A stretch of DNA of 64,000 nt from assembly GCF_024697385.1 (NCBI RefSeq), contig NZ_JAILFV010000120.1:1-64000 (forward strand). The letters are read 5' to 3'. The notes beneath the pieces were generated by a model. The model did not search any database, was not told the DNA's origin, and was given only the letters and a program-made list of their open reading frames with translations. This stretch comes from Anaerovibrio sp. (GTDB lineage Bacteria; Bacillota; Negativicutes; Selenomonadales; Selenomonadaceae). Positions 1 through 64,000 of the stretch are shown piece by piece. Made by a program: the position numbers and the translations under genes. Positions within the stretch are counted from its first letter, which is position 1, and each line of letters begins with the position of its first letter.

Positions 1-138
1 GCCATTGTTCAAATTTTTCTTCTTTAGAAGAAAAATCTTCCAATTAGCGTTTCAACGAGCTGGGAGATATGCTCGCCAGCTGTTGTAGTTTGTTTTCCCC
101 CACCTAAAGAGGAAGGGGACATCTTAAAGCTCGTTATA
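1..138 (+). repeat. Structured repeat, type A (copy 1, left end cut by window)
   Basis: This is a type A copy of the dispersed repeat family. Its order is a 5' hairpin rich in T and A (TTTTTCTTCT/AGAAGAAAAA), the stem AGCTGG/CCAGCT around an ATATGC loop, a C-rich/G-rich hairpin (CCCC..GGGG), and the right end GCTCGTTATA. The internal AACGAGC pairs with the terminal GCTCGTT. It lies just downstream of manA and antisense to it. Confidence 0.9.
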
Positions 139-162
139 AGTAACAGAAAGCCTAAATATTCA

Positions 163-1161
163 TTAACCCCGTACATCGAGAAATTGTATCCGCCCGTGGA
201 TTTTGACAGGCTCCGAATCAGCAGGAAAAAAAACACAATCCCCCCTGAACACCCTAAGCACCTGACCATCCTCCATAAAGATACTTCCACAGCCGTTGGT
301 ACACAGCAACACTCTAAAGGACACCTCATCAGCCCTGTATTCCACCAGCTGCCGGATCCGCTCCGTGTTGACCAGCATACGATAAACCTCAAAATATTTG
401 CAGCGACATAAAAGCTCAGTAGCACATCCTGGCTGGTATTTTATGTACCGTATTGGTTGTTTCGGACAATTGGAGCCGTGGAGATCAGCCACCTCCAATG
501 CCTTATCTATATGAAGCTCCCTTTTATTTCCCTGTTTATCAACACGGTCATAGTCATAAAGCCTGTAGGTGAGATTTGAACTTTCCTGAATCTCAGCTAC
601 CAGCACACCGGCACCAATAGCGTGTATCCTGCCGGCCTCCACATAGAAAACATCATCCGGCTGTACCGGTATCCTCTGCAGATATTTTTCCAGAGCCCCT
701 GTAGCTATGCTATGCCTGATAAGCTCTTTACTGGCATCATGCTGCAGACCATATACCAGCTTGGCATCCGGTCTTGCATCCAACACATACCACATCTCTG
801 TTTTTCCCAGCTGCCCATTTTCATATTCCCTGGCATATTCATCATCCGGATGAACCTGCACCGAAAGGTCTTTTTTTGCATCGATAAATTTTATCAGTAT
901 AGGTAATTCCCCTTTGCTTTGGGGATGTGTTCCCAAATATTCCGGGTGTCTGCTTAAAATTTCCTTGAGACTGAGTCCAGTGAACTCACCTCCGGCTGCA
1001 TAGCTGGGCCCGTCAGGATGAGTAGAGCACTCCCAGGTTTCTGCCAGCGGCATCATATCTATATTCTTGGCAAAATCATCATTTAATCTGCTTCCTCCCC
1101 AGATATAATCCTTACCGGTGGGGCGCAGCAAAAATGGTCTGTTCTGTTTCAAGTCCTTCAC
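163..1161 (-). CDS. manA: Mannose-6-phosphate isomerase, class I
   Basis: Zinc-dependent type I isomerase that interconverts mannose-6-P and fructose-6-P in the cytoplasm. The 332-aa protein shows the cupin-fold metal site: QVHPDD near residue 102, the Glu of KTEMWYV, and a His in GRIHAIGAGVLVAEIQE. It follows pgm by 15 bp on the same strand, so the two probably share a transcript that links glycolysis to nucleotide-sugar supply for the envelope. The start is ambiguous: GTG at 1161 lies very close to AAAGGA, and an in-frame TTG nine bases downstream has better spacing. Confidence 0.95.
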   Translation of the reverse strand: MKDLKQNRPFLLRPTGKDYIWGGSRLNDDFAKNIDMMPLAETWECSTHPDGPSYAAGGEFTGLSLKEILSRHPEYLGTHPQSKGELPILIKFIDAKKDLSVQVHPDDEYAREYENGQLGKTEMWYVLDARPDAKLVYGLQHDASKELIRHSIATGALEKYLQRIPVQPDDVFYVEAGRIHAIGAGVLVAEIQESSNLTYRLYDYDRVDKQGNKRELHIDKALEVADLHGSNCPKQPIRYIKYQPGCATELLCRCKYFEVYRMLVNTERIRQLVEYRADEVSFRVLLCTNGCGSIFMEDGQVLRVFRGDCVFFPADSEPVKIHGRIQFLDVRG

Positions 1162-1176
1162 TTCCTTTAGCCCCTG

Positions 1177-2859
1177 TCATGCCATGAAATACTTCTTCAG
1201 CTCTCCGGCAATATCCTTTTCCACCTGTTCAGCCAGCTTCCTGGTCGCTGCAGATACGCTTATGTATGCCTTAAGCTTTGGTTCGGTACCGGAAGGTCGT
1301 ACTACTACAGAGCAGTTATCCTCAAGCATAAATTTCAGCACATCTGATTTGGGCAGGCCCTCTAATCCTTTAGAATAATCAAGGGTAGTTACGACCCTCT
1401 TAGGCCCAATACTTTTTACTCCGCCATGAAATTCTTCCATTATCGACTGCATCCTATTAAATCCTGATGCCCCGTCAAATTCAAAGGAATGTAAGGTATT
1501 CAGGCAGTAACCGTATTCGTCATATATTTCATTCAGCTTGTCCAGCAGATTAACTCCCAGACTTTTATAATATGCAAACATCTCACAAATCATATAAGAG
1601 GCATTTACCCCATCCTTATCCCGTACATAGGAACCGGTCAAATATCCATAGCTTTCCTCAAACCCGAAAATGTAACTGTCTGCCTTGCCCGCTTTTTCCA
1701 GCAGGCCAATCTGTTCACCGATAAATTTAAAACCTGTAAGGACATTCTTTACTTTTACGCCATAATGTTCTGCAATCCGCTCCCCCAGATCCATGGTCAC
1801 TATGGTTTTTATCATAATCGGCGCTTCAGGCATGGTGCCATTGGCCTGTCTGCGGGAACATATATAATCAAAAAGCAACAGCCCCGTCTCATTGCCGGAC
1901 AGCAGCACATACTCTCCCTGACGGTTCCTTACTGCAATACCTACACGGTCACAATCAGGGTCAGTGGCCAATAACAGCTCGGCATTACTCTGTCGTGCAC
2001 ATTCAATGCCTATGGCCATCGCTTCTTTTATTTCCGGATTAGGATATGGGCAGGTAGGGAATTGACCATCAGGCTCAGCCTGCTCCTTTACCACCGTTAC
2101 ATTTGTATAGCCACCTTCCCTAAGGGCACGGACCACAGGTTTTAACCCGGTACCATTTAACGGAGTATAGCAAATATCAACATTCTTATCAATTTTACAG
2201 TTTCCCAGTACGGATTGTTTTTTTACTTCTTCGATGTAGGCAGTGTACACATCATCATCAATATAAGTGATATTCCCGGAGGTCATGCCACTATCAAAGG
2301 ATTCATTTTTGACATCGTCAAAAATATCAAGCTTATTTATTTCAGCAAGTATTTTCGTAGCTGCATCAGTGGTAATCTGGCAGCCATCCTCGCCGTATAC
2401 CTTATATCCATTGTATCGGGCAGGATTATGACTGGCAGTTATCATCACTCCGGCAGAGGTTCCCAGCTTACGCGTTGCAAAGGATACAGTTGGTACCGGC
2501 ATAAGCTGTTTCCACAGGTATACCCGGACCCCATTGGCAGAAAATACAGTGGCTGCTCTCTGGGCAAACAGCCTTGAATTGATACGACTGTCATAGCCAA
2601 TAACTACCGCCGGGGATGAAAAATTTTTCTTTAGATAATCTGCAAGGCCCTGGGAAGCTCTGCCTACCGTATATATATTCATACGATTTGTTCCGGCTCC
2701 TATAATCCCCCTCAGCCCGCCTGTTCCAAAGGCCAGGTCACGATAAAATGCGTCCTCTATATCCTTTTCCGACATATTATCCAATTCATCCCTCAGGGTT
2801 TCGTCAAGCCCTGTCCTGTTGTGCCACATACTGTATCTGTCCATCAAATTATTATCCAT
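1177..2859 (-). CDS. pgm: Phosphoglucomutase/phosphomannomutase (alpha-D-phosphohexomutase)
   Basis: A 560-aa alpha-D-phosphohexomutase moving phosphate between C1 and C6 of glucose or mannose. It carries the phosphoserine loop TASHNPARYNGYK, the metal loop DPDCDRVG, the sugar loop GFEESYGYL and the C-terminal phosphate site RPSGTEPKLKAY, so it looks intact. I place the start at the ATG at 2859, preceded by GTGAGGG; the longer ORF in the track begins with a TTG inside the upstream terminator hairpin. Its neighbour manA suggests joint use in sugar activation. Glucose against mannose preference cannot be read from the sequence. Confidence 0.95.
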   Translation of the reverse strand: MDNNLMDRYSMWHNRTGLDETLRDELDNMSEKDIEDAFYRDLAFGTGGLRGIIGAGTNRMNIYTVGRASQGLADYLKKNFSSPAVVIGYDSRINSRLFAQRAATVFSANGVRVYLWKQLMPVPTVSFATRKLGTSAGVMITASHNPARYNGYKVYGEDGCQITTDAATKILAEINKLDIFDDVKNESFDSGMTSGNITYIDDDVYTAYIEEVKKQSVLGNCKIDKNVDICYTPLNGTGLKPVVRALREGGYTNVTVVKEQAEPDGQFPTCPYPNPEIKEAMAIGIECARQSNAELLLATDPDCDRVGIAVRNRQGEYVLLSGNETGLLLFDYICSRRQANGTMPEAPIMIKTIVTMDLGERIAEHYGVKVKNVLTGFKFIGEQIGLLEKAGKADSYIFGFEESYGYLTGSYVRDKDGVNASYMICEMFAYYKSLGVNLLDKLNEIYDEYGYCLNTLHSFEFDGASGFNRMQSIMEEFHGGVKSIGPKRVVTTLDYSKGLEGLPKSDVLKFMLEDNCSVVVRPSGTEPKLKAYISVSAATRKLAEQVEKDIAGELKKYFMA

Positions 2860-2869
2860 ACTGCCCTCA

Positions 2870-2907
2870 CAAAAATTAAGCTGCAAATCCCTGATGAAAT
2901 CTGCAGC
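2870..2907 (-). terminator. Terminator after desulfoferrodoxin
   Basis: On the minus strand GCTGCA and TGCAGC form a stem, extended by ATTT-type pairing, followed by TTAATTTTTG. It lies between dfx and pgm and separates the two units. Confidence 0.6.
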
Positions 2908-2935
2908 TCATGGTTATTCAAAATCTATACTCAGC

Positions 2936-3304
2936 TCATGCTTCCCATAATCCATGTAGATTGCAATAAGCATAAGTAGCCTTAAGGCTTTCGCCCTCTG
3001 AAAGCTTAAACACAGCCTTTGGAGCATCAGCAGGCGTCAACTGTCTCAACTGGCAGCCCTTATCTGTCTCAATGCAGATCCACTCAATATAGTGAGCGTC
3101 AGTCATAGGATGCTCTGCACTTCCTACCTTAACAGTCACCACATCGCCTTCCACGCTGGCCACAGGAACATGCTTTTCCTGTGCACCATCAGAAGTGCCG
3201 GGGATCAGCTCAGTCATCCCCTGTCCGCAGCAGGACAAAGGTCCGCCACCATCCTTAAGAACCGAAATAATGTTGCCACAAAGATCACACTTAAAAAATC
3301 TCAT
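2936..3304 (-). CDS. dfx: Desulfoferrodoxin (2Fe superoxide reductase)
   Basis: A 122-aa class I superoxide reductase that reduces superoxide to peroxide without making O2, typical of strict anaerobes. The N-terminal desulforedoxin domain holds center I (CDLC and an adjacent CC pair). The C-terminal domain holds center II: the EKH motif, HPMTDAH and the final CNLH, matching the His4-Cys site. The Glu-Lys pair before the first His, which tunes the active site, is present. It is apparently a single-gene unit with its own terminator and a structured repeat about 60 bp upstream. Confidence 0.95.
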   Translation of the reverse strand: MRFFKCDLCGNIISVLKDGGGPLSCCGQGMTELIPGTSDGAQEKHVPVASVEGDVVTVKVGSAEHPMTDAHYIEWICIETDKGCQLRQLTPADAPKAVFKLSEGESLKATYAYCNLHGLWEA

Positions 3305-3360
3305 TTCGATACACTCCCATCAATACACACATATCAACAAAATCACTCAAAACGGATATT

Positions 3361-3503
3361 TTAGAACGCCTCTGTCCTATTCTTCTTCACAGAAGAAAAA
3401 TCTTCCAATTAGCGTTTCAACGAGCTGAGAGATATGCTCGCCAGCTGTTGTAGTTTGTTTTCCCCCACCTAAAGAGGAAGGGGACATCTTAAAGCTCGTT
3501 ATA
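3361..3503 (+). repeat. Structured repeat, type A (copy 2, altered left end)
   Basis: From GAAGAAAAATC rightward it is almost identical to copy 1. The left arm has drifted (AGAACGCC where others have TATAACGCC), but the hairpin TTCTTC/GAAGAA is kept. The right end is GCTCGTTATA. It lies between dfx and the Gfo/Idh gene, antisense to both. Confidence 0.9.
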
Positions 3504-3595
3504 AAGAATTATATAATATACCTGCAAAAAATAAAAGGGGCTATTGGGCTTCTGGCTATATTATCCTTTAATATCAGGAACCAACACCGTTATTT

Positions 3596-4678
3596 TTATT
3601 TTTTCACAAAACTGTCGGCAAAATCTGTAGCCGCACAATCCCCCAGAGGCAGCCTCACAGGCTTCCCCTCTGCAGCTGACTTATAAATAGCCAGCACGAC
3701 CTCTACTGCTTTCTTCCCGGCCACGGCATCCACATAAGGCTTACGGTCGTTCTGTATGGCATCTATCATATCTGCAAATAATCTTGTGTGGCCATTACCG
3801 TATACATTGCTGGCAGGCTCCTGCAAACCATGAATATCTTCATCAGCTTCCCTGACATCGGCAAAATGCCATATATCTATGGTGTTGGCTGATTTGCCAC
3901 CTAATTTTACAGTCCCCTTTTCACCAAAAATATACAGGCTCTCCTCCAGATTTTCCGGATAAACATTGGTAGTCCCTTCTATAGTACCGATTGCTCCGTT
4001 ACCAAAGCTTACCACTGCCATGCCCACATCCTCGATTTCCAGATAATCATGAAGCTGCTGGCGTGTCTGTCCATAAACCTCCACAATGTCCTCATCCATC
4101 ATCCAACACAGAAGGTCTATCCCATGAATGCACTGATTAAGGAGAGCTCCCCCCTCCTGTGCCCAGGTGCCCCGCCATGAAGCCTGATTATAATAATTTT
4201 TTCCACGGCTCCAGCGCACATTAACAGAACCATGGGATATTTTCCCAAATCGATGCTCATCCACGGCCTGACGCAGCTTCTGCACTGCAATATTGAATCT
4301 GTTCTGATGGCATGCGGCTACCTTTACGCCTCTTTCCTCCGCCAAATCGATTATTTTCTGGGCATCACTGACACTCATGGTCATCGGCTTTTCAATGATT
4401 ACATTAATTCCCCGATCAATGCAATACAAGGCTATCTCTGCATGACTGCATATTTCTGTTGCTATGGAAACAAGCTCCGGCTTCTCCTTGTCAATCATTT
4501 CCTTGTAATCAGTATATTTCTTTACAGTAGTTTCCTCATCAAAGCCCCTTTTTATCATCAGATTGTCCATGGCTTCCGGCACCTTGTCACACATTGCCAC
4601 AAAATCAAGCCTGTTGTTCCTGGCTGCAATAACATGATTTACAGCAACCCTCCCGCACCCAATTAACGCATACCTCAT
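3596..4678 (-). CDS. Gfo/Idh/MocA-family dehydrogenase (WlbA/WbpB-like)
   Basis: A 360-aa NAD(P)-dependent oxidoreductase. It has an N-terminal Rossmann fold (ALIGCGRVAVNH, residues 4-15), the EKPM motif near residue 97, and the substrate-side motif NQCIHGIDLL with the catalytic-type His. This layout resembles WlbA/WbpB enzymes that oxidise UDP-GlcNAc uronic acid at C3 for surface polysaccharide. The substrate is inferred and no partner aminotransferase lies next to it. The ATG at 4678 is chosen because AAGGAGGG precedes it by a normal spacing, which drops 21 codons from the track ORF. Confidence 0.85.
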   Translation of the reverse strand: MRYALIGCGRVAVNHVIAARNNRLDFVAMCDKVPEAMDNLMIKRGFDEETTVKKYTDYKEMIDKEKPELVSIATEICSHAEIALYCIDRGINVIIEKPMTMSVSDAQKIIDLAEERGVKVAACHQNRFNIAVQKLRQAVDEHRFGKISHGSVNVRWSRGKNYYNQASWRGTWAQEGGALLNQCIHGIDLLCWMMDEDIVEVYGQTRQQLHDYLEIEDVGMAVVSFGNGAIGTIEGTTNVYPENLEESLYIFGEKGTVKLGGKSANTIDIWHFADVREADEDIHGLQEPASNVYGNGHTRLFADMIDAIQNDRKPYVDAVAGKKAVEVVLAIYKSAAEGKPVRLPLGDCAATDFADSFVKK

Positions 4679-4790
4679 AATATTACCCTCCTTGCGTATA
4701 ATACTTAATATGATTATACATTTCACGGTTAATAAACTCAATTGTCACTGCAATATTACAACACCATTATTGAAATCATAACGGAAACAA

Positions 4791-4842
4791 AAAGCTGTGA
4801 ATATCATAGGGACTTCCCATACTCAATTCACAGCTTTCGTTA
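4791..4842 (-). terminator. Terminator after chemoreceptor gene
   Basis: On the minus strand, AAAGCTGTGAAT pairs with ATTCACAGCTTT across a loop of about 20 bases and runs into TTTTTG. It closes the chemoreceptor unit. Confidence 0.75.
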
Positions 4843-4857
4843 TCCTATATCGTTAAA

Positions 4858-6561
4858 TCAGAACTTGAACTTTTTCAATACGGACTGAACATCCTGAGCC
4901 AGTTTAGCCAAAGCATCAGATGCTGATGCAATTTCTTCGGCAGAAGCAGACTGCTCCTCTGTTGCTGCAGATACAGACTGCATCTCATCCGCAACCTTCT
5001 GGGCTCCATGATCGATTTCTTCCATATCCTTGGAAACGCCTTCTGCCTGACCGGCAACCTCCTTAACGGACTTGCTCATATGGTTGACATTATCTGACAC
5101 CTGATTGACCAATGCGGCAATTTCCTCAAATACCTTGCTGAGACCTTCAACTGACTTGGCGCCTTCCATAACCGCATCATTTCCTTTGGCCATGGCCTCT
5201 ACAGCCCTGCCGGTATCATTCTGAATACCACTGATAAGCTGGGCAATCTGCTGGGCTGCAGCCCCTGACTGCTCAGCCAGCTTCCTTACCTCTTCGGCTA
5301 CCACTGCAAAGCCACGCCCCTGTTCACCGGCTCTGGCAGCCTCAATAGCGGCATTAAGGGCCAGCAGATTAGTCTGCCCTGCCAAATCCGAAATGGTATC
5401 AACAATTGCACCAATTTCCTGGGAACGAGCCCCCAGCTTGTCCACCAGCTCTGATGTATACTGAGAACTTTCCCGCAGAGTATGAATCTGCTGAACAGAA
5501 AGATTCACCTCATCAGTTCCGGCTGTAGCCCTGGTGGCAGCCTGACGGGAATTATCTGCAACTTCTGCAGCTTCACGACTAATATCACTTACGGATTCAC
5601 GAATCCTCCCTACTTCTTCATTACCCTTATCAACAGCATGCTGCTGTCCGGCAACTATATCAGCTGCCCCGGTAACGGACTGAGCTACTGAAACAGATGC
5701 ATCTGCAGACTGCATGGAGCTTGCTGTCAACTCTTCAGATGCAGCAGCAATCTGCTCGGCACTGTTGGAGACTTCCTTCAGGAATCCGTTCACTGACTTG
5801 GACATGTCTGCCAAGGCTCTTTGAACATCACCAAACTCATCACCACGCTGGGATATATACTTGGATAAAACAAAATCACCGCTTTTCAGCTTGTAGCATG
5901 TAGCTATCATGTCTGACAAAGGCTCCTTGATAGCTTTGACAATAACATAGCTTACTACCAGTAACAATATCAGACAGGCCAGGCTGCTTATCAGCATAAC
6001 CCGGATAGCCGAACTGCTGGCTTCCTTATTGGCCTCATTAACAGCTGCCGCTTCCTCTATGGCATCATTACAAAGAGCCTTCAGCTGATCGCGAAGCACA
6101 ACAGTATCATGCTTACCTGCCCTGTTGTACTCATCAGTACCGGCCTGAGAGCCACCTGCCTTTACGGCCTTTATTACAGCCGGGAGGGAAACCTTGAACT
6201 TGCCCCAGCTCTTTTTTACTTCTTCTAATTTTGCTACGCTTTCAGGCTTATCCTTGATTTTTTCCGAATAGGCTGTCAATGCCTCATCAAAATTCTGGAT
6301 GTCCTTAGCCTGGGTGCTCAGTACCTCATCCGCCCTGCTTGGATCTGCAATAGCCTGCATTGAACGCACCTGAATGGTCCTCATGGTCTCCGTGGCCTCA
6401 CCCAGCAGGTTTACACACTGGAGCTCCCTTTCATACAGAAAATTCAGCTCCTGCGCTGCATTGTCTATGGAATAATATCCCCTATAGCCTACAAACAGCA
6501 TACCAATTGCACTGATTACCACCAAAATCAAAATCTTAAAGGTCACTTTCAAATTGCTCAC
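4858..6561 (-). CDS. Methyl-accepting chemotaxis protein
   Basis: Inner-membrane chemoreceptor of about 567 aa. It has TM1 at roughly residues 9-28, a periplasmic four-helix-bundle-type sensor rich in charged heptads (about 30-185), TM2 near 188-208, a HAMP linker, then the cytoplasmic coiled coil with the hairpin tip [31 protein letters not shown]. Gln/Glu-rich stretches flank the tip as likely methylation sites. The ligand cannot be told. GTG at 6561 fits GGGGGG at eight bases better than GTG at 6567. No che genes are nearby; it is an isolated receptor gene. Confidence 0.93.
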
Positions 6562-6900
6562 ACACACTGCCCCCCACTTAAAATAATCATCCCCATTATA
6601 ACGCTACTGTTATATTTTTGCCTTAGGCAATAAATCCCAAATATGAACCACTCGAGACGCAGCCTATGATCAATATGACACATAACCTTATCTGTGAGCA
6701 CGGCAAGAATACATATTTGCATTCCAGCCGGACCTCATTCCAAAGGTCTCCAATCCCTTCTCCCACAACCATCACTGCTGAAAAATGCTTATTTCTCACC
6801 CATAGAGTAAAAAATAAGCATTTTATTTCTGTCAGAATTTTTTTCTGGGACTCAAATGAAAACTGTAGCATCCACGAAAAACGACCTGATTGATTTCCAT
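6562..6900. other. Intergenic region between chemoreceptor and pfkA-like gene
   Basis: This 339-bp stretch lacks a credible gene; the short ORFs on both strands have no good ribosome site. It should hold the chemoreceptor promoter and the hairpin described separately near 6780-6826. No copy of the repeat family is present. Confidence 0.5.
6780..6826 (-). terminator. Inverted repeat, probable pfkA terminator
   Basis: AAAATGCTTATTT pairs with AAATAAGCATTTT across a loop of about 18 bases. On the minus strand it ends in TTTTT and lies about 75 bp past the phosphofructokinase stop. T-rich tracts on both sides mean it could work in either direction. Confidence 0.6.
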
Positions 6901-7863
6901 CTAAGCCAATACCTTGGAAAGTCTGATAAACTCAGTATCCAAAGTTTTCCTGTTGTTGGTAGCCTCATTAATAGGAATTTCAACAACCACACCTGTATCA
7001 AAGCCCACAACAATATCACGCTTGCCCTCCTTCATGGCAAGGACTGCCTTTTCCCCAAGAAGGCTGGCGTTAATACGGTCCTGCACTGTAGGAGAACCAC
7101 CTCTTTGGATATGGCCCAACACAGATACTCTGGTATCGATTTCAGTTTTTTCCTGAACCATCTTCCCAAGCTCGGTAGCCGATGCAGCTCCATCAGATAC
7201 GACCAAAAGGCTGTACCGCTTGCCGGCAGCATAATCCTCCCTGATTTCGTCACAAATCTGTTCAATATTGAATTTGGTCTCAGGTACAAGTACATATTCG
7301 GCACCACCGGCTATACCCGCAGTCATTGCCAGCCAGCCTGAGGTTTTACCCATAACCTCAATGAGGATAATGCGCCTATGGGCACTGGCTGTATCCCTAA
7401 GCTTGTTGATGGCATCTACCACCGTATTGGCTGCAGTATCTGACCCAATAGTATAATCTGTCCCCCAAACATCATTTTCAATGGTCCCAGGAATGCCTAT
7501 AACCGGTAAATCAAATTCCTGGCTTAATGCTGCAGCACCCTTGATGCTTCCGCTGCCACCTATGACAATAAGTCCATCAATACCGCGGTTTTTCAAATTT
7601 TCATAGCCCTTTTGACGGCCTTCCTTTTCAAAAAACTCCTCACTTCTGGCAATACCCAGGAAGGTACCACCTCTCTGGATCATATCACCTACACTGCGGG
7701 TATTAAGCTCTTCCATCTCATCAGCCAAAAGACCTTTATAACCGTTATGAATACCCCAGATGCGAAGCCCATTATGTACCGCTGTACGAACTACTGCCCT
7801 CAGGCAGGCATTCATTCCCGGGCAATCATTACCACTTGTTAATACTGCTATGTTCTTTACCAT
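6901..7863 (-). CDS. 6-phosphofructokinase-family protein with atypical active site
   Basis: A 320-aa protein of the usual PfkA length, with the family framework LTSG..CPGMNA, PGTI.ND, HRRIILIEVMG and LGHIQRGGSP. Several catalytic positions differ from the Escherichia/Bacillus consensus: GGDGS reads GGSGS (Ser104), the catalytic Asp of TIDND is Glu129, MGR reads MGK, and the fructose-6-P Glu of the IxxxEG/ITE region is replaced (VVSDGA). It may be a weakened, repurposed or regulatory paralog. ATG 7863 follows AGGGGAGG; the start lies 20 bp beyond the smpB stop, so it is likely cotranscribed with smpB. Confidence 0.85.
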   Translation of the reverse strand: MVKNIAVLTSGNDCPGMNACLRAVVRTAVHNGLRIWGIHNGYKGLLADEMEELNTRSVGDMIQRGGTFLGIARSEEFFEKEGRQKGYENLKNRGIDGLIVIGGSGSIKGAAALSQEFDLPVIGIPGTIENDVWGTDYTIGSDTAANTVVDAINKLRDTASAHRRIILIEVMGKTSGWLAMTAGIAGGAEYVLVPETKFNIEQICDEIREDYAAGKRYSLLVVSDGAASATELGKMVQEKTEIDTRVSVLGHIQRGGSPTVQDRINASLLGEKAVLAMKEGKRDIVVGFDTGVVVEIPINEATNNRKTLDTEFIRLSKVLA

Positions 7864-7882
7864 CGAGACGCCTCCCCTTATA

Positions 7883-8353
7883 CTACTGCCGGCGATCCCG
7901 CAGAGCACGCTCTACATCACGCCTTACAGCTTTTTCCTTTAGATCCTGACGCTTATCATAATTATGTTTACCACTGGCCAGGGCAATTTCTATTTTAGCT
8001 TTACCACTAACAAAGTATATTTTCAACGGAACTATGGTAAAACCCTTTTCTTTGGTCTTACTAAATAATTTAATTATTTCCGCCTTATGCATAAGAAGCT
8101 TACGGGGCCTGCGTTCATCGTGGTTAAAGATGTTACCATGGTCATAGGGGCTGATGTGCATATTCACAATGAATATCTCACCATTTTTTATCTCACCATA
8201 GCTATCCTTCAAGTTAGCCTTGCCTTCTCGCAGGGATTTGACCTCTGTTCCCTGAAGTACCAGCCCGGCTTCAAAGGTGTCATGAATAAAATAATCATGT
8301 CGCGCCTTGCGATTTTCACAAACCACCTTTTTCCCTTCATTTTTTCTTCCCAT
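7883..8353 (-). CDS. smpB: SsrA-binding protein
   Basis: A 156-aa partner of tmRNA in trans-translation, which rescues stalled ribosomes. It starts with the family core ([34 protein letters not shown]), includes the beta-barrel segment HISPYDHGN, and ends in the basic tail [28 protein letters not shown] that enters the ribosome. Its position after rnr is the conserved Firmicutes order secG-est-rnr-smpB. Here a structured repeat separates it from rnr, so it may depend on read-through or its own promoter. Confidence 0.97.
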
Positions 8354-8397
8354 TTAGCCAATCTAACCTTTCTGTGAAAAATCAGTCAACTGCCTGT

Positions 8398-8566
8398 TTA
8401 TAACGCCATTGTTCAAATTTTTCTTTTAAAAAGAAAAATCTCCCAATTAGCGTTTCCCCTAAAGGGACTAACTTCGTGTCGCAACGAGGTGGGATATATG
8501 CTCACCACCTGTTAAGGATCGTCCCCCCCACCTGTAGAGGAAGGGGACATCTTACACCGAGTTATA
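8398..8566 (+). repeat. Structured repeat, type B (copy 3), rnr-smpB junction
   Basis: Full type B copy bounded by TTATA on both sides. Relative to type A it carries about 27 extra bases containing CCCCTAAAGGG, and the central stem reads AGGTGG/CCACCT in place of AGCTGG/CCAGCT. It lies antisense between rnr and smpB, and its right end supplies the rnr stop codon (TAA at 8562-8564 on minus). Confidence 0.93.
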
Positions 8567-10892
8567 TCTCGGCAATTATTGACTGCTTACCCTTACCTTT
8601 TTTTCCTTTGGCAGACTTATGGTCATGCTTGTTCTTTTTATTGGATTTTGTTTTTTTTGCAGGAGCTTTACCGTTTTTGTTTTTTTTGGCATCGCTGCTA
8701 TTTTTGGCAACAGATGCCTTCCCTGTAACAGATTTCTTCCTGCCCGGCTTCTTTCCGGCCTGACCATGTACTTTAACAGCTTTTGCAGATTTTTTTCCTT
8801 TTTTATCACCGTTCTCAGTAGACAGCTGCATATTTAACGCCCTTGGATCGCAATTATCCTTGACTACAAAATCCAATGCCTTTTCCTGAACACTGGCACG
8901 AACGAGAATAACCTCAACATCATCCCCCAGCTGATACCGGCGATGATGATGAGTCCCAACCAGGGCAAATTGTGATTCCACATAATCGTAATAATCGTCC
9001 CTCAGGGTGGTCATATGAACCAGCCCTTCCACACAGTTATCCAACTCCACAAAGAAACCAAATCCGGTTACACTGCTGATTACTCCATTAAAGGACTCCC
9101 CAACAAACTGTGCCATATACTCCACCTTTTTCAAATCGGTGGTATCCCGTTCGGCAGCAACAGCAACCCGTTCCCTTTGTGAAGCATGCTCTGCCATTTC
9201 AGGCAGCTTTATCAGCAGTTCTTCCCTGCGGTCACGGGGTATGGACCTGGTAGCAAAGCTCTCCCTAAGCAGCCTGTGAACAATGAGATCCGGATATCTC
9301 CTTATAGGTGAAGTAAAATGTGTATAATACTCCGCTGCCAGGCCAAAATGACCCATATTGGCAGCTTCATACCTGGCCTGCTGCATGGAACGCAGCGCTA
9401 CGGTACTTATTATCCGTTCCTCCGGCCGGCCTGATACCTTTTCCAGCGCGATCTGTATATCCTTCGGCTTTACATTACCTTCAGCTGAAGTACGCACATG
9501 AAGCCCAAAGGTATTCATCAGTGCATTTAATGATTCAATCTTTGCAGGAGTTGGTTGTTCATGGATACGGTACATAAATGGCTGCTTACGACGACACATA
9601 TGCTCTGCGACTGTTTCATTGGCAGCCAGCATGCACTGCTCCACAATGGATTCACCCAGATTGCTTACCCTTTTTTTCAGGCCCACCGCTTTGCCATTTT
9701 CATCAAGCTTGACCTTGATCTCAGGAATCTCAAAATTGATTGCTCCCCGACTATGACGATACCGATACATGGCATTTCTTACTTCTTCCAAATTGTACAA
9801 CAACGGCAGGATATCCTCATTGTCACGACAAAAATCCTTATCCCTTTCCACCAGTATTTTGTTCACCAGGGTGTAAGTAAGTCTCCGATATACATGAATA
9901 ACCACCGGAAGAATTTTATAGGCAGAGACCTTACCACCCGGGCTTATTTCCATTTCACAGGCCATTGCCAAACGGTCAACTCCCGCATTTAGACTGCATA
10001 TGCCATTTGATAATTCCCTTGGCAGCATAGGTATAACCCTGTCTACCAAATAGACGCTGGTCCCCCTGGCTCTTGCCTCAATATCCAGAGGTTCATTTTC
10101 ACGCACATACCAGCTGACATCAGCTATATAAACTCCCAGGAAGAATCCGCCATCAGGACGCTTTTCAACATATACACCATCATCCAGGTCCTTGGCGTCC
10201 TCACCGTCTATGGTGACGATTTTCAAGTCTCTCCTGTCTGCACGCCCATTTATGCCTATATGCTCATCAGCATTTATCGATTGCTCAACGCTGTTGGCTG
10301 CCTGTTGAACACCCTCGGGGAATTCTTCCTGCAGGTCATACTGCCGCATAATGGACAAAATATCCACTCCCGGAGCACCTGCCCGGCCCAGGACTTCAAT
10401 GACCTGTCCCTCAGCCTTCAAGGCTTTTTCAGGCCATTGGGTAATTTCCACAACCACCTTATCACCTGTCCTGGCTCCCATAAACCGGTCGGAAGGGATA
10501 TACACATCCTCCTTGATTCTGCTGTCATCCGGCGTCACAAAACCGAAGCTGCGACTGGCAGAAAATATACCTACAATTTTGCTGTTTGCCCGCTCCAAAA
10601 TGCTGCAGACTTCCCCTTCCCTGGCTCTGCCCCCGGAAACTGCCTGACGGGAAAACAGCCGTACCTGTACTTTATCACCATGCATTGCCGTATTTAGGTT
10701 GTTTTTCAGAACAAATATATCCTCTTCATTTTTCTGTGCCCCTTCAGGTGTTACGAACCCAAAGCCACGGCTGGATACAGAAATAACACCTGTAACCGGT
10801 TCTTGTTGGTCAACTTTTTCAGCTTTAATTGCCGGCTTTGTATCTTTTATTTTTTTTATAATTTTCTTTTTTTGTATTTTTCGTGTTCTCAT
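8562..10892 (-). CDS. rnr: Ribonuclease R
   Basis: A 776-aa 3'-5' processive exoribonuclease of the RNB family, acting on structured RNA and in tmRNA-linked decay with SmpB. Two cold-shock domains (GVISVSSRGFGFVTPEG near residue 36; SRSFGFVTPDD near 113) precede the RNB domain, whose metal site is in VTIDGEDAKDLDDGVY. An S1 domain (FNGVISSVTGFGFFVEL) follows, then a Lys-rich tail of about 90 residues (KKGKKSAKAVK..). The reading frame ends inside the terminus of the neighbouring repeat, so the last few codons and the stop may come from that insertion. GGAGAAAG lies about 14 bases upstream of the start. Confidence 0.95.
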   Translation of the reverse strand: MRTRKIQKKKIIKKIKDTKPAIKAEKVDQQEPVTGVISVSSRGFGFVTPEGAQKNEEDIFVLKNNLNTAMHGDKVQVRLFSRQAVSGGRAREGEVCSILERANSKIVGIFSASRSFGFVTPDDSRIKEDVYIPSDRFMGARTGDKVVVEITQWPEKALKAEGQVIEVLGRAGAPGVDILSIMRQYDLQEEFPEGVQQAANSVEQSINADEHIGINGRADRRDLKIVTIDGEDAKDLDDGVYVEKRPDGGFFLGVYIADVSWYVRENEPLDIEARARGTSVYLVDRVIPMLPRELSNGICSLNAGVDRLAMACEMEISPGGKVSAYKILPVVIHVYRRLTYTLVNKILVERDKDFCRDNEDILPLLYNLEEVRNAMYRYRHSRGAINFEIPEIKVKLDENGKAVGLKKRVSNLGESIVEQCMLAANETVAEHMCRRKQPFMYRIHEQPTPAKIESLNALMNTFGLHVRTSAEGNVKPKDIQIALEKVSGRPEERIISTVALRSMQQARYEAANMGHFGLAAEYYTHFTSPIRRYPDLIVHRLLRESFATRSIPRDRREELLIKLPEMAEHASQRERVAVAAERDTTDLKKVEYMAQFVGESFNGVISSVTGFGFFVELDNCVEGLVHMTTLRDDYYDYVESQFALVGTHHHRRYQLGDDVEVILVRASVQEKALDFVVKDNCDPRALNMQLSTENGDKKGKKSAKAVKVHGQAGKKPGRKKSVTGKASVAKNSSDAKKNKNGKAPAKKTKSNKKNKHDHKSAKGKKGKGKQSIIAEI

Positions 10893-10977
10893 AAATCATT
10901 ATCTTTCTCCGGGTGTCCGGAACTTCCTATCTGAATCTGGCCGGAGCTTTCCCGGCAGTTTTTTGCTCCCTATGCCA

Positions 10978-11721
10978 TCAACTATGTTTCTTAATGAATT
11001 CTGCCACAGTATCAAAAACCTTGTCCCGATCACAGCCAATTGAAACAAGATGCCCTGATTCCTCCAGCCAAACCAGTTCCTTATCATAGCTTCCGGACCG
11101 TTCATATATATATTGGGCACTTCTGTCGCGAACGGTATGATCATTATGGCTCTGGACCACCAGCAAAGGACACTTGATGCGGGGCAATTCACTTTTCCCC
11201 AATTCAATCAGCTTGAGCAGCTCATGAATTGACATCATTGGATATTCACCATAAGATGCATTGCATGCCTCCGGCACATCTTGATGAATTCTCTTTTTTT
11301 TAGGCCAGAACTTATCCTGACACAGTTCCTTTGCCGGTAAGCGATAAAGCTGCTTATCTTCATGAATATATATTGGTGCTGCCAGTGAACAGCAGCATGC
11401 CACCTGCTCGTTTGCAGACAAAATAAGACCCAGCAATCCTCCCATGGACTGCCCCACCACTGATATCTTGCTGCAGCATCCTGAAAGCAGCGCATATCCA
11501 TCACAAACTGATGAATACCAGTCATCACTTGTCATATGTGACATATCCATAGGCGTAGTTCCATGTCCGGCCAACCTGACACAAAGTACTGTATATCCAC
11601 AAGAATTGAGATATTTACCCAACAACAGCATCTCCGCCGGTACCCCTGTAAAACCATGTATCAAAAGTATCCCATGGTCTCCTCCCTTCATAAAAAAAGG
11701 TTCCCCTCCACGGATTATCAT
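10978..11721 (-). CDS. est: Carboxylesterase (alpha/beta hydrolase)
   Basis: A 247-aa cytoplasmic serine hydrolase like Bacillus Est30. The oxyanion region HGFTG is at residues 22-26, the nucleophile elbow GQSMGG near 89-94, the acid Asp in QSHNDHTV and the His in EESGHLV. These genes sit between secG and rnr in many Firmicutes, as here; the natural ester is not known. AGGAGGAA precedes ATG 11721 by seven bases. A hairpin terminator separates it from secG. Confidence 0.9.
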   Translation of the reverse strand: MIIRGGEPFFMKGGDHGILLIHGFTGVPAEMLLLGKYLNSCGYTVLCVRLAGHGTTPMDMSHMTSDDWYSSVCDGYALLSGCCSKISVVGQSMGGLLGLILSANEQVACCCSLAAPIYIHEDKQLYRLPAKELCQDKFWPKKKRIHQDVPEACNASYGEYPMMSIHELLKLIELGKSELPRIKCPLLVVQSHNDHTVRDRSAQYIYERSGSYDKELVWLEESGHLVSIGCDRDKVFDTVAEFIKKHS

Positions 11722-11743
11722 TCACAAATTCCTCCTGCTAATA

Positions 11744-11800
11744 AAAAAAGGCGCTCACTACCTTAAACTGATCAGAGGATAGAGAACGCCTTAATTTTAA
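11744..11800 (-). terminator. Terminator after secG
   Basis: On minus, AAGGCGTTCTCT and a distal AGCGCCTT form the stem, followed by TTTTTTATT. It lies between secG and the esterase gene. Confidence 0.7.
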
Positions 11801-11802
11801 AA

Positions 11803-12027
11803 TTACATAGTCATTTTTGCAATAACCAGGGTAACGATTGCAAAAAGTATTGCAAATACCACGGTAACGCGTGCCAACAATGCATCCATACCACGAGCAC
11901 TGCTGCTGAATACGGTATCACTGCCGCCGCCCAAGCCCATACCGGCAGACTTTGGTGACTGCGCCAATACTGAACCAATCAGCACAATAGCAACCAACGC
12001 GTCTATAACCATTAAAACCGTAAGCAC
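11803..12027 (-). CDS. secG: Preprotein translocase subunit SecG
   Basis: A 74-aa inner-membrane protein of the SecYEG channel. Two hydrophobic helices (about residues 2-22 and 50-71) flank the conserved loop GMGLGGGSDTVFSSSARG. The start is GTG at 12027 behind AGGAGGT. Family length and topology match. It heads the secG-est-rnr-smpB group. Confidence 0.93.
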   Translation of the reverse strand: MLTVLMVIDALVAIVLIGSVLAQSPKSAGMGLGGGSDTVFSSSARGMDALLARVTVVFAILFAIVTLVIAKMTM

Positions 12028-12107
12028 TTTACGGACCTCCTATCACATTTCAAAGTAGATAATATCATATCATAAAATCCAATAAAATACAAGGAATTTG
12101 ACATACA

Positions 12108-12190
12108 CCCCATGGCTAAAGCCTGGGTATTGGGGGATACCAGCGAACCGTACCTACTGAAATATCAGGTCTTACGGTTTCTTTCCACAA
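12108..12190 (-). other. Double-hairpin relic resembling an IS200/IS605 right end
   Basis: Two neighbouring imperfect hairpins are seen on minus: AAACCGTA..TACGGTT with inner ACCT/AGGT, then CCCCAATACCCAGG pairing with CCATGGGG around CTTTAG. A hairpin with a GGCTTTAGCC-like tip near the end is typical of IS200/IS605 right ends and the overlapping TnpB guide-RNA scaffold. No tnpA or tnpB remains nearby. It could instead be a pyk terminator of unusual form. Confidence 0.35.
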
Positions 12191-12219
12191 TGAACAATTC
12201 CCTGCCCATCATTATGTAA

Positions 12220-13638
12220 TCAATCAATGGTTCTTATCTGGATCTTATTGGTATTATTCCCCTTGCTCATGTTAATTCCGGAGGTGACCACTGCAATATC
12301 GCCCTGCTCAACATAACCGGCACGCAGTGCTGCTGCAATTGATGCTCCGGCTCTGTCAGGCTCATCATCCCAGATTCGTCCGCTTACAAGCTGAACACCC
12401 CACAGGAGATTTAACTGTCTGGCCACCTTGGAGGTGGAGGCATAGGCTATTATTGTAGCCTGTGGACGATATTTGGAAACCATTTTTGTGGTAAAGCCGG
12501 TTTCAGTAGGAGTGATGATGGCCGTGGCATCCAACTCATAGGCCAGCTGTACAGTGGAATGAGCCACTGCATCTGTGATGCTCTTTTTATGCTCTACGCC
12601 CTTATTGGCAAAACGATTTTTATAATCTATGGATTCTTCTATACGGCAGGCAATCTTATTCATGGTTTTTACAGCTTCCACCGGATAGGCACCGTTGGCG
12701 GTTTCACCACTGAGCATAATTGCATCGGTTCCATCATATACCGCGTTACCTACATCAGAAACCTCGGCCCTGGTAGGACGCGGATTGCTGGTCATCGACT
12801 CCAGCATCTGGGTGGCAACAATAACCAGCTTGCCGGCACGATTACATTTTTTGATAATCTCCTTCTGTATCACCGGCACATCCTCGGCAGGAATTTCCAC
12901 ACCCAGGTCACCGCGGGCTACCATCACCCCATCAGCCGCTTCAATTATAGAATCAATGTTTTTTACACCTTCGAGATTTTCAATCTTGGCAATGATATCC
13001 ATGTGCCCCTTGCGGCTTTTGATCAGCTTGCGGATAGCCTTGATATCACTGGCGCGCTGAATGAAGGATGCTGCCACAAAATCCATATCGTGCTCTATTC
13101 CAAAAATAATATCCTTTTCATCCTGCTCAGAAATAGGAGGGAGTCCCACAGCCACGCCCGGTACAGCCACCCGCTTGCGGGTACTCATCGGTCCGCTGTT
13201 CAAAATGGTAGTGACGATATCCTTACCTTTGATTTTCTTGACCTCAAGGCCAACAAGTCCATCGGATAACAGGATGGTATCTCCAGGCTTAACCTCTTCA
13301 TATAACTTCTTGTAGCTTATTGGAGCACCGTGCTCATCTCCCGGAGTGTCCGAATTGGTAAGCACAAATTCATTGCCCTTCTCCAGTTGCACCTTACCGT
13401 CCTTGAACTCACCGAGACGCATTTCAGGGCCTTTGGTATCCAACAGAAGCGGGATAATCATATCTGTATGCAGGGCTGCCTCCCGCACCCTCTCGATACG
13501 CCCCTGCTGCTCTGCATGGTCACCGTGGGAAAAATTAAATCTGGCACAGTTCATGCCATTCTTCATCAGCTCTTCTATTACTCCTGGCTTGTCAGTAGTC
13601 GGTCCCATGGTACATACAATCTTAGTCTTTTTAAACAT
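12220..13638 (-). CDS. pyk: Pyruvate kinase
   Basis: A 472-aa glycolytic enzyme making pyruvate and ATP from PEP and ADP. It shows the N-terminal CTMGPTTDKPGVIEELMKNGMNCARFNFSHGDH, the active-site stretch IIAKIENLEGVKNID with catalytic Lys, MVARGDLGVEIP for Mg/K and ATQMLESM. The C-terminal allosteric domain is complete to RTID. It lacks the extra PEP-utiliser domain of Bacillus enzymes. Apparently monocistronic, with an AT-rich leader of about 290 bp shared with divergent nrdD. Confidence 0.97.
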   Translation of the reverse strand: MFKKTKIVCTMGPTTDKPGVIEELMKNGMNCARFNFSHGDHAEQQGRIERVREAALHTDMIIPLLLDTKGPEMRLGEFKDGKVQLEKGNEFVLTNSDTPGDEHGAPISYKKLYEEVKPGDTILLSDGLVGLEVKKIKGKDIVTTILNSGPMSTRKRVAVPGVAVGLPPISEQDEKDIIFGIEHDMDFVAASFIQRASDIKAIRKLIKSRKGHMDIIAKIENLEGVKNIDSIIEAADGVMVARGDLGVEIPAEDVPVIQKEIIKKCNRAGKLVIVATQMLESMTSNPRPTRAEVSDVGNAVYDGTDAIMLSGETANGAYPVEAVKTMNKIACRIEESIDYKNRFANKGVEHKKSITDAVAHSTVQLAYELDATAIITPTETGFTTKMVSKYRPQATIIAYASTSKVARQLNLLWGVQLVSGRIWDDEPDRAGASIAAALRAGYVEQGDIAVVTSGINMSKGNNTNKIQIRTID

Positions 13639-13932
13639 TGCTCAATCACTCTCCCATAAATTCCATTTATAATTAACATTTGCGAAACAGCATAATATTT
13701 ATAATCAAATTATTTTACTCCATTCTACATCTATTGTCTACCATAAAGATGAGAAAAAATCAAGAATTGTTATGTTAGATAAAATGATGTATTCTAATAA
13801 GGTAATTATTTTTATGGCTTTTTCAAAAAAAGTCATAATTTGTAATCAACTTGGACTTATCCGTTGGGATACATATTGTTCCACCGGATACCGGTCGTAT
13901 ATATAGCACTGATAAGGAGATGTTAGAAAGCA
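13639..13932. promoter_or_regulatory. Divergent control region between pyk and nrdD
   Basis: 294 AT-rich bases carry both outward promoters. Close to nrdD is a short palindrome ACCGG-ATA-CCGGT followed by TATATATAGC and the nrdD ribosome site AAGGAG. I could not identify a convincing NrdR box pair. Confidence 0.45.
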
Positions 13933-16194
13933 ATGAAGCTCAAGCATGTAATCAAGCGCTCCGGTGTCGTTGTGGATTACGATTCTGAGAAAATCTATAA
14001 CGCTATTGCCGGTGCCAGCAAGGCTGTAAACGATTCCATGACCCAAAGGGAAATCCGCAATGTTACCGATCAGGTAGAAGAAGCAATTGCCAATTGGGAA
14101 AACATTAATGTGGAGGATATTCAGGATATTGTAGAAAAGACTCTGATGGAGCAGAATTTCTACGAGGTAGCAAAGCGCTATATAATGTATCGCCAAAAAC
14201 ACACCACCCGTCGTGAAGCGCAAAAGCACCTTATGAACAGCTATAGGGATATTTTCTTCGCCGATGCTGTTGATTCTGACATGAAACGCGATAATGCAAA
14301 CATCAACACCGATGCATCCATGGGCATTATGCTTAAGCTGGGTGCTGAAGGCGCCAAGCATTTCGTGGATAACTATATGCTGCCGGAGGAATTCGCCAAG
14401 GCAGACAGGGAAAACTACATTCATATTCACGACAAGGATTTTTCGCTGATTACCCTTAACTGTTGTCAGATTGATCTGCTGAAGCTTTTCCATGGAGGTT
14501 TTTCCACCGGGCATGGGTTCCTCAGGGAACCTAATTCTATAAGGGCTTATGCCTCACTGGCCTGCATAGCCATACAATCCAACCAGAATGACATGTTCGG
14601 TGGCCAATCCATCAATGCATTTGATTATGCCATGGCAGAGGGCGTCACCAAAACATTTAGGAAAGCTCTTGCTGATGAAGCCTATAAAGCCTGCATTTAT
14701 CGTTTTGGCTCTGATGACTTTCTTTCGGCAAAGGCCTTCCGTCAATTATTCACTGAGGCCATGGATTTTGCTAAATGCCGATTTACTGACCAGGAACCAA
14801 TTGCCCATGATGCAGATGTAAGGGCCATTTCTGAGGCCCTGAATAAAATTTTGCCTCCGTCTATATTGGAAAAAACTCCTGATCTGACAGTTGATGCCCG
14901 GAATATATACAAACTGGCCTGCGATGATACCACCGAGGAAACCCATCAGGCCATGGAAGCATTGATTCATAATTTCAACACCCTCCATAGCCGGGCAGGA
15001 GCTCAGGTACCATTCAGCTCGATCAATTACGGAATGGATACATCTCCTGAAGGGCGTCTGGCAATGCGGGAAGTAATGAATGCCATCTGGAGCGGTCTGG
15101 GAAATGGTGAGACAGCCATATTCCCAATCTCTGTTTTCCAGCTGAAAGCAGGCGTAAATTACAATCCGGGAGATCCGAACTACGATCTTTTCCAACAGGC
15201 CTGCAAGGTGAGTGCCAAGCGCCTGTTCCCAAATTTTGTAAATGTTGACGCTCCATACAATCTTCAATACTACAAACCTGGCAATTACAACAGTGTAATC
15301 GCCACCATGGGATGCCGTACCCGAACCATAAGCAATGTCAATGGACCAAGCGAGGTAGGAAGCCGCGGCAATTTCTCCTTCACCACCATCAATCTGCCAA
15401 AGCTGGCGCTTGAGGCCAACGGCAACATGGACAAATTTTGGTGTCTCCTGGATAAATATATTCAGGTAAGCCATGATTATCTTCTTTTCCGTTTGCAGAC
15501 CATTAAGCATAAGCATGTATATAATTACCCATTCCTTATGGGACAGGGCATATGGATGGATAGTGATAAGCTCCGTCCATCTGATTCCATTGCAGATGTA
15601 CTGAAACACGCTTCTTACTCCATTGGTTTCTGTGGTCTGGCTGAATGCCTGGTAGCATTGATAGGTGAGCATCATGGGGAAAGTGAAGAGGCCCAGAAAC
15701 TTGGTCTGGAGATTGTCGGACATATCCGCAAACAGACAGACAAGTACTCTAAGGAAGAAAGCATGAACTGGACTACCTTCGGTACTCCTGCTGAATCTAC
15801 AGCGGGACAGTTCCAGCGGGCCAACCGTGAAAAATTTGGTATAATCCCTGGTGTTACCGACCGTGATTATATGACCAACAGCTCCCATGTGCCGGTATAT
15901 TATGACATTATGGCTCTTGATAAAATACGCATTGAGGCACCATATCACGAGCTGTGCAATGCCGGGCACATTGCCTATGTGGAAATGAACGGTGACCCAT
16001 CGAAAAATGTAAAGGCCTTTGAAACACTGGTTAGGGCCATGCACGACGCCAATATGGGTTATTTTTCCATCAATCATCCGGTGGACCGGGATCCTGTCTG
16101 TGGCTATACCGGCATTATTGAAAATGAATGCCCTCACTGCAAGCGCAAGGAAATAATCACCGGACGAAAAGTAGTGAAAAGAATACGCTCCTAA
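13933..16194 (+). CDS. nrdD: Anaerobic ribonucleoside-triphosphate reductase, C-terminus possibly truncated
   Basis: A 753-aa class III reductase homolog for making dNTPs without oxygen. An ATP-cone (KRSGVVVDYDSEKIYNAI, residues 8-95) is followed by the NrdD barrel with LNCCQIDL, GGQSINAFDYAMA and MGCRTRTISN. The C-terminus shows the zinc-site region (DRDPVCGYTG..ECPHC) and then ends at IITGRKVVKRIRS. The segment I expect next, RITGYL with the radical-bearing Gly and a basic tail, is not visible in any frame before the terminator. VCGYTG might stand in for it, though its position suits the zinc site. No nrdG activase is adjacent. Confidence 0.9.
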   Translation: MKLKHVIKRSGVVVDYDSEKIYNAIAGASKAVNDSMTQREIRNVTDQVEEAIANWENINVEDIQDIVEKTLMEQNFYEVAKRYIMYRQKHTTRREAQKHLMNSYRDIFFADAVDSDMKRDNANINTDASMGIMLKLGAEGAKHFVDNYMLPEEFAKADRENYIHIHDKDFSLITLNCCQIDLLKLFHGGFSTGHGFLREPNSIRAYASLACIAIQSNQNDMFGGQSINAFDYAMAEGVTKTFRKALADEAYKACIYRFGSDDFLSAKAFRQLFTEAMDFAKCRFTDQEPIAHDADVRAISEALNKILPPSILEKTPDLTVDARNIYKLACDDTTEETHQAMEALIHNFNTLHSRAGAQVPFSSINYGMDTSPEGRLAMREVMNAIWSGLGNGETAIFPISVFQLKAGVNYNPGDPNYDLFQQACKVSAKRLFPNFVNVDAPYNLQYYKPGNYNSVIATMGCRTRTISNVNGPSEVGSRGNFSFTTINLPKLALEANGNMDKFWCLLDKYIQVSHDYLLFRLQTIKHKHVYNYPFLMGQGIWMDSDKLRPSDSIADVLKHASYSIGFCGLAECLVALIGEHHGESEEAQKLGLEIVGHIRKQTDKYSKEESMNWTTFGTPAESTAGQFQRANREKFGIIPGVTDRDYMTNSSHVPVYYDIMALDKIRIEAPYHELCNAGHIAYVEMNGDPSKNVKAFETLVRAMHDANMGYFSINHPVDRDPVCGYTGIIENECPHCKRKEIITGRKVVKRIRS

Positions 16195-16211
16195 ACTGAC
16201 ATAAGCTGTCA

Positions 16212-16268
16212 AAAAAAATTACCGTCATGAAACATCTGTTATCAATGTATCATGACGGTAGTTTTTTA
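16212..16268 (+). terminator. nrdD terminator
   Basis: Inverted repeat TACCGTCATGA..TCATGACGGTA followed by TTTTTT on plus and preceded by AAAAAAAA, so it may stop transcription both ways, including the LPS operon arriving on minus. Confidence 0.85.
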
Positions 16269-16398
16269 CTTTGTACCTTCCATTGCTCATCCAAATCCAC
16301 AGCTGAAAACAGGTAAAAAATCATAATTACAAATATTACCAACAACAAAACCTTTAATCTATTTATTTACTTCCTCCATAAATTACCAGAATCGCATA

Positions 16399-17553
16399 TT
16401 ACAATAAGGAATCCAACGAATCCGGTAAAAAGAAACAATTACTGTACTTTTGATGTAAATTGTCCAATAGCTTTTCCATTTGCGGTGAAATTTTCATATC
16501 GAGACATTTGCGTATCAAAACACATTTATTACCATCGCCAATAGTCAGTGGTGACAGGCATACTGAGCTGGACGCAATGGAAATAAACACACAGTCTTCA
16601 ATATCATTATTACAGGCATACAACTCCCAGGGAATTTTTCTGGGCTCAATAGACTGAAAAACGGACTCATCATACTCCTTCAGCATGCTGTCAGGCGTGC
16701 GGGGGTGATATTTTATAAATACCTTTTCTGTGCCGGCAATTTTTTTAAATGCGGCTATCTGACTCATGTATATATTATGATCTTCCATATGCTTTTTTAT
16801 GGAATTAGCCAGTATCATTCTTTTCAGGCCTTTTGCATTTTGCATATATGATGGCATCAGCTCACCACCAATATCGAAAAACACCTTTTTGCCCTTTATA
16901 ACCTGATGCTGTGGGTCAAAATCAAAAATCCTGTTGGCAATACTGAGGAATTCTTCACCTGCAGATGATAATCGCGGTATTTTAACAAAATCAATCCCGT
17001 CCTTGTCATAGACAACAACCTCAGGATCATATAAATATGCCTCATTCGCCTTGGTATCACCATGGCATATGGTATTATCATAATATGAGCCTACACCTTC
17101 ATCAAGGATTGCCATCTTTGCCACTCCATGTAGAGACTCATAAAAATTACTTACAATAGCATTCCCGCTTTGCATCAGCACCTTATCATAATGCACTCCA
17201 CGAATTTTTTCATAATCATGCAGCAGCTTACCCAGTCTATACTCCGGGCCACGCAGTTTGCCCATAAGGTCCCTGTATAGCACAAAAAAAGTATTGCCTA
17301 TGGCCTGTAAAAAACTGGTTTTGGTATGTCCACCGGCGCGTACAATGCGGATATATTCATGAACATCCACTACCCAATCCTTGGCCACACAAATATTCTC
17401 AAACATACCAATTTTTTTTAGTCTATTGGCCAAGGCCTGAAAGCCTGACCTTTGCAATACAATATCCGCCTTATCCTGAGGCAATAAATGCATTTTTATG
17501 TTTAAGGCATTCAATATCTGAAACTCTGTTGAACAAACAAACAATATTCGCAT
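16399..17553 (-). CDS. Putative LOS sialyltransferase/polysialyltransferase-type glycosyltransferase
   Basis: A 384-aa protein whose N-terminus (ILFVCSTEFQILNALNI) and C-terminal half (KVFIKYHPRT, then VFISIASSSVCLSP) resemble GT52 and related polysialyltransferase-type enzymes with a GT-B fold, where the HP motif and Ser-Ser pair contact the CMP sugar. There is no signal peptide. It is the last gene of the LPS operon, fitting a terminal surface sugar addition. The donor is not determinable and no CMP-sialate synthesis genes are in the window. ATG 17553 follows AGGAG. Confidence 0.6.
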   Translation of the reverse strand: MRILFVCSTEFQILNALNIKMHLLPQDKADIVLQRSGFQALANRLKKIGMFENICVAKDWVVDVHEYIRIVRAGGHTKTSFLQAIGNTFFVLYRDLMGKLRGPEYRLGKLLHDYEKIRGVHYDKVLMQSGNAIVSNFYESLHGVAKMAILDEGVGSYYDNTICHGDTKANEAYLYDPEVVVYDKDGIDFVKIPRLSSAGEEFLSIANRIFDFDPQHQVIKGKKVFFDIGGELMPSYMQNAKGLKRMILANSIKKHMEDHNIYMSQIAAFKKIAGTEKVFIKYHPRTPDSMLKEYDESVFQSIEPRKIPWELYACNNDIEDCVFISIASSSVCLSPLTIGDGNKCVLIRKCLDMKISPQMEKLLDNLHQKYSNCFFLPDSLDSLL

Positions 17554-17577
17554 TAGCCAACTCCTAACATTATCCTG

Positions 17578-18498
17578 TCATCTGTTGCGAAAATCAGCAA
17601 AGACATCCTTTATCGCATTATCAATCTCATCCAATAACGCAAATCGCCTTCTGTACACTGCCCGTTTTCTGGTGGGAACCTCTTCCATGGATTTTCTTTT
17701 CTCCACCAGTGGAAGCACATCAAATCTCTTATCATCTGTGGAAGCCCCACCCGCTTCGGTCCAAAAATCACTGAAGGATGTCTTCAGCTTTCTGTCCACA
17801 CGCACATGATTATTGGCGTAATAGCCATAATTAGTCACGGCATATATGCGCTTTAGCCCCAATTCCCTGGCTACTGCCTGGGCAATATAAAGTATGAGGT
17901 TTTTAGTGCGATAGCTGTGACAGCTTTTGGTAATTTTCTTGATAACTTCCTTGGCATCATCCATATTAGGACCTTGCATGGCTCCAATCCACATCGACCA
18001 GTCCCCAGCCTTATCCGGAGCGATCCAAAAAATAATCTGATAAAGCGGTTCCTCATCCAATCGCAGCATCACAGATAAAATTCCTTCCTTGCGCTGTCCC
18101 GGTTCATAATAGATACATGCCCAAAATCTTTTTCCATCTATATCCATACCTTCCCACAAAGGTATATTCTTTTCCCGATAAATATCCAAAACCACTTCAG
18201 GCTTTAATACCTTGACCATGTAATTCATATGCTGTTTGACTATTTCAGCCCGCTCATCAAAAGTGGATTTATTATAAAAAAAAGCCCTGGTAGGCTGCTC
18301 GTAAACAAAAGGATACAGTTTCTGTATCTCTGTGAGCAACGGCGTACTGGTAAAATGCCTTTGCAGGCTGTTCAGCCGCCCCCTGTTGAAAATTGAACGC
18401 AATAAAAATACATAGTATCTGCGTGCTTCTCTGGTTTTTCTGATATCATAAATCTGCTGTCCCAAAGACCGGTAGCTCTGCAATTTAACCTCACCCAT
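17578..18498 (-). CDS. VirK/YbjX family protein (DUF535)
   Basis: Protein of about 306 aa with the DUF535 core: FWACIYYEPGQRKEGILSVML, IGAMQGPN, and the block LGLKRIYAVTNYGYYANNHVRVDRKLKTSFSDFW. Members occur in LPS and antimicrobial-peptide-resistance settings (VirK, YbjX) but their chemistry is unclear. Here it lies within the LPS core operon, 5-8 bp after the WaaE-like gene. I prefer ATG 18498; GTG 18501 is possible. Confidence 0.88.
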   Translation of the reverse strand: MGEVKLQSYRSLGQQIYDIRKTREARRYYVFLLRSIFNRGRLNSLQRHFTSTPLLTEIQKLYPFVYEQPTRAFFYNKSTFDERAEIVKQHMNYMVKVLKPEVVLDIYREKNIPLWEGMDIDGKRFWACIYYEPGQRKEGILSVMLRLDEEPLYQIIFWIAPDKAGDWSMWIGAMQGPNMDDAKEVIKKITKSCHSYRTKNLILYIAQAVARELGLKRIYAVTNYGYYANNHVRVDRKLKTSFSDFWTEAGGASTDDKRFDVLPLVEKRKSMEEVPTRKRAVYRRRFALLDEIDNAIKDVFADFRNR

Positions 18499-18505
18499 CA
18501 CTCAA

Positions 18506-19297
18506 TCAACTCTTTTCCTCTGCCTTCCTGTCATCCTCCGGCAATCCTATCCCCTTGCCAAGATAATACAGCTTGGAATACTTCATAAAAACATTAACAC
18601 CGTGGGCTATGGTCAAAAAAAAGCCTGTTAGTCCATCCAAAAAAGCCCGTTGAATAAAAAATATCTTAAACATGCCAAAAATTGGATGAAAAATTATATC
18701 CAAAATTCCCGCCCTTTTACCGGCATCATATTTTTTCCTGGCCCCCAGGGTGGTATAGGTGTTCAGCTTGCGCAGATACTGTTCCCATGACACATAGGTA
18801 TAATGCAGCAAATATGCCTGACGGGGAAATCTTTTAACAGGATATTTATAATGAATCTCCTCATGTACATAGCCTGTGACATAGGTACCTTCCTTTGGCA
18901 CAAGATGAATGCCATAATCCGGAAACCATCCGCTGTGCCTAACCACACTGCCGCAGAAATGATTCAGTCTTGAATTATAATAGACTATTTTTTCATCCTT
19001 TTCCACGGCCTTCAGGATTTCATCCCTTAATGGCTCTGTCACCCTCTCATCAGCATCCAAAAGGTATATCCAGGGATTATTTGCCTCTTGGATGCCAAAG
19101 GTCTTTTGCTGTCCCCAATTGCCATCCATAGCATGCTGAACAACCCTTGCGCCCAGATTCTCAGCAATTTTTACAGTAGCATCTGTGCTGAAATCATCTA
19201 TCACCAGGATTTCATCAGCAAATAACACACTTTTAATGCAATCACCAATATTTTTTTCCTCATTTTTCGCTAAAATCAATGCCGTCAGCTTGGCCAT
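18506..19297 (-). CDS. waaE: LPS core glycosyltransferase, family 2 (WaaE/KdtX-like)
   Basis: A 263-aa inverting GT-A enzyme with LTALILAKNEEKNIGDCIKSVLFADEILVIDDFSTD at residues 4-38 and the DXD-type YLLDADERV near 79-87. The C-terminal part, HYTYVSWEQYLRKLNTYTTLGARKK, matches WaaE-type enzymes that add glucose to heptose I of the inner core. The hydrophobic C-terminal stretch suggests membrane association. It is in operon with the heptose genes. Confidence 0.85.
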   Translation of the reverse strand: MAKLTALILAKNEEKNIGDCIKSVLFADEILVIDDFSTDATVKIAENLGARVVQHAMDGNWGQQKTFGIQEANNPWIYLLDADERVTEPLRDEILKAVEKDEKIVYYNSRLNHFCGSVVRHSGWFPDYGIHLVPKEGTYVTGYVHEEIHYKYPVKRFPRQAYLLHYTYVSWEQYLRKLNTYTTLGARKKYDAGKRAGILDIIFHPIFGMFKIFFIQRAFLDGLTGFFLTIAHGVNVFMKYSKLYYLGKGIGLPEDDRKAEEKS

Positions 19298-19322
19298 TTA
19301 CAGAATCCACATCCTTATCTGC

Positions 19323-20399
19323 TTAAAAAGACTTTTTTAGTTCAATAATTTCAGCTATATCCCGTTTAAACTGCTCCATAATACAGTTGTAGGAAAGTTC
19401 CCGAAGCCGCTGAGTACGTCCCTTTGCCAGGCCGGCAAGCCGAGCTTCATCATGTAATACGCCGTATATGGTCTTGGCAATATTTTCAGGAGATTTATCC
19501 TCCAAAAGGATTCCGGCTTTTCCCAAGGTTTCAGGCACTGCTGAACAGGCATAAGCAAACACCGGCTTATCAAAAATCATGCCTTCCACCAGTGGTACAC
19601 AAAAGCCTTCATGCTCACTGAGAGACAGTACAGCATCAGTTATTCTGAACCAGGTACATAGCTCCTCATTGGATATCTGTCCCGTAAAAATAACATTGTC
19701 AGCCAACCGGAATTTCTTCACCAGCTTTTTCAGCTTGGCGCCATAGCTTGGCTTGATATTTCCCGCCAGCACCAGCCGTACATTTACAGAAATATTGGTC
19801 TTGTACCAGTTAATGGCTGCTATGGCTTCATCCAGTTTTTTGTGTGGCACTCCCCGGCCAACCATCAGTATGGTAGTGGTATCATCCTTGTATTTCTCAA
19901 TCATTTCCTTGACTGGTTGATACTGAGTGTATTTGTCCGGCTCCACTATAATGGACATTTCACTGGTATGTTCCAGCCCCAGGGCAGACAGCTCCTGTCT
20001 TGAATACTCCGAGGCCCCCCAGGCAAAAAAACAGTTGTCAGCAATTTTTTTCAGCTGCCGACGCCCCTTAATGCACTTCCACCAAGATCCCCAGGCATTG
20101 CCAAAAAAGAATTTGGCAGGCGTTATATTATGATAAAACAGGACTATTTTGTGAGGATATGCGGATACCCAATCATTGAATGAAGTCCCCGTAGTCATGT
20201 GATATATTACTATATCATCCTTTGTGGCTTCAAAATCATCCATATGCTTTACCTGCCCCGCCAGGCGCTCATCCACCTTATGGGCATACATGGCTGTCTC
20301 GTGCCCCATCTCACGGAGCATGGTATCCATATTGATCAGCTGCCGGCTTGCGGCATCATCCTTGGTAATTGCATGTGCTATCTGAACAAACTTCATCAT
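19323..20399 (-). CDS. Glycosyltransferase, family 4
   Basis: A 358-aa GT-B retaining transferase. It has the family nucleotide-sugar half: ILMVGRGVPHKKLDEAIAAI near 180, VIFTGQISNEELCTWF near 240, and SEHEGFCVPLVEGM with the E-x7-E motif near 263-276. Its start overlaps the gmhB stop by four bases, indicating translational coupling. It probably extends the LPS core; sugar and acceptor are unknown. Confidence 0.88.
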   Translation of the reverse strand: MMKFVQIAHAITKDDAASRQLINMDTMLREMGHETAMYAHKVDERLAGQVKHMDDFEATKDDIVIYHMTTGTSFNDWVSAYPHKIVLFYHNITPAKFFFGNAWGSWWKCIKGRRQLKKIADNCFFAWGASEYSRQELSALGLEHTSEMSIIVEPDKYTQYQPVKEMIEKYKDDTTTILMVGRGVPHKKLDEAIAAINWYKTNISVNVRLVLAGNIKPSYGAKLKKLVKKFRLADNVIFTGQISNEELCTWFRITDAVLSLSEHEGFCVPLVEGMIFDKPVFAYACSAVPETLGKAGILLEDKSPENIAKTIYGVLHDEARLAGLAKGRTQRLRELSYNCIMEQFKRDIAEIIELKKSF

Positions 20400-20917
20400 C
20401 TGGCCCCGTTTCTTTGATTCTGCATTATTCCGGCAATAAGAGACTCATACAGATTGCCCCCGGTATATCTTATTCCATAAACTCCTGCAGCTTTGGCACA
20501 TTCCACATCCCTGGCTCCATCACCAATAAGATAAGATGCCGCCAGGTCAATATTCTGCTCCCTGGCAGCCTGTATAAGCATACCTGGCTTTGGTTTACGG
20601 CAATCGCACTCCACTGCATATTTAGGAATAATCCCCTGAGGATAATGTGGGCAATAATATATGCCATCCAAATGGGCACCTGCCTCCGCCAATTGGCTAT
20701 TCATCCAGGAATAGAGCTCCATAATGGCTGACTCTGGATAATAACCCCTGGCCACACCACTTTGATTGGTGACAACAATTGCCAGGTAGCCATTATCGTT
20801 ACAATATTTTATAGCTTCTACAGCTCCATCAGTCCAAATAAATTCCTCTTTTTTGTGAAGATAATTAACCTCCACATTCAATGTCCCATCCCTGTCAAAA
20901 AAAATGGCTTTGTTCAT
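20396..20917 (-). CDS. gmhB: D-glycero-beta-D-manno-heptose-1,7-bisphosphate 7-phosphatase
   Basis: A 173-aa HAD phosphatase that removes the 7-phosphate in ADP-heptose synthesis. It begins AIFFDRDGTLNVEV (nucleophile and acid Asp), has VVTNQSGVARGYY, the zinc-loop cysteines (CPHYP...CDCRKP) and GDGARDVECAKAAG. The ATG at 20917 lies directly after the hldD stop; the longer track ORF runs back into hldD. Weak ribosome site, so likely coupled to hldD. Confidence 0.93.
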   Translation of the reverse strand: MNKAIFFDRDGTLNVEVNYLHKKEEFIWTDGAVEAIKYCNDNGYLAIVVTNQSGVARGYYPESAIMELYSWMNSQLAEAGAHLDGIYYCPHYPQGIIPKYAVECDCRKPKPGMLIQAAREQNIDLAASYLIGDGARDVECAKAAGVYGIRYTGGNLYESLIAGIMQNQRNGAR

Positions 20918-20918
20918 A

Positions 20919-21920
20919 TTATTTACCGTATTTAAAATATCCGCCTTCATCAAGGAAATCACAGTATTCCTTTACGGCATCATACATATCATAGAAGCCT
21001 TCATCATAGCCTGCTTCCAACAGCTTTGAGGTATCAGCCTGGGTGTAATTCTGATATTTCCCCTTAAGCACCTCCGGGAAATCACGGTATTCAATTCGGC
21101 CCTTGCCCAAAGCTTTGATAACAGAATCAGCGACCTCATTGTAGGTATGAGCTGTACCTGTTCCACAGTTATATATCCCACTTGGCCCATGGTTCTTCCA
21201 GAACCAGAGATTAACCTTGACAACATCCTTTACATAAACAAAATCTCTCTTTTGCCCACCATCAGGCACCGGAGAACCATCACTGAAGCTGCCATATCCT
21301 TCGAATAAGCGGCATACACCGGTATCCTTTATCTGATGGTATAGCTGATAGAAAATAGAGGCCATATTCCCCTTATGATGCTCCTGAGGACCATATACAT
21401 TAAAATATTTGAGGCCAACAATCTGGCTCTGGGTATCTGACATTACCTGCCGTACATACCGGTCAAACAAAAGCTTTGAATAGGCATAAGGGTTCAGGGC
21501 ATCCTCACAGGCGTCTCCCTCACGAAAGCCATTTTCACCGGCACCATAGGTCGAAGCAGAGGATGCATAAAGGAAAGGAATTCTGTGTTCCATGCAGAAA
21601 TGAAGTACAGCCTTTGAATACTCGTAATTGGCCTTCATCATGTAATTAACATCATATTCCATGGTGTCTGAGCATGCGCCCTCATGGAAGACCACATCCA
21701 CATCTGTTCCATCAAATTCATTGGTCTGTATTGCCGAAAGAAAATCGTCCTTATACATGTAGTCAATGAACTGAAGGCCACGGAGATTTCTGTACGCCTG
21801 ATTTTCTTCCTTGCGGTTGTTAAGGTCATCAACTATCAATATATCACTACGGCCCTGACGGTTTAATTCCTTTACAATGTTACTGCCAATAAAACCGGCA
21901 CCTCCGGTCACAATAATCAT
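20919..21920 (-). CDS. hldD: ADP-L-glycero-D-manno-heptose 6-epimerase
   Basis: A 333-aa SDR epimerase (also rfaD/gmhD) converting ADP-D,D- to ADP-L,D-heptose. It shows the Rossmann motif TGGAGFIGSN (residues 5-14), SSASTYG and YAYSKLLFDRYV (catalytic Tyr-x3-Lys), and the substrate region LFEGYGSFSDGSP..QKRDFVYVKD. Start overlaps the preceding kinase gene by four bases. Confidence 0.95.
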   Translation of the reverse strand: MIIVTGGAGFIGSNIVKELNRQGRSDILIVDDLNNRKEENQAYRNLRGLQFIDYMYKDDFLSAIQTNEFDGTDVDVVFHEGACSDTMEYDVNYMMKANYEYSKAVLHFCMEHRIPFLYASSASTYGAGENGFREGDACEDALNPYAYSKLLFDRYVRQVMSDTQSQIVGLKYFNVYGPQEHHKGNMASIFYQLYHQIKDTGVCRLFEGYGSFSDGSPVPDGGQKRDFVYVKDVVKVNLWFWKNHGPSGIYNCGTGTAHTYNEVADSVIKALGKGRIEYRDFPEVLKGKYQNYTQADTSKLLEAGYDEGFYDMYDAVKEYCDFLDEGGYFKYGK

Positions 21921-22927
21921 TCCTTGTTGCCACCTTTCATCTGTTCCAATAATACGCCTTCCAATTCTTCACGGCTCACTGCATATGTCCCCAATTTGGC
22001 TACAACAACACTGGCAGCCAGATTGGAAAGATAAGCTGCTTCTCTTGGGGTAAGGCCACCGGCAATCCCCAGGGCAAACACAGCAATGACTGTATCTCCG
22101 GCACCGGATACATCAAAGACCTCCTGGGATTTGGTCGGTATATGTATAACCTCAGAAGGTGTAACCATTGACATACCACATTCCGAACGGGTTGCCAGAA
22201 CATTTTTGATCTTGAATTTGCTCATAATGTAATTGGCAGCCTGATGAATAGCTTCATCCCGATTCTTGATTGGTTTCTCAAGAATCATATTTATTTCCTT
22301 TACATTAGGGGTAATATAATCAGCGTTCATGTATTTATTCCAATCCCACCCCTTAGGATCAACAAATACCGGCACCTCAGAATCATTGCACATTTCAATT
22401 ATGCTGCTGCATACATCCTCTGTACATGCTCCCTTGCCATAATCAGATAAAACCACTGCATCAATGCCACTTTCCAGCGTTTGCTCAACATAATTCACCA
22501 AGCGGTTGGCATACAGTGCCTTAACAGGCTCCACATCCTCGAAATCCAGCCTGAGCATCTGCTGATGCCCGCCAATTACCCTCAATTTTGTGGTAGTAGG
22601 CTCCTCACGATAAATTATTCCCTTATAATCAATACCACGGGATATAAACTTGTCAATAAGTGTCTGACAGTGATAATCGTTACCCACAAAACCGGCAATA
22701 GATGTTTTGCAGCCCAACAAGGCCAAATTATGTGCTACATTGGCTGCACCACCCATTGTATCCTTGGTATCGACAACCCTGGTAATCGGAACCGGTGCTT
22801 CCGGTGATATTCTGGTAACCTCTCCATAATAATACTTATCCAGCATCACATCACCTACCACAAGAACATGCACCTTTGACATGCCAGTAGTAACAAATTC
22901 TTTTAGCCTATCCTTTTTTGCGGTCAT
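21917..22927 (-). CDS. PfkB-family kinase, HldA/RfaE1-like (first of two)
   Basis: A 336-aa ribokinase-fold kinase of the type that phosphorylates heptose-7-P at C1. It has GDVMLDKYYYGEVTRISPEAPVP, the GGAANVAHNLALLG motif and the catalytic GAGDTVIAVFALG. The FVDPKGWDWNKY region and ISPEAPVP fit the RfaE1 group. It is directly upstream of hldD and behind AAGGAGG. A second kinase of the same family is 4 kb upstream in the operon; which one acts in ADP-heptose synthesis cannot be told. Confidence 0.88.
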   Translation of the reverse strand: MTAKKDRLKEFVTTGMSKVHVLVVGDVMLDKYYYGEVTRISPEAPVPITRVVDTKDTMGGAANVAHNLALLGCKTSIAGFVGNDYHCQTLIDKFISRGIDYKGIIYREEPTTTKLRVIGGHQQMLRLDFEDVEPVKALYANRLVNYVEQTLESGIDAVVLSDYGKGACTEDVCSSIIEMCNDSEVPVFVDPKGWDWNKYMNADYITPNVKEINMILEKPIKNRDEAIHQAANYIMSKFKIKNVLATRSECGMSMVTPSEVIHIPTKSQEVFDVSGAGDTVIAVFALGIAGGLTPREAAYLSNLAASVVVAKLGTYAVSREELEGVLLEQMKGGNKE

Positions 22928-22937
22928 GATATCCTCC

Positions 22938-24119
22938 TTACTCTCTTGCCGTCAAATCAATAACCCGACATTTATATTTACCATATTCACGGGGTACATT
23001 ACCTGCCAGATTGCCATATTTATCCAGCAGTTCCCATACATATTGCATTACGGCTTCCACCGTTATATTCTTCATACATGCCAGATTCCGTTCACCTTTC
23101 CATGGGCACTTATGTATCCCACAGGGATGGCATGGCTCAGGACTCTTGAGCAGAACAGCTTTGGCATCATAGGGATAAAACCCTGGTATAGGCGATGCCC
23201 CGAACATAGTGACCACAGGTACCCCCTGGGATACTCCTACATGCATCGGGCCAGAATCAGTCGTCAAAAACAAAGCACATTTTTTCAGCATGGCCCCCAG
23301 CTCTCCCAGGGATAGCTTTCCTGTAAAAATCCTGATCAACGGACTGTCCTTATGCTTCATCTGACTTATACATTTTTCCACCAGCTCCTGGTCCATCGGC
23401 CCACCAAAAAAAGCTATTCCGTAATCCTTTTCCAGCAGCTCATCTGCGCATTGGGCAAAATAGCTGTCCAGCCACCTCTTTGTTTGCCAGCTGGCCCCAA
23501 TATTAAAGGCAACAACCTTTATGTCTTTCGGAAAACTGTCCTGCCAGAGTTTATCAGCCTTGGCGGTGATTTCCTCCGGAATCCACATTTCCAGGCCACC
23601 ATCATCTATTTTTTCAATCCCCAGGCACTCTTTTAACACCTCAAGATGGGCATGGACCTGATGCTTCCACCCCGGTACATATTTGCGGGGGGGGAATAAG
23701 TTAAAGGGACCATGTCCAATATGATGGGCCACAGATGGATTTTGCATTACCTTTGAAAAAAACAGGGAAAATCCGGGCTTGCTGTAGCCTACAATTCGCT
23801 TGGCTCCGCTAAAGGCCGCAATTGCCGAAGCCCGTTCATTTCTATGCAGGTTAATCACAAGATCATATCTTTTGCGTCGTATATTTCCAATAAACCTAGC
23901 CAGGGCCAACAGAGTATTGTCTGCCCCTTTTTTATCCAGTAACAGGCACTCATCCAACCACTTGTTGTGCATCACCAGGTCAGACAGCTTCTTATCGGCC
24001 AAAAGAGTAAGCCGTGCCTTTGGGTAATTGGCCCGCAGGGTACGCAATACGGGTGTCACCAGCATCAGGTCACCAATATGCATTAAATTTATAACCAAAA
24101 TATTATTGTAATCGCTCAT
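22938..24119 (-). CDS. Glycosyltransferase family 9, heptosyltransferase-like
   Basis: A 393-aa GT-B enzyme of the WaaC/WaaF/WaaQ family: NILVINLMHIGDLMLVTPVLRTLR at the N-terminus and LFLTTDSGPMHVGVSQGVPVVTMFG near 290. It is longer than its two GT9 neighbours, with an extra C-terminal tail and a Cys-rich patch (CHPCGIHKC) shared with them. It probably adds a third heptose or related sugar; this is inference. It overlaps the waaF-like gene by 17 bp. Confidence 0.88.
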   Translation of the reverse strand: MSDYNNILVINLMHIGDLMLVTPVLRTLRANYPKARLTLLADKKLSDLVMHNKWLDECLLLDKKGADNTLLALARFIGNIRRKRYDLVINLHRNERASAIAAFSGAKRIVGYSKPGFSLFFSKVMQNPSVAHHIGHGPFNLFPPRKYVPGWKHQVHAHLEVLKECLGIEKIDDGGLEMWIPEEITAKADKLWQDSFPKDIKVVAFNIGASWQTKRWLDSYFAQCADELLEKDYGIAFFGGPMDQELVEKCISQMKHKDSPLIRIFTGKLSLGELGAMLKKCALFLTTDSGPMHVGVSQGVPVVTMFGASPIPGFYPYDAKAVLLKSPEPCHPCGIHKCPWKGERNLACMKNITVEAVMQYVWELLDKYGNLAGNVPREYGKYKCRVIDLTARE

Positions 24120-25116
24120 AAAGGTCCTTCGCTTTTATTTTTTTCATACATATATTATCCTGGCATTCTCCCTTGCCCCAGCAAGGAGAGCATGGTTCCC
24201 CGGTATAGAGATAACAGCTGTTGTTATTCTGTGGCCCCCATACCTTGGGATCTGTTGGCCCAAACATGGCTACAGTAGGGCAGTTTACTGCCTGGGCCAT
24301 GTGCATCGGACCAGTATCTACAGAAACCATGCCCGCCGCTTCGCTCAAAAATACTGCCAACTCCTGTAAATTCAAGGTTCCGGCAAATACATGCCCCTCA
24401 TCTATTTTCCCAGCCTTGGCATAGCCCAACAGGCCCGTTTTCTCCCCCTGACCACCTATCAGGTAGACAGGCAGTTGGCTGTTTAATTCCCGAATCAATT
24501 GCGCTGCAGTGGAAAGAGGCATGTTCTTTCGCTCATAGCTGCCAAAGGGACACACTACATAATATTTCCCCGGGACTATTCCCATCTGGCGCATCCTGCT
24601 ATGCATCATATTTACTGCCTCCATTGGAGGCTCCAGCTCCAGGGATGTATCCTCTGCAGAAAGCCCAATGGGCTCCAACACCTCCAGGTGATTCAAGGTT
24701 TCATGTTTTATCCCATGACGGATATGACTCATCGCCCATGTTAAAAACAACCCACCATGCTGGGCATCATATCCCAAACGATATGGAATTCCTGCCAGTC
24801 TGGCAACTACGGCACCCCTAACGGCAAAATTCATACATATCGCCAAATCGTAATTATGCTTTCGCAGTTCACCTGCCATCTGCCACATGCCCCAAAGCCC
24901 CTTATGCCTACCTCGCTTGTCATAAACAATGGTTTTATCAACATACGGATTCATCTGGGCAACCTGTGCGGTAAGTGGTACAGTCAGCATTGTGATTGCT
25001 GCATCAGGCCATTTGGCATGTACGGCTCTGGTAACAGGAGTGGCCAAAATCACATCACCTATAAAGGCCAGATCTATAATAATTATTTTCTTTGGCTTAA
25101 AATCTTTTAAATTCAT
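24103..25116 (-). CDS. waaF: ADP-heptose:LPS heptosyltransferase II-like
   Basis: A 337-aa GT9 protein with IIIIDLAFIGDVILATPVTRAVHAKWP, VVCPFGSYERKNMPL and MVSVDTGPMHMAQAVNCPTVAMFGPTDPKVWGP. The GPTDPKVWGP segment and layout fit heptosyltransferase II. A CSPCWGKGEC Cys patch ends the domain. Acts at the inner face of the inner membrane. AAGGAAAG precedes the start. Specificity among the three GT9 genes is inferred from similarity and order. Confidence 0.85.
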   Translation of the reverse strand: MNLKDFKPKKIIIIDLAFIGDVILATPVTRAVHAKWPDAAITMLTVPLTAQVAQMNPYVDKTIVYDKRGRHKGLWGMWQMAGELRKHNYDLAICMNFAVRGAVVARLAGIPYRLGYDAQHGGLFLTWAMSHIRHGIKHETLNHLEVLEPIGLSAEDTSLELEPPMEAVNMMHSRMRQMGIVPGKYYVVCPFGSYERKNMPLSTAAQLIRELNSQLPVYLIGGQGEKTGLLGYAKAGKIDEGHVFAGTLNLQELAVFLSEAAGMVSVDTGPMHMAQAVNCPTVAMFGPTDPKVWGPQNNNSCYLYTGEPCSPCWGKGECQDNICMKKIKAKDLYERLQ

Positions 25117-25151
25117 ATAGACTTTCCTTCACACAGGCATAAATCCGGCTA

Positions 25152-26192
25152 TTACTTCAAATGCTTCCTTAATATAATATCCAGCTTTTTTTCCACATCC
25201 TCAGGATGAATTACCGAAAGGCAATCCAACCCCTTTGGACATGCACGCTTCCAACAATATCGGCAAGGACGGTTGCATTCAATGGCATTATCCAGCTGTC
25301 CATAGGGACCATTCCTGTTAGCATCAGTCGGGCCCATAACCATGATGGTATCTACTCCCAACCCTGCAGACAGATGCACAGGTCCGGTATCTCCACCAAC
25401 TACGGCACAGGCATTTTTAATCACATAAGCCAATTGCTTTAAAGTAGTTTTTCCAACCATATTGATTGGTGGTATTTCTACAGCACCTTCTATATCAGCA
25501 GCCAGCTGTGCATCCAAGGCACCACCGCCAATGATTACAGGAATGATTTTCTGTCCATAGAGCCAATCACTCAGCTGTGCATAATATCTTGTAGGCCATC
25601 GTTTATTGGGCCAGTTGGCGCCAACTGCGAGTACCACATATGGATTATCCATGTGGGCGCCGGCATGATTCATGGCATTAATGGCAGTGTTACAATCTGA
25701 ATCAGAAATTTCCATAGGAAAAACGACATCCTGAACCTTGCAGCCCATTTCCCGGACTACATCAAGATATCGTTCTACTATATGCCCCTGGGCATACCTT
25801 CCCACCACTGGCCGACTTATTTTATGACTCATTTCACGCATGTTGCAGGTACCCAGGCGCAAAGGTGCTTTGGCTGCCCAGGCAATGGCAGCAGATTTAA
25901 ATAATCCTTGGAGATCAAGGGAAACATCATATTTATCGGCATTGAGAATCTTGGTAAAAGGCCCATAATTCTTGATGAAACCCTTTAAAGACTTAAATTT
26001 CTTCTTCTCAAAAACAATTATGCGGTCTATATATGGATTATCCTTTAGAATATCATAGGCAGGCGGTTCCACCACCCAGGTGACCCTGGCGTCAGGATAG
26101 GTTTCCTTTATGGCGTAGGACACCGGCAACGCATGAATAACATCTCCGATAGCACTCAACTTAACAACAAGTACACTTTGTATATCCCTCAT
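25152..26192 (-). CDS. waaC: ADP-heptose:LPS heptosyltransferase I-like
   Basis: Protein of about 346 aa with the WaaC-type start VLVVKLSAIGDVIHALPVSYAIKETYP, the acceptor-side DVSLDLQGLFKSA, VGANWPNKRWP and VGGDTGPVHLSAGLGVDTIMVMGPTD. It adds the first heptose to Kdo-lipid A. Three ATGs in a row start the gene; the third (26192) has the best spacing to AGGAG, and the first overlaps the stop of the adenylyltransferase gene. Confidence 0.9.
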   Translation of the reverse strand: MRDIQSVLVVKLSAIGDVIHALPVSYAIKETYPDARVTWVVEPPAYDILKDNPYIDRIIVFEKKKFKSLKGFIKNYGPFTKILNADKYDVSLDLQGLFKSAAIAWAAKAPLRLGTCNMREMSHKISRPVVGRYAQGHIVERYLDVVREMGCKVQDVVFPMEISDSDCNTAINAMNHAGAHMDNPYVVLAVGANWPNKRWPTRYYAQLSDWLYGQKIIPVIIGGGALDAQLAADIEGAVEIPPINMVGKTTLKQLAYVIKNACAVVGGDTGPVHLSAGLGVDTIMVMGPTDANRNGPYGQLDNAIECNRPCRYCWKRACPKGLDCLSVIHPEDVEKKLDIILRKHLK

Positions 26193-26194
26193 CA

Positions 26195-26662
26195 TCATAC
26201 TCCTGCCTGAATTTTCTCGATAACCCTTGTGGTAGAACGGCCTTCCACCAGCCGTACCAGCTCCACCGTACCACCATATGCCTGCACGATCTGCCCCTCC
26301 GGCAGTGTCTCAATGGTATAATCTCCACCCTTGACATAAACATCAGGATGAACCTTTGTTATCAGGGCTTCTGCCGTAGGCTCATCGAAAATAACCACAT
26401 AATCAACACAGCCCAAAGCTCCAACCACCTCAGCCCTATCAAGCTCATTGTTGATTGGCCGGGAAGGTCCTTTGATACTGCGCACAGAAGCATCACTATT
26501 CAGCCCCAGCACAAGACAGTCCCCAAAGGAACGAGCCTTATTAAGGTATCTCACATGCCCGGCATGGAGTATATCAAAGCACCCATTGGTAAACACAATT
26601 TTTTGACCACCATCACGCAGGATTTGGCAAAATTCAGTTATTTTTGCGGAATCTATCAGCAT
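26195..26662 (-). CDS. rfaE2: D-glycero-beta-D-manno-heptose 1-phosphate adenylyltransferase
   Basis: A 155-aa nucleotidyltransferase matching the C-terminal half of E. coli HldE, here a separate protein. It has the HIGH-type motif VFTNGCFDILHAGHVRYLNKA and the VKGGDY motif, and ends GRSTTRVIEKI. It makes ADP-heptose. ATG 26662 follows ACAGGAG, dropping 18 codons from the track ORF. It lies between the second HldA-like kinase and waaC. Confidence 0.95.
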   Translation of the reverse strand: MLIDSAKITEFCQILRDGGQKIVFTNGCFDILHAGHVRYLNKARSFGDCLVLGLNSDASVRSIKGPSRPINNELDRAEVVGALGCVDYVVIFDEPTAEALITKVHPDVYVKGGDYTIETLPEGQIVQAYGGTVELVRLVEGRSTTRVIEKIQAGV

Positions 26663-26740
26663 AAAAATCTCCTGTTGCAGGGGGAATATAAACCCATCCC
26701 CCTTTTCCATCATCATTCAATCAGCATCATGCAACATGAA

Positions 26741-27739
26741 TTACAATCTCTTTTCTACAAAATCACGCAATTCGTCAACGGTTACTACAGATGTTCCCAT
26801 CTTGCGCACGGCAATTCCCGAGGCTATATTGGACAGGGTTGCAGCAGACAGTGGATCCACACCTGCAGCCAAGGCCAATATCACAGTGGCAACACATGTA
26901 TCCCCTGCACCTGATACATCAAAGACCTCACTTTTATCCGAAACTGGAATATTATAAACAGAACCATCATCACAAAAAAGGGTCATCCCATCACCACCAC
27001 GGGTAATCAGAACACCCTTGGCAGCCATCCTGCTGAGCAGTTCCCTGCCGGCCACAATCAGGTCATCTTCACTTGTTAAAGTCCGCCCCACTGCAGCAGC
27101 CAATTCTGCATCGTTTTGCTTCACATAATCAACAGACTTAAATCTCAAAATATCATACCTTGAATCTACAATGGTAGGTATATTATGCGCCTGACAAAAG
27201 GAAAGAATTTTATTAAGGATTTTGTCGGTAATGGTGCCACTGCCATAGTCACTGAACACCACTCCCTGAACCTTTGGCAATACACCATCCAGATATCCCA
27301 CCAGCCTTGATTCATATTCTGGCTGAAGTGGCAGCTTGCTCTCCCTGTCAATTCTGACCACCTGTTGACTGACAGTGGTCCTGCCTCCGGCAATAACCCT
27401 GGTTTTTGATATGGTAGGTCTTAAAGCGTCACGAATAAAACCGTCAATATCCACTCCCCTGGCTGACAATATATTACTAAGACCGGTGGCACCGGTATCA
27501 TTACCAAGGACCCCGGCAGCATGGACTCTGCCCCCCAATGTCGCAGCATTGTTGACCACATTGGCCGCCCCACCGGCAACCACTTTTTCGCTTGCCTGCT
27601 CCAAAACCAGTACAGGAGCCTCCCTGGATATCCGGGAAATAGTTCCCTCCAGATAGATATCGGCTATCATATCACCAATTATCAGGACTTCACTGCCCTG
27701 CATCCTGTCTATAACCTTTATCAATGATTCCTTCATCAT
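26741..27739 (-). CDS. rfaE1: PfkB-family kinase, HldA/RfaE1-like (second of two)
   Basis: A 332-aa heptose-7-P kinase homolog with GDMIADIYLEGTISRISREAPVLVLE, AGGAANVVNNAATLGG and FDVSGAGDTCVATVILALAAG. It matches the N-terminal kinase half of HldE and is directly followed by the adenylyltransferase half, as in split HldA/HldC pairs, which makes it the better candidate for the standard pathway step. ATG 27739 follows AGAGGTG; an upstream ATG at 27757 would overlap the lptD stop. Confidence 0.9.
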   Translation of the reverse strand: MMKESLIKVIDRMQGSEVLIIGDMIADIYLEGTISRISREAPVLVLEQASEKVVAGGAANVVNNAATLGGRVHAAGVLGNDTGATGLSNILSARGVDIDGFIRDALRPTISKTRVIAGGRTTVSQQVVRIDRESKLPLQPEYESRLVGYLDGVLPKVQGVVFSDYGSGTITDKILNKILSFCQAHNIPTIVDSRYDILRFKSVDYVKQNDAELAAAVGRTLTSEDDLIVAGRELLSRMAAKGVLITRGGDGMTLFCDDGSVYNIPVSDKSEVFDVSGAGDTCVATVILALAAGVDPLSAATLSNIASGIAVRKMGTSVVTVDELRDFVEKRL

Positions 27740-27750
27740 AGACACCTCTG

Positions 27751-29286
27751 TCACCATGGATTAAACTGCAGTGTTACACCAGCTGTACGACGCTTAACAC
27801 GATATCTGACAATGAGCTGATAACAATGCATATCATGGAACCAATACAGGTCAACATCCTCCAGGTCATGGGTCGAAGCATTAAAGGCAGAACCAACCAC
27901 CAACCTGTTGCTCTTATCCCATCTGTAACTGAAGCCTGCAGCAAATTTGCGGGAATAGCTGTCAAGATCAAAATCAAACACAGAATTCCTGCTATTGGCC
28001 TGTGTATAGCTGTATAAGGCATAATAAGCCCACCGGTCATCCACATCACGGCGTACCAAGGCTTTATAGCCAACACCCTTTATATCCCTGTGATTGGCTG
28101 ACTCCTTGGTAACGGAATAATTAGTGCTCAGCTCAAGCATATGATTACCGCCCAGGGCAATCGGGTCATGGGACATAGTAATCCCATAATAGGTATGCAT
28201 ACTATGTATATTCCCCTGACTCCAGGAACCGCGTTCGTACATCAGCCCCCAGGAAATAGGAAAATCCTTCAGTTTTATTGTTTTTGTGTATAGGAAGGAT
28301 GGTGACTTTTTCAGCCACTGATGATTGTTCCCGGCATAATATCCGTTCATAAACTCAAAGCGGCCTAAGCCGGTATCCCATATTATGCTTCCATGATTGC
28401 GGAATGCGTGCTTGGTTGTATACTTAAAAAAGCCATACAGGGATAGCTTATCCGTAAGATAATAGCTAAAATCCTTGCTCAGCCACAAGCCATCATCCTT
28501 ATTGAAGCCCACTCTTGGAAGCTGCTGACTGCCATCCTTCCCATTGAGCTTAAATGTCTGCTTTTTAGTGGAATAAACAGGTATACTTCCCAACCAAAAT
28601 TTCATGTTATGGCATATCATCTTGTCGTTAGGATAAACCTCAATCCTGGAGGCTGTAACCTTATAGTCCGGATTTACTGCCGAGCATTTGGTCATATATC
28701 CATCGTAAACAATAATCTTATCAGGATATAGTTCAATCCGCTTGCCCTTGATGTACTGGTGCCCAACCTTACCATCCACATCTTCCATCTTACCGGTCTT
28801 GGTTTCATAATTGTATTGCGTCTTATAGCCATCCAGGATTATTTTGGCCTGGCCCGGTGTCATCTGCAACATATGTGCCTTGCCGGGAACTTTGATTTCA
28901 TGAACATCAAGATTACCATCTGTCAAATCACTCTGAAATCTCTGAGCATCCAATGTTGTGATTTTTACATTGCCCTTTGCTGTAAAATCGCCATTACGCT
29001 GATCATAAAATAAATCATCACCTTCAACGGCAATTGGTATATTCTTAGTGGGATCAAGAGGATCATGGAGATTTTTGCGCATCTCAAAAGCATCCTGTAC
29101 CAGCTTCTGCTGTTCATCAGTCAGTGCATTTTCCCTTTGGGACCGTCTGTCATTTTCTATATAATCCAAAACATCTGCGTTTGTATCGGTATCACTATGA
29201 TATGTGGCCGCCGATGCATTTCCGCCCAACATAAAGGATGTGCCTGCAATTCCGGCACACAATAATGCCTTAATTTTTTTCTTCAT
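27751..29286 (-). CDS. lptD: LPS-assembly outer-membrane protein LptD (OstA-type)
   Basis: A 511-aa outer-membrane protein. A signal peptide (MKKKIKALLCAGIAGTSFMLGGNASA) is followed by an OstA/jellyroll domain (AVEGDDLFYDQRNGDFTAKGNVKITT onward) and a C-terminal region of alternating aromatic beta strands ending in VTLQFNPW, with the aromatic terminal residue BAM clients have. It is clearly shorter than the proteobacterial protein of about 780 aa. It places LPS in the outer leaflet and heads the heptose/LPS operon. Confidence 0.85.
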   Translation of the reverse strand: MKKKIKALLCAGIAGTSFMLGGNASAATYHSDTDTNADVLDYIENDRRSQRENALTDEQQKLVQDAFEMRKNLHDPLDPTKNIPIAVEGDDLFYDQRNGDFTAKGNVKITTLDAQRFQSDLTDGNLDVHEIKVPGKAHMLQMTPGQAKIILDGYKTQYNYETKTGKMEDVDGKVGHQYIKGKRIELYPDKIIVYDGYMTKCSAVNPDYKVTASRIEVYPNDKMICHNMKFWLGSIPVYSTKKQTFKLNGKDGSQQLPRVGFNKDDGLWLSKDFSYYLTDKLSLYGFFKYTTKHAFRNHGSIIWDTGLGRFEFMNGYYAGNNHQWLKKSPSFLYTKTIKLKDFPISWGLMYERGSWSQGNIHSMHTYYGITMSHDPIALGGNHMLELSTNYSVTKESANHRDIKGVGYKALVRRDVDDRWAYYALYSYTQANSRNSVFDFDLDSYSRKFAAGFSYRWDKSNRLVVGSAFNASTHDLEDVDLYWFHDMHCYQLIVRYRVKRRTAGVTLQFNPW

Positions 29287-29356
29287 GGATTAATCCCCTA
29301 TCTAAAGTTACTCTATTATATGATACTCCATTTAGTAGGCAAAAACAAGCAAAGTA

Positions 29357-29390
29357 AAACCCTCCCGGGCTACACCAGGAGGGTTGTTAA
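29357..29390 (-). terminator. GC-rich hairpin terminator
   Basis: ACCCTCC and GGAGGGT pair across about 14 bases; on minus the stem is followed by TTTTACTTT. It lies between the 29582 gene and lptD and likely ends the former. Confidence 0.65.
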
Positions 29391-29403
29391 AGAAAGCTTA
29401 ACA

Positions 29404-29464
29404 TTATGACGCCATTGTTGAATTTTTCTTCTGCAGAAGAAAAATCTTCCCATTAGCGTAAATA
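29404..29464 (+). repeat. Solo 5' hairpin form of the structured repeat
   Basis: Only the left module of the family is present: GACGCCATTGTTGAA, TTTTTCTTC/GAAGAAAAA around TGCA, then CCCATTAGCGT. The usual central and right hairpins are absent and ordinary sequence follows. Confidence 0.85.
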
Positions 29465-29581
29465 AATTCAATAGGATTTACCCAACAAAATTCCCTGATA
29501 AATCGCCAATATCCGCCAGATAATTATTTCTGCATACAGCTATCAGCTATAAAGCATAAAGTATCGCAGGAACAGAAAACC

Positions 29582-30505
29582 TTATTCTGCAGTGGTAGTT
29601 GGTATAGCATATACTGTACTGTCACTGCTGGTCTGAATATACAGCTCAGTTCCCTCAGGCAAATTAATGTTCTTCCCCTTGACAAAGGCACCACCAATAA
29701 TACCTATAGGTCCCAATACAATCATACCGGCCAGGCTGGCTCCGGCAGCCATACCAAGCTGCTCCATATTCTTCTGGGATTCTTCTCCCAATGTCATGCT
29801 TAAGCTGCTTCCATCTACAGCTTCTATATTCTTAAAATCTATTTCTATCTCAGCATCACGGCCAAAATTTTTGGCCTGGGAAACCTTGTTTATGACGCCT
29901 TCACCAGGAGCACCCTTGGTAATCAAAAGCATATCATTTTCAATCACATCTTCTGCTGCCTGATATTTGATTGTATCTCCCGCCTTCAGGTTCTTGGCAT
30001 TAATAGGGGTTACCAATGCCACCTTAACCAGGGTATTGGCAGGAACAGACACCTGGGTAAGTGGGATGGTAGTTGACCCAAATGCAAAGGTAGAAAGTTT
30101 CTCTATCCTGGCCTTAAAGGAGCCCCCGGAATTCTTGCCCTGAATGGTATTCTCCATAGCGTTGACACGCTTTTGTATAGGTTCCATGCTTACAGTATGG
30201 GATATGGTCCATTCCAAGGCATTCAGCTGTGTGAGCAGGGATGGACTCTGAGTATTATCGAAGGTGGTATCATATAAGTAATTGATTCTGTCCATCATTC
30301 CCCCTTTACCAACGCCCCCATCAAAATCCTTTTCCAACCGCTCTATTCTTTCCACAATGGCCCCGGTCTGGGTGGCACCATATACTACTTTCTCAATGGC
30401 ATCCAGCTTTCCATTGGCGGTGTTGGGAACTTCTGCCATGGCAATCCCTGTGGAAGTAATAAGGAAAACCATACTTAAAAATACGCTAAATAATTTCCTG
30501 ATCAT
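29582..30505 (-). CDS. Exported hypothetical protein
   Basis: A 307-aa protein with a signal peptide (MIRKLFSVFLSMVFLITSTGIAMA). The mature part starts with repeats of the form LDAIEKVVYGATQTGAIVERIERLEKD and IQKRVNAMENTI, likely helical. From about 150 there is a beta-rich region (VSVPANTLVKVALVTPINAKNLKAGDTI) and a Gly-rich hydrophobic segment AAGASLAGMIVLGPIGIIGGAF. I do not recognise a named family. Its place beside LPS and porin genes suggests a periplasmic or outer-membrane role. AGGAGG precedes the start. Confidence 0.85.
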   Translation of the reverse strand: MIRKLFSVFLSMVFLITSTGIAMAEVPNTANGKLDAIEKVVYGATQTGAIVERIERLEKDFDGGVGKGGMMDRINYLYDTTFDNTQSPSLLTQLNALEWTISHTVSMEPIQKRVNAMENTIQGKNSGGSFKARIEKLSTFAFGSTTIPLTQVSVPANTLVKVALVTPINAKNLKAGDTIKYQAAEDVIENDMLLITKGAPGEGVINKVSQAKNFGRDAEIEIDFKNIEAVDGSSLSMTLGEESQKNMEQLGMAAGASLAGMIVLGPIGIIGGAFVKGKNINLPEGTELYIQTSSDSTVYAIPTTTAE

Positions 30506-30629
30506 ATAAAAATCCTCCTAAGTCAGAATATTAATACCTATAACCTTACGGAGCCAATATTCGCATCCGCATTATCCTATACCCCTATTAATACTAATAT
30601 ATCAGAGGCAACAGGTCAATAAATAATAA

Positions 30630-30716
30630 TCATGCCATTTTTCTGTCCAGCCACCACATCAATACCATACCACCGGCACCTGCCACGACAAAACCTTTTA
30701 AACCGTTGTTGTACAT
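30630..30716 (-). CDS. 28-aa membrane micro-protein
   Basis: A short frame missed by the ORF track reads MYNNGLKGFVVAGAGGMVLM, then WWLDRKMA and stop. It has one hydrophobic Gly/Ala-rich segment ending in WW and a positive tail, as expected for a single-pass small membrane protein. A near-perfect ribosome site AAGGAGGTGG lies about nine bases before the ATG, the main evidence that it is translated. It lies between the exported 29582 protein and the YbjN gene. Function unknown. Confidence 0.6.
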   Translation of the reverse strand: MYNNGLKGFVVAGAGGMVLMWWLDRKMA

Positions 30717-30807
30717 GACTTTAACCCACCTCCTTTCCAGTCTGTATCCCAATAAAAATATTTTTTAAAAATGCTGGACTTTTAAGCAAATATTTGCTAC
30801 TATGCAG

Positions 30808-30897
30808 GTGAGCTGTAGATACAGCTTACTCAAAAGCACTTATTTTTTTATATTTTCTTTTTTTGCCGGACTTTTCAGTCCGGCCTTTTTCTTTTTT
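30808..30897 (+). ncRNA. Possible small RNA with U-rich linker
   Basis: A promoter-like TGGACT, 17 bases, TACTAT lies upstream. The transcript would begin with an 8-bp stem (GTGAGCTG/CAGCTTAC), continue through a U-rich single-stranded stretch, and end in the terminator GCCGGACT..AGTCCGGC with a T run. No plus-strand gene is nearby to own that terminator. The shape is that of an Hfq-type sRNA. Confidence 0.45.
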
Positions 30898-30904
30898 ATT
30901 ATAA

Positions 30905-30946
30905 AAATCCTGTATAACAGCATTATATCTGTTATACAGGATTATA
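30905..30946 (-). terminator. Terminator after ybjN-like gene
   Basis: ATCCTGTATAACAG and CTGTTATACAGGAT form a 14-bp stem over an 8-base loop; on minus TTTTTATAA follows. It is nearly identical to the hairpin at 33645. Confidence 0.8.
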
Positions 30947-31007
30947 ACATTTGATTCTGATTAATTTATGATTAATTTTAATTCAGCATCTCTACCGAAA
31001 AATATGG

Positions 31008-31433
31008 TTACCAGATACATTTCATGAATTTACGGTAATGCGCATCCAGGTAATCAATAATCACAGAGAACATGGTGTAAATCATATCCCCGTTCAGGTT
31101 ATCATCAACAACCAGGCATACATCCAGCATCAAATCTCCAGCTGAATTAAGATAGAGCTTGAAAGGCTTGTATGCCGCAGATTCCTCATTTATCATTTTC
31201 AGGAGCTCCAACTGATTGCTCTCAGTCAAAGCCTTTGGTGAAATCTGTACCCGCACCAGTGAAAAAATTGACTCATCCAGTATCACAATGAGTGGAAGCT
31301 GCTGCCCCTCCGTCGTGATACGGGAGCGAAATACCGTTGTTTGCTGACTGTCTCCTTCCAGCTCCTCTACCTCAAATACATGGATATCCTTTTCCTCCAG
31401 ATACGCTTTAAATGCCTCTGCTTTTTTATTCAT
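31008..31433 (-). CDS. YbjN domain-containing protein
   Basis: A 141-aa soluble protein with the YbjN fold pattern: an N-terminal helix, a strand pair (HVFEVEELEGDSQQTTVFRSRITTEGQQLPLIVILDESIFSLVRVQI), and the C-terminal LDVCLVVDDNLNGDMIYTMFSVIIDYLDAHYRKFMK. The family is chaperone-like (type III secretion chaperone fold) with roles in stress regulation, but no reaction is known. AAAGGAGA precedes the start. Its terminator is the 30905 hairpin. Confidence 0.8.
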   Translation of the reverse strand: MNKKAEAFKAYLEEKDIHVFEVEELEGDSQQTTVFRSRITTEGQQLPLIVILDESIFSLVRVQISPKALTESNQLELLKMINEESAAYKPFKLYLNSAGDLMLDVCLVVDDNLNGDMIYTMFSVIIDYLDAHYRKFMKCIW

Positions 31434-31465
31434 TTTATCAGTCTCCTTTTTTAATATATCTAATA

Positions 31466-33433
31466 TTATTCTACCACAATTTCAGCATCAGATGCATGTT
31501 GCCGACGAATAATATCAAGTGTTGATTCCATGCCGAAGAACACCGGTGCCTTCATGCGCCTGCCATACTCAGTCAACAGCCTGCTGTCAAAGGTATATTT
31601 ACCATGCTCATTCGTAACCCGTTCACGCATCATGTCCATCACACTGAGATTATCCCCGTAAAGCTTGTTATAATTTCTGCCAGCATCAACCAGTACAGCC
31701 CTCTTGGTCCGTACCTTCCCATCCTGATATAAATGGAAGCTACGCGCCTTACTGTCTGCCATATTAAAATTGTTCCAGTAGACAAGATTGGCTCCGTCCC
31801 GTACAGGAATGCCACCAAAGACGGCGAAATTCGTATAACTGTTGTCAACATGGATCTGATTCACCGCAAACATATCGTCTATCACCAGGTCTCCCTCGTC
31901 AACATGGAGATATCCCTGATTGGTCCAGAGATTCGGTATCCGTGTGCCGTACTGTGAGTGAATACCTCCCACAGAGACACCGCCGCTGATAAGCTTCTGA
32001 GCGCCTGCTCCTTTAAATGAAACCTGCAGAGGTGATGTACCGTCAGCAGCAACAATAGAACCAATCTGAATGAAATTGCCTGACAAGTCCACATCAGCAG
32101 TATTGCCGCCCCCCGCTTTTGCTGATACACGGTTAACATTTGATGCAGCAGTATTATCATCCATGTGAAGAACCACAGTCTCACCTTCAGCAAGATCCAG
32201 GGAGAGATCACCTTGGGAAAGTACAACACTTGTAGTACCACCTGAAGTGACATTATTGCCTTTGATTGACCCCTGTGCGATGCTGGAAATGTCTATGTTC
32301 CCTGCGGAAGTCACATTTTTCAGTTCGATATCGCCGGTTCCTGCACTGATTCCTATATTGCCCCCGACAGAATTGATATCTCCTACGGTATTTATATTTC
32401 CCTTGTCCGTCGTCATGGAAATATCTTCACTGGCCTGAATATAACGAGCTTTAAGATGTCCCCTTCCTCTTTAGGTGGGGGAAAACAAACTACAACAGCT
32501 GGCGAGCATATCTCCCAGCTCGTTGAAACGCTAATTGGAAGATTTTTCTTCTAAAGAAGAAAAAATTGAACAATGGCGTTATAATCCCCAACAATGATAT
32601 CTCCTTGATTAGCCTTAATCTTCACATTTCCATCTACATTCAAATCACTGTCTAAATAAACACTTCCTGCGTCTTCTGTATTAACCGTCAAATTTTTATT
32701 ACTTTGAATACGGTCAGTAACATGCAGGTCACCATTGCGTCCGGTCAGCTCTATATCAGCCCCGGACTGCAGTACACCGTTCTGGCTTATGATGATATTC
32801 TGGCTGCCTGGATTATACTGAGCTTCACCGGCTGACATGGATATATCCCCATTTTTAGTAGAGGTTTTGCCATAAATCATTATCTTGCCCAAATCAACTT
32901 TTGCATTGATATTATCCCGTGCAGTAACAGTTTCCACATCCGGGCCATTATCACCAATAGTAACATCTCCCGTTCCTACCTGAAGACCTATGCTTCCCCC
33001 GGTGGAGGTGATAGCAGAGCCTATATCAATATCGCCCTTATTCGTGGTCATGTTAATATCATCAACGGCTTTCACCTCATGTCCTACAACGATTTCGCCC
33101 TCATTTGTGGTGATATTCACAATTCCATTTACATTTACATCTGTATCAAAGTATACACTTCCCTTTTCTGAGACTTCAGTCGCAAGACTCTTTTTTGGCC
33201 TGAATACGGTCGGAAACATATGGAGACTCTTCCTTTTCTACTTGATTTTTCTTGGTGGCCTCATCCTCCGCTATCTGTTCCAATACCCTTTCCCGTTCCA
33301 TGTCCCTGCGGTCCCGCTCCATCTGTGCACCGGTGTCCATTCCCATCGCTGACTCTGCGACAGCCGTCCCATGACTCCCGGCAATCATACCAAGCAAAAG
33401 AGCAACAGAAATCAAATTGGATATCTTCATCAT
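31466..33433 (-). pseudogene. Filamentous-haemagglutinin-like surface protein, broken by frameshift and repeat insertion
   Basis: Three ORFs form one gene. It starts at ATG 33433 (AGAGGGG upstream) with a signal peptide (MKISNLISVALLLGMIAGSHG..AVAE), then a charged coil, then beta-helix-type repeats (GDIDIGSAITSTGGSIGLQVG, GDIIVGDY) and a C-terminal domain ending DIIRRQHASDAEIVVE. Break 1: an AAAAAA run near 33196 shifts DRIQAKK out of SLATEVSEKG; one A fewer restores it. Break 2: a type A repeat at 32440-32583; removing it with one TTATA joins VGDY to IQASEDISMTTDKG in frame. Probably a secreted adhesin remnant. Confidence 0.85.
32440..32583 (-). mobile_element. Structured repeat, type A (copy 5), inserted in surface-protein gene
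   Basis: Complete type A copy in minus orientation, nearly identical to copy 1. TTATA stands at both ends (as TATAA on plus at 32440-32444), consistent with target duplication. The host reading frame resumes exactly if the element plus one TTATA is removed, giving direct evidence of insertion. Confidence 0.93.
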
Positions 33434-33644
33434 AATTCCCCTCTTATTCACATTTAACCCGACCTGAAAAAACACGGACTTCTACAACATATTATTTAGA
33501 TATATTTTACCATAAAAAAGCTATGTAACTATCAGTTATCACCTGTTATCACAATCACCATTTCCTGATGATAGTAGCCGGACTCCACCTGATATATCTC
33601 CTTTTTGCCGAACATTTTATGCCAAACTTATTGCAGCAAAAAAA

Positions 33645-33686
33645 TCCTGTATAACAGCATTGTATCTGTTACACAGGATTTTAATA
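33645..33686 (-). terminator. Porin terminator
   Basis: AATCCTGTGTAACAG/CTGTTATACAGGATT stem followed by TTTTTTT on minus, 20 bp after the porin stop. Confidence 0.85.
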
Positions 33687-33704
33687 ATCGATTGTTTATT
33701 GTTC

Positions 33705-35054
33705 TTAGAACAGGAATTCTAACTGGCCAAAGTATTTCTTGCCATCAGTTTCGGCATCAGCAGTAAACTCCTTGCCCTTGAAGTATGCCAAAGAGCCTAC
33801 CACATTAGTGAACGGAGTAAAGGATACACCTATCTCCCAACCCTTCTGATTCTGATCACCTGTTGCCATTACACCATCAAAGGCAGGACTTGGTGCAGCC
33901 GCACGAGTAAGATACCTGTATGCACCGTAGATTCCGAAGGAACCAGGCTGGGAAGGATCTGCCTCACCATAGGAAAGCTGAACACTGTATGCCCGCTTCA
34001 TGGAAGCATCTACTCCGGAGCCCTTGAAGTTTTTGGCATATGCAGCTGCCAGACTGAGCTTGTCAGTAAAATTGTATGCTCCACCAACACTCCAGATATC
34101 CAGGGAACTGTCAGTATAATCACCAAGATTAATATATTCACCTACTTTGGAGCTGCGGAAGGTATGATAGGCAGCACCAAAGGTGTACTTGTCGGTTGTG
34201 GTCAATAACTCCAGTGAACCATAGGTTGCTACCGGGCTGTCTGTGGCAGGATCGCCAATCAGCATTCCGGCTTCATTGCTGTGCTTGCCAGGATCGAAAT
34301 TAAATCGGCCTGCCGTGAGAATTCCCTGCCATTTGTCCCCATAGGCAGCCTGAAAACCGACAACATCATCACTGATAACAAGACCACTGTCTGCTACTGA
34401 CTCAACAGGAACATGACCTATCATGAGATTTCCCTTATCGGAAAAGCTGGTCTCAGCAAATATTTCCTTAACAGAAAAATATGACCCATTATATGGAACA
34501 TCGTCACCGGCAGTAGCATTATGTGCTGCATTTGCATCCATGCTGTACTCCATGGTGGCATGAGCAGTCCAATTATCATTGATTGCCATGGTAGGATTGA
34601 GCTGTAATACCAATTGATTACCGGTCTGTCTGTCTCCAGGACGGTCATCGCTTCTATAAAGATACTTGACGGAACCATCCCAGGTAACATTATCTATACG
34701 CTTTTCCAGCTCATCAACACGGACACCAAGATTTTTTAATTCATCCTGAAATTCCACCGCCAGCTTATCAATCATTGCCTTATCAGCCCTGGATGTATCA
34801 CTGCTTAAAGAAGGTTTCTTGGCCATAGCCTTGGCCACAATCTGAGCCATTTCATACCTGGTCATGGTTTGATTCCCACGAAAAGTACCATCACCATAAC
34901 CATTTACCACCCCATCCTGCTGCAATTGACTGACAGCATCATACGCCCAATGATCTGCCGGCACATCACTAAATGGATTAACTGCAGCCAACGCAGAACT
35001 GGTTGCTCCAACAATCAAAGCAGCAGAAACAGCTGCTATAGCCTTTTTACTCAT
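33705..35054 (-). CDS. ompM: SLH-domain outer-membrane porin (OmpM/Mep45 type)
   Basis: A 449-aa outer-membrane protein of Negativicutes. The signal peptide is MSKKAIAAVSAALIVGATSSALA. One SLH domain (FSDVPADHWAYDAVSQLQQDGVVNGYGDGTFRGNQTMTRYEMAQIVAKA, residues 27-76) should bind the peptidoglycan-linked polymer and tether the outer membrane. A short coiled coil follows (KLAVEFQDELKNLGVRVDELEKRI), then a beta-barrel ending KKYFGQLEFLF with terminal Phe. ATG 35054 follows TTGGAGG. A strong stem-loop stands just before this ribosome site and a Fur-like sequence lies upstream. Confidence 0.93.
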   Translation of the reverse strand: MSKKAIAAVSAALIVGATSSALAAVNPFSDVPADHWAYDAVSQLQQDGVVNGYGDGTFRGNQTMTRYEMAQIVAKAMAKKPSLSSDTSRADKAMIDKLAVEFQDELKNLGVRVDELEKRIDNVTWDGSVKYLYRSDDRPGDRQTGNQLVLQLNPTMAINDNWTAHATMEYSMDANAAHNATAGDDVPYNGSYFSVKEIFAETSFSDKGNLMIGHVPVESVADSGLVISDDVVGFQAAYGDKWQGILTAGRFNFDPGKHSNEAGMLIGDPATDSPVATYGSLELLTTTDKYTFGAAYHTFRSSKVGEYINLGDYTDSSLDIWSVGGAYNFTDKLSLAAAYAKNFKGSGVDASMKRAYSVQLSYGEADPSQPGSFGIYGAYRYLTRAAAPSPAFDGVMATGDQNQKGWEIGVSFTPFTNVVGSLAYFKGKEFTADAETDGKKYFGQLEFLF

Positions 35055-35073
35055 ATGAAAATACCTCCAATAC

Positions 35074-35111
35074 AATATGTTATCATCTCCACTATGAGAT
35101 GATAACATATT
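35074..35111 (-). promoter_or_regulatory. 16-bp stem-loop in the porin leader
   Basis: ATATGTTATCATCTC pairs perfectly with GAGATGATAACATAT over a six-base loop, about six bases before the porin ribosome site on the mRNA. There is no T run, so it is not a usual terminator. It could stabilise the mRNA 5' end, or act as an operator on DNA. Confidence 0.65.
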
Positions 35112-35116
35112 ATTGG

Positions 35117-35139
35117 ATATAATGCAAATGATTATCAAT
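35117..35139 (-). promoter_or_regulatory. Possible Fur box upstream of porin
   Basis: On minus TTGATAATCATTTGCATTAT resembles the Fur consensus GATAATGATAATCATTATC in two of its three hexamers. It overlaps the hemL stop and lies about 65 bp before the porin start. Confidence 0.35.
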
Positions 35140-36454
35140 ATAAATATTTTTTAACTTTTCCCAAGGCTATCCCCGCGGCCTCTATCGTTTTATCTAGATC
35201 CTCATCAGTATGGGCCCCGGACATGAACAATGTTTCAAACTGAGAAGGTGCCAAATATATGCCCTGCTCCAGCATTTCCCTGAACCATACCTTGAAGGCC
35301 TCCTGATTGGATGCTGCAGAAGTTTCATAATCAACAACTTCCCGCTCATTAAAGAAAAATCCAAACATTGAGCCTGCCTGCTGTACCTGAAATGCTAATC
35401 CCAGTTCTCTTGCCTTGGCCGCGATTCCCAATACCAATTTCTTGGTTTTGATGGTAAGCACCCTGCTGTAATCCGGTTCTCCCGGCTCTGGTTCTTCAGT
35501 AATGATTCTGAGCGTTTCCAAGCCGGCAGTCATGGCCAACGGATTACCTGACAAGGTCCCTGCCTGATAAACCGGTCCGGCAGGAGCAACGCAGTTCATA
35601 ATATCTGCCCGTCCACCATAAGCCGCCACAGGAAGTCCACCGCCGATTATCTTACCAAGGCATGTAATATCCGGCTTGACTGCATATGCCTTTTGCGCTC
35701 CACCCAAGGAGGCACGGAAACCACACATCACCTCATCAAAAATAAGCAATGAACCACTTTCCTTTGTCAGCTTGCGGAGCAAATCCAAATATCCGGGTCT
35801 TGGCAACACCAATCCCATATTACCCGCCACCGGCTCAACGATAACTGCAGCTATTTCCTCGCCATGTTCATCCATAACCCTGGTAAAGGCCTCTGTATCA
35901 TTATATGGAATGGTAATTGTATCGTTGGCTGTACCTGGCGTAACTCCCGGGCTGTCCGGTACACCGAAGGTAGCCATCCCTGAGCCGGCCTTCACCAGCA
36001 GGCTGTCACTATGTCCATGGTAGCAACCAATAAATTTAACAATCTTATTGCGTCCCGTAAAGCCCCGGGCCAAACGCAAGGCGCTCATTGTTGCCTCTGT
36101 CCCTGAATTTACCATGCGAATGATCTCAATGGATGGATAAACCTCCATTACCAGCTTGGCCAGCTCACTTTCTATCAGTGTAGGCGCCCCATAGCTTGTG
36201 CCCCTTGCAGCAGCCTCCTGCAAAGCCTTGACTACCCTTGGATGGGCGTGTCCAACGACCATTGGGCCCCAGGAACCCACATAATCTATGTACTCGTTAC
36301 CATCTATGTCAAAAATATGACTGCCTTCAGCCCTGGCAATGAAAGGTGGATTACAGTCCACATTTCTGTAAGACCTGACCGGACTATTTACCCCACCAGG
36401 CATTAATCTCTTGGCTTCCTCAAAGGCAGCCGCTGATTTATCCAAAGTCAACAT
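35135..36454 (-). CDS. hemL: Glutamate-1-semialdehyde 2,1-aminomutase
   Basis: A 439-aa PLP enzyme making 5-aminolevulinate in the C5 pathway. It has [19 protein letters not shown], the PLP-phosphate/substrate region [30 protein letters not shown] and the Schiff-base Lys in [20 protein letters not shown]. It starts at ATG 36454 behind AAAGGAAA and is the last gene of the hem operon, 28 bp after hemB. Confidence 0.97.
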
Positions 36455-36482
36455 GATAATATTTCCTTTCCAAGATAATTGC

Positions 36483-37460
36483 TTATTTTTCATGCAGCCA
36501 GCCTGCTGCATCAATGGCATGATAAGTAATGATAATATCTGCACCTGCACGCTTCATGCTTGTAAGGGATTCCAATACAATGCGTTTTTCATCTATCCAG
36601 CCCTTGGCTGCAGCAGCTTTTACCATGGCATATTCACCACTTACATTATACACGGCCACCGGATGATTTATAGTGTCCCGTACCTGTCTTACAATATCAA
36701 GATACGCCAATGCCGGTTTTACCATAATAATATCTGCACCCTCGGCCAGATCCAGTTCAACCTCTTTCATGGCTTCCCTGCTATTGGCAGGATCCATCTG
36801 ATATGCCCGCCTATCACCAAATTGTGGTGCCGAATCAGCTGCATCCCGAAATGGCCCGTAATATCCCGACGCATATTTCACCGCATAGGACATAATGGAG
36901 ACATTGCTGTGGCCATCCTCATCAAGTGCTTCCCGGATAGCCGCCACACGACCATCCATCATATCTGAAGGCGCAATTATATCTGCCCCCGACTGAGCCT
37001 GACTAACCGCCACCTTCTGTAAAAGCTTTAAGGTAGCATCGTTATCCACATAATGTCCACAAAGTTGTCCACAATGACCATGGGTTGTATATTGGCAAAG
37101 ACAGACATCTCCAACTATAACCAGCTCCGGAACAGATTTTTTTATAGCACTTATGGCGCGCTGTACCGGTGAATTCATATCCCAGGCACTGGAGCCCTGT
37201 TCATCCTTGTATTCAGGCAACCCGAAAACTTCTACTGCCGGTATTCCCAGATCATGAATTGTTCTGGCTATTTCCACGGCCTTATCCACAGATAAATGGT
37301 AACAGCCTGGCATACTGGATATTTCTTCCCTGACATTATTACCTGGCACAACAAAAATCGGATAAACAAAATCTTTTACCGAGATACTTGTCTCCCTCAC
37401 CATGGAACGAATATTTTCATTGATGCGCATCCGCCGTGGGCGGAGCTTCTGTTCAATCAT
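36483..37460 (-). CDS. hemB: Porphobilinogen synthase (5-aminolevulinate dehydratase)
   Basis: A 325-aa enzyme joining two aminolevulinates. The zinc cysteines are in [13 protein letters not shown], the first Schiff-base Lys in [18 protein letters not shown] and the second in [28 protein letters not shown] and [10 protein letters not shown] are typical. Its start overlaps the cobA/hemD stop by four bases, showing operon coupling. Confidence 0.97.
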
Positions 37461-38974
37461 ATAAATGCCTCCTTAATAGCATCTACCAATCCGGATATTG
37501 TATATTCTTCTGCCACAATATCAGCCTTGAGTCCGTACTTTGTCAGCGTATTGGCAGTAACAGGTCCAATAGCGGCAATGCACGCAGACTGAATCAAATC
37601 CCTTGAATCAATGAGCTTCAGGAGATTGACCACAGTAGATGAACTGGTAAAGGTTATTACATCGATTTTTCCCTCTATGAGAAGTTCCCTTATATTATCT
37701 GACTCCATGTCACCTATAACAGTATTATAGACAGGTATTACATCTACTATTGCACCTTTTTCCCTCAAAGCATCCGGCAGTACTTCCCGTGCTTCTGCAG
37801 CCCGGGGAATCAACACCCTGCTCCCGGGGCCTACTTCCTTTTGCATGGCATCAATTATCCCCTCTGCCTGATATCGCTCCGGAATAATATCAGCCACCAA
37901 TCCGTGTACAGCCAATTCCTCAGCAGTAGCCGTTCCTATGGCACATATTTTATTTTTCCCCAAAGCTCTGGCATCCAGCTCTTTGGCCTGCAGCCTGTTC
38001 CAAAAATGTTTTACACCATTGGTGCTGGTAAAAACAATCCAATCATATCCGGCAATTTCTTCTATTGCCCTATCAATCATTCCGTAGGCATCTGCAGGCT
38101 CTTCAATTTTAATGGCAGGCGCCTCCACGCATTCCGCTCCCAAAAATTCCAGAGCCTCCATGAGCCTGGATGCCTGTGGCCTGGCCCGGGTAACAAGTAT
38201 CCGCCTGCCAAACAAAGGCCTCATTGCAGGATTGTCAAACCATGCAAGCTTATCCCTGAGAGATACAACATTGCCCACCATAAAAATACATGGTGGCTTA
38301 ATATTTTCCCGCTCCACCATTTGGGCTGCATCAGACAGGATTGTAGTCCACACCTGCTGTTGTGGCTTTGTTCCCCACCTGATAACAGCTACAGGAGTAT
38401 CGGGATTTCTACCGTATTCAATTAATTTTGCTGTTATACCGGGCAAATTTGCTATCCCCATCAAAAAAACCAGCGTATCCGTGGCCGTTGCCAATTGCGG
38501 CCAATTTATATCTGAGTGCTCCTTTGCAGGATCCTCATGTCCGGTAACAACTGCAAAGGAAGCGGCTATCCCTCGGTGTGTAACCGGAATCCCGGCATAT
38601 GCCGGCACAGATACTGCCGATGTTACGCCAGGAACAATTTCGAATCTGATGCCATTTTCCTGAAGCAGCAGGGCTTCCTCCCCACCGCGCCCAAAAACAA
38701 ATGGATCTCCGCCTTTAAGCCTGACCACAGTTTTACCTTCCATGGCCAGATCCACCAGCAGCTGGCATATTTTTTCCTGGGTCATGGTATGCCTGTTGGA
38801 AGCTTTGCCCACATAGATCTTTTCGACATTCTCTGCCGCATATTGCAAAATACGCTTATCGGCCAAACGGTCATAAACAACCACATCCGCCGTTCCTAAG
38901 CATTCTACTGCTTTCATCGTCATCAACCCTGGGTCACCTGGGCCTGCACCAACCAAAAAAACCGTCCCTGACAT
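37457..38974 (-). CDS. cobA-hemD: Uroporphyrinogen-III C-methyltransferase / uroporphyrinogen-III synthase fusion
   Basis: A 505-aa bifunctional protein. Residues 1-245 form the SAM-dependent methyltransferase ([55 protein letters not shown]). Residues 250-505 form the HemD domain ([64 protein letters not shown]). It makes uroporphyrinogen III and then precorrin-2, steering flux to sirohaem or cobalamin. This fusion is common in Firmicutes. AAGGAGAT precedes the start. Confidence 0.96.
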
Positions 38975-38995
38975 CTATCCAATCTCCTTAATCAG

Positions 38996-39928
38996 CTAAA
39001 TTTCTATACCCAGTTCCTGCAATATACCCTGACCACCTGCAGCCAAAAGGCCTTCAGCCAGCCTGCACCCCAACGTAACGCCATCGGCAGGATTACCGGT
39101 TATTTCATCACGATATACACATGCCCCATCAAGGGATGCAATAACCCCTTCCACATGGAGGCTCCCCTCAGCAATAGAAGCATATACACCCACCGGCACC
39201 TGACAGCCCCCCTGGACCTTGCCCAGAAATGCCCGCTCAGCACCTGTACATATGCTGGTATCACTATCATCAAGAAATGCTATCATCTCATTTATAACAG
39301 TATCATCGGCTCTGCTTTCTATAGCCAGTGCCCCTTGTCCCACTGCAGGCAGACATATATCCTTGCCTAATATATCTGTCGCCAGGTGTCCCAACCCCAG
39401 CCGCTTTAAGCCCACAGATGCCAGGATTATCCCATCAAAATGGTCTTCCTCCAGCCGTCTTAAACGCGTATTGACATTCCCCCTAAGATTGCAGATATCC
39501 AAGTCCGGTCTGACACTCAGCAATTGTGCCCTGCGCCTGAGACTGGATGTACCTATCCTGGCTCCCGGCGGAAGCTTGTCAAAATGCTTATATTGGGGGC
39601 TGACCAGTGCATCCCACGGATCTGTACGACGGGTGACCGCAGTAATTTTAAGGCCCTCAGGCAGGGTTACCGGCATATCCTTCAGGCTATGAACTGCAAT
39701 ATCGATTTCTCCCGCAAGCATGGCTGTTTCCAGCTCTTTGGTAAACAGTCCCTTACCACCTATCCTGGCCAAAGGTGCATCAATAATCCTATCCCCCTTG
39801 GTAGTAATAAGCTGCTTTTCAACCACTGTATCAGGATATTTTCTTTGTATCTCACCAGCTACATAATCAGCCTGCCATAATGCCAGCTGGCTGCTTCTCG
39901 TACCAATTACGATCCTATTCCTGTTCAT
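38996..39928 (-). CDS. hemC: Hydroxymethylbilane synthase (porphobilinogen deaminase)
   Basis: A 310-aa enzyme that assembles four porphobilinogens. It has IGTRSSQLALWQADYV at the N-terminus, KDMPV, GTSSLRRRAQL, NLRGNVNTRLRR, and the dipyrromethane cofactor Cys in ERAFLGKVQGGCQVPVG. The ATG at 39928 overlaps the hemA 3' end by 14 bp; the longer track ORF is out of family. Confidence 0.96.
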   Translation of the reverse strand: MNRNRIVIGTRSSQLALWQADYVAGEIQRKYPDTVVEKQLITTKGDRIIDAPLARIGGKGLFTKELETAMLAGEIDIAVHSLKDMPVTLPEGLKITAVTRRTDPWDALVSPQYKHFDKLPPGARIGTSSLRRRAQLLSVRPDLDICNLRGNVNTRLRRLEEDHFDGIILASVGLKRLGLGHLATDILGKDICLPAVGQGALAIESRADDTVINEMIAFLDDSDTSICTGAERAFLGKVQGGCQVPVGVYASIAEGSLHVEGVIASLDGACVYRDEITGNPADGVTLGCRLAEGLLAAGGQGILQELGIEI

Positions 39929-41213
39929 CCATCGTTTCCTCCTGCAGCTTGAACAATTTTCTGATTGCAAACTTCAATACGCGCTCCCTGGAAGTCCCTG
40001 CCATTTTATTTACCATCCGCATAGGATCCCTAAGCATTTTTCTGACTATCATGCGAGTCATTTTATCAATAATCCGCAGCTCATCATCAGTAATATCAGG
40101 CAGCTTGCGCATAGCTCGCCGTACTTCCTGAGACCGGATGAATTCTGCCTTATCTGAAAGCTGTGCCATTATCGGTTGCATGGACAGATATTCCAGCCGT
40201 TCCATCAACAAATCCAGTTCTTCCCGGATGATTTTTTCTGCCAAAAGGCCTTCCTTGCGACGTTCCTGGATATTGTCATCTACCACGGCCTTCAAATCAT
40301 CAATATTGAACAGCTTAACGCCGGGACAATCCCCCACAGCCGGGTCTACATCCCTTGGCACAGCAATATCTATCAGCACCAATGGTTTGCCCTGGCGACT
40401 GTCGATAGCATGTAATACCTCTTTCTTATGTATGACATAATGTGGAGCCCCGGTAGAAGTAATAACAATATCCATGGACTGCAGGAGGCCATATACCTCA
40501 GGCCACTCCACGGCCTGCCCGTTAAATCTTTCCGCCAGCTCTGTTGCCCTTTCTACATGACGATTTGCCACATAAAGGGATTTTAGCCCTCTGGAAACCA
40601 AATGTGTTGCTGTAAGCTCGGCCATTTTACCGGCCCCAAACAGCAATACCTGACAGTCTGTAAAATCCCCCAATATATCCCTTGCCAACTCAACAGCTGC
40701 GTAGCTGACCGATACAGCACTGTAAGCTATACGAGTCTCAGAACGCACCCTCTTTCCTGTTGCAATGGCGCGGTTAAACATAAGATTAAGTACCGTGCTT
40801 GTGGCATTGGACGACTGGGCTATATTATATGCCTGCTTAACCTGACTTAGTATCTGGCCTTCACCTATAACCAAAGAGTCAAGGCTTGCCGTGACCCGAA
40901 GTAAATGCTCAATACATTCTTCATCAGCATAACAATATGTATATTCTTCAAAAAATTCCCCGGAGCATTCTGTATTATTCAAATCCATCCAAAATTTAGC
41001 TACAGCCCCGACACAGTCCCGCCTTACCACCGCATAAATTTCACTGCGATTACAGGTTGACAGGACGACCGCCTCATTAATATCGTCATAGGCATAAAGC
41101 TTTTCCAGCCCTTTCCTGATAACCTCAGGGGGCAAACAGAACTTTTCCCTGATTTCAACGGGTGCTGTCCGATGATTTAATCCCAGCACAATTAATTGAA
41201 TTCCTGATTTCAT
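39915..41213 (-). CDS. hemA: Glutamyl-tRNA reductase
   Basis: A 432-aa NADPH enzyme that starts tetrapyrrole synthesis from Glu-tRNA. It has LGLNHRTAPVEIREKF, the catalytic Cys in VVLSTCNRSEIYAV, SLVIGEGQILSQVKQAY, the Rossmann segment VLLFGAGKMAELTATHL and a C-terminal dimerisation helix. It overlaps the end of the sirC-like gene by about 59 bp, an unusually long overlap, so translation is probably coupled. Confidence 0.96.
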   Translation of the reverse strand: MKSGIQLIVLGLNHRTAPVEIREKFCLPPEVIRKGLEKLYAYDDINEAVVLSTCNRSEIYAVVRRDCVGAVAKFWMDLNNTECSGEFFEEYTYCYADEECIEHLLRVTASLDSLVIGEGQILSQVKQAYNIAQSSNATSTVLNLMFNRAIATGKRVRSETRIAYSAVSVSYAAVELARDILGDFTDCQVLLFGAGKMAELTATHLVSRGLKSLYVANRHVERATELAERFNGQAVEWPEVYGLLQSMDIVITSTGAPHYVIHKKEVLHAIDSRQGKPLVLIDIAVPRDVDPAVGDCPGVKLFNIDDLKAVVDDNIQERRKEGLLAEKIIREELDLLMERLEYLSMQPIMAQLSDKAEFIRSQEVRRAMRKLPDITDDELRIIDKMTRMIVRKMLRDPMRMVNKMAGTSRERVLKFAIRKLFKLQEETMDEQE

Positions 41214-41808
41214 TTTTCGCTCGCTTCAAATCCTTATCCAAAATTAATTGAATAATATCCTCCTTCAATACCTGTTTCCAAAGCAACTCACGGGTGCGGG
41301 ACGAATCACCGCTTTTTATCAGCTCCTGCCGCAAATTCTGCAGAAATTCGGCCATCTCCCCAAAGCCCTCATGATATCGCCTTTCCAAATCCTTGCGCAA
41401 TAGTCTTACAAAAGCCGGGCTGGCACCATCGCTGGAAACTGCAAAGGTAACACTGCCACGCTTTACCACACCGGGCACTGTAAAATCACACAGCTCCGGA
41501 GCAGATGCCACATTCACCAATGCCCCGGCCGCCCTGGCCTCAGCTGCAGCCTGTCGGTTTACAACAGCATCGTCTGTTGCACAAAAAACACAAAAAAAAT
41601 CCTGCAGCAAGCCTTTGCTGTAAGTTGTCTTGTTCCATGATACCTTATTGACCTTGACCATATCTGTGAGCTTTTCAGTTAATGTCGGTGCAATAATTGT
41701 TACATCCGCCCCGGCTTCCACCAGCCTTAATATTTTACGGGTTGCAACCTCCCCACCGCCAACAACGGCACAGCGCCTGTTCGTCAATACAAGATTGATA
41801 GGATACAT
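41155..41808 (-). CDS. sirC: Precorrin-2 dehydrogenase/sirohydrochlorin ferrochelatase-type protein
   Basis: A 217-aa NAD-dependent dehydrogenase of the CysG N-terminal/Met8p/YlnF family: RRCAVVGGGEVATRKILRLVEAGADVTIIAP, FCATDDAVVNRQAAAEARAAGALVNVAS and SDGASPAFVRLLRKDLE. It oxidises precorrin-2 on the route to sirohaem. The C-terminal helical region is short. It is the first gene of the hem operon; ATG 41808 follows TTGGAGAT. Confidence 0.9.
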   Translation of the reverse strand: MYPINLVLTNRRCAVVGGGEVATRKILRLVEAGADVTIIAPTLTEKLTDMVKVNKVSWNKTTYSKGLLQDFFCVFCATDDAVVNRQAAAEARAAGALVNVASAPELCDFTVPGVVKRGSVTFAVSSDGASPAFVRLLRKDLERRYHEGFGEMAEFLQNLRQELIKSGDSSRTRELLWKQVLKEDIIQLILDKDLKRAKNEIRNSINCAGIKSSDSTR

Positions 41809-41880
41809 ATTATCTCCAAAACACAACACATAAATTAGTGAATCAGATTCACTTTTCAAATTATATAATATATTATCACA

Positions 41881-41912
41881 AAATAAAAGAGCCATAGCAG
41901 TATGCTATGGCC
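41881..41912 (-). terminator. Terminator after NarL-type regulator
   Basis: GCCATAGCA/TGCTATGGC stem followed on minus by CTCTTTTATTTT, 12 bp past the regulator stop. Confidence 0.8.
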
Positions 41913-41923
41913 CACGCCTATCA

Positions 41924-42598
41924 TCAGTCCAGTTTCATAATATTGTGCTTAAGCACATAAATCAATGCCTGAGTGCGGTCACCAACATCCAGCTTCCGGA
42001 AAATATTTGTCAAATGATTTTTGACTGTCTTCTCGCTTACAAACAGGGTTTTGGCAATTTCCTGATTACTGAACCCCTTGGCGATACAGGATAATACATC
42101 CAGCTCCCTGGCGGTAAGCCGTCCACTGCGACCGGAACGCCAAAGAGCCTTGGCTTTTTCGTTTATATTGTCATCATCCCGTATGCAGCCAAAAATACGC
42201 TCCTCCAACTCAGGATATATAAATACTCCACCATTATTCACAATGTGAATGGCCTTGATAAGCATATCAGGCTCCACATCCTTTAACAAATAGCCCGAAG
42301 CACCATTTTTCAACATTTCTATTACATAATTATCATTATCATGAATAGTCAACGCTATGATTTTAGTATCACACTTAACGGTCTGAAGCTGCTTGGCAAC
42401 ATCCAGTCCACTTATTCCGCCTGGCATGTTGATATCCAATAATAAAACATCTGGTTGTAAGACCAGGGTCCTTGCCATGGTCTCCTGACCATCACCGGTT
42501 TCCCCTACAACTTCAATATCCTCTTCAAAATTCAGCACCCTCTTAATGCCTTGTCTTAAAAGGACATGATCATCAGCAATCATCACTCTTATTGCCAT
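41924..42598 (-). CDS. NarL/FixJ-family response regulator
   Basis: A 224-aa regulator. The receiver domain has the acidic pair (IADDH), phospho-Asp in VLLLDINMPGG and Lys in GYLLKDVEPD. A LuxR-type helix-turn-helix (LTARELDVLSCIAKGFSNQEIAKTLFVSEKTVKNHLTNIFRKLDVGDRTQA) is at the C-terminus. No kinase gene is adjacent, so it is an orphan here; targets unknown. A secretin gene lies upstream on the same strand. GAGAGGG precedes the start. Confidence 0.93.
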   Translation of the reverse strand: MAIRVMIADDHVLLRQGIKRVLNFEEDIEVVGETGDGQETMARTLVLQPDVLLLDINMPGGISGLDVAKQLQTVKCDTKIIALTIHDNDNYVIEMLKNGASGYLLKDVEPDMLIKAIHIVNNGGVFIYPELEERIFGCIRDDDNINEKAKALWRSGRSGRLTARELDVLSCIAKGFSNQEIAKTLFVSEKTVKNHLTNIFRKLDVGDRTQALIYVLKHNIMKLD

Positions 42599-42664
42599 TA
42601 CAATTCCCTCTCTTCATGTTCTCCAACAAGATAATACATTATCATTATAACATACATAAATTTT

Positions 42665-43876
42665 TTATTGAAGTATTTGAGCCTTTATAAACACCATAAT
42701 TTCCTCATTTAAGACTTTTGTACTTCGATACTGAAACAAACTTCCTAAAATCGGAATTTTATTTAGCCATGGTATTTTAGAGAATTGTTCTGCCTCTTCC
42801 CGGCTGATCAGCCCGCCGATAACCAATGTTTCTCCATCCTTCATGCGCACCCTGGTATCCACAGACCGTTTTTGAAAGCTGTATGCCTTCATTTCTTTTA
42901 CATAGCTTGGAGCACTGACCTCGATATGAAGAATCGACTCTATGTCCCCGGATTTATTGACGAAGGGACGGCATCGAAGAATAATCCCTGCAGGGCGATA
43001 ATCTATAGATGTTGTAGTGGTCGTGCTGGTAACAGATACTGCAGGCACCGGAACATCTCCCCCAATATTGATTACAGCCTCCCTGCCCTGGAGGGTGAGA
43101 ATATTAGGCCGGGATAATACCCTGGCCCGCCCCTGGGAAATCAACAGATTAACCAACGCTTCATAGGAAAAATTGTGCGGCAGACTGGTCCAATTCCAGG
43201 TAACTCCCAAATTCTCCGCATCATCCCTTTTTACTGCTACTACCTTAGCCTCCAATGACACTTGCGCCGCCGGCACATCCAGGCATTCCACCAGTCGTTT
43301 TACCGCAGCTGCATCCTCCTGTGTACCATATATCAATAATGACCTGGTATTAATATCCACCCCCAGCTTTATTGTGTTGGTTCCGATCCGTCCCCGGTTC
43401 TGTATGACTTCAGTTGATTCACCGGTATTATTATCACTCTTTCTTTTTCCTTCTTTATTTTTACGCTTTTGAACCGTTACCCTTTCCGAGATACTATCTT
43501 TATTCCCCAAGAACATTTCCACCTCGTTTTTCAGCTCATCCAGATCCGCATATTGAACAGGAATGATATGCACATCACCAAATTGTGCATTAACCTTTTC
43601 CCTTGGCCCTATAAACAATGCTCCTTCCGCTTCGGTTACCTCCATTCCACTTATGAGGGAAATTCTTTTTATAGCCTCCAGTGGGGTAACATCCTGAAGG
43701 TTGATACTTATTTTCGCATCACAATTACTGGCCATCAAAACATTGATATTTCCTTCCCTTGCGATATATTTAATAAGTTCGTGGGCACTGCCATCAGATA
43801 CATTGATATTTAAGGCCTCACAATTACCGGTCCCAAACAATACACACATAATGAATACTATTATTTTCATCTTCAT
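42665..43876 (-). CDS. Secretin (PilQ/GspD-like outer-membrane channel)
   Basis: A protein of about 403 aa with an N-terminal signal-like segment (MKMKIIVFIMCVLFGTGNCEA), a STN/N0-type domain (ISINLQDVTPLEAIKRISLISGMEV), an N1-like domain with a charged linker (VQKRKNKEGKRKSDNN), and the secretin core (RVLSRPNILTLQGREAVINIGGDVPVP ... TRVRMKDGETLVIGGLISREEAEQFSKIPWLNKIPILGSLF). It is short compared with usual PilQ/GspD. It pairs with the 43896 gene; no ATPase, platform or pilin genes are in the window. The start at 43876 is the best compromise. Confidence 0.88.
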   Translation of the reverse strand: MKMKIIVFIMCVLFGTGNCEALNINVSDGSAHELIKYIAREGNINVLMASNCDAKISINLQDVTPLEAIKRISLISGMEVTEAEGALFIGPREKVNAQFGDVHIIPVQYADLDELKNEVEMFLGNKDSISERVTVQKRKNKEGKRKSDNNTGESTEVIQNRGRIGTNTIKLGVDINTRSLLIYGTQEDAAAVKRLVECLDVPAAQVSLEAKVVAVKRDDAENLGVTWNWTSLPHNFSYEALVNLLISQGRARVLSRPNILTLQGREAVINIGGDVPVPAVSVTSTTTTTSIDYRPAGIILRCRPFVNKSGDIESILHIEVSAPSYVKEMKAYSFQKRSVDTRVRMKDGETLVIGGLISREEAEQFSKIPWLNKIPILGSLFQYRSTKVLNEEIMVFIKAQILQ

Positions 43877-43895
43877 AAAATGCACCATTCCTTTT

Positions 43896-44549
43896 TTAGA
43901 AAGCTCCGGAATATAATGTCCGCCTTACTCCACTGATAGTGACATACACACTTGTAGTGCCAATGCTTTCAATCTTGATGTCATCAAGCTGTTCTCCCTC
44001 AGCCAATATATATTGATGGCCCTGTTTTTCAATGAGTGCTGATTTTCTGTTATTTTGAATTATTACACCGCATAATCTGACCGCTTCTTTCTCCCTGGAG
44101 CTGCCTCCTTTTTCACGAGGGGCTGATTCCTTCCTTGGCTCCACCTTGACCTTTGGTGTTTTTCCCACCTTCTGCAAAGTGTCCTTTTCCCTTTGTTCAT
44201 CTTTATCCATGAACGGATTATATAATTTTGTTCCCCTATTAGATTCCTGAATACCCTTGATCTCAATGAATCGGCCTGAATTGTCCTGCACCTTTCTTCC
44301 CTCTGAAAAAACAGTAATGGCCTGGGGCTGCTGCCCCAGGCCATCTGCATTTAACAACACCATTGACACACACACCACCATTATAGCCAGAATGCGTATC
44401 TGCCAATAATCTCTGAATAATCGCAAACAATGCCGGCCAGCTCTTTTCACAAGGTCCACAAAATTCCCCTGCAAATCTGCCACTCCTTTTCGACATATCG
44501 TGCTGACAAGGCAACCATGCAAAAGGAATACATGCCCGCGAAGCCTCAT
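43896..44549 (-). CDS. PilP/GspC-like secretin partner
   Basis: A protein of about 217 aa. It has a hydrophobic segment near residues 50-68 (IRILAIMVVCVSMVLLNA), a polar region rich in Lys/Glu/Arg (KDTLQKVGKTPKVKVEPRKESAPREKGGSSREKEA), and a C-terminal beta domain (LCGVIIQNNRKSALIEKQGHQYILAEGEQLDDIKIESIGTTSVYVTISGVRRTLY) of the PilP/GspC homology-region type that docks on secretins. It is followed 20 bp later by the secretin. The start is uncertain and no good ribosome site was found. Confidence 0.7.
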   Translation of the reverse strand: MRLRGHVFLLHGCLVSTICRKGVADLQGNFVDLVKRAGRHCLRLFRDYWQIRILAIMVVCVSMVLLNADGLGQQPQAITVFSEGRKVQDNSGRFIEIKGIQESNRGTKLYNPFMDKDEQREKDTLQKVGKTPKVKVEPRKESAPREKGGSSREKEAVRLCGVIIQNNRKSALIEKQGHQYILAEGEQLDDIKIESIGTTSVYVTISGVRRTLYSGAF

Positions 44550-44646
44550 CACTATGATATTTTGTTAGACAGGCAGTTAGCAACAGCACCACCTGTTGAT
44601 GTTTGATTCCACCCGGCTGTATAGCAGGGGGATATCTTGAACATCG

Positions 44647-46095
44647 TTATTTTTTTAATTCCTGCAAGCTCGGTCCCATAATGCGCTTATAGGCTTCAAC
44701 ACCCGGCTGGTTAAATGCATCCACATCAGCCAGTTCGCCTTCATAGGCTATGGACAGCGCCAGCATATACAACAGCTCACCTAAATGATAGGCATCCAGC
44801 TTTGGCAACGAGAACAGTGCATTAAATCTGTTATTGGACGCCAAAGCCGAAGCATTCGATTTCCGTGCCACTTCCAGTGCCTGGCTCATCCTGACACCAG
44901 AGATATCCGCCAATTTTTTCGCTTCAGGGAAAACATTTGGTACAACAAAATCCGTATCCCATTCTTCTATCCGGATAAACTGAACTACCTTGTTTAATTT
45001 TCCCTCCTGATGCTGCTGGGTCTGGGCATGCATATCAGTTGTTCCCACTGCCACAATCGGCGTGCGTCCATAAAGGACTTCCTTGCCACTGCGGTCAACC
45101 TGCTTACCCAGGGACTCAGCCAAAAGCTGGATATACCACTCAGAAACAGATTTAAGATAATCCCCATATGGCATCATAACTTCCATATCCCGACCATACT
45201 TTTCCGCTGCAATATATTTCAGGACTGCGTTCAAAAGTGCCGGATTCTTCCATACATCCTCATCCTGACAAGCTATATCCATATCCTTTGCTCCGGACAG
45301 GAAAGCTTCAATATCAAAGCCACAGACTGCAGCCAAAACCAGCCCTACATCGCAGAAAATTGAAAATCTTCCTCCGACTCCATCAGGAACACTATATTGT
45401 GGCCAATTATTTTCCATGGCCAATTTTTTCAGAAGGGTAGGCTTTTCCTCATTTGGATCGGTGACAGCAATAATCTCCACATCTATATCCGGGTTACCCT
45501 TCAGGGCATCATAAATCACCATAAAATTCGACATGGTATCCAATGTACTGCCGGATTTAGAAATAACCATCAAATCCACAACCATTTTTCTCTTGGCATG
45601 GGATTTGATAATCCGTGCTGAACGCTCCAGTTCTTTGATCAGATCACCAGTGCGCCTAGGGTCGATATTCTGACCGCTGAAATAAATCTTTGGCAATCCA
45701 TCCCTTTCTTCACTGGTCATTGAGTTCCAGAATTCACCACACTGAACATCAAAAATAACCTTGTTGCCAAGATATGACCCGCCAATTCCCAAGGATACCA
45801 CTGCATCCACACGATTCCTAACAGACCTGGTAAGCTCCTTGAGGTGGGCAATGGATGCCGGTGAATTAAGGTTACCCTCTTCAACATATGGTAGCTGTGA
45901 AAAATATACCTTTTCAGGTGTCCCATCCTTGGACAGGTGCCCCCTTATAATACCATCACGCCTCATTACGCCAATAGCCTTATTGGCCTCTGAAATCTTT
46001 GCTGACAACCCCTGAACATCAGCCTCAGTAACCTTTCCATCCCCCACAAGATTGGTGTAATCAAATACAAAACCTGATTTTAATCTAAGCTCCAT
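44647..46095 (-). CDS. pgi: Glucose-6-phosphate isomerase
   Basis: A 482-aa glycolytic isomerase. It has VVSLGIGGSYLGNKVIFD, MVISKSGSTLDTMSNFMVIYDAL, GGRFSIFCDVGLVLAAVCGFD, the catalytic Glu in AESLGKQ, and the His region MHAQTQQHQEGKLNK. AGGGGGA precedes the start. It is 98 bp upstream of the secretin-partner gene. Confidence 0.95.
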   Translation of the reverse strand: MELRLKSGFVFDYTNLVGDGKVTEADVQGLSAKISEANKAIGVMRRDGIIRGHLSKDGTPEKVYFSQLPYVEEGNLNSPASIAHLKELTRSVRNRVDAVVSLGIGGSYLGNKVIFDVQCGEFWNSMTSEERDGLPKIYFSGQNIDPRRTGDLIKELERSARIIKSHAKRKMVVDLMVISKSGSTLDTMSNFMVIYDALKGNPDIDVEIIAVTDPNEEKPTLLKKLAMENNWPQYSVPDGVGGRFSIFCDVGLVLAAVCGFDIEAFLSGAKDMDIACQDEDVWKNPALLNAVLKYIAAEKYGRDMEVMMPYGDYLKSVSEWYIQLLAESLGKQVDRSGKEVLYGRTPIVAVGTTDMHAQTQQHQEGKLNKVVQFIRIEEWDTDFVVPNVFPEAKKLADISGVRMSQALEVARKSNASALASNNRFNALFSLPKLDAYHLGELLYMLALSIAYEGELADVDAFNQPGVEAYKRIMGPSLQELKK

Positions 46096-46231
46096 AGAAA
46101 ATCCCCCTATCGATAATCATTGTTGTATACTTCGTGATAAAATCTGGATTTCCTTGTTATTTTTTTAATGAGCCTTAATTAATCGGATTTTTATGGGCCG
46201 TTAATGCCTGCTAACAGAGTAAATACAATGG

Positions 46232-46398
46232 TTATAACGCCATTGTTCAAATTTTTCTTTTAAAAAGAAAAATCTTCCAATTAGCGTTTTCCCTAAAGGG
46301 ACTAACTTCGTGTCGCAACGAGGTGGAGATATGCTCACCACCTGTTAAGGATTGTCCCCCCACCTATAGAGGAAGGGGACATCTTACACCGAGTTATA
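46232..46398 (+). repeat. Structured repeat, type B (copy 6)
   Basis: Complete type B copy bounded by TTATA on both sides, antisense between pgi and the MATE gene and ending 26 bp past the MATE stop. Stem AGGTGG/CCACCT and the CCCCTAAAGGG insert are present. Confidence 0.93.
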
Positions 46399-46423
46399 AC
46401 GCTTGCAGACATCCAATAAATGT

Positions 46424-47776
46424 CTAATTATTTTTTATTTCCCTAATATTTACTTTCAGCCTGCGCAATGTATAATAGTACGCTATGGCCAAAGGAATAC
46501 ACGAACCAAACCAGGCCGCCGGACTGGCTATGGTTGCCCCCCAGAAGCCAAGGGTATCAACAAAGCACAGGGCTACCACTGTTCTCATCACCAGCTCCAT
46601 TACTCCGGCAAAGCTGGGTACAAAGCTCTGTCCCAGCCCCTGAAGGGTATTGCGGTAAATAAACAACAATGCCAGTACAAAATAACATGCACTGGTGGTA
46701 ACTATATAAACCTGTCCAAGCTCTACCACTTCCGGCGCAGAATCACCAACAAAGAGCTCCATAATGGATGACCCAAAGATAACATTAAAAATCCCCACAG
46801 CCAAACTAAAGGATCCGGACATGATTATACATTGATTGACGCCCTTTTTGATGCGGGCAAACTTACCAGCACCATAATTCTGTGCCGTATATGCCGCCAT
46901 GGCAATTCCAAAGGACATCATTGGCATCAACGCAATTGTCTCAATTTTCTGGGCAGCAGCATATGCTGCTACCGGGATAGGCCCCAGCCTGTTCAGGGCA
47001 ATCTGAACCACCACAGTCCCCAAGGCAATTATGGAGGTCTGAAAAGCCATAGGCAAGGCTATCATGAGATGGTTCTTTACAAAAGTCCAGTCAAAGTCCC
47101 AGTCCTTCCTGCGGATTACCAGCAAAGGAACCTTGTTCCATATATAGGCAAAAACTATCACTGCTCCCAAGAACTGAGATACGAGCACACCATAAGCGGC
47201 GCCGGGAATCCCCCAGTCGAATACCAACAAAAAAATGGGCTCGATTATTATATTGATACATAATGCCATAGCTAAAATAATCGTCGGGCGGCGACTGTCC
47301 CCTAAAGCCCGTAGGAGATTAGTTTCCAGCATAAACACCGCCGTAATAGGAATTCCCCCTAAAATAATGGATATAAAGGAATCTGCTCCATCCAGTATAT
47401 CCGGTGGAGTATCCATAATAACCAGGATATCCCTGGCGAAATGAACCCCCAATACTGCCATAATAACGCCTATTACCAGCGCCAGCATCAGGCACGCAGC
47501 GGCACTTTTATGCACTCCGGTATAATCCCTGGCACCAAAACGCTGTCCCGTATATATAGACAGTCCTGATGACAGGCCTATCATATATCCTACAAGCAAA
47601 AACATAAGGCAACCGGTACAGCCTACGGCAGCAAGGGCTTCTACCCCCAAAAAGCGGCCTACCAACAAGGTGTCAATAAAGCTGTATAACTGCTGAAATA
47701 TATTACCGCCTATCAATGGCAGGGTAAAATACAATATCAGCTTGGCTGGTTTGCCTTCAGTTAATTTTTTTATCAT
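46424..47776 (-). CDS. MATE-family efflux transporter
   Basis: A 450-aa inner-membrane protein with about twelve hydrophobic helices. The MATE signature runs through FTLPLIGGNIFQQLYSFIDTLLVGRFLGVEALAAVG and IPITAVFMLETNLLRALGDSRRPTIIL in the first half, with a matching second half (LPMAFQTSIIALGTVVVQIALNRLG). It exports cationic compounds or drugs using a Na or H gradient. Substrate unknown. Twelve bases separate it from the YdcF gene, suggesting cotranscription. Confidence 0.93.
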   Translation of the reverse strand: MIKKLTEGKPAKLILYFTLPLIGGNIFQQLYSFIDTLLVGRFLGVEALAAVGCTGCLMFLLVGYMIGLSSGLSIYTGQRFGARDYTGVHKSAAACLMLALVIGVIMAVLGVHFARDILVIMDTPPDILDGADSFISIILGGIPITAVFMLETNLLRALGDSRRPTIILAMALCINIIIEPIFLLVFDWGIPGAAYGVLVSQFLGAVIVFAYIWNKVPLLVIRRKDWDFDWTFVKNHLMIALPMAFQTSIIALGTVVVQIALNRLGPIPVAAYAAAQKIETIALMPMMSFGIAMAAYTAQNYGAGKFARIKKGVNQCIIMSGSFSLAVGIFNVIFGSSIMELFVGDSAPEVVELGQVYIVTTSACYFVLALLFIYRNTLQGLGQSFVPSFAGVMELVMRTVVALCFVDTLGFWGATIASPAAWFGSCIPLAIAYYYTLRRLKVNIREIKNN

Positions 47777-47788
47777 ATATAAACCTTC

Positions 47789-48544
47789 TTATTCAAAATA
47801 CCTGGTGACAAAAATCCGTAATTTCTCTTTCAGGAAAAGCTCACTGTCTTCCAGTGCCTGGGCTGACGGACTCAACTTGTTCCAGTGGAAATACCGTGGC
47901 TGGCTTACCCTGTAATCAGTTGCAAAAGGAATAGGCTCTATACCTTCCTTCTGAAAATTCAATACCGCCCTGTCCATATGGAATGCCGATGTCACCAAAA
48001 TGGGGCGCGACCACCCCTGTTTTTTCATTATCTCACAGGTATTTACTGCATTTTGACGCGTATTGAGACTTTTATCCTCTACGATTATCATTTCCGGAGG
48101 AACGCCTAAAAGACCCAGGTCGCGTTTGGCAATATTCGCCTCACTGCCACTGTCAGCATAAACCTGTCCCCCCGAAACTATTATGGGAAGTGGTTTGAGA
48201 CGATATAGCTGTGCTGCCGTTGTAAGCCTGCTTTCTGCAACACATGAAAGATTGCCTGTACCTTGAACTGCCGGTGTCCCGGCAGAAGCCCCGCCTCCCA
48301 GCATTACAATACAATCCCCCTCCATCGTATCAGGTGATGGGCACTGAGCCTCCAGTGAACCAATCAGGATACTGGAAATCCATTGGGTTGACAGCAGATA
48401 AAAAACTATATTCAGCCCTACCATGAATTTGGCTATGGCAGAATGTCCCCTTCGCCATATTATACAGGCAATTATAAAAAAGCATATTAAAAAAATTCCC
48501 GGCGGCATCAAAAGACTGGCACCAAACTTCAACAAATATATCAT
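47789..48544 (-). CDS. YdcF/ElyC-type membrane protein (DUF218)
   Basis: A 251-aa protein with two N-terminal membrane helices (about 3-28 and 38-60) and the DUF218 domain: DCIVMLGGGASAGTPA, PIIVSGGQVYADSGSEANIAKRDLGLLGVPPEMIIVEDKSLNTRQNAVNTCEIM, ILVTSAFHMDRAVLNFQKEGI. Relatives such as ElyC act in envelope or lipid-carrier maintenance. AGGAGCAG precedes the start. Confidence 0.88.
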   Translation of the reverse strand: MIYLLKFGASLLMPPGIFLICFFIIACIIWRRGHSAIAKFMVGLNIVFYLLSTQWISSILIGSLEAQCPSPDTMEGDCIVMLGGGASAGTPAVQGTGNLSCVAESRLTTAAQLYRLKPLPIIVSGGQVYADSGSEANIAKRDLGLLGVPPEMIIVEDKSLNTRQNAVNTCEIMKKQGWSRPILVTSAFHMDRAVLNFQKEGIEPIPFATDYRVSQPRYFHWNKLSPSAQALEDSELFLKEKLRIFVTRYFE

Positions 48545-48716
48545 GAAACTGCTCCTGACTCATAGTTACTTTTTATCACTGATTGCACATATTTACTTCA
48601 TTGTACTATAATATTGGTGTGTGAGTAATTACAATCAGGAAATATCCTCACAATGTGCCGTCTATGGCAGAGAACACCTCGGCCATATTTATATTATAAT
48701 AAGGGGAGAAGTTACA

Positions 48717-49064
48717 ATGGCAATAATTAAAAGCAATGTTGTTAAAGCAGAAAAAAAAGCGGGTGGAAAGGGCACCATTACCATTGAAAAGGTTTTGGGT
48801 GAAAACGAGCTGGGATGTAATGAAATGTTCGCCAAGGTTACCATACCACCAGGATGCTCTATAGGATATCATGAGCACCATGGCAATACCGAGACCTATC
48901 ACATCCTTCAGGGACAGGCTCTCTATAATGACAACGGAAAAGAAATGACCCTCTCTGCCGGCACTACTACCTATTGTCCTGACGGCGAAGGACATGGTAT
49001 CGAGAACTGTGCCACCGAAGGGGATCTGGTGTTCATGGCCCTGATTACCACAACCATCCAGTAA
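48717..49064 (+). CDS. Small cupin-domain protein
   Basis: A 115-aa single cupin barrel. Motif 1 is GYHEHHGNTETYHILQGQALYNDNG, with the three His and Glu as metal ligands; motif 2 is CPDGEGHGIENC. It probably binds a divalent metal; the ligand or reaction is unknown. The ATG at 48717 follows AAGGGGAG; the longer track ORF extends into the divergent promoter. A bidirectional terminator follows. Confidence 0.92.
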   Translation: MAIIKSNVVKAEKKAGGKGTITIEKVLGENELGCNEMFAKVTIPPGCSIGYHEHHGNTETYHILQGQALYNDNGKEMTLSAGTTTYCPDGEGHGIENCATEGDLVFMALITTTIQ

Positions 49065-49113
49065 AAGCAGTACAATAATACGGTTTCGGCCCTTAATTTT
49101 TCAGATAGAGCCG

Positions 49114-49157
49114 GCAAAAAAGTCATCCTCAAATGAGCTGTGAGGATGACTTTTTTA
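49114..49157. terminator. Bidirectional terminator
   Basis: AAAAAAGTCATCCTCA pairs with TGAGGATGACTTTTTT, with A and T tracts on each side. It separates the convergent cupin and histidine kinase genes. Confidence 0.9.
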
Positions 49158-49172
49158 GTTCAATATACCAGA

Positions 49173-50636
49173 TTAATTATCCACATGTTCAAGTAAAGGA
49201 ATCATCAAAATAAACTTCGTCCCCTTACCCAAATCACTTTCCAGGGATATCCCTATATCATGGTTATCTGCTATCCACTGAGCAATAGACAATCCCAGCC
49301 CTGTACCTCCCGGCTGACCTGCAGCCTTGGTACGGGCACTGTCCACGCGATAAAATCTGTGGAAAACTTTTTCCTGATCGTCCTTGGCAATACCTATACC
49401 ATCATCTGCTATTTCCACACACATGTAACTTGGCAGCCGCTGACTGCTCAAGGTTATTGTTCCACCCTCAGGAGTATACTTTATGGCATTTTCCAAAAAG
49501 ATCCGCATCATCTGTTTCATAATAACCTTATCCGCAAGCACCATACCTTCATCATTTCTTAATAACTCGATAGTGTGTGTGTCAGCGGCGATCTTTTGCT
49601 TTTTATATACATCATCAATAAGCTCACTTAAGGCTAGAGGCTCCTTGTGCACAATCTGCCTGTTTTGATCTGCTCTGGCCAAAAACAGAAGTTTTTCAAT
49701 AAGCTCCTGCATATCCTCTGATTCAGATTGAATTGCCTCAATACCTTCCTTTAACACGGCCTCATCAGACTTGCCCCACCGACTTAAGAGATCAGCATAC
49801 CCCTTAATAACAGTAATAGGTGTACGCAATTCATGGGATGCATCAGATACAAAACGGCATTGCTGCTGAAAGCCTTCCTCTATGCGATCAAGCATCCTGT
49901 TAAATGTAGATGCCAGCTCAGTGAGCTCATCATGGCTTGGTGGCACTTCAATCCTGGTACTGAGATCACTGACCTCAATGGATTTTGCAGTACTTATAAA
50001 GGCCCTGATTGGCTGAAAAGCCTTTTTGATTCCAATATACACTATCATGATGACCAGCAAGATACCCAGGATGCCGCCAAAAAGCAGCCTGATCTGCACC
50101 TTGGCAAACATTGACCTTTCAGCTGTGACCACACGGCTGAAGCATAAAGTATACTTTTTCCCATTGTAGTCACCAGGAATTTCACAGTGATAAAGCAAAA
50201 AATGCTTCAATCTAACTAATTGGTATTTATCAGTACGCCAAAATACCGGATCATCCGTTATATGGCTCCTGAGCTCTGGCAATGGTGAAAAATGCTTATC
50301 ACTGTCATATATTAAATTGCCATCCTCATCCTCTATCCTTAATACCACTCCAGGTAATAGAATATCCTCAGATAAATCACGCAGCTTGTCAGCATCACTG
50401 ACCAACGCCATATACAGTGGATCATTTCTCCGGCGCATGGCATTATCAATGCTGATATCCATCTCCACCTCGGCCTGATGATATATTACATAATACATAC
50501 CAAGGATAGTGGCCAAGCTTGTACACAACAGCAATACAGCAATGACTGTTGCATAGACAATAGTAAGCCTGGTGGATATCTGCAAGGAGCGATAATACCT
50601 GGCAAATCTGTCCCACAGGCTAGTCTTTAACGACAT
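49173..50636 (-). CDS. Sensor histidine kinase
   Basis: A 487-aa membrane kinase. It has TM1 near 25-50, a periplasmic sensor domain of about 130 residues, TM2 near 180-203, HAMP, and the HisKA phospho-site CRFVSDASHELRTPITVIKGYADLL. The ATPase domain has the N box (FLENAIKYTPEGG), G1 (IADDGIGIAKDDQ) and G2 (GGTGLGLSIAQWIA). It resembles the CssS/ArlS class. Its start overlaps the regulator gene by 17 bp, so the pair is translated together. Signal unknown. Confidence 0.95.
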   Translation of the reverse strand: MSLKTSLWDRFARYYRSLQISTRLTIVYATVIAVLLLCTSLATILGMYYVIYHQAEVEMDISIDNAMRRRNDPLYMALVSDADKLRDLSEDILLPGVVLRIEDEDGNLIYDSDKHFSPLPELRSHITDDPVFWRTDKYQLVRLKHFLLYHCEIPGDYNGKKYTLCFSRVVTAERSMFAKVQIRLLFGGILGILLVIMIVYIGIKKAFQPIRAFISTAKSIEVSDLSTRIEVPPSHDELTELASTFNRMLDRIEEGFQQQCRFVSDASHELRTPITVIKGYADLLSRWGKSDEAVLKEGIEAIQSESEDMQELIEKLLFLARADQNRQIVHKEPLALSELIDDVYKKQKIAADTHTIELLRNDEGMVLADKVIMKQMMRIFLENAIKYTPEGGTITLSSQRLPSYMCVEIADDGIGIAKDDQEKVFHRFYRVDSARTKAAGQPGGTGLGLSIAQWIADNHDIGISLESDLGKGTKFILMIPLLEHVDN

Positions 50637-51315
50637 AACCTACCCCCCGCATAGTGTATATATACTTTTCATTGAATTTATCATCCAGCTTGGCCCTCAG
50701 ATACCTGATATACACATCAACCACATTGGTATCACCCATATAATCATATCCCCATACCTGAGACAGGATCTGATCCCTGGTCAAAACATTACGCTTGTTG
50801 CGTATCAGATATTCCAAAAGATCAAATTCCTTCTTGGTAAGCTCTACACCTGTATCATCCACCATAACCTCACGCCGGGTTATATTCATGGTGATATTTT
50901 TAAGCTTTAGTTCCTCATTGCTTTCCTCAGCAGGATCAACAGCTTTTACCGGTTTTCTCAGGGCCACCCGCATCCTGGCAAAAAGCTCCGGTATGGCAAA
51001 GGGTTTGGTCACATAATCATCAGCACCTATATCAAGTCCCTGAACCTTATCATCAATCTCATCTCTGGCAGTGAGCATGATAATGGGAATATCTGACAAT
51101 TCCCTGACCTTTCTGCATATTGTCAGGCCATCCATCTCAGGCAGCATAATATCCAGAAGCACCAGGTCAAAATCCCCCTGTATGATTCGCTCATAAGCCC
51201 GTCTGCCGTTCTCCTCTACCTCAGTGACAAACCCTGCATGCTCTAACTCCATCTGCAAAAATCTTGCAATTCTCCGCTCATCTTCAACGATAAAAATCTT
51301 TTTTCCTTCTGCCAT
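50620..51315 (-). CDS. OmpR/PhoB-family response regulator
   Basis: A 231-aa partner of the downstream kinase. Receiver: IFIVEDERRIARFLQ, DLVLLDIMLPEMDGL (phospho-Asp) and DYVTKPF. C-terminal winged helix: ELTKKEFDLLEYLIRNKRNVLTRDQILSQVWGYDYMGDTNVVDVYIRYLRAKLD. ATG 51315 sits eight bases after AGAGGT. Confidence 0.95.
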   Translation of the reverse strand: MAEGKKIFIVEDERRIARFLQMELEHAGFVTEVEENGRRAYERIIQGDFDLVLLDIMLPEMDGLTICRKVRELSDIPIIMLTARDEIDDKVQGLDIGADDYVTKPFAIPELFARMRVALRKPVKAVDPAEESNEELKLKNITMNITRREVMVDDTGVELTKKEFDLLEYLIRNKRNVLTRDQILSQVWGYDYMGDTNVVDVYIRYLRAKLDDKFNEKYIYTMRGVGYVVKD

Positions 51316-51392
51316 GTCATAATACCTCTCAACGCTCAATAATTAAATACAAAAGTATCTCTGCATACTGCCGGACTTAAACCAAGTAACGC

Positions 51393-52274
51393 TTACTTAA
51401 CATATTTTTCCCTGAACATCTTGATAAAATGCTGACTGCTACTGGACATGGTACGGTTCTTCAACCAGGATACCACGGTATGAGTATATATTTCTGCCTC
51501 CCGCAGATGCTTAAACACAATATCCTTTGATTGCATCAGACTACGGGCTGATAAAGGAACCAAGGAAATTCCTATCCCCCTCTGTGTCCACAGCATATTT
51601 TGAATCTGACTGTCACTGACGCTTAAAATATTGGGTTCAAAATTTTCTTTCTGGCAATGATTCATAAAACTGGTCCGCCAGCGAAGAGGTACAATCAGTG
51701 GTTTATCGGCCAGCTCGGTGATATGTATATACTCATCATCCTCACTGCCCTCGCAAAAGCTGGTATGCATAGCCAACACCAGGGGTTCATCAGGAAGGAT
51801 AATGGATTCATAGGAAGCATTATCCACCTGTGTCCTGGTAATGGCAATCTCCACGATGTGACTGTCAAGCAGCTCCAATACCCTTGCCCCGTCACCTTCC
51901 CAAACCTGAAATGTCACCATAGGATATTTTTTAGTATATTCTGCAACCAGCTCCGGTATTAACATGGCCCCGGAGGAGGTGATTGTCCCCAGCTTGATAG
52001 TTCCGGCCACTCCGGTTCCTATATCAACCAGTTCCCTCATTGTTCCGTCAACCATGCCTAAAATATGCTTTACCCTGGAATACAAAAGCATTCCCGCATC
52101 CGTTAATCTGATACGGCGGCTTCCTCTTTCAAACAACTTGATTCCCAATGAGGTTTCCAGCCGTTTCATCTGCCGGCTCAGTGCAGGCTGTGCCACATTC
52201 AGCCGTATAGCCGCATGACTGATATTGCCCTCCTCCACTATAGCATAAAAAGCCTGCATATCTTTTATTTCCAT
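51393..52274 (-). CDS. LysR-family transcriptional regulator
   Basis: A 293-aa regulator. The N-terminal winged helix is MQAFYAIVEEGNISHAAIRLNVAQPALSRQMKRLETSLGIKLFERGSRRIRLTDAG. The co-inducer domain starts near TIKLGTITSSGAMLIPELVAEY. Target and ligand are unknown; the nearest genes are the two-component pair and nagA on the same strand, neither clearly a partner. Confidence 0.93.
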   Translation of the reverse strand: MEIKDMQAFYAIVEEGNISHAAIRLNVAQPALSRQMKRLETSLGIKLFERGSRRIRLTDAGMLLYSRVKHILGMVDGTMRELVDIGTGVAGTIKLGTITSSGAMLIPELVAEYTKKYPMVTFQVWEGDGARVLELLDSHIVEIAITRTQVDNASYESIILPDEPLVLAMHTSFCEGSEDDEYIHITELADKPLIVPLRWRTSFMNHCQKENFEPNILSVSDSQIQNMLWTQRGIGISLVPLSARSLMQSKDIVFKHLREAEIYTHTVVSWLKNRTMSSSSQHFIKMFREKYVK

Positions 52275-52338
52275 AATAATACCTTCCCAGTACATGATTT
52301 TTATTTCATATTATACTGTAATTTCCAACTATGCAAAT

Positions 52339-53505
52339 TTATTTCAAAAAAACTTGTTTTCCATGCCAAAAAGTCATAGCTATATTCACCTGCTCATCAA
52401 AAAGGACAATATCTGCTGCCTTGCCGACTGTCAGGGACCCGATTTCCTTATCCATGCCAATGGCCCGTGCCGGTGTAATAGTTGCACATTCCACAGCCTT
52501 CCACACCGGAATTCCCACATTCACAGAATAATTATTTATTGCCCTATCCATAGTCAGGACACTGCCCGCTATAGTTCCATCCGCCAGTGTGGCGCGGCTG
52601 CCACTGACAAAAACCTTTTGTCCGCCGAGTTCTGATTCACCATTCCCCAAGCCACAGGCCCGCATGGAATCAGTAATCAGGACTACCTCGGATGTAGTTT
52701 TTATCTTATGTACAATTCTCTGACTGCATGGAGCACAATGTATGTTATCAGCAATAATCTCGCAAAATACATCCGTATCCAAGGCAGCGCCAACAATACC
52801 AGGATTGCGATGATGAAAACCGGTCATGGCATTGAACAGGTGGGTTATATGCCCAATACCACCTTCTTTGATAGACCTGATTGCACATTCATAACTGGCT
52901 GCACTATGACCAATGGACACACCAATACCTGCCCTACGACAGGATAAAAGGAAATCACTGCCCTCAGGAATTTCCTCCGGCGCAACCGTTATTAGGCGTA
53001 CAACCTTTTCATAGCCTTCCAAAAGGCTATATGCTGCTTTCTGTATATTGCATGAGGCCTGGGCTCCCTTGTACTGTTCACTGATAAATGGGCCTTCCAT
53101 GTGTGCCCCAATAATATGTGCCCCATCTGTATACTCACCGGCTTCCCTTACAGCATCCAAAGCCCTGTATATTCGTGGCATATCATAGGTCATAGTGGTA
53201 GGCAAAAAAGCTGTAACCCCTGTAGAAGCCTGAAAAACAGCCATCTTATGCAATGAAGCAGTATCACAGTCCATGGTATCTGCCCCTACACAACCATGAA
53301 CATGGAGATTGACAAATCCAGGCGACACATATCGGCCACCTGCATCTATTACCTCATCAAAATCCGATGGCTCCATGGCAGCGAAATCTCTTTCAGTTAC
53401 GATTGAATCAATGGTTTCGCCAAAAATAATCACCCTGTTATCCTCTGCGCGAAATTCCCCCCGAGAATCAGGAACAATCAACCGCCCATTTTTTATTGCT
53501 TTCAT
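52339..53505 (-). CDS. nagA: N-acetylglucosamine-6-phosphate deacetylase
   Basis: A 388-aa amidohydrolase making glucosamine-6-P and acetate in amino-sugar use and wall recycling. Metal and active-site motifs are VNLHVHG, HMEGPFIS, VSIGHSAASYE, GITHLFNAM-like (HITHLFNAMTGFHHRNPG), HCAP and VLITDSMRACGLG. ATG 53505 follows AAGGGTGAT. No nagB lies nearby. It diverges from deoC across a solo repeat hairpin. Confidence 0.94.
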   Translation of the reverse strand: MKAIKNGRLIVPDSRGEFRAEDNRVIIFGETIDSIVTERDFAAMEPSDFDEVIDAGGRYVSPGFVNLHVHGCVGADTMDCDTASLHKMAVFQASTGVTAFLPTTMTYDMPRIYRALDAVREAGEYTDGAHIIGAHMEGPFISEQYKGAQASCNIQKAAYSLLEGYEKVVRLITVAPEEIPEGSDFLLSCRRAGIGVSIGHSAASYECAIRSIKEGGIGHITHLFNAMTGFHHRNPGIVGAALDTDVFCEIIADNIHCAPCSQRIVHKIKTTSEVVLITDSMRACGLGNGESELGGQKVFVSGSRATLADGTIAGSVLTMDRAINNYSVNVGIPVWKAVECATITPARAIGMDKEIGSLTVGKAADIVLFDEQVNIAMTFWHGKQVFLK

Positions 53506-53527
53506 ATCAATCACCCTTAAACACTGT

Positions 53528-53590
53528 ATTGTAACGCCAATTGAAAGTTTTTTATCTGAAAGGAGAAAATTTTAAACAACTGCGTTATAA
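53528..53590 (-). repeat. Solo 5' hairpin form (divergent), nagA-deoC intergenic
   Basis: Read on minus: TATAACGCAGTTGTTTAAAA, short loop, AAAAAACTTTCAATTGGCGTTA. This matches only the left hairpin of the family with many changes on both arms. Its end supplies GCGTTATAAT, a perfect -10-like hexamer pointing to deoC. Confidence 0.75.
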
Positions 53591-53621
53591 TAAAATATAA
53601 CACGATACAGGAGGATTTTCT

Positions 53622-54287
53622 ATGAAGGGATTTGAAATACTTGAAAAAGTCGATCACACTCTACTGAAGGCTGGTGCAACCTGGGAGGAAATACAGCAGC
53701 TGTGCAGGGAGGCAATTAATTGCAAAACTGCATCAGTATGTATTCCTGCATCTTATGTTGCACCGGTCAGCAAAGCCTATGGTAATCAACTAAAAATTTG
53801 TACCGTCATTGGTTTCCCTCTGGGCTACGATACAACAGAAACAAAAATAAAAGCAGCTCAACAGGCCATAAAAGATGGTGCCCAGGAAGTTGATATGGTC
53901 ATAAACATTACTGATGCCAAAAACGGTTATTTCGACAAAATCACCTCTGAAATAGCTTCCATCAAGGAAGCTATCGGAACCAATATATTAAAGGTAATTG
54001 TTGAAGCCTGTTATCTGGATGAGACAGAAAAAATCCGACTTTGTCAATGTGTAACAGATGGCCATGCGGATTTTATCAAGACTTCCACCGGATTTGGTAC
54101 CGGAGGGGCTACCCATGAAGATATTATTCTTTTCAGCAAACATATAGGACCCAATGTAAAAATCAAGGCTGCCGGTGGCATCCGAACCATAGAGGATATG
54201 AAGCAGTACGTCTCTGAAGGCTGCAGCCGCATTGGCGCCAGTGCTGCTGTAGGACTTTTAAAAGACCACAAAAATGATGATTTTTAA
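53622..54287 (+). CDS. deoC: Deoxyribose-phosphate aldolase
   Basis: A 221-aa class I aldolase splitting 2-deoxyribose-5-P into glyceraldehyde-3-P and acetaldehyde. It has VDHTLLKAGATWEEIQQLC, IGFPLGYD, the Schiff-base Lys region LKVIVEACYL and the second Lys in DFIKTSTGFGTGGATHED, then VKIKAAGGIRT. ACAGGAGGA precedes the start. Single gene; no other deo genes nearby. Confidence 0.96.
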   Translation: MKGFEILEKVDHTLLKAGATWEEIQQLCREAINCKTASVCIPASYVAPVSKAYGNQLKICTVIGFPLGYDTTETKIKAAQQAIKDGAQEVDMVINITDAKNGYFDKITSEIASIKEAIGTNILKVIVEACYLDETEKIRLCQCVTDGHADFIKTSTGFGTGGATHEDIILFSKHIGPNVKIKAAGGIRTIEDMKQYVSEGCSRIGASAAVGLLKDHKNDDF

Positions 54288-54304
54288 AAGTGAACATTAA
54301 TCCA

Positions 54305-54358
54305 AAACAGCCCTGTTTGATTGCCTTACAAAAGCATCTAACAGGGCTGTTTTTTTAC
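54305..54358. terminator. deoC terminator, possibly shared with iscU
   Basis: AACAGCCCTGTT pairs with AACAGGGCTGTT, followed by TTTTTTT on plus; on minus the stem runs into TTTTGG, so it may also serve the convergent iscU. Confidence 0.85.
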
Positions 54359-54366
54359 TGAAGTTT

Positions 54367-54759
54367 TTAGTTCTGTTGTACTATAGCTTCCGTCTTTTTG
54401 TGATAGTCATCAATGGCTGCCTGTATGGCCTCTTCTGCCAATACCGAACAATGCAGCTTATGGGGTGGAAGTCCGTCCAAAGCCTCTGTAACAGCCTTAT
54501 TGCTAAGCTGTGCTACCTCAGACAACGGCTTGCCCTTGATAAGCTCTGTAGCCATAGAGCTTGAAGCAATAGCCGAACCACAGCCAAAGGTTTCAAATTT
54601 AACATCTGTTACAATATCATCATCAATTTTCAGGTATATCTTCATTATATCGCCACACCGTGCATTACCAACTTCACCAATGCCATCAGCATTTTCTATA
54701 CTACCTACATTTCTTGGATTTCGAAAATGATCCATTACCTTATCACTGTAAAGAGCCAT
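54367..54759 (-). CDS. iscU: Iron-sulfur cluster scaffold IscU/NifU-like
   Basis: A 130-aa scaffold. Cluster ligands are the Cys in GNARCGDIMKIYLKI, the Cys of FETFGCGSAIASSSM and the Cys in LHCSVLAEEAI. The HCS..LA spacing without the SUF-type insertion puts it in the IscU/NifU group of Firmicutes. The true start is ATG 54759 behind AAAGGAGA; the track ORF reads back into the repeat. Confidence 0.95.
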   Translation of the reverse strand: MALYSDKVMDHFRNPRNVGSIENADGIGEVGNARCGDIMKIYLKIDDDIVTDVKFETFGCGSAIASSSMATELIKGKPLSEVAQLSNKAVTEALDGLPPHKLHCSVLAEEAIQAAIDDYHKKTEAIVQQN

Positions 54760-54791
54760 AATTATCTCCTTTCTTATCTGAACTGATACGA

Positions 54792-54961
54792 TTATAACGC
54801 CATTGTTCAAATTTTTCTTTTAAAAAAGAAAAATCTTCCCATTAGCGTTTCCCCTAAAGGGACTAACTTCGTGTCGCAACGAGGTGGAAGATATGCTCAC
54901 CACCTGTTAAAGATTGTCCACCCCACCTATAGAGGAAGGGGACGTCTTACACCGAGTTATA
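54792..54961 (+). repeat. Structured repeat, type B (copy 7), between iscS and iscU
   Basis: Complete type B copy with TTATA at both ends, antisense within the iscS-iscU operon. It leaves 12 bp to the iscS stop and about 30 bp to the iscU start. Confidence 0.93.
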
Positions 54962-54973
54962 ATTCACTGATTT

Positions 54974-56161
54974 TTATGGCAGCAAAAATTCCCGCTTGCC
55001 TGCCACCTTCTCATGCCATAGTGGTGATATTCCACGAAGGTATTCAACCACATTTTTTACGGCCTCCGCAATTTGATTTATTTCTTCCATTGTGTTGTAT
55101 TCTGAAAGGGACAACCGTAAAGAACCATGTGCTATCTCATGGGGGCGCCCTATAGCCAACAGCACATGACTTGGATCCAATGAGCCTGATGTACACGCAG
55201 ACCCTGAAGAAGCACAGATACCCCTGTCATCCAATAATAACAGCATACTTTCCCCTTCAATTCCCTCAAAGCAGAAATTAACATTCCCAGGCAGGCGTTT
55301 ATCCCTGTCACCATTTAATATGCTATGGGGGATTTTATTCAGCTCACCTATTAATTTTTCCCTCAGCATGGTGACATGATCAGCATTTTCCTGCAAATTA
55401 TCACAGGCATCCTTTAATGCCACTGCCATACCCACTACTGCTGCCAGGTTTTCAGTTCCACCGCGTTTGCCCCGTTCCTGGGCACCACCCTCAATAATAT
55501 TGGTCAACGGAATTCCCTTTCTGGCATAAAGGACCCCAATGCCTTTTGGTCCATGAAATTTATGTGCCGATACAGACAACATATCTATATGCTGAGCAAC
55601 CACATCAATAGGGATATGCCCTGCCGCCTGGACAGCATCTGTATGAAAAATCACCTGCTTTTCACGACATATTTTTCCAATTGCCTGGATAGGCTGGATA
55701 GAACCAATTTCATTATTGGCAAACATAACGGTTACCAGGCATGTATCAGGGCGAATACTGTTTGCAACCTGCTCCGGGGAAATAATGCCATTTTCATGAA
55801 CATCCAACAGCTCCACCTCAAAACCATGCCGCTCAAGCTTTTTCAGGGTATGAAGCACGGCATGATGCTCAAAGGAAGTTGAAATAATATGCTTTTTCCC
55901 TTTACGGGCACCATTCACCGCGGCTGAGACCAGGGCCTGATTATCACCTTCGCTGCCCCCGGAAGTAAAATAAATCTCTTCCGGCTCAGCTCCCAAGCAG
56001 GCTGCAATCTGCATCCGTGCTGATTCAAGGGCCTCTTTGGCCTGCTGGCCAAAATGATACAGGCTGGACGGATTACCCCAATTGGATTCAAAATATGGCA
56101 GCATGGCCTCAAGGGCCTGCTTACTGATTTTAGTTGTCGCTCCATTATCTGCATAAATCAT
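54974..56161 (-). CDS. iscS: Cysteine desulfurase (IscS/NifS)
   Basis: A 395-aa PLP enzyme that moves sulfur from cysteine to the scaffold. It has YADNGATTKISKQALEAM (usual YLDNAATT), TSGGSEGDNQAL, the HAVL region, the PLP Lys in SVSAHKFHGPKGIGVLY and the catalytic Cys loop SSGSACTSGSLDPSHVL. The GATT variant replaces the usual AATT. ATG 56161 follows GAGAGGAGG. It diverges from iscR. Confidence 0.95.
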   Translation of the reverse strand: MIYADNGATTKISKQALEAMLPYFESNWGNPSSLYHFGQQAKEALESARMQIAACLGAEPEEIYFTSGGSEGDNQALVSAAVNGARKGKKHIISTSFEHHAVLHTLKKLERHGFEVELLDVHENGIISPEQVANSIRPDTCLVTVMFANNEIGSIQPIQAIGKICREKQVIFHTDAVQAAGHIPIDVVAQHIDMLSVSAHKFHGPKGIGVLYARKGIPLTNIIEGGAQERGKRGGTENLAAVVGMAVALKDACDNLQENADHVTMLREKLIGELNKIPHSILNGDRDKRLPGNVNFCFEGIEGESMLLLLDDRGICASSGSACTSGSLDPSHVLLAIGRPHEIAHGSLRLSLSEYNTMEEINQIAEAVKNVVEYLRGISPLWHEKVAGKREFLLP

Positions 56162-56206
56162 AACAAAGCCTCCTCTCGTTCGATACTCAAATATTAATCC
56201 CATTAT

Positions 56207-56225
56207 ACCTATTATGTCAATAGGT
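56207..56225. promoter_or_regulatory. Palindromic operator candidate at the iscS promoter
   Basis: ACCTATT-ATGTC-AATAGGT is a 7-5-7 perfect inverted repeat. A TATAAT on minus overlaps its left arm, so a bound Rrf2-type protein would block iscS transcription. The neighbour iscR is the obvious candidate regulator. Confidence 0.5.
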
Positions 56226-56304
56226 TTTTATTGCTTAATTCCAACTTATTTAGTATAATAATATAAATTAATATTTCACGAATAAACAACAAAGAGGTGA
56301 TATT

Positions 56305-56718
56305 ATGATATCCACAAAAGGCAGATACGCATTACGCGTCATGCTTGATCTAGCTGAGCAGGCCTCTGATAACTATATTCCTTTGGAGGAAATAGCCCAA
56401 AGGCAGGGCATATCAAAAAAATATCTTGAAATAATAATTAAGGTTTTGGTTCAAAACCACCTGTTAGAGGGACATCGTGGCAAAGGTGGTGGGTATAGGC
56501 TCACAAGGCCGCCAAAGGATTATACTGTAGGTGAAATTCTTGCATTAACCGAGGAGCGATTGGCCATCGTTTCATGTCTCAGCAGCAATTCTGAACATTG
56601 CGAGCGTAAGCCGTTTTGCCATACTATCCCAATGTGGGAAAAATTTGAGCAGATTACCCATGATTTCTTTTTTGGCATAACCCTTGAAGACTTACTGAAC
56701 AGAAGATTGCCGGAATGA
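56305..56718 (+). CDS. iscR: Rrf2-family regulator (IscR-like)
   Basis: A 137-aa winged-helix regulator: STKGRYALRVMLDLAEQ, SKKYLEIIIKVLVQNHLLEGHRGKGGGYRLTRPP. Three Cys (SCLSSNSEHCERKPFC) form a likely [2Fe-2S] site near residues 93-107. It should sense cluster status and control the divergent iscS-iscU operon. AAAGAGGTGAT precedes the ATG. Confidence 0.92.
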   Translation: MISTKGRYALRVMLDLAEQASDNYIPLEEIAQRQGISKKYLEIIIKVLVQNHLLEGHRGKGGGYRLTRPPKDYTVGEILALTEERLAIVSCLSSNSEHCERKPFCHTIPMWEKFEQITHDFFFGITLEDLLNRRLPE

Positions 56719-56792
56719 TATAACTTATTTGGCAAAAATAAGTCCATAATTCATAAAACCTTGGGGCTGTTGCCGATTTTATTCATCACAAA

Positions 56793-56842
56793 AGCTCCTG
56801 CAAATCAGCCATAATAATCTGATTTGCAGGAGCCTTTTTATT
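56793..56842. terminator. Bidirectional terminator between iscR and the 56879 gene
   Basis: GCTCCTGCAAATCA and TGATTTGCAGGAGC pair over a 12-base loop; CTTTTTA follows on plus and CTTTTG on minus. Confidence 0.85.
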
Positions 56843-56878
56843 TCAAAAATTTATTGTCTGAAAATTTTACCCTAAAAC

Positions 56879-57196
56879 TCAGTCCAGCGTTGGATGCGCC
56901 TTAACATAATCTACAGGACGGCTCCAATCCACATGAACCTCCGTATTTTCCCACAGACGGGTGAGCACAGTCTGAAAGCTCTCCACATCAGCCAGTGGAT
57001 CAATGGTTTCTTCTATGAAATCCAACAAGGATTCCTGCGGAATTTTTATCTGGTGCTTTTCAGTAAGAAATTTCTCTGCATCAGCCACAGCCTTTGCATC
57101 ATCAAGAAAAACCTTTACTGTTTTCGCTTCTGTATCAAATTCAACCCAACCGTTTGCTCCGCGGCAACTGACGGCAACACTGTAAATCTTATCCAT
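56879..57196 (-). CDS. Hypothetical protein, 105 aa
   Basis: A small soluble acidic protein. The N-terminal part alternates strands (IYSVAVSCRGANGWVEFDTEAKTVKVFLDDAKAVADAEKFLTE), then helical and acidic (QESLLDFIEETIDPLADVESFQTVLTRLWE). It ends VHVDWSRPVDYVKAHPTLD. I do not recognise the family. ATG 57196 follows GGGAGA. No transmembrane segment. Confidence 0.8.
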   Translation of the reverse strand: MDKIYSVAVSCRGANGWVEFDTEAKTVKVFLDDAKAVADAEKFLTEKHQIKIPQESLLDFIEETIDPLADVESFQTVLTRLWENTEVHVDWSRPVDYVKAHPTLD

Positions 57197-57311
57197 ATTT
57201 ATTCTGTCTCCCTTTTTTATTTTTAATAACAAAATCGTTAATTATTCTCCCTGGTCCAATTCAGACAGCATCTAAAGCTCCGGTCAATAACAGCAATACT
57301 ACTGCTGTCAT

Positions 57312-57920
57312 CTAATTAAGCCTGGCACCGGAAGTATATACTGCCACTTTTTTAAAAAATCTCTTGTTAATCTCCATAACCTCCTGGGCGGGCATGCGAT
57401 AGAACATGACTCTTCCCGCCTGCAACGGCTCCGGCAAATTGGACGGCTCCGATATTTCAAGCCACCTGTACGGAGCAGGATTGCCATCCTGGTCCTCATC
57501 ATAATACAGCGTATCTTCAGGCCGTGGCTCCTCAGTACCATCACACAGCTGAAAATTCAGCTTTATCTGTTCAATGAACATCAGACACATCTCCTGAGAC
57601 ATATCCAATGTCCCCTCCTTATTTTCATCCTCACCATTATAGGCCGCAATAAAAATAGCCTTGCCCCATATAATCTGGTCGCTGTCCTCTCCCGGAAAAC
57701 GACGGTTGGCCTTCATTCCCAGAGTGGCTGCCAAATCGTTTACCAGTATAAACAAGGAAATCCCAGGCTGAATCCGAAAGAACTCCACTGCGCCATAATT
57801 ACCCTCCAAGGTATCCTTAATAGCCTCATCATGTAAACCATGAGCTGCAGGAAGTCTGATTATTGCAGGGTCCTTTCCCGGTTCTATCAATATGGCCCGC
57901 ATAAGCTGTTCATCACCCAT
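57312..57920 (-). CDS. DUF3846-like hypothetical protein
   Basis: A protein of about 202 aa. Its core, MRAILIEPGKDPAIIRLPAAHGL..AIKDTLEGNYGAVEFF through MKANRRFPGEDSDQIIWGKAIFIAAYNGE, resembles DUF3846 (a short domain with PNR and IIxG motifs, common in anaerobic Firmicutes), with an added C-terminal acidic region. ATG 57920 is chosen because GGGGAGGATG precedes it; the track ORF adds 32 codons without a ribosome site. Function unknown. Confidence 0.7.
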   Translation of the reverse strand: MGDEQLMRAILIEPGKDPAIIRLPAAHGLHDEAIKDTLEGNYGAVEFFRIQPGISLFILVNDLAATLGMKANRRFPGEDSDQIIWGKAIFIAAYNGEDENKEGTLDMSQEMCLMFIEQIKLNFQLCDGTEEPRPEDTLYYDEDQDGNPAPYRWLEISEPSNLPEPLQAGRVMFYRMPAQEVMEINKRFFKKVAVYTSGARLN

Positions 57921-58055
57921 ATGCTTTTCATCCTCCCCAATAAATATTAAGGCACGCAGTACCGTTCCCCATATGCCCAGTGGGAACGCTCCCTTCAGGT
58001 TGTGAAAGTAGCTCATTCTTTAATCTTACGCATTAAGGTAGATATTTGTCAAGTC

Positions 58056-58084
58056 TTGTTATTCCTTCCCCCCTGTGGTAATAT
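58056..58084 (+). promoter_or_regulatory. Promoter of the candidate 6S RNA
   Basis: TTGTTA, 17 bases, TAATAT; the expected start near 58090 is where the paired terminal stem of the RNA begins. Confidence 0.6.
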
Positions 58085-58087
58085 ACA

Positions 58088-58308
58088 CTAAAGAGGGATT
58101 ATCTTCTATGTCAGTCCTTTCATCGTCTAACCGACTCTTACCTATAAGGGAATCTGATTTTGTGCAGTGGATGCTGGATCGTCCTGAACGAATAGCAAAA
58201 GTTGTTACTTAGGATACCCACTTGAACATGCAGGTTTAGCCTGATGGACTGAACATATATGATCTCGCTTTAGAGGAGTTGCTGCTTTGCAGCAGCTCCT
58301 TTCTTGTT
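58088..58308 (+). ncRNA. ssrS: Structured RNA, candidate 6S RNA
   Basis: A gene-less transcript of about 215 nt with a good promoter and a strong terminator (GGAGTTGCTGC/GCAGCAGCTCC, then T-rich). Its ends pair in a long interrupted rod: CTAAAG with CTTTAG, ATGT.CAGTCC with GGACTGAACAT, TCTAACC with GGTTTAG. Length, rod shape and isolation between protein genes fit 6S RNA, which binds RNA polymerase holoenzyme. I found no SRP, tmRNA or RNase P signature. Identity as 6S is inference. Confidence 0.5.
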
Positions 58309-58329
58309 TTACCGGAACATTATCAGTAA

Positions 58330-59604
58330 TCAGCCTTGGGCTACCTTCTGCACAGCCTCCTTCATCTGCACAACATTTTCCTCCATACTCAGATTAGGAA
58401 AGAATGCCCTTACAGCATATATTTGTTCTTCCTGGTTATTTGCCACCACAACACTCACCCTATCTCCAAGGATGCGTTTCACCTGGTGCATGACCAGTCG
58501 CAGATGCTCTGAATCGGTAAGCAGGACATATTTATTGGCAACATCACTATGGGCAGCATTTACTATTTCCTCTACTGACGGCCCCGATTCATCACTGCCG
58601 TCAACTATTACCATTGCACCGGCTTCCTGTAGCTTTTGTGCCCATTCCACAGTCCTTGCCACTGTAAGCAGGGCCAACGGCATAAGGCAGGACTGCTGAA
58701 CCATGGCCATAGCATGGGGCTCAGCCATAATATTAATATGAATTTCGCCAACATGGCCCCAGGCTACTGCCCGTTCCAGCACCCTTCCAGGGTGTTCCGA
58801 ATGAATGTGTATAAAAATGGCCTTAAAACGCCGTTCCACAACGACAAAATTCCCTATTTCCTGCAGTTCCTTTTCAATAAGAGGGACTGACAACTTGGGA
58901 TTTGCCACTATAAATGTAACACAATACGGTCTGGCAATATCATTCAAGGGACTAACTATTCCCTTTGCCTCATACACCTTACTGCCAAATTCCAGTGGCG
59001 GCAGCGTAAAATTCCCTTGCAGGCCCTTGAGGCACCCCTCCAAAAAAACCTGCATTATCTTTTCTCCACAGTCTACATCACTGGAAAATGATTCTGAACC
59101 AGCCTTTATTGCGGCGATAAGCACATCACTTATCGGTCTGCCGGCCCTGACAGCATCATATGCACCTTTGGCTACAACCTTGGAAGCAACTATAATCGGT
59201 CTGTTCTTTTCATCAGGAACTGCTTTTTGTGCATATAAAATACCATACTGAAAGGCCTTGCCAAATTCCTGGGAGGTTGCGTTATATTTACCGATCAGCC
59301 CCTTGGCCAGTCCACGAAGAATCTGTGAGACAATTACCCCTGCATTGCCACGGGCACCTAAAACGGAAGCATCAGCTACCCTCCTGGACAATCCACCGAT
59401 GCTCTCATTTACAGCCTCATTTAATGGAATAACTGCAGCTCCCATGGTCCTCAGCACATCAGAGCCGGGCTTGCCGGAATAAAAAAATGTGCTATTTTTC
59501 TTTACAGCATTGATGTTTTCATATTCATTCAGAAATTCACTGTACGCACCCAGTATCATGCGTTTATAATCACTGCCTGTTATTACTTCATTTGACCCGG
59601 TCAT
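58330..59604 (-). CDS. DAK2/FakA-like protein lacking the DGDTG motif
   Basis: A 424-aa protein. The family block SVLGARGNAGVIVSQILRGLAKGL (residues 81-104) and following helices match the ATP-binding DAK2 domain of fatty-acid kinase FakA (YloV); the C-terminal half is FakA-like (VTFIVANPKL; GHVGEIHINI). The metal/ATP-binding PDGDTGTN expected near residue 45 reads YSGKPGSDV, so kinase activity is doubtful. It is also shorter than FakA at about 550 aa. GGAGGAATT precedes the start. It may be a regulatory paralog. Confidence 0.8.
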   Translation of the reverse strand: MTGSNEVITGSDYKRMILGAYSEFLNEYENINAVKKNSTFFYSGKPGSDVLRTMGAAVIPLNEAVNESIGGLSRRVADASVLGARGNAGVIVSQILRGLAKGLIGKYNATSQEFGKAFQYGILYAQKAVPDEKNRPIIVASKVVAKGAYDAVRAGRPISDVLIAAIKAGSESFSSDVDCGEKIMQVFLEGCLKGLQGNFTLPPLEFGSKVYEAKGIVSPLNDIARPYCVTFIVANPKLSVPLIEKELQEIGNFVVVERRFKAIFIHIHSEHPGRVLERAVAWGHVGEIHINIMAEPHAMAMVQQSCLMPLALLTVARTVEWAQKLQEAGAMVIVDGSDESGPSVEEIVNAAHSDVANKYVLLTDSEHLRLVMHQVKRILGDRVSVVVANNQEEQIYAVRAFFPNLSMEENVVQMKEAVQKVAQG

Positions 59605-59696
59605 ATCAGAATTAATTCCTCCATTAACGACATAATGCCTTTATTCACTCAAAAAAATCATATATAATATATGTATATTTGGCAAACATAAAAGGA

Positions 59697-59863
59697 TTAT
59701 AACGAATTTGTTCAAATATTTTTCTTCAAAAAAATATTACAATCCGCGTTTTATCCGGGAGCACCAGCTTTTCGTCGCACAAGATGAAAATATGCCCCAG
59801 CCTGATAATGTTTGCCTTCCCCTGCCCATAGAGTCAGGGACTATTTTTAATCTCGCTCTATTA
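59697..59863 (+). repeat. Highly divergent type-B-like repeat upstream of the ftsA-like gene
   Basis: About the same length and order as type B with low identity: TTATAACG.. end, TTGTTCAAAT, TTTTTCTTC, GCGTTTT, TTCGTCGCAC, loop AAAATATGCCCC, hairpin CCCTG..CAGGG around CATAGAG, then CTCGCTCTA. Stems are kept by different bases. It lies in the leader of the FtsA-like gene, in sense orientation. Confidence 0.7.
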
Positions 59864-59920
59864 ATTTATTCGCTATATATTCAAATTAACCTTTTAAATT
59901 TTATAAATGAGGAGAATTCC

Positions 59921-62431
59921 ATGGAAAGTGCCCTAACAACAGAAATAAGCAGCCAGGCTGCAAAAAGCAAAAAATCAACCGAAACAAAAAGTTCAAAGTC
60001 TACAAAAACCACAAAGGCAGCTACGACTGCCAAACGGGGCCGGAAAGCCAAAACCACCAAAAAAGAAGATACCCACAAGGAGCGCAAGGAACGCAAGGAA
60101 AGAATTTTTGCCCTTGATATTGGAACAAGAAGCGTCATTGGCATCGTTGCTGAACGGGAAGCTGAGGGCCTGAAGATAGTCGCCACAGAACGGCAGGAGC
60201 ATAAAACCCGTGCCATGCTCGACGGACAAATTCACGATGTGCCTCAGGTTGCTGCCATCATTGATTCAGTAAAGAAAGCACTGGTCAAAGAAACCGGTGT
60301 CATAAAAAATGCTGCCGTAGCCGCGGCCGGGCGAGCTCTTTATACCATGACGGCTGACGCCGATATGGAAATCAACGGCACGATTACCCAAGAGCAGGAG
60401 CGATCCCTTGACTTTGCGGGAGTCCAGGCCGCCCAGGCAAAATTAGCAACCTCAAAAACAATAGATGATCCAACTAAATATTACTGTGTTGGTTACAGCA
60501 CCATAAAATACGACCTGGACGGAACCCAACTAAAAACCTTGGTAGGTCAGCGTGGGCGTGTTGCCACTGCTACCGTTATCGCAACATTCCTGCCAAGACA
60601 GGTCATAGACTCCATGCACTCGGCACTACAGGCCAGCAAGCTTGATATGCGTGCTCTTACCTTGGAGCCTATTGCAGCCATCAATGTCCTGATTCCACCT
60701 ACCATGCGTCATCTTAACCTTGTTTTGGTGGATATTGGTGCCGGCACTTCAGATGTGGCCATTACCAAAAACGGTTCTGTTATAGCCTATGGAATGGTAC
60801 CTCAGGCCGGCGATGAAATCACTGAGGCCATTTCACAGCGATTCCTATTGGATTTCAATGTGGCAGAGCGTCTGAAACGCGATGCGTCCCAGGGTAAAGC
60901 GGTAAAATTCGCCGATATCCTTGGAATGGAATATGAGCTTTCTGCCCAAGAAGTGCTTGAACCAATTATGCCTAACATCCAAAATCTGGCCGCTGCAATA
61001 GCAAATCAAATCATTGAACTCAATGGCAGCGAACCACCACAGGCAGTTATCCTTGTCGGGGGAGGATCCCTGACCCCTGGCCTTTGTCAGGCTGTAGGAG
61101 AAGCGCTGGGCCTTCCTGCCGGCAGGGTTGCTGTACGCCATCCGGAAAAAATCAACGGTATTATTGATATCCCTGAGGAGCTGAGAATGCCTGATGCAGT
61201 AACCCCTTTGGGTATTCTTAATATTGCCGCCAGCAATTCACTTCATTTCCTCAGGATATATGTAAATGACACCGAATACAGTCTGTTTAATTTCCGTGAG
61301 CTTACGGTATCTGATGCTCTGCTGAATGCCGGAATACAATTAAAAAAGATGAATGGCCGTCCTGGCCTTGGAGCAATGCTTACCATAAACGGAGAGAATA
61401 AATTCATCCCCGGAACCATGGGGACCATGGCACAGTTAAAGCTTGACGGACAGCCTGCAACCCTTGATACCGTTATTCAGGAAAACAGTCGTGTGGAGGT
61501 AGAACCCGGCAAGGATGGTATGCAGCCGGAAATAACGCTGGAGGATGTACTGGAAGTCCCTCCATCCTACACGATTTATCTGAACGGTGAAGAAAAACAA
61601 ATAAATGCCCAGTTTACCATTAATGGGCAGCCCGCTTCCAAGGGACAGCTCCTAAAGGACGGGGATATAATTGTCAGCAAGTCCACCCGTTATCTTGGGG
61701 ATGTACTCAACTCACTTAATTGCCCACCGATGGGGCGCAAAATAAAATATACCCTAAACGGTAAGGAATCTCAGTATACCATCACACCAGAGATTGTGCT
61801 CAATGATAATCACGCTACCTTATCCACTGAGGTACATGAAAATGACTACATTGAATATACCTCCGAGGATGGCTTAAAGCTCGGATCCGTTCTTAATCTA
61901 TCAGAACTTGATGCTACACTTACAATTTATTATGAGGGTACCGAGCATAAAATTCCATCGGCCACCGTATCCCTTGAAGTCAATGGACACACTGCAAGCA
62001 CTGGTACCATTATTGAGGATGGCGCGGATATACAATATATGAGATCCCAACGGGGAACTACAACTGTCAGCGACGCCTTACTGGCTGTTGGCTTTGAACC
62101 TCCGGCAGCATCCTCCAGGGTTTCCTTCTCCATTTTGGTGAATAACCAGCCGGTAAACTTCACTGATCCCATAAAAAATGGCGATACTCTTGAAGTAATT
62201 ATCTCCAAGCCTAACGGTACTGCAGCTGCCGGCAATGGGGAAAGTACATCTGCCGGTATTCCTGGCAATACACCGCTTGATGTAACAGGAAATACAGGTT
62301 CTGCAGCACCTACTGCAGCAGCCCTTCAGGACCAAATCAAATTGGCTGATAAGATTAACAGTATTCCCGGTCTCAGCGCAGCCCTGAACAGCAGCAGGAA
62401 CAGCACAAAAAGCCCTTTTCTGGACAAATAA
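59921..62431 (+). CDS. FtsA-like ATPase-fold protein with repeated C-terminal domains
   Basis: An 836-aa protein. The N-terminal tail (about 15-60) is extremely Lys/Thr rich. The actin/FtsA fold has phosphate-1 RIFALDIGTRSVIGIVAE (about 61-78), the SHS2-like inserted region, phosphate-2 LVLVDIGAGTSDVAI (about 267-281) and the adenosine motif VILVGGGSLTPGL. From about 440 there are three or four repeats of a small beta unit (IYLNGEEKQINAQFTINGQPASKGQLLKDGDII and similar), then a Ser/Ala-rich tail. No membrane helix or amphipathic FtsA C-terminus is seen. ATG 59921 follows GAGGAG; the track start at 59708 lies inside the repeat. Confidence 0.85.
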   Translation: MESALTTEISSQAAKSKKSTETKSSKSTKTTKAATTAKRGRKAKTTKKEDTHKERKERKERIFALDIGTRSVIGIVAEREAEGLKIVATERQEHKTRAMLDGQIHDVPQVAAIIDSVKKALVKETGVIKNAAVAAAGRALYTMTADADMEINGTITQEQERSLDFAGVQAAQAKLATSKTIDDPTKYYCVGYSTIKYDLDGTQLKTLVGQRGRVATATVIATFLPRQVIDSMHSALQASKLDMRALTLEPIAAINVLIPPTMRHLNLVLVDIGAGTSDVAITKNGSVIAYGMVPQAGDEITEAISQRFLLDFNVAERLKRDASQGKAVKFADILGMEYELSAQEVLEPIMPNIQNLAAAIANQIIELNGSEPPQAVILVGGGSLTPGLCQAVGEALGLPAGRVAVRHPEKINGIIDIPEELRMPDAVTPLGILNIAASNSLHFLRIYVNDTEYSLFNFRELTVSDALLNAGIQLKKMNGRPGLGAMLTINGENKFIPGTMGTMAQLKLDGQPATLDTVIQENSRVEVEPGKDGMQPEITLEDVLEVPPSYTIYLNGEEKQINAQFTINGQPASKGQLLKDGDIIVSKSTRYLGDVLNSLNCPPMGRKIKYTLNGKESQYTITPEIVLNDNHATLSTEVHENDYIEYTSEDGLKLGSVLNLSELDATLTIYYEGTEHKIPSATVSLEVNGHTASTGTIIEDGADIQYMRSQRGTTTVSDALLAVGFEPPAASSRVSFSILVNNQPVNFTDPIKNGDTLEVIISKPNGTAAAGNGESTSAGIPGNTPLDVTGNTGSAAPTAAALQDQIKLADKINSIPGLSAALNSSRNSTKSPFLDK

Positions 62432-62475
62432 TAGTTGATATCTAAAATCAAATATAATATAATATGTAATTGAGT

Positions 62476-62549
62476 GCGGGCGTAGTTCATTGGTAGAATG
62501 GAAGCTTCCCAAGCTTTAGAGGGGGGTTCGATTCCCCTCGCCCGCTCCA
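62476..62549 (+). tRNA. tRNA-Gly (anticodon CCC)
   Basis: A complete cloverleaf: acceptor GCGGGCG/CGCCCGC, D arm with TTGGTA, anticodon loop TTCCCAA (CCC at positions 34-36), T arm GGGGG-TTCGATT-CCCCT, and CCA encoded. Confidence 0.95.
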
Positions 62550-62698
62550 AAAAGCCTTATCAATCCTGAGCCATGCTCAGGATTTTTTTATTGCCGCCTT
62601 TAATTGTACCGGTCTGTCAGGTATTTATGCTTCACCAAAAAAACAACGATATAAATGTAAATATGTCGTATTTTGTTTTATTTGAAGGTGGTGATTAT

Positions 62699-63115
62699 AT
62701 GTCAATAACAAAAATTATTTCCAAATCCCCTCCCCAGACCGCTACTAATGCCAGTAATTATTCTGATAGTGTGGATACTATCGCCGGCACCTTTGCAGAG
62801 CTCCTCAAAAGTAAAATAAATACCTTTACCGAAACCGCGAAGGAAATGTCACAGCAGCAGGAAGAGCTGACTTCCCTGAAAAAAGATAGGGCAATTACCG
62901 AAATAATACGCCGTATCATGCCCGATGGCAGTATCATGGTAACAAAATATTCCAACGGAAGGGTGGAAAGCCGTTATCGAAAATACCCACATATGGTAGT
63001 AGTTCCGGATGACACTTCACCAATACCCCATTCTTCTGATGGATACCCTCTTACTGCCCAACAGACAATGGTTTTAAAACCAAGCAGAAGTATTGCAGGA
63101 GAGCTTTTCAGCTAA
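62699..63115 (+). CDS. Hypothetical protein, 138 aa
   Basis: A small soluble protein. It has a helical, Lys/Glu/Gln-rich middle (LLKSKINTFTETAKEMSQQQEELTSLKKDRAITEIIRRIM) and a short beta part (DGSIMVTKYSNGRVESRYRKYPHMVVVPDD). Family not recognised. ATG 62699 follows GAAGGTGGTG. It lies between tRNA-Gly and a repeat, both flanks on the same strand. Confidence 0.75.
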   Translation: MSITKIISKSPPQTATNASNYSDSVDTIAGTFAELLKSKINTFTETAKEMSQQQEELTSLKKDRAITEIIRRIMPDGSIMVTKYSNGRVESRYRKYPHMVVVPDDTSPIPHSSDGYPLTAQQTMVLKPSRSIAGELFS

Positions 63116-63178
63116 GCATTACTCCTGATGGTTTCCTGCCTGCCATCCTGTATAAAGACGAATGTTAAACGCCACAGA

Positions 63179-63349
63179 TATAACTCGGTGTAAGCTGTCC
63201 CCTTCCTCTATAGGTGGGGGGGGGACAAGCTTTAACAGGTGGTGAGCATAGCTCCCACCTCGTTGCGACACGAAGTTAGTCCCTTTAGGGGAAACGCTAA
63301 TTGGAAGTTTTTCTTTTTTAAAAGAAAAATTTGAACAATGGCGTTATAA
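63179..63349 (-). mobile_element. Structured repeat, type B (copy 9), inserted in a palindrome
   Basis: Complete type B copy in minus orientation. Outside it, AAACGCCACAGA and TCTGTGGCGTTT are perfect inverse complements, so an existing hairpin was split. Removing the element and one TTATA leaves a 12-bp stem with the loop ATTATA. Confidence 0.92.
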
Positions 63350-63517
63350 TTCTGTGGCGTTTGATATTAGGACTTTAATCTTATCTAGCTAAGACTTTTT
63401 ATCTATATTTTTTGCATTTTTTATTTTTTTGTGTTGAAATATTGCGCTTAACACTTTATAATTTAAAAGTGTAAAAGATATCTACCTATATTTTTATATT
63501 AGTATTGGAGGAAGATA

Positions 63518-63814
63518 ATGGCGAGACAGAAAAAATCAGGAGAAGCATTGGTGCCTGCAACCACCGATGTGGGGCTAAAGGCTCACATCTATGTATCTAT
63601 TGACGATTTACAGGAGAAAAAAATATTTCAAAACATAATCCTTAAGGATTATATCGTTGAACACTGCTATGCCAATTTCAGTGGCTACGATTATACCCTT
63701 GTAGTAAATCCTCCAACTCTGTTGGACTTTAATGAATACTGCGACAACCTAAAAAGAATGTTGCCCAGTCTTTCCTGTAAAACCTACCTTTCAGGCGGTG
63801 AACCATATAAATAA
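63518..63814 (+). CDS. Hypothetical protein, 98 aa
   Basis: A small soluble protein with an alpha/beta look: VGLKAHIYVSIDDLQEKKIFQNIILKDYIVEHCYANFSGYDYTLVVNPPTLLDFNEYCDNLKRMLPSLSCKTYLSGGEPYK. No known domain recognised. GGAGGAAG precedes the ATG, and a strong terminator follows, so it is a credible single-gene unit. The AT-rich leader contains TTGAAA-like and TATAAT-like elements. Confidence 0.8.
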   Translation: MARQKKSGEALVPATTDVGLKAHIYVSIDDLQEKKIFQNIILKDYIVEHCYANFSGYDYTLVVNPPTLLDFNEYCDNLKRMLPSLSCKTYLSGGEPYK

Positions 63815-63849
63815 GGAATCAATTTCAACTAATCCCATTAACCGGAGAG

Positions 63850-63896
63850 CACTCAGCAGAGGATGTATACCTCACCCTCTGCTGAGTCTTTTTTAT
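63850..63896 (+). terminator. Terminator after the 98-aa gene
   Basis: ACTCAGCAGAGG pairs with CCTCTGCTGAGT, followed by CTTTTTT on plus. Confidence 0.9.
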
Positions 63897-63948
63897 GATG
63901 ATTAAAACAGCAATCCCCAGAGCGTAGAAATGCCCTGGAGCTTTGCAT

Positions 63949-64000
63949 CATAATGCCATTGTTCATATTTTTCTTTTGAAAAAAGAAAAATATGAACAAT
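63949..64000 (+). repeat. Solo hairpin form of the repeat (cut by window end)
   Basis: Begins ATAATGCCATTGTTCATATTTTTC and returns as its exact inverse complement around TTTTGAAAAAAG, running off the window. It is a near-perfect palindrome, unlike the imperfect left hairpin of the full copies. Confidence 0.8.

Follow-up and report, generated by a model that had tools for sequence, protein, structure and literature searches.

The window analyzed here, the whole 64,000-nucleotide stretch of an Anaerovibrio sp. contig, contains a minus-strand gene that is divided by a short inserted element. The product of the gene is a repetitive, adhesin-like surface protein, for which a Pfam domain search returned no domain. 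The upstream part (32551–33237, minus strand) has a frame that ends within the element: it reads ...NQGDIIVGDY and extends a short way, by a few codons, within the element before it reaches a stop. Beyond the element the frame resumes with ...YIQASEDISMTTDKG, and the downstream part occupies 31466–32439 (minus strand; IQASEDISMTTDKG...). As first drawn, the element spans 32440–32583 on the plus strand (144 bp, TATAACGAGC...GGCGTTATA); the letters of the window at 32440–32583 are TATAACGAGC...CAATGGCGTTATA, and the next base is A. The net insertion is 140 bp, with one TATA left in the reconstructed empty site, and joining the flanks with that single TATA restores VGDYIQASED in frame, as the earlier note had claimed for removal of the element. 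The interrupted gene also carries a second defect (window 33172–33240): near 33185, where six T follow one another, the frame shifts, just past a signal-peptide-like start fused to a repeat (YVSDRIQAKK). The gene appears to have been shortened internally, and it may already have been dead before the insertion, or the frameshift near 33185 may be an assembly error; because of this second defect, the element need not be what broke the gene.

Homologues of the interrupted gene were sought in 16 genomes of Anaerovibrio. Another genome of the genus (G004, locus L117) has a homologous gene with an uninterrupted frame of >1000 codons where fetched, and its alignment with the host flanks spans the junction for 138 bp, with 97 identical positions and 0 gaps. 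A paralogous repeat in the same gene (33029–33219, minus strand) provides a second uninterrupted comparison, with window positions 33029–33162 matching the host flanks over 134 bp across the junction, again with 0 gaps. Both gapless alignments bear out the claim of an insertion into a once continuous gene. At the insertion spot the G004 homologue reads CATCA; the target TATAA is therefore particular to this lineage.

Eight further pairs of filled and empty sites came from A. lipolyticus DSM 3074 and UBA3726, which are approximately 92% identical. Five have clean junctions (L171/L218, L173/L212, L050/L216, L092/L211, and L099/L213), one (L177/L215) has a one-base difference in the target, and two (L175/L214 and L181/L217) are more diverged. 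The homologue, the paralogous repeat, and the five junction-clean sites agree that the empty site can be reconstructed with no bases added or lost. At L171/L218, a target reading AATAA gave AATAA at the left edge and TATAA at the right edge after insertion; no more than ATAA can therefore have been duplicated, and the right-hand T is the element's own. This result lends no support to a 5-bp TTATA target duplication as the mechanism. One of the empty sites, L216 (genome G008; empty for the UBA3726 copy L050), already reads AATAGCGTTATAA, much as an isolated leftover of an earlier right end would.

At the window site, the repeated block is exactly ATAA. The left copy (32441–32444, plus strand; TTAT on the minus strand) is preceded by T32440, which belongs to the target, and the right copy (32581–32584, plus strand) is preceded by an element-borne T, so the fifth base of TTATA agrees between the edges only because the target carried a T. 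Both ends are present in 149 distinct copies. In these, the left ATAA follows a T in 127 cases, an A in 19, a G in 2, and a C in 1; a T precedes the right ATAA in 149/149, and the right ATAA is completed by A in 148 and by G in 1. The duplication of TTATA suggested earlier is half right: the ATAA block is repeated at both edges, but the fifth base is unequal in 22/149 copies. Because the search pattern demanded most of the ATAA block, part of the block's constancy is built in; this does not apply to the empty sites or to the free base. On the minus strand the target reads TTAT, and the +1 position is A in 85%. Element orientation relative to ATAA is the same in all copies, and the flanks beyond ATAA are unspecific. 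As judged with a simple frame finder, 71/90 copies are intergenic; frequent placements are a stop codon or a −10 box, both of which contain ATAA.

These data show that a gene-less element inserts beside a fixed ATAA (plus strand)/TTAT (minus strand) in one orientation, after which the site stands once at either edge and the sequence is otherwise undisturbed. Insertion is thus specific to a target and to one orientation, in contrast to a staggered cut that duplicates whatever target it meets. The target must be ATAA; the second ATAA either arose by duplication or is the end of the element itself. We regard it as almost certain that the element is mobile, oriented, site-specific, and non-autonomous.

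A conventional MITE, with short inverted ends (TATAACG/CGTTATA), a DDE transposase, and a 4–5-bp A/T-rich target duplication, would account for several of these features: the inverted heptamer ends, the direct repeats at the edges, the high copy number, and the empty sites with one repeat copy. However, the repeat is nearly always ATAA in a single orientation, whereas a DDE complex, being symmetric, would be expected to insert in either direction at a site that is not palindromic; the fixed orientation therefore argues against a DDE transposase. The unequal fifth base also speaks against a MITE, as does the conserved, covarying internal structure described below, which a MITE would not need. 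In addition, no recurrent transposase lies beside the copies, and the inverted ends have only 7 bases in common. We consider a MITE quite improbable.

The copies have a common architecture, (W)ATAAC-hp1-GTTGAAAC-hp2-GTTATAA, in which hp1 and hp2 are hairpins; they contain no gene and range in size from 84 to 176 bp. In the window copy, the hp1 domain (32443–32524, plus strand) is closed by AACGAGCT (32443–32450) pairing with AGCTCGTT (32517–32524). A GA linker follows (32525–32526, plus strand) within the invariant central motif GTTGAAAC; GTTGAAACG is invariant among 20 diverse sequences. The hp2 domain (32527–32580, plus strand) is formed by AACGC (32527–32531) pairing with GCGTT (32576–32580) and encloses an inner A/T hairpin at approximately 32542–32566. 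In the 144-bp form, hp1 encloses the sub-hairpins CCCC..GGGG and CAGCTGG..CCAGCTC; compact relatives are without them and have a perfect hairpin at hp1. The minimal form, of 84–97 nt (for example, ATAACGAGGGCGAATACGCCCTCGTT GA AACGC...GCGTTATAA in G049, L241), consists of two hairpins, each opening with AAC and closing with GTT, on either side of the invariant GTTGAAACG. The hairpin foot of the element does not carry the GTAG tetranucleotide.

The pairing itself is conserved. In hp2, seven pairs have changed on both sides (16 cells versus 5.3 in shuffles, 0/500), and end-stem pairing of hp1 within copies is 4.51, compared with 3.79 ± 0.10 when arms were shuffled between copies. A compensated hp1 variant, AACTCGGTGG..CCACCGAGTT, is present in G010; in the AACTCGG left-end subfamily only three bases pair with the partner arm, with the exception of G010, where the partner has changed too. 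Compact copies folded as single-stranded DNA gave z-scores of −6.8 to −10.2.

A stable, conserved structure would also suit an element that works as RNA (a riboswitch, an sRNA, or an IS110-type guide RNA) and not as a DNA substrate, and a weak co-orientation with downstream genes (48/70) points the same way. That co-orientation, however, can arise because −10 boxes and stop codons contain ATAA. No Rfam family was matched at gathering score, and the IS110 (DEDD) recombinase is missing from ten genomes (G000, the genome of the window itself, together with RM50, JC8, LB2005, G010, G046, G047, G035, G049, and G021). The flanks are also unspecific outside ATAA, unlike a long guide-matched target. 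An RNA-level role is accordingly very improbable. A match to the preQ1-II riboswitch was rejected as weak (E 0.21, far below gathering).

The window contains four complete copies of an older, 166–170-bp subfamily (63179–63348, plus strand; 54793–54961, 46233–46398, and 8399–8566, all minus strand). Also present are a copy of the 144-bp subfamily cut by the contig end (1–138, minus strand), a partial copy without a right end (3380–3503, minus strand), and a solitary decayed hp2 end (29405–29459, minus strand). The genome as a whole (G000, 207 contigs, incomplete) has 41 matches to the element, 40 of them at 98%–100% identity. Contig ends hold 28 of the 41, for example, the ends of C36, C108, C172, and C194 and the starts of C133, C186, C187, and C193. 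The repeat itself therefore fragments the G000 assembly, and the copies counted are a minimum; the element explains the poor assembly of such genomes.

A search with the two-hairpin pattern found 70 copies in G000, 42 in RM50, 30 in G057, 13 in G035, 1 in G031, and 7 in G457, which belongs to another class; the reversed pattern, used as a control, had 0 matches in any of 399 genomes. A weaker DNA search placed the element in 24/101 relatives, with no match at E ≤ 0.001 in G001, G003, G005, G007, G011, and G014 of the same genus. G000 shares the element with named Anaerovibrio genomes (Selenomonadaceae, mostly rumen), which assigns it to this genus, and a related core is spread across Selenomonadaceae, plus the one genome of another class. 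In the latter (G457, another class of the phylum), locus L266 has a two-hairpin element between dnaK and dnaJ. The 144-bp consensus differs between G000 and RM50 at 1/143 positions, whereas three conserved host stretches of the two genomes match at 73%–79%, which indicates recent movement, probably between species. Strict patterns found no element in viral contigs, and 11 matches to a looser pattern there proved to be unrelated; phages likewise had no element, and plasmids had only a 31-base A/T match. No description of the element was found in the literature.

Head-to-tail copies with one common GTTATAAC are present at L258, L336, L003, and L280, and the left flank is GCGTTAT in 13 copies; the right end of the element may thus itself serve as an insertion site. 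At L091, two inverted element ends make a palindrome-like structure of approximately 60 bp.

Tandem copies with a single common GTTATAAC would follow if a site-specific tyrosine or serine recombinase acted on double-stranded DNA through a circular form with the joint GTTATAAC, with crossover at TTAT. Such an enzyme would also account for the orientation, the common TTAT, and the partial next-base preference. It does not fit the one-sided strictness of the site, where ATAA is essentially fixed but the other side is loose; moreover, the subfamilies do not share half-sites outside the core, and no recombinase gene is linked to the element. We judge this route unlikely.

A strand-specific, hairpin-reading transposase fits the two hairpins as well as the target rule and the empty sites. 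We propose that an enzyme acting in trans would fold one DNA strand and cut it beside TTAT/ATAA, at either foot of the paired hairpins; the excised strand would then be pasted at a new site, by analogy with the Y1 (HUH) transposases of IS200/IS605 and PATE elements. To the statement as a whole, a gene-less two-hairpin element with a fixed ATAA site moved by a single-strand enzyme in trans, we assign a probability of roughly 0.55. The single-strand, Y1-like route taken by itself is somewhat less than an even bet. As for a lagging-strand template bias, in RM50 (99% complete, 43 element copies), the plus strand of the element lies on the G-rich strand in 30/43 copies (p = 0.014 versus 0.5; p = 0.046 versus the intergenic WATAA background), a lean toward the single-strand route that is weak and confounded by gene orientation.

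Against the Y1-like route, many carriers are without a detectable Y1_Tnp domain (PF01797; not found in RM50, JC8, LB2005, G046, G041, G049, G021, and G047), and none of the 28 Y1 loci examined in the family has the element's paired ends. No longer parent copy was found, all 43 RM50 copies having a left end close upstream, and clustering of 1284 neighboring frames identified no recurrent transposase next to copies. TnpB was not found in G000, nor was a REP-associated transposase (TnpA-REP) detected. G000 has a single IS200-type tnpA (L048 64–591, contig C174). The IS200 copies at L048 and at L156, in a second genome of the genus, have TATAA directly before the left end, which hints that an enzyme related to IS200 tnpA could share the element's target; the hairpins of these copies, however, are unlike those of the element. 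A Y1 match beside an element end in G002 (L159) was discarded, as it lies in the frame of an unrelated cell-wall gene.

The mobilizer was either lost after a burst or comes from a family outside those tested. One extension of the latter is a two-hairpin family old enough to be present in another class and moved by an unrecognized mobilizer, neither Y1 transposase nor IS110 recombinase, that would read folded DNA and insert in one orientation at ATAA; this we hold to be rather doubtful. The clean filled and empty pairs in A. lipolyticus DSM 3074 and UBA3726, together with approximately 40 copies in the isolate RM50, make it possible to test what mobilizes such gene-less hairpin repeats where the usual Y1 transposase is missing from the genome.

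Several known systems resemble the element in part. Like REP/BIME sequences with TnpA-REP (PMC8266576), it has short paired hairpins, is intergenic, and is present in tens to hundreds of copies, and REPs are likewise thought to move in trans. Unlike them, it is without the GTAG motif and a detected TnpA-REP, and its units follow one another head to tail and have AT or GA separating the hairpins. SMR-A, a class of small mobile repeats in Haloquadratum (PMC3119063), is similar in size (approximately 110 bp), in having no target duplication and a target preference, and in that its mobilization is unknown. SMR-A has prominent inverted terminal repeats and inserts in PATE palindromes, whereas the element has 7-base shared ends and an ATAA site.

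The palindrome-associated transposable elements (PATEs) of Haloquadratum (PMC3119063) are, like the element, gene-less, with palindromes near both ends, no reported target duplication, many near-identical copies, and a high share of the differences between strains. PATE ends match IS605-type transposons of their own genome, whereas no such parent was found for the element and many of its carriers are without Y1. In the IS200/IS605 family itself, the target of IS608 is TTAC with approximately 70% C at +1, and that of ISDra2 is TTGAT with approximately 90% G at +1 (PMC5934647). The element differs from this family in having no tnpA or tnpB and in that its left and right cut motifs are both TTAT; its hp1 and hp2 begin at the cut sites, whereas the hairpins of IS608 are subterminal with a separate guide. 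It nevertheless shares with IS200/IS605 members such as IS608 and ISDra2 (PMC5934647) insertion 3′ of a fixed tetra- or pentanucleotide that is kept at the left edge, a strong +1 preference, hairpins at both ends, and a fixed orientation.
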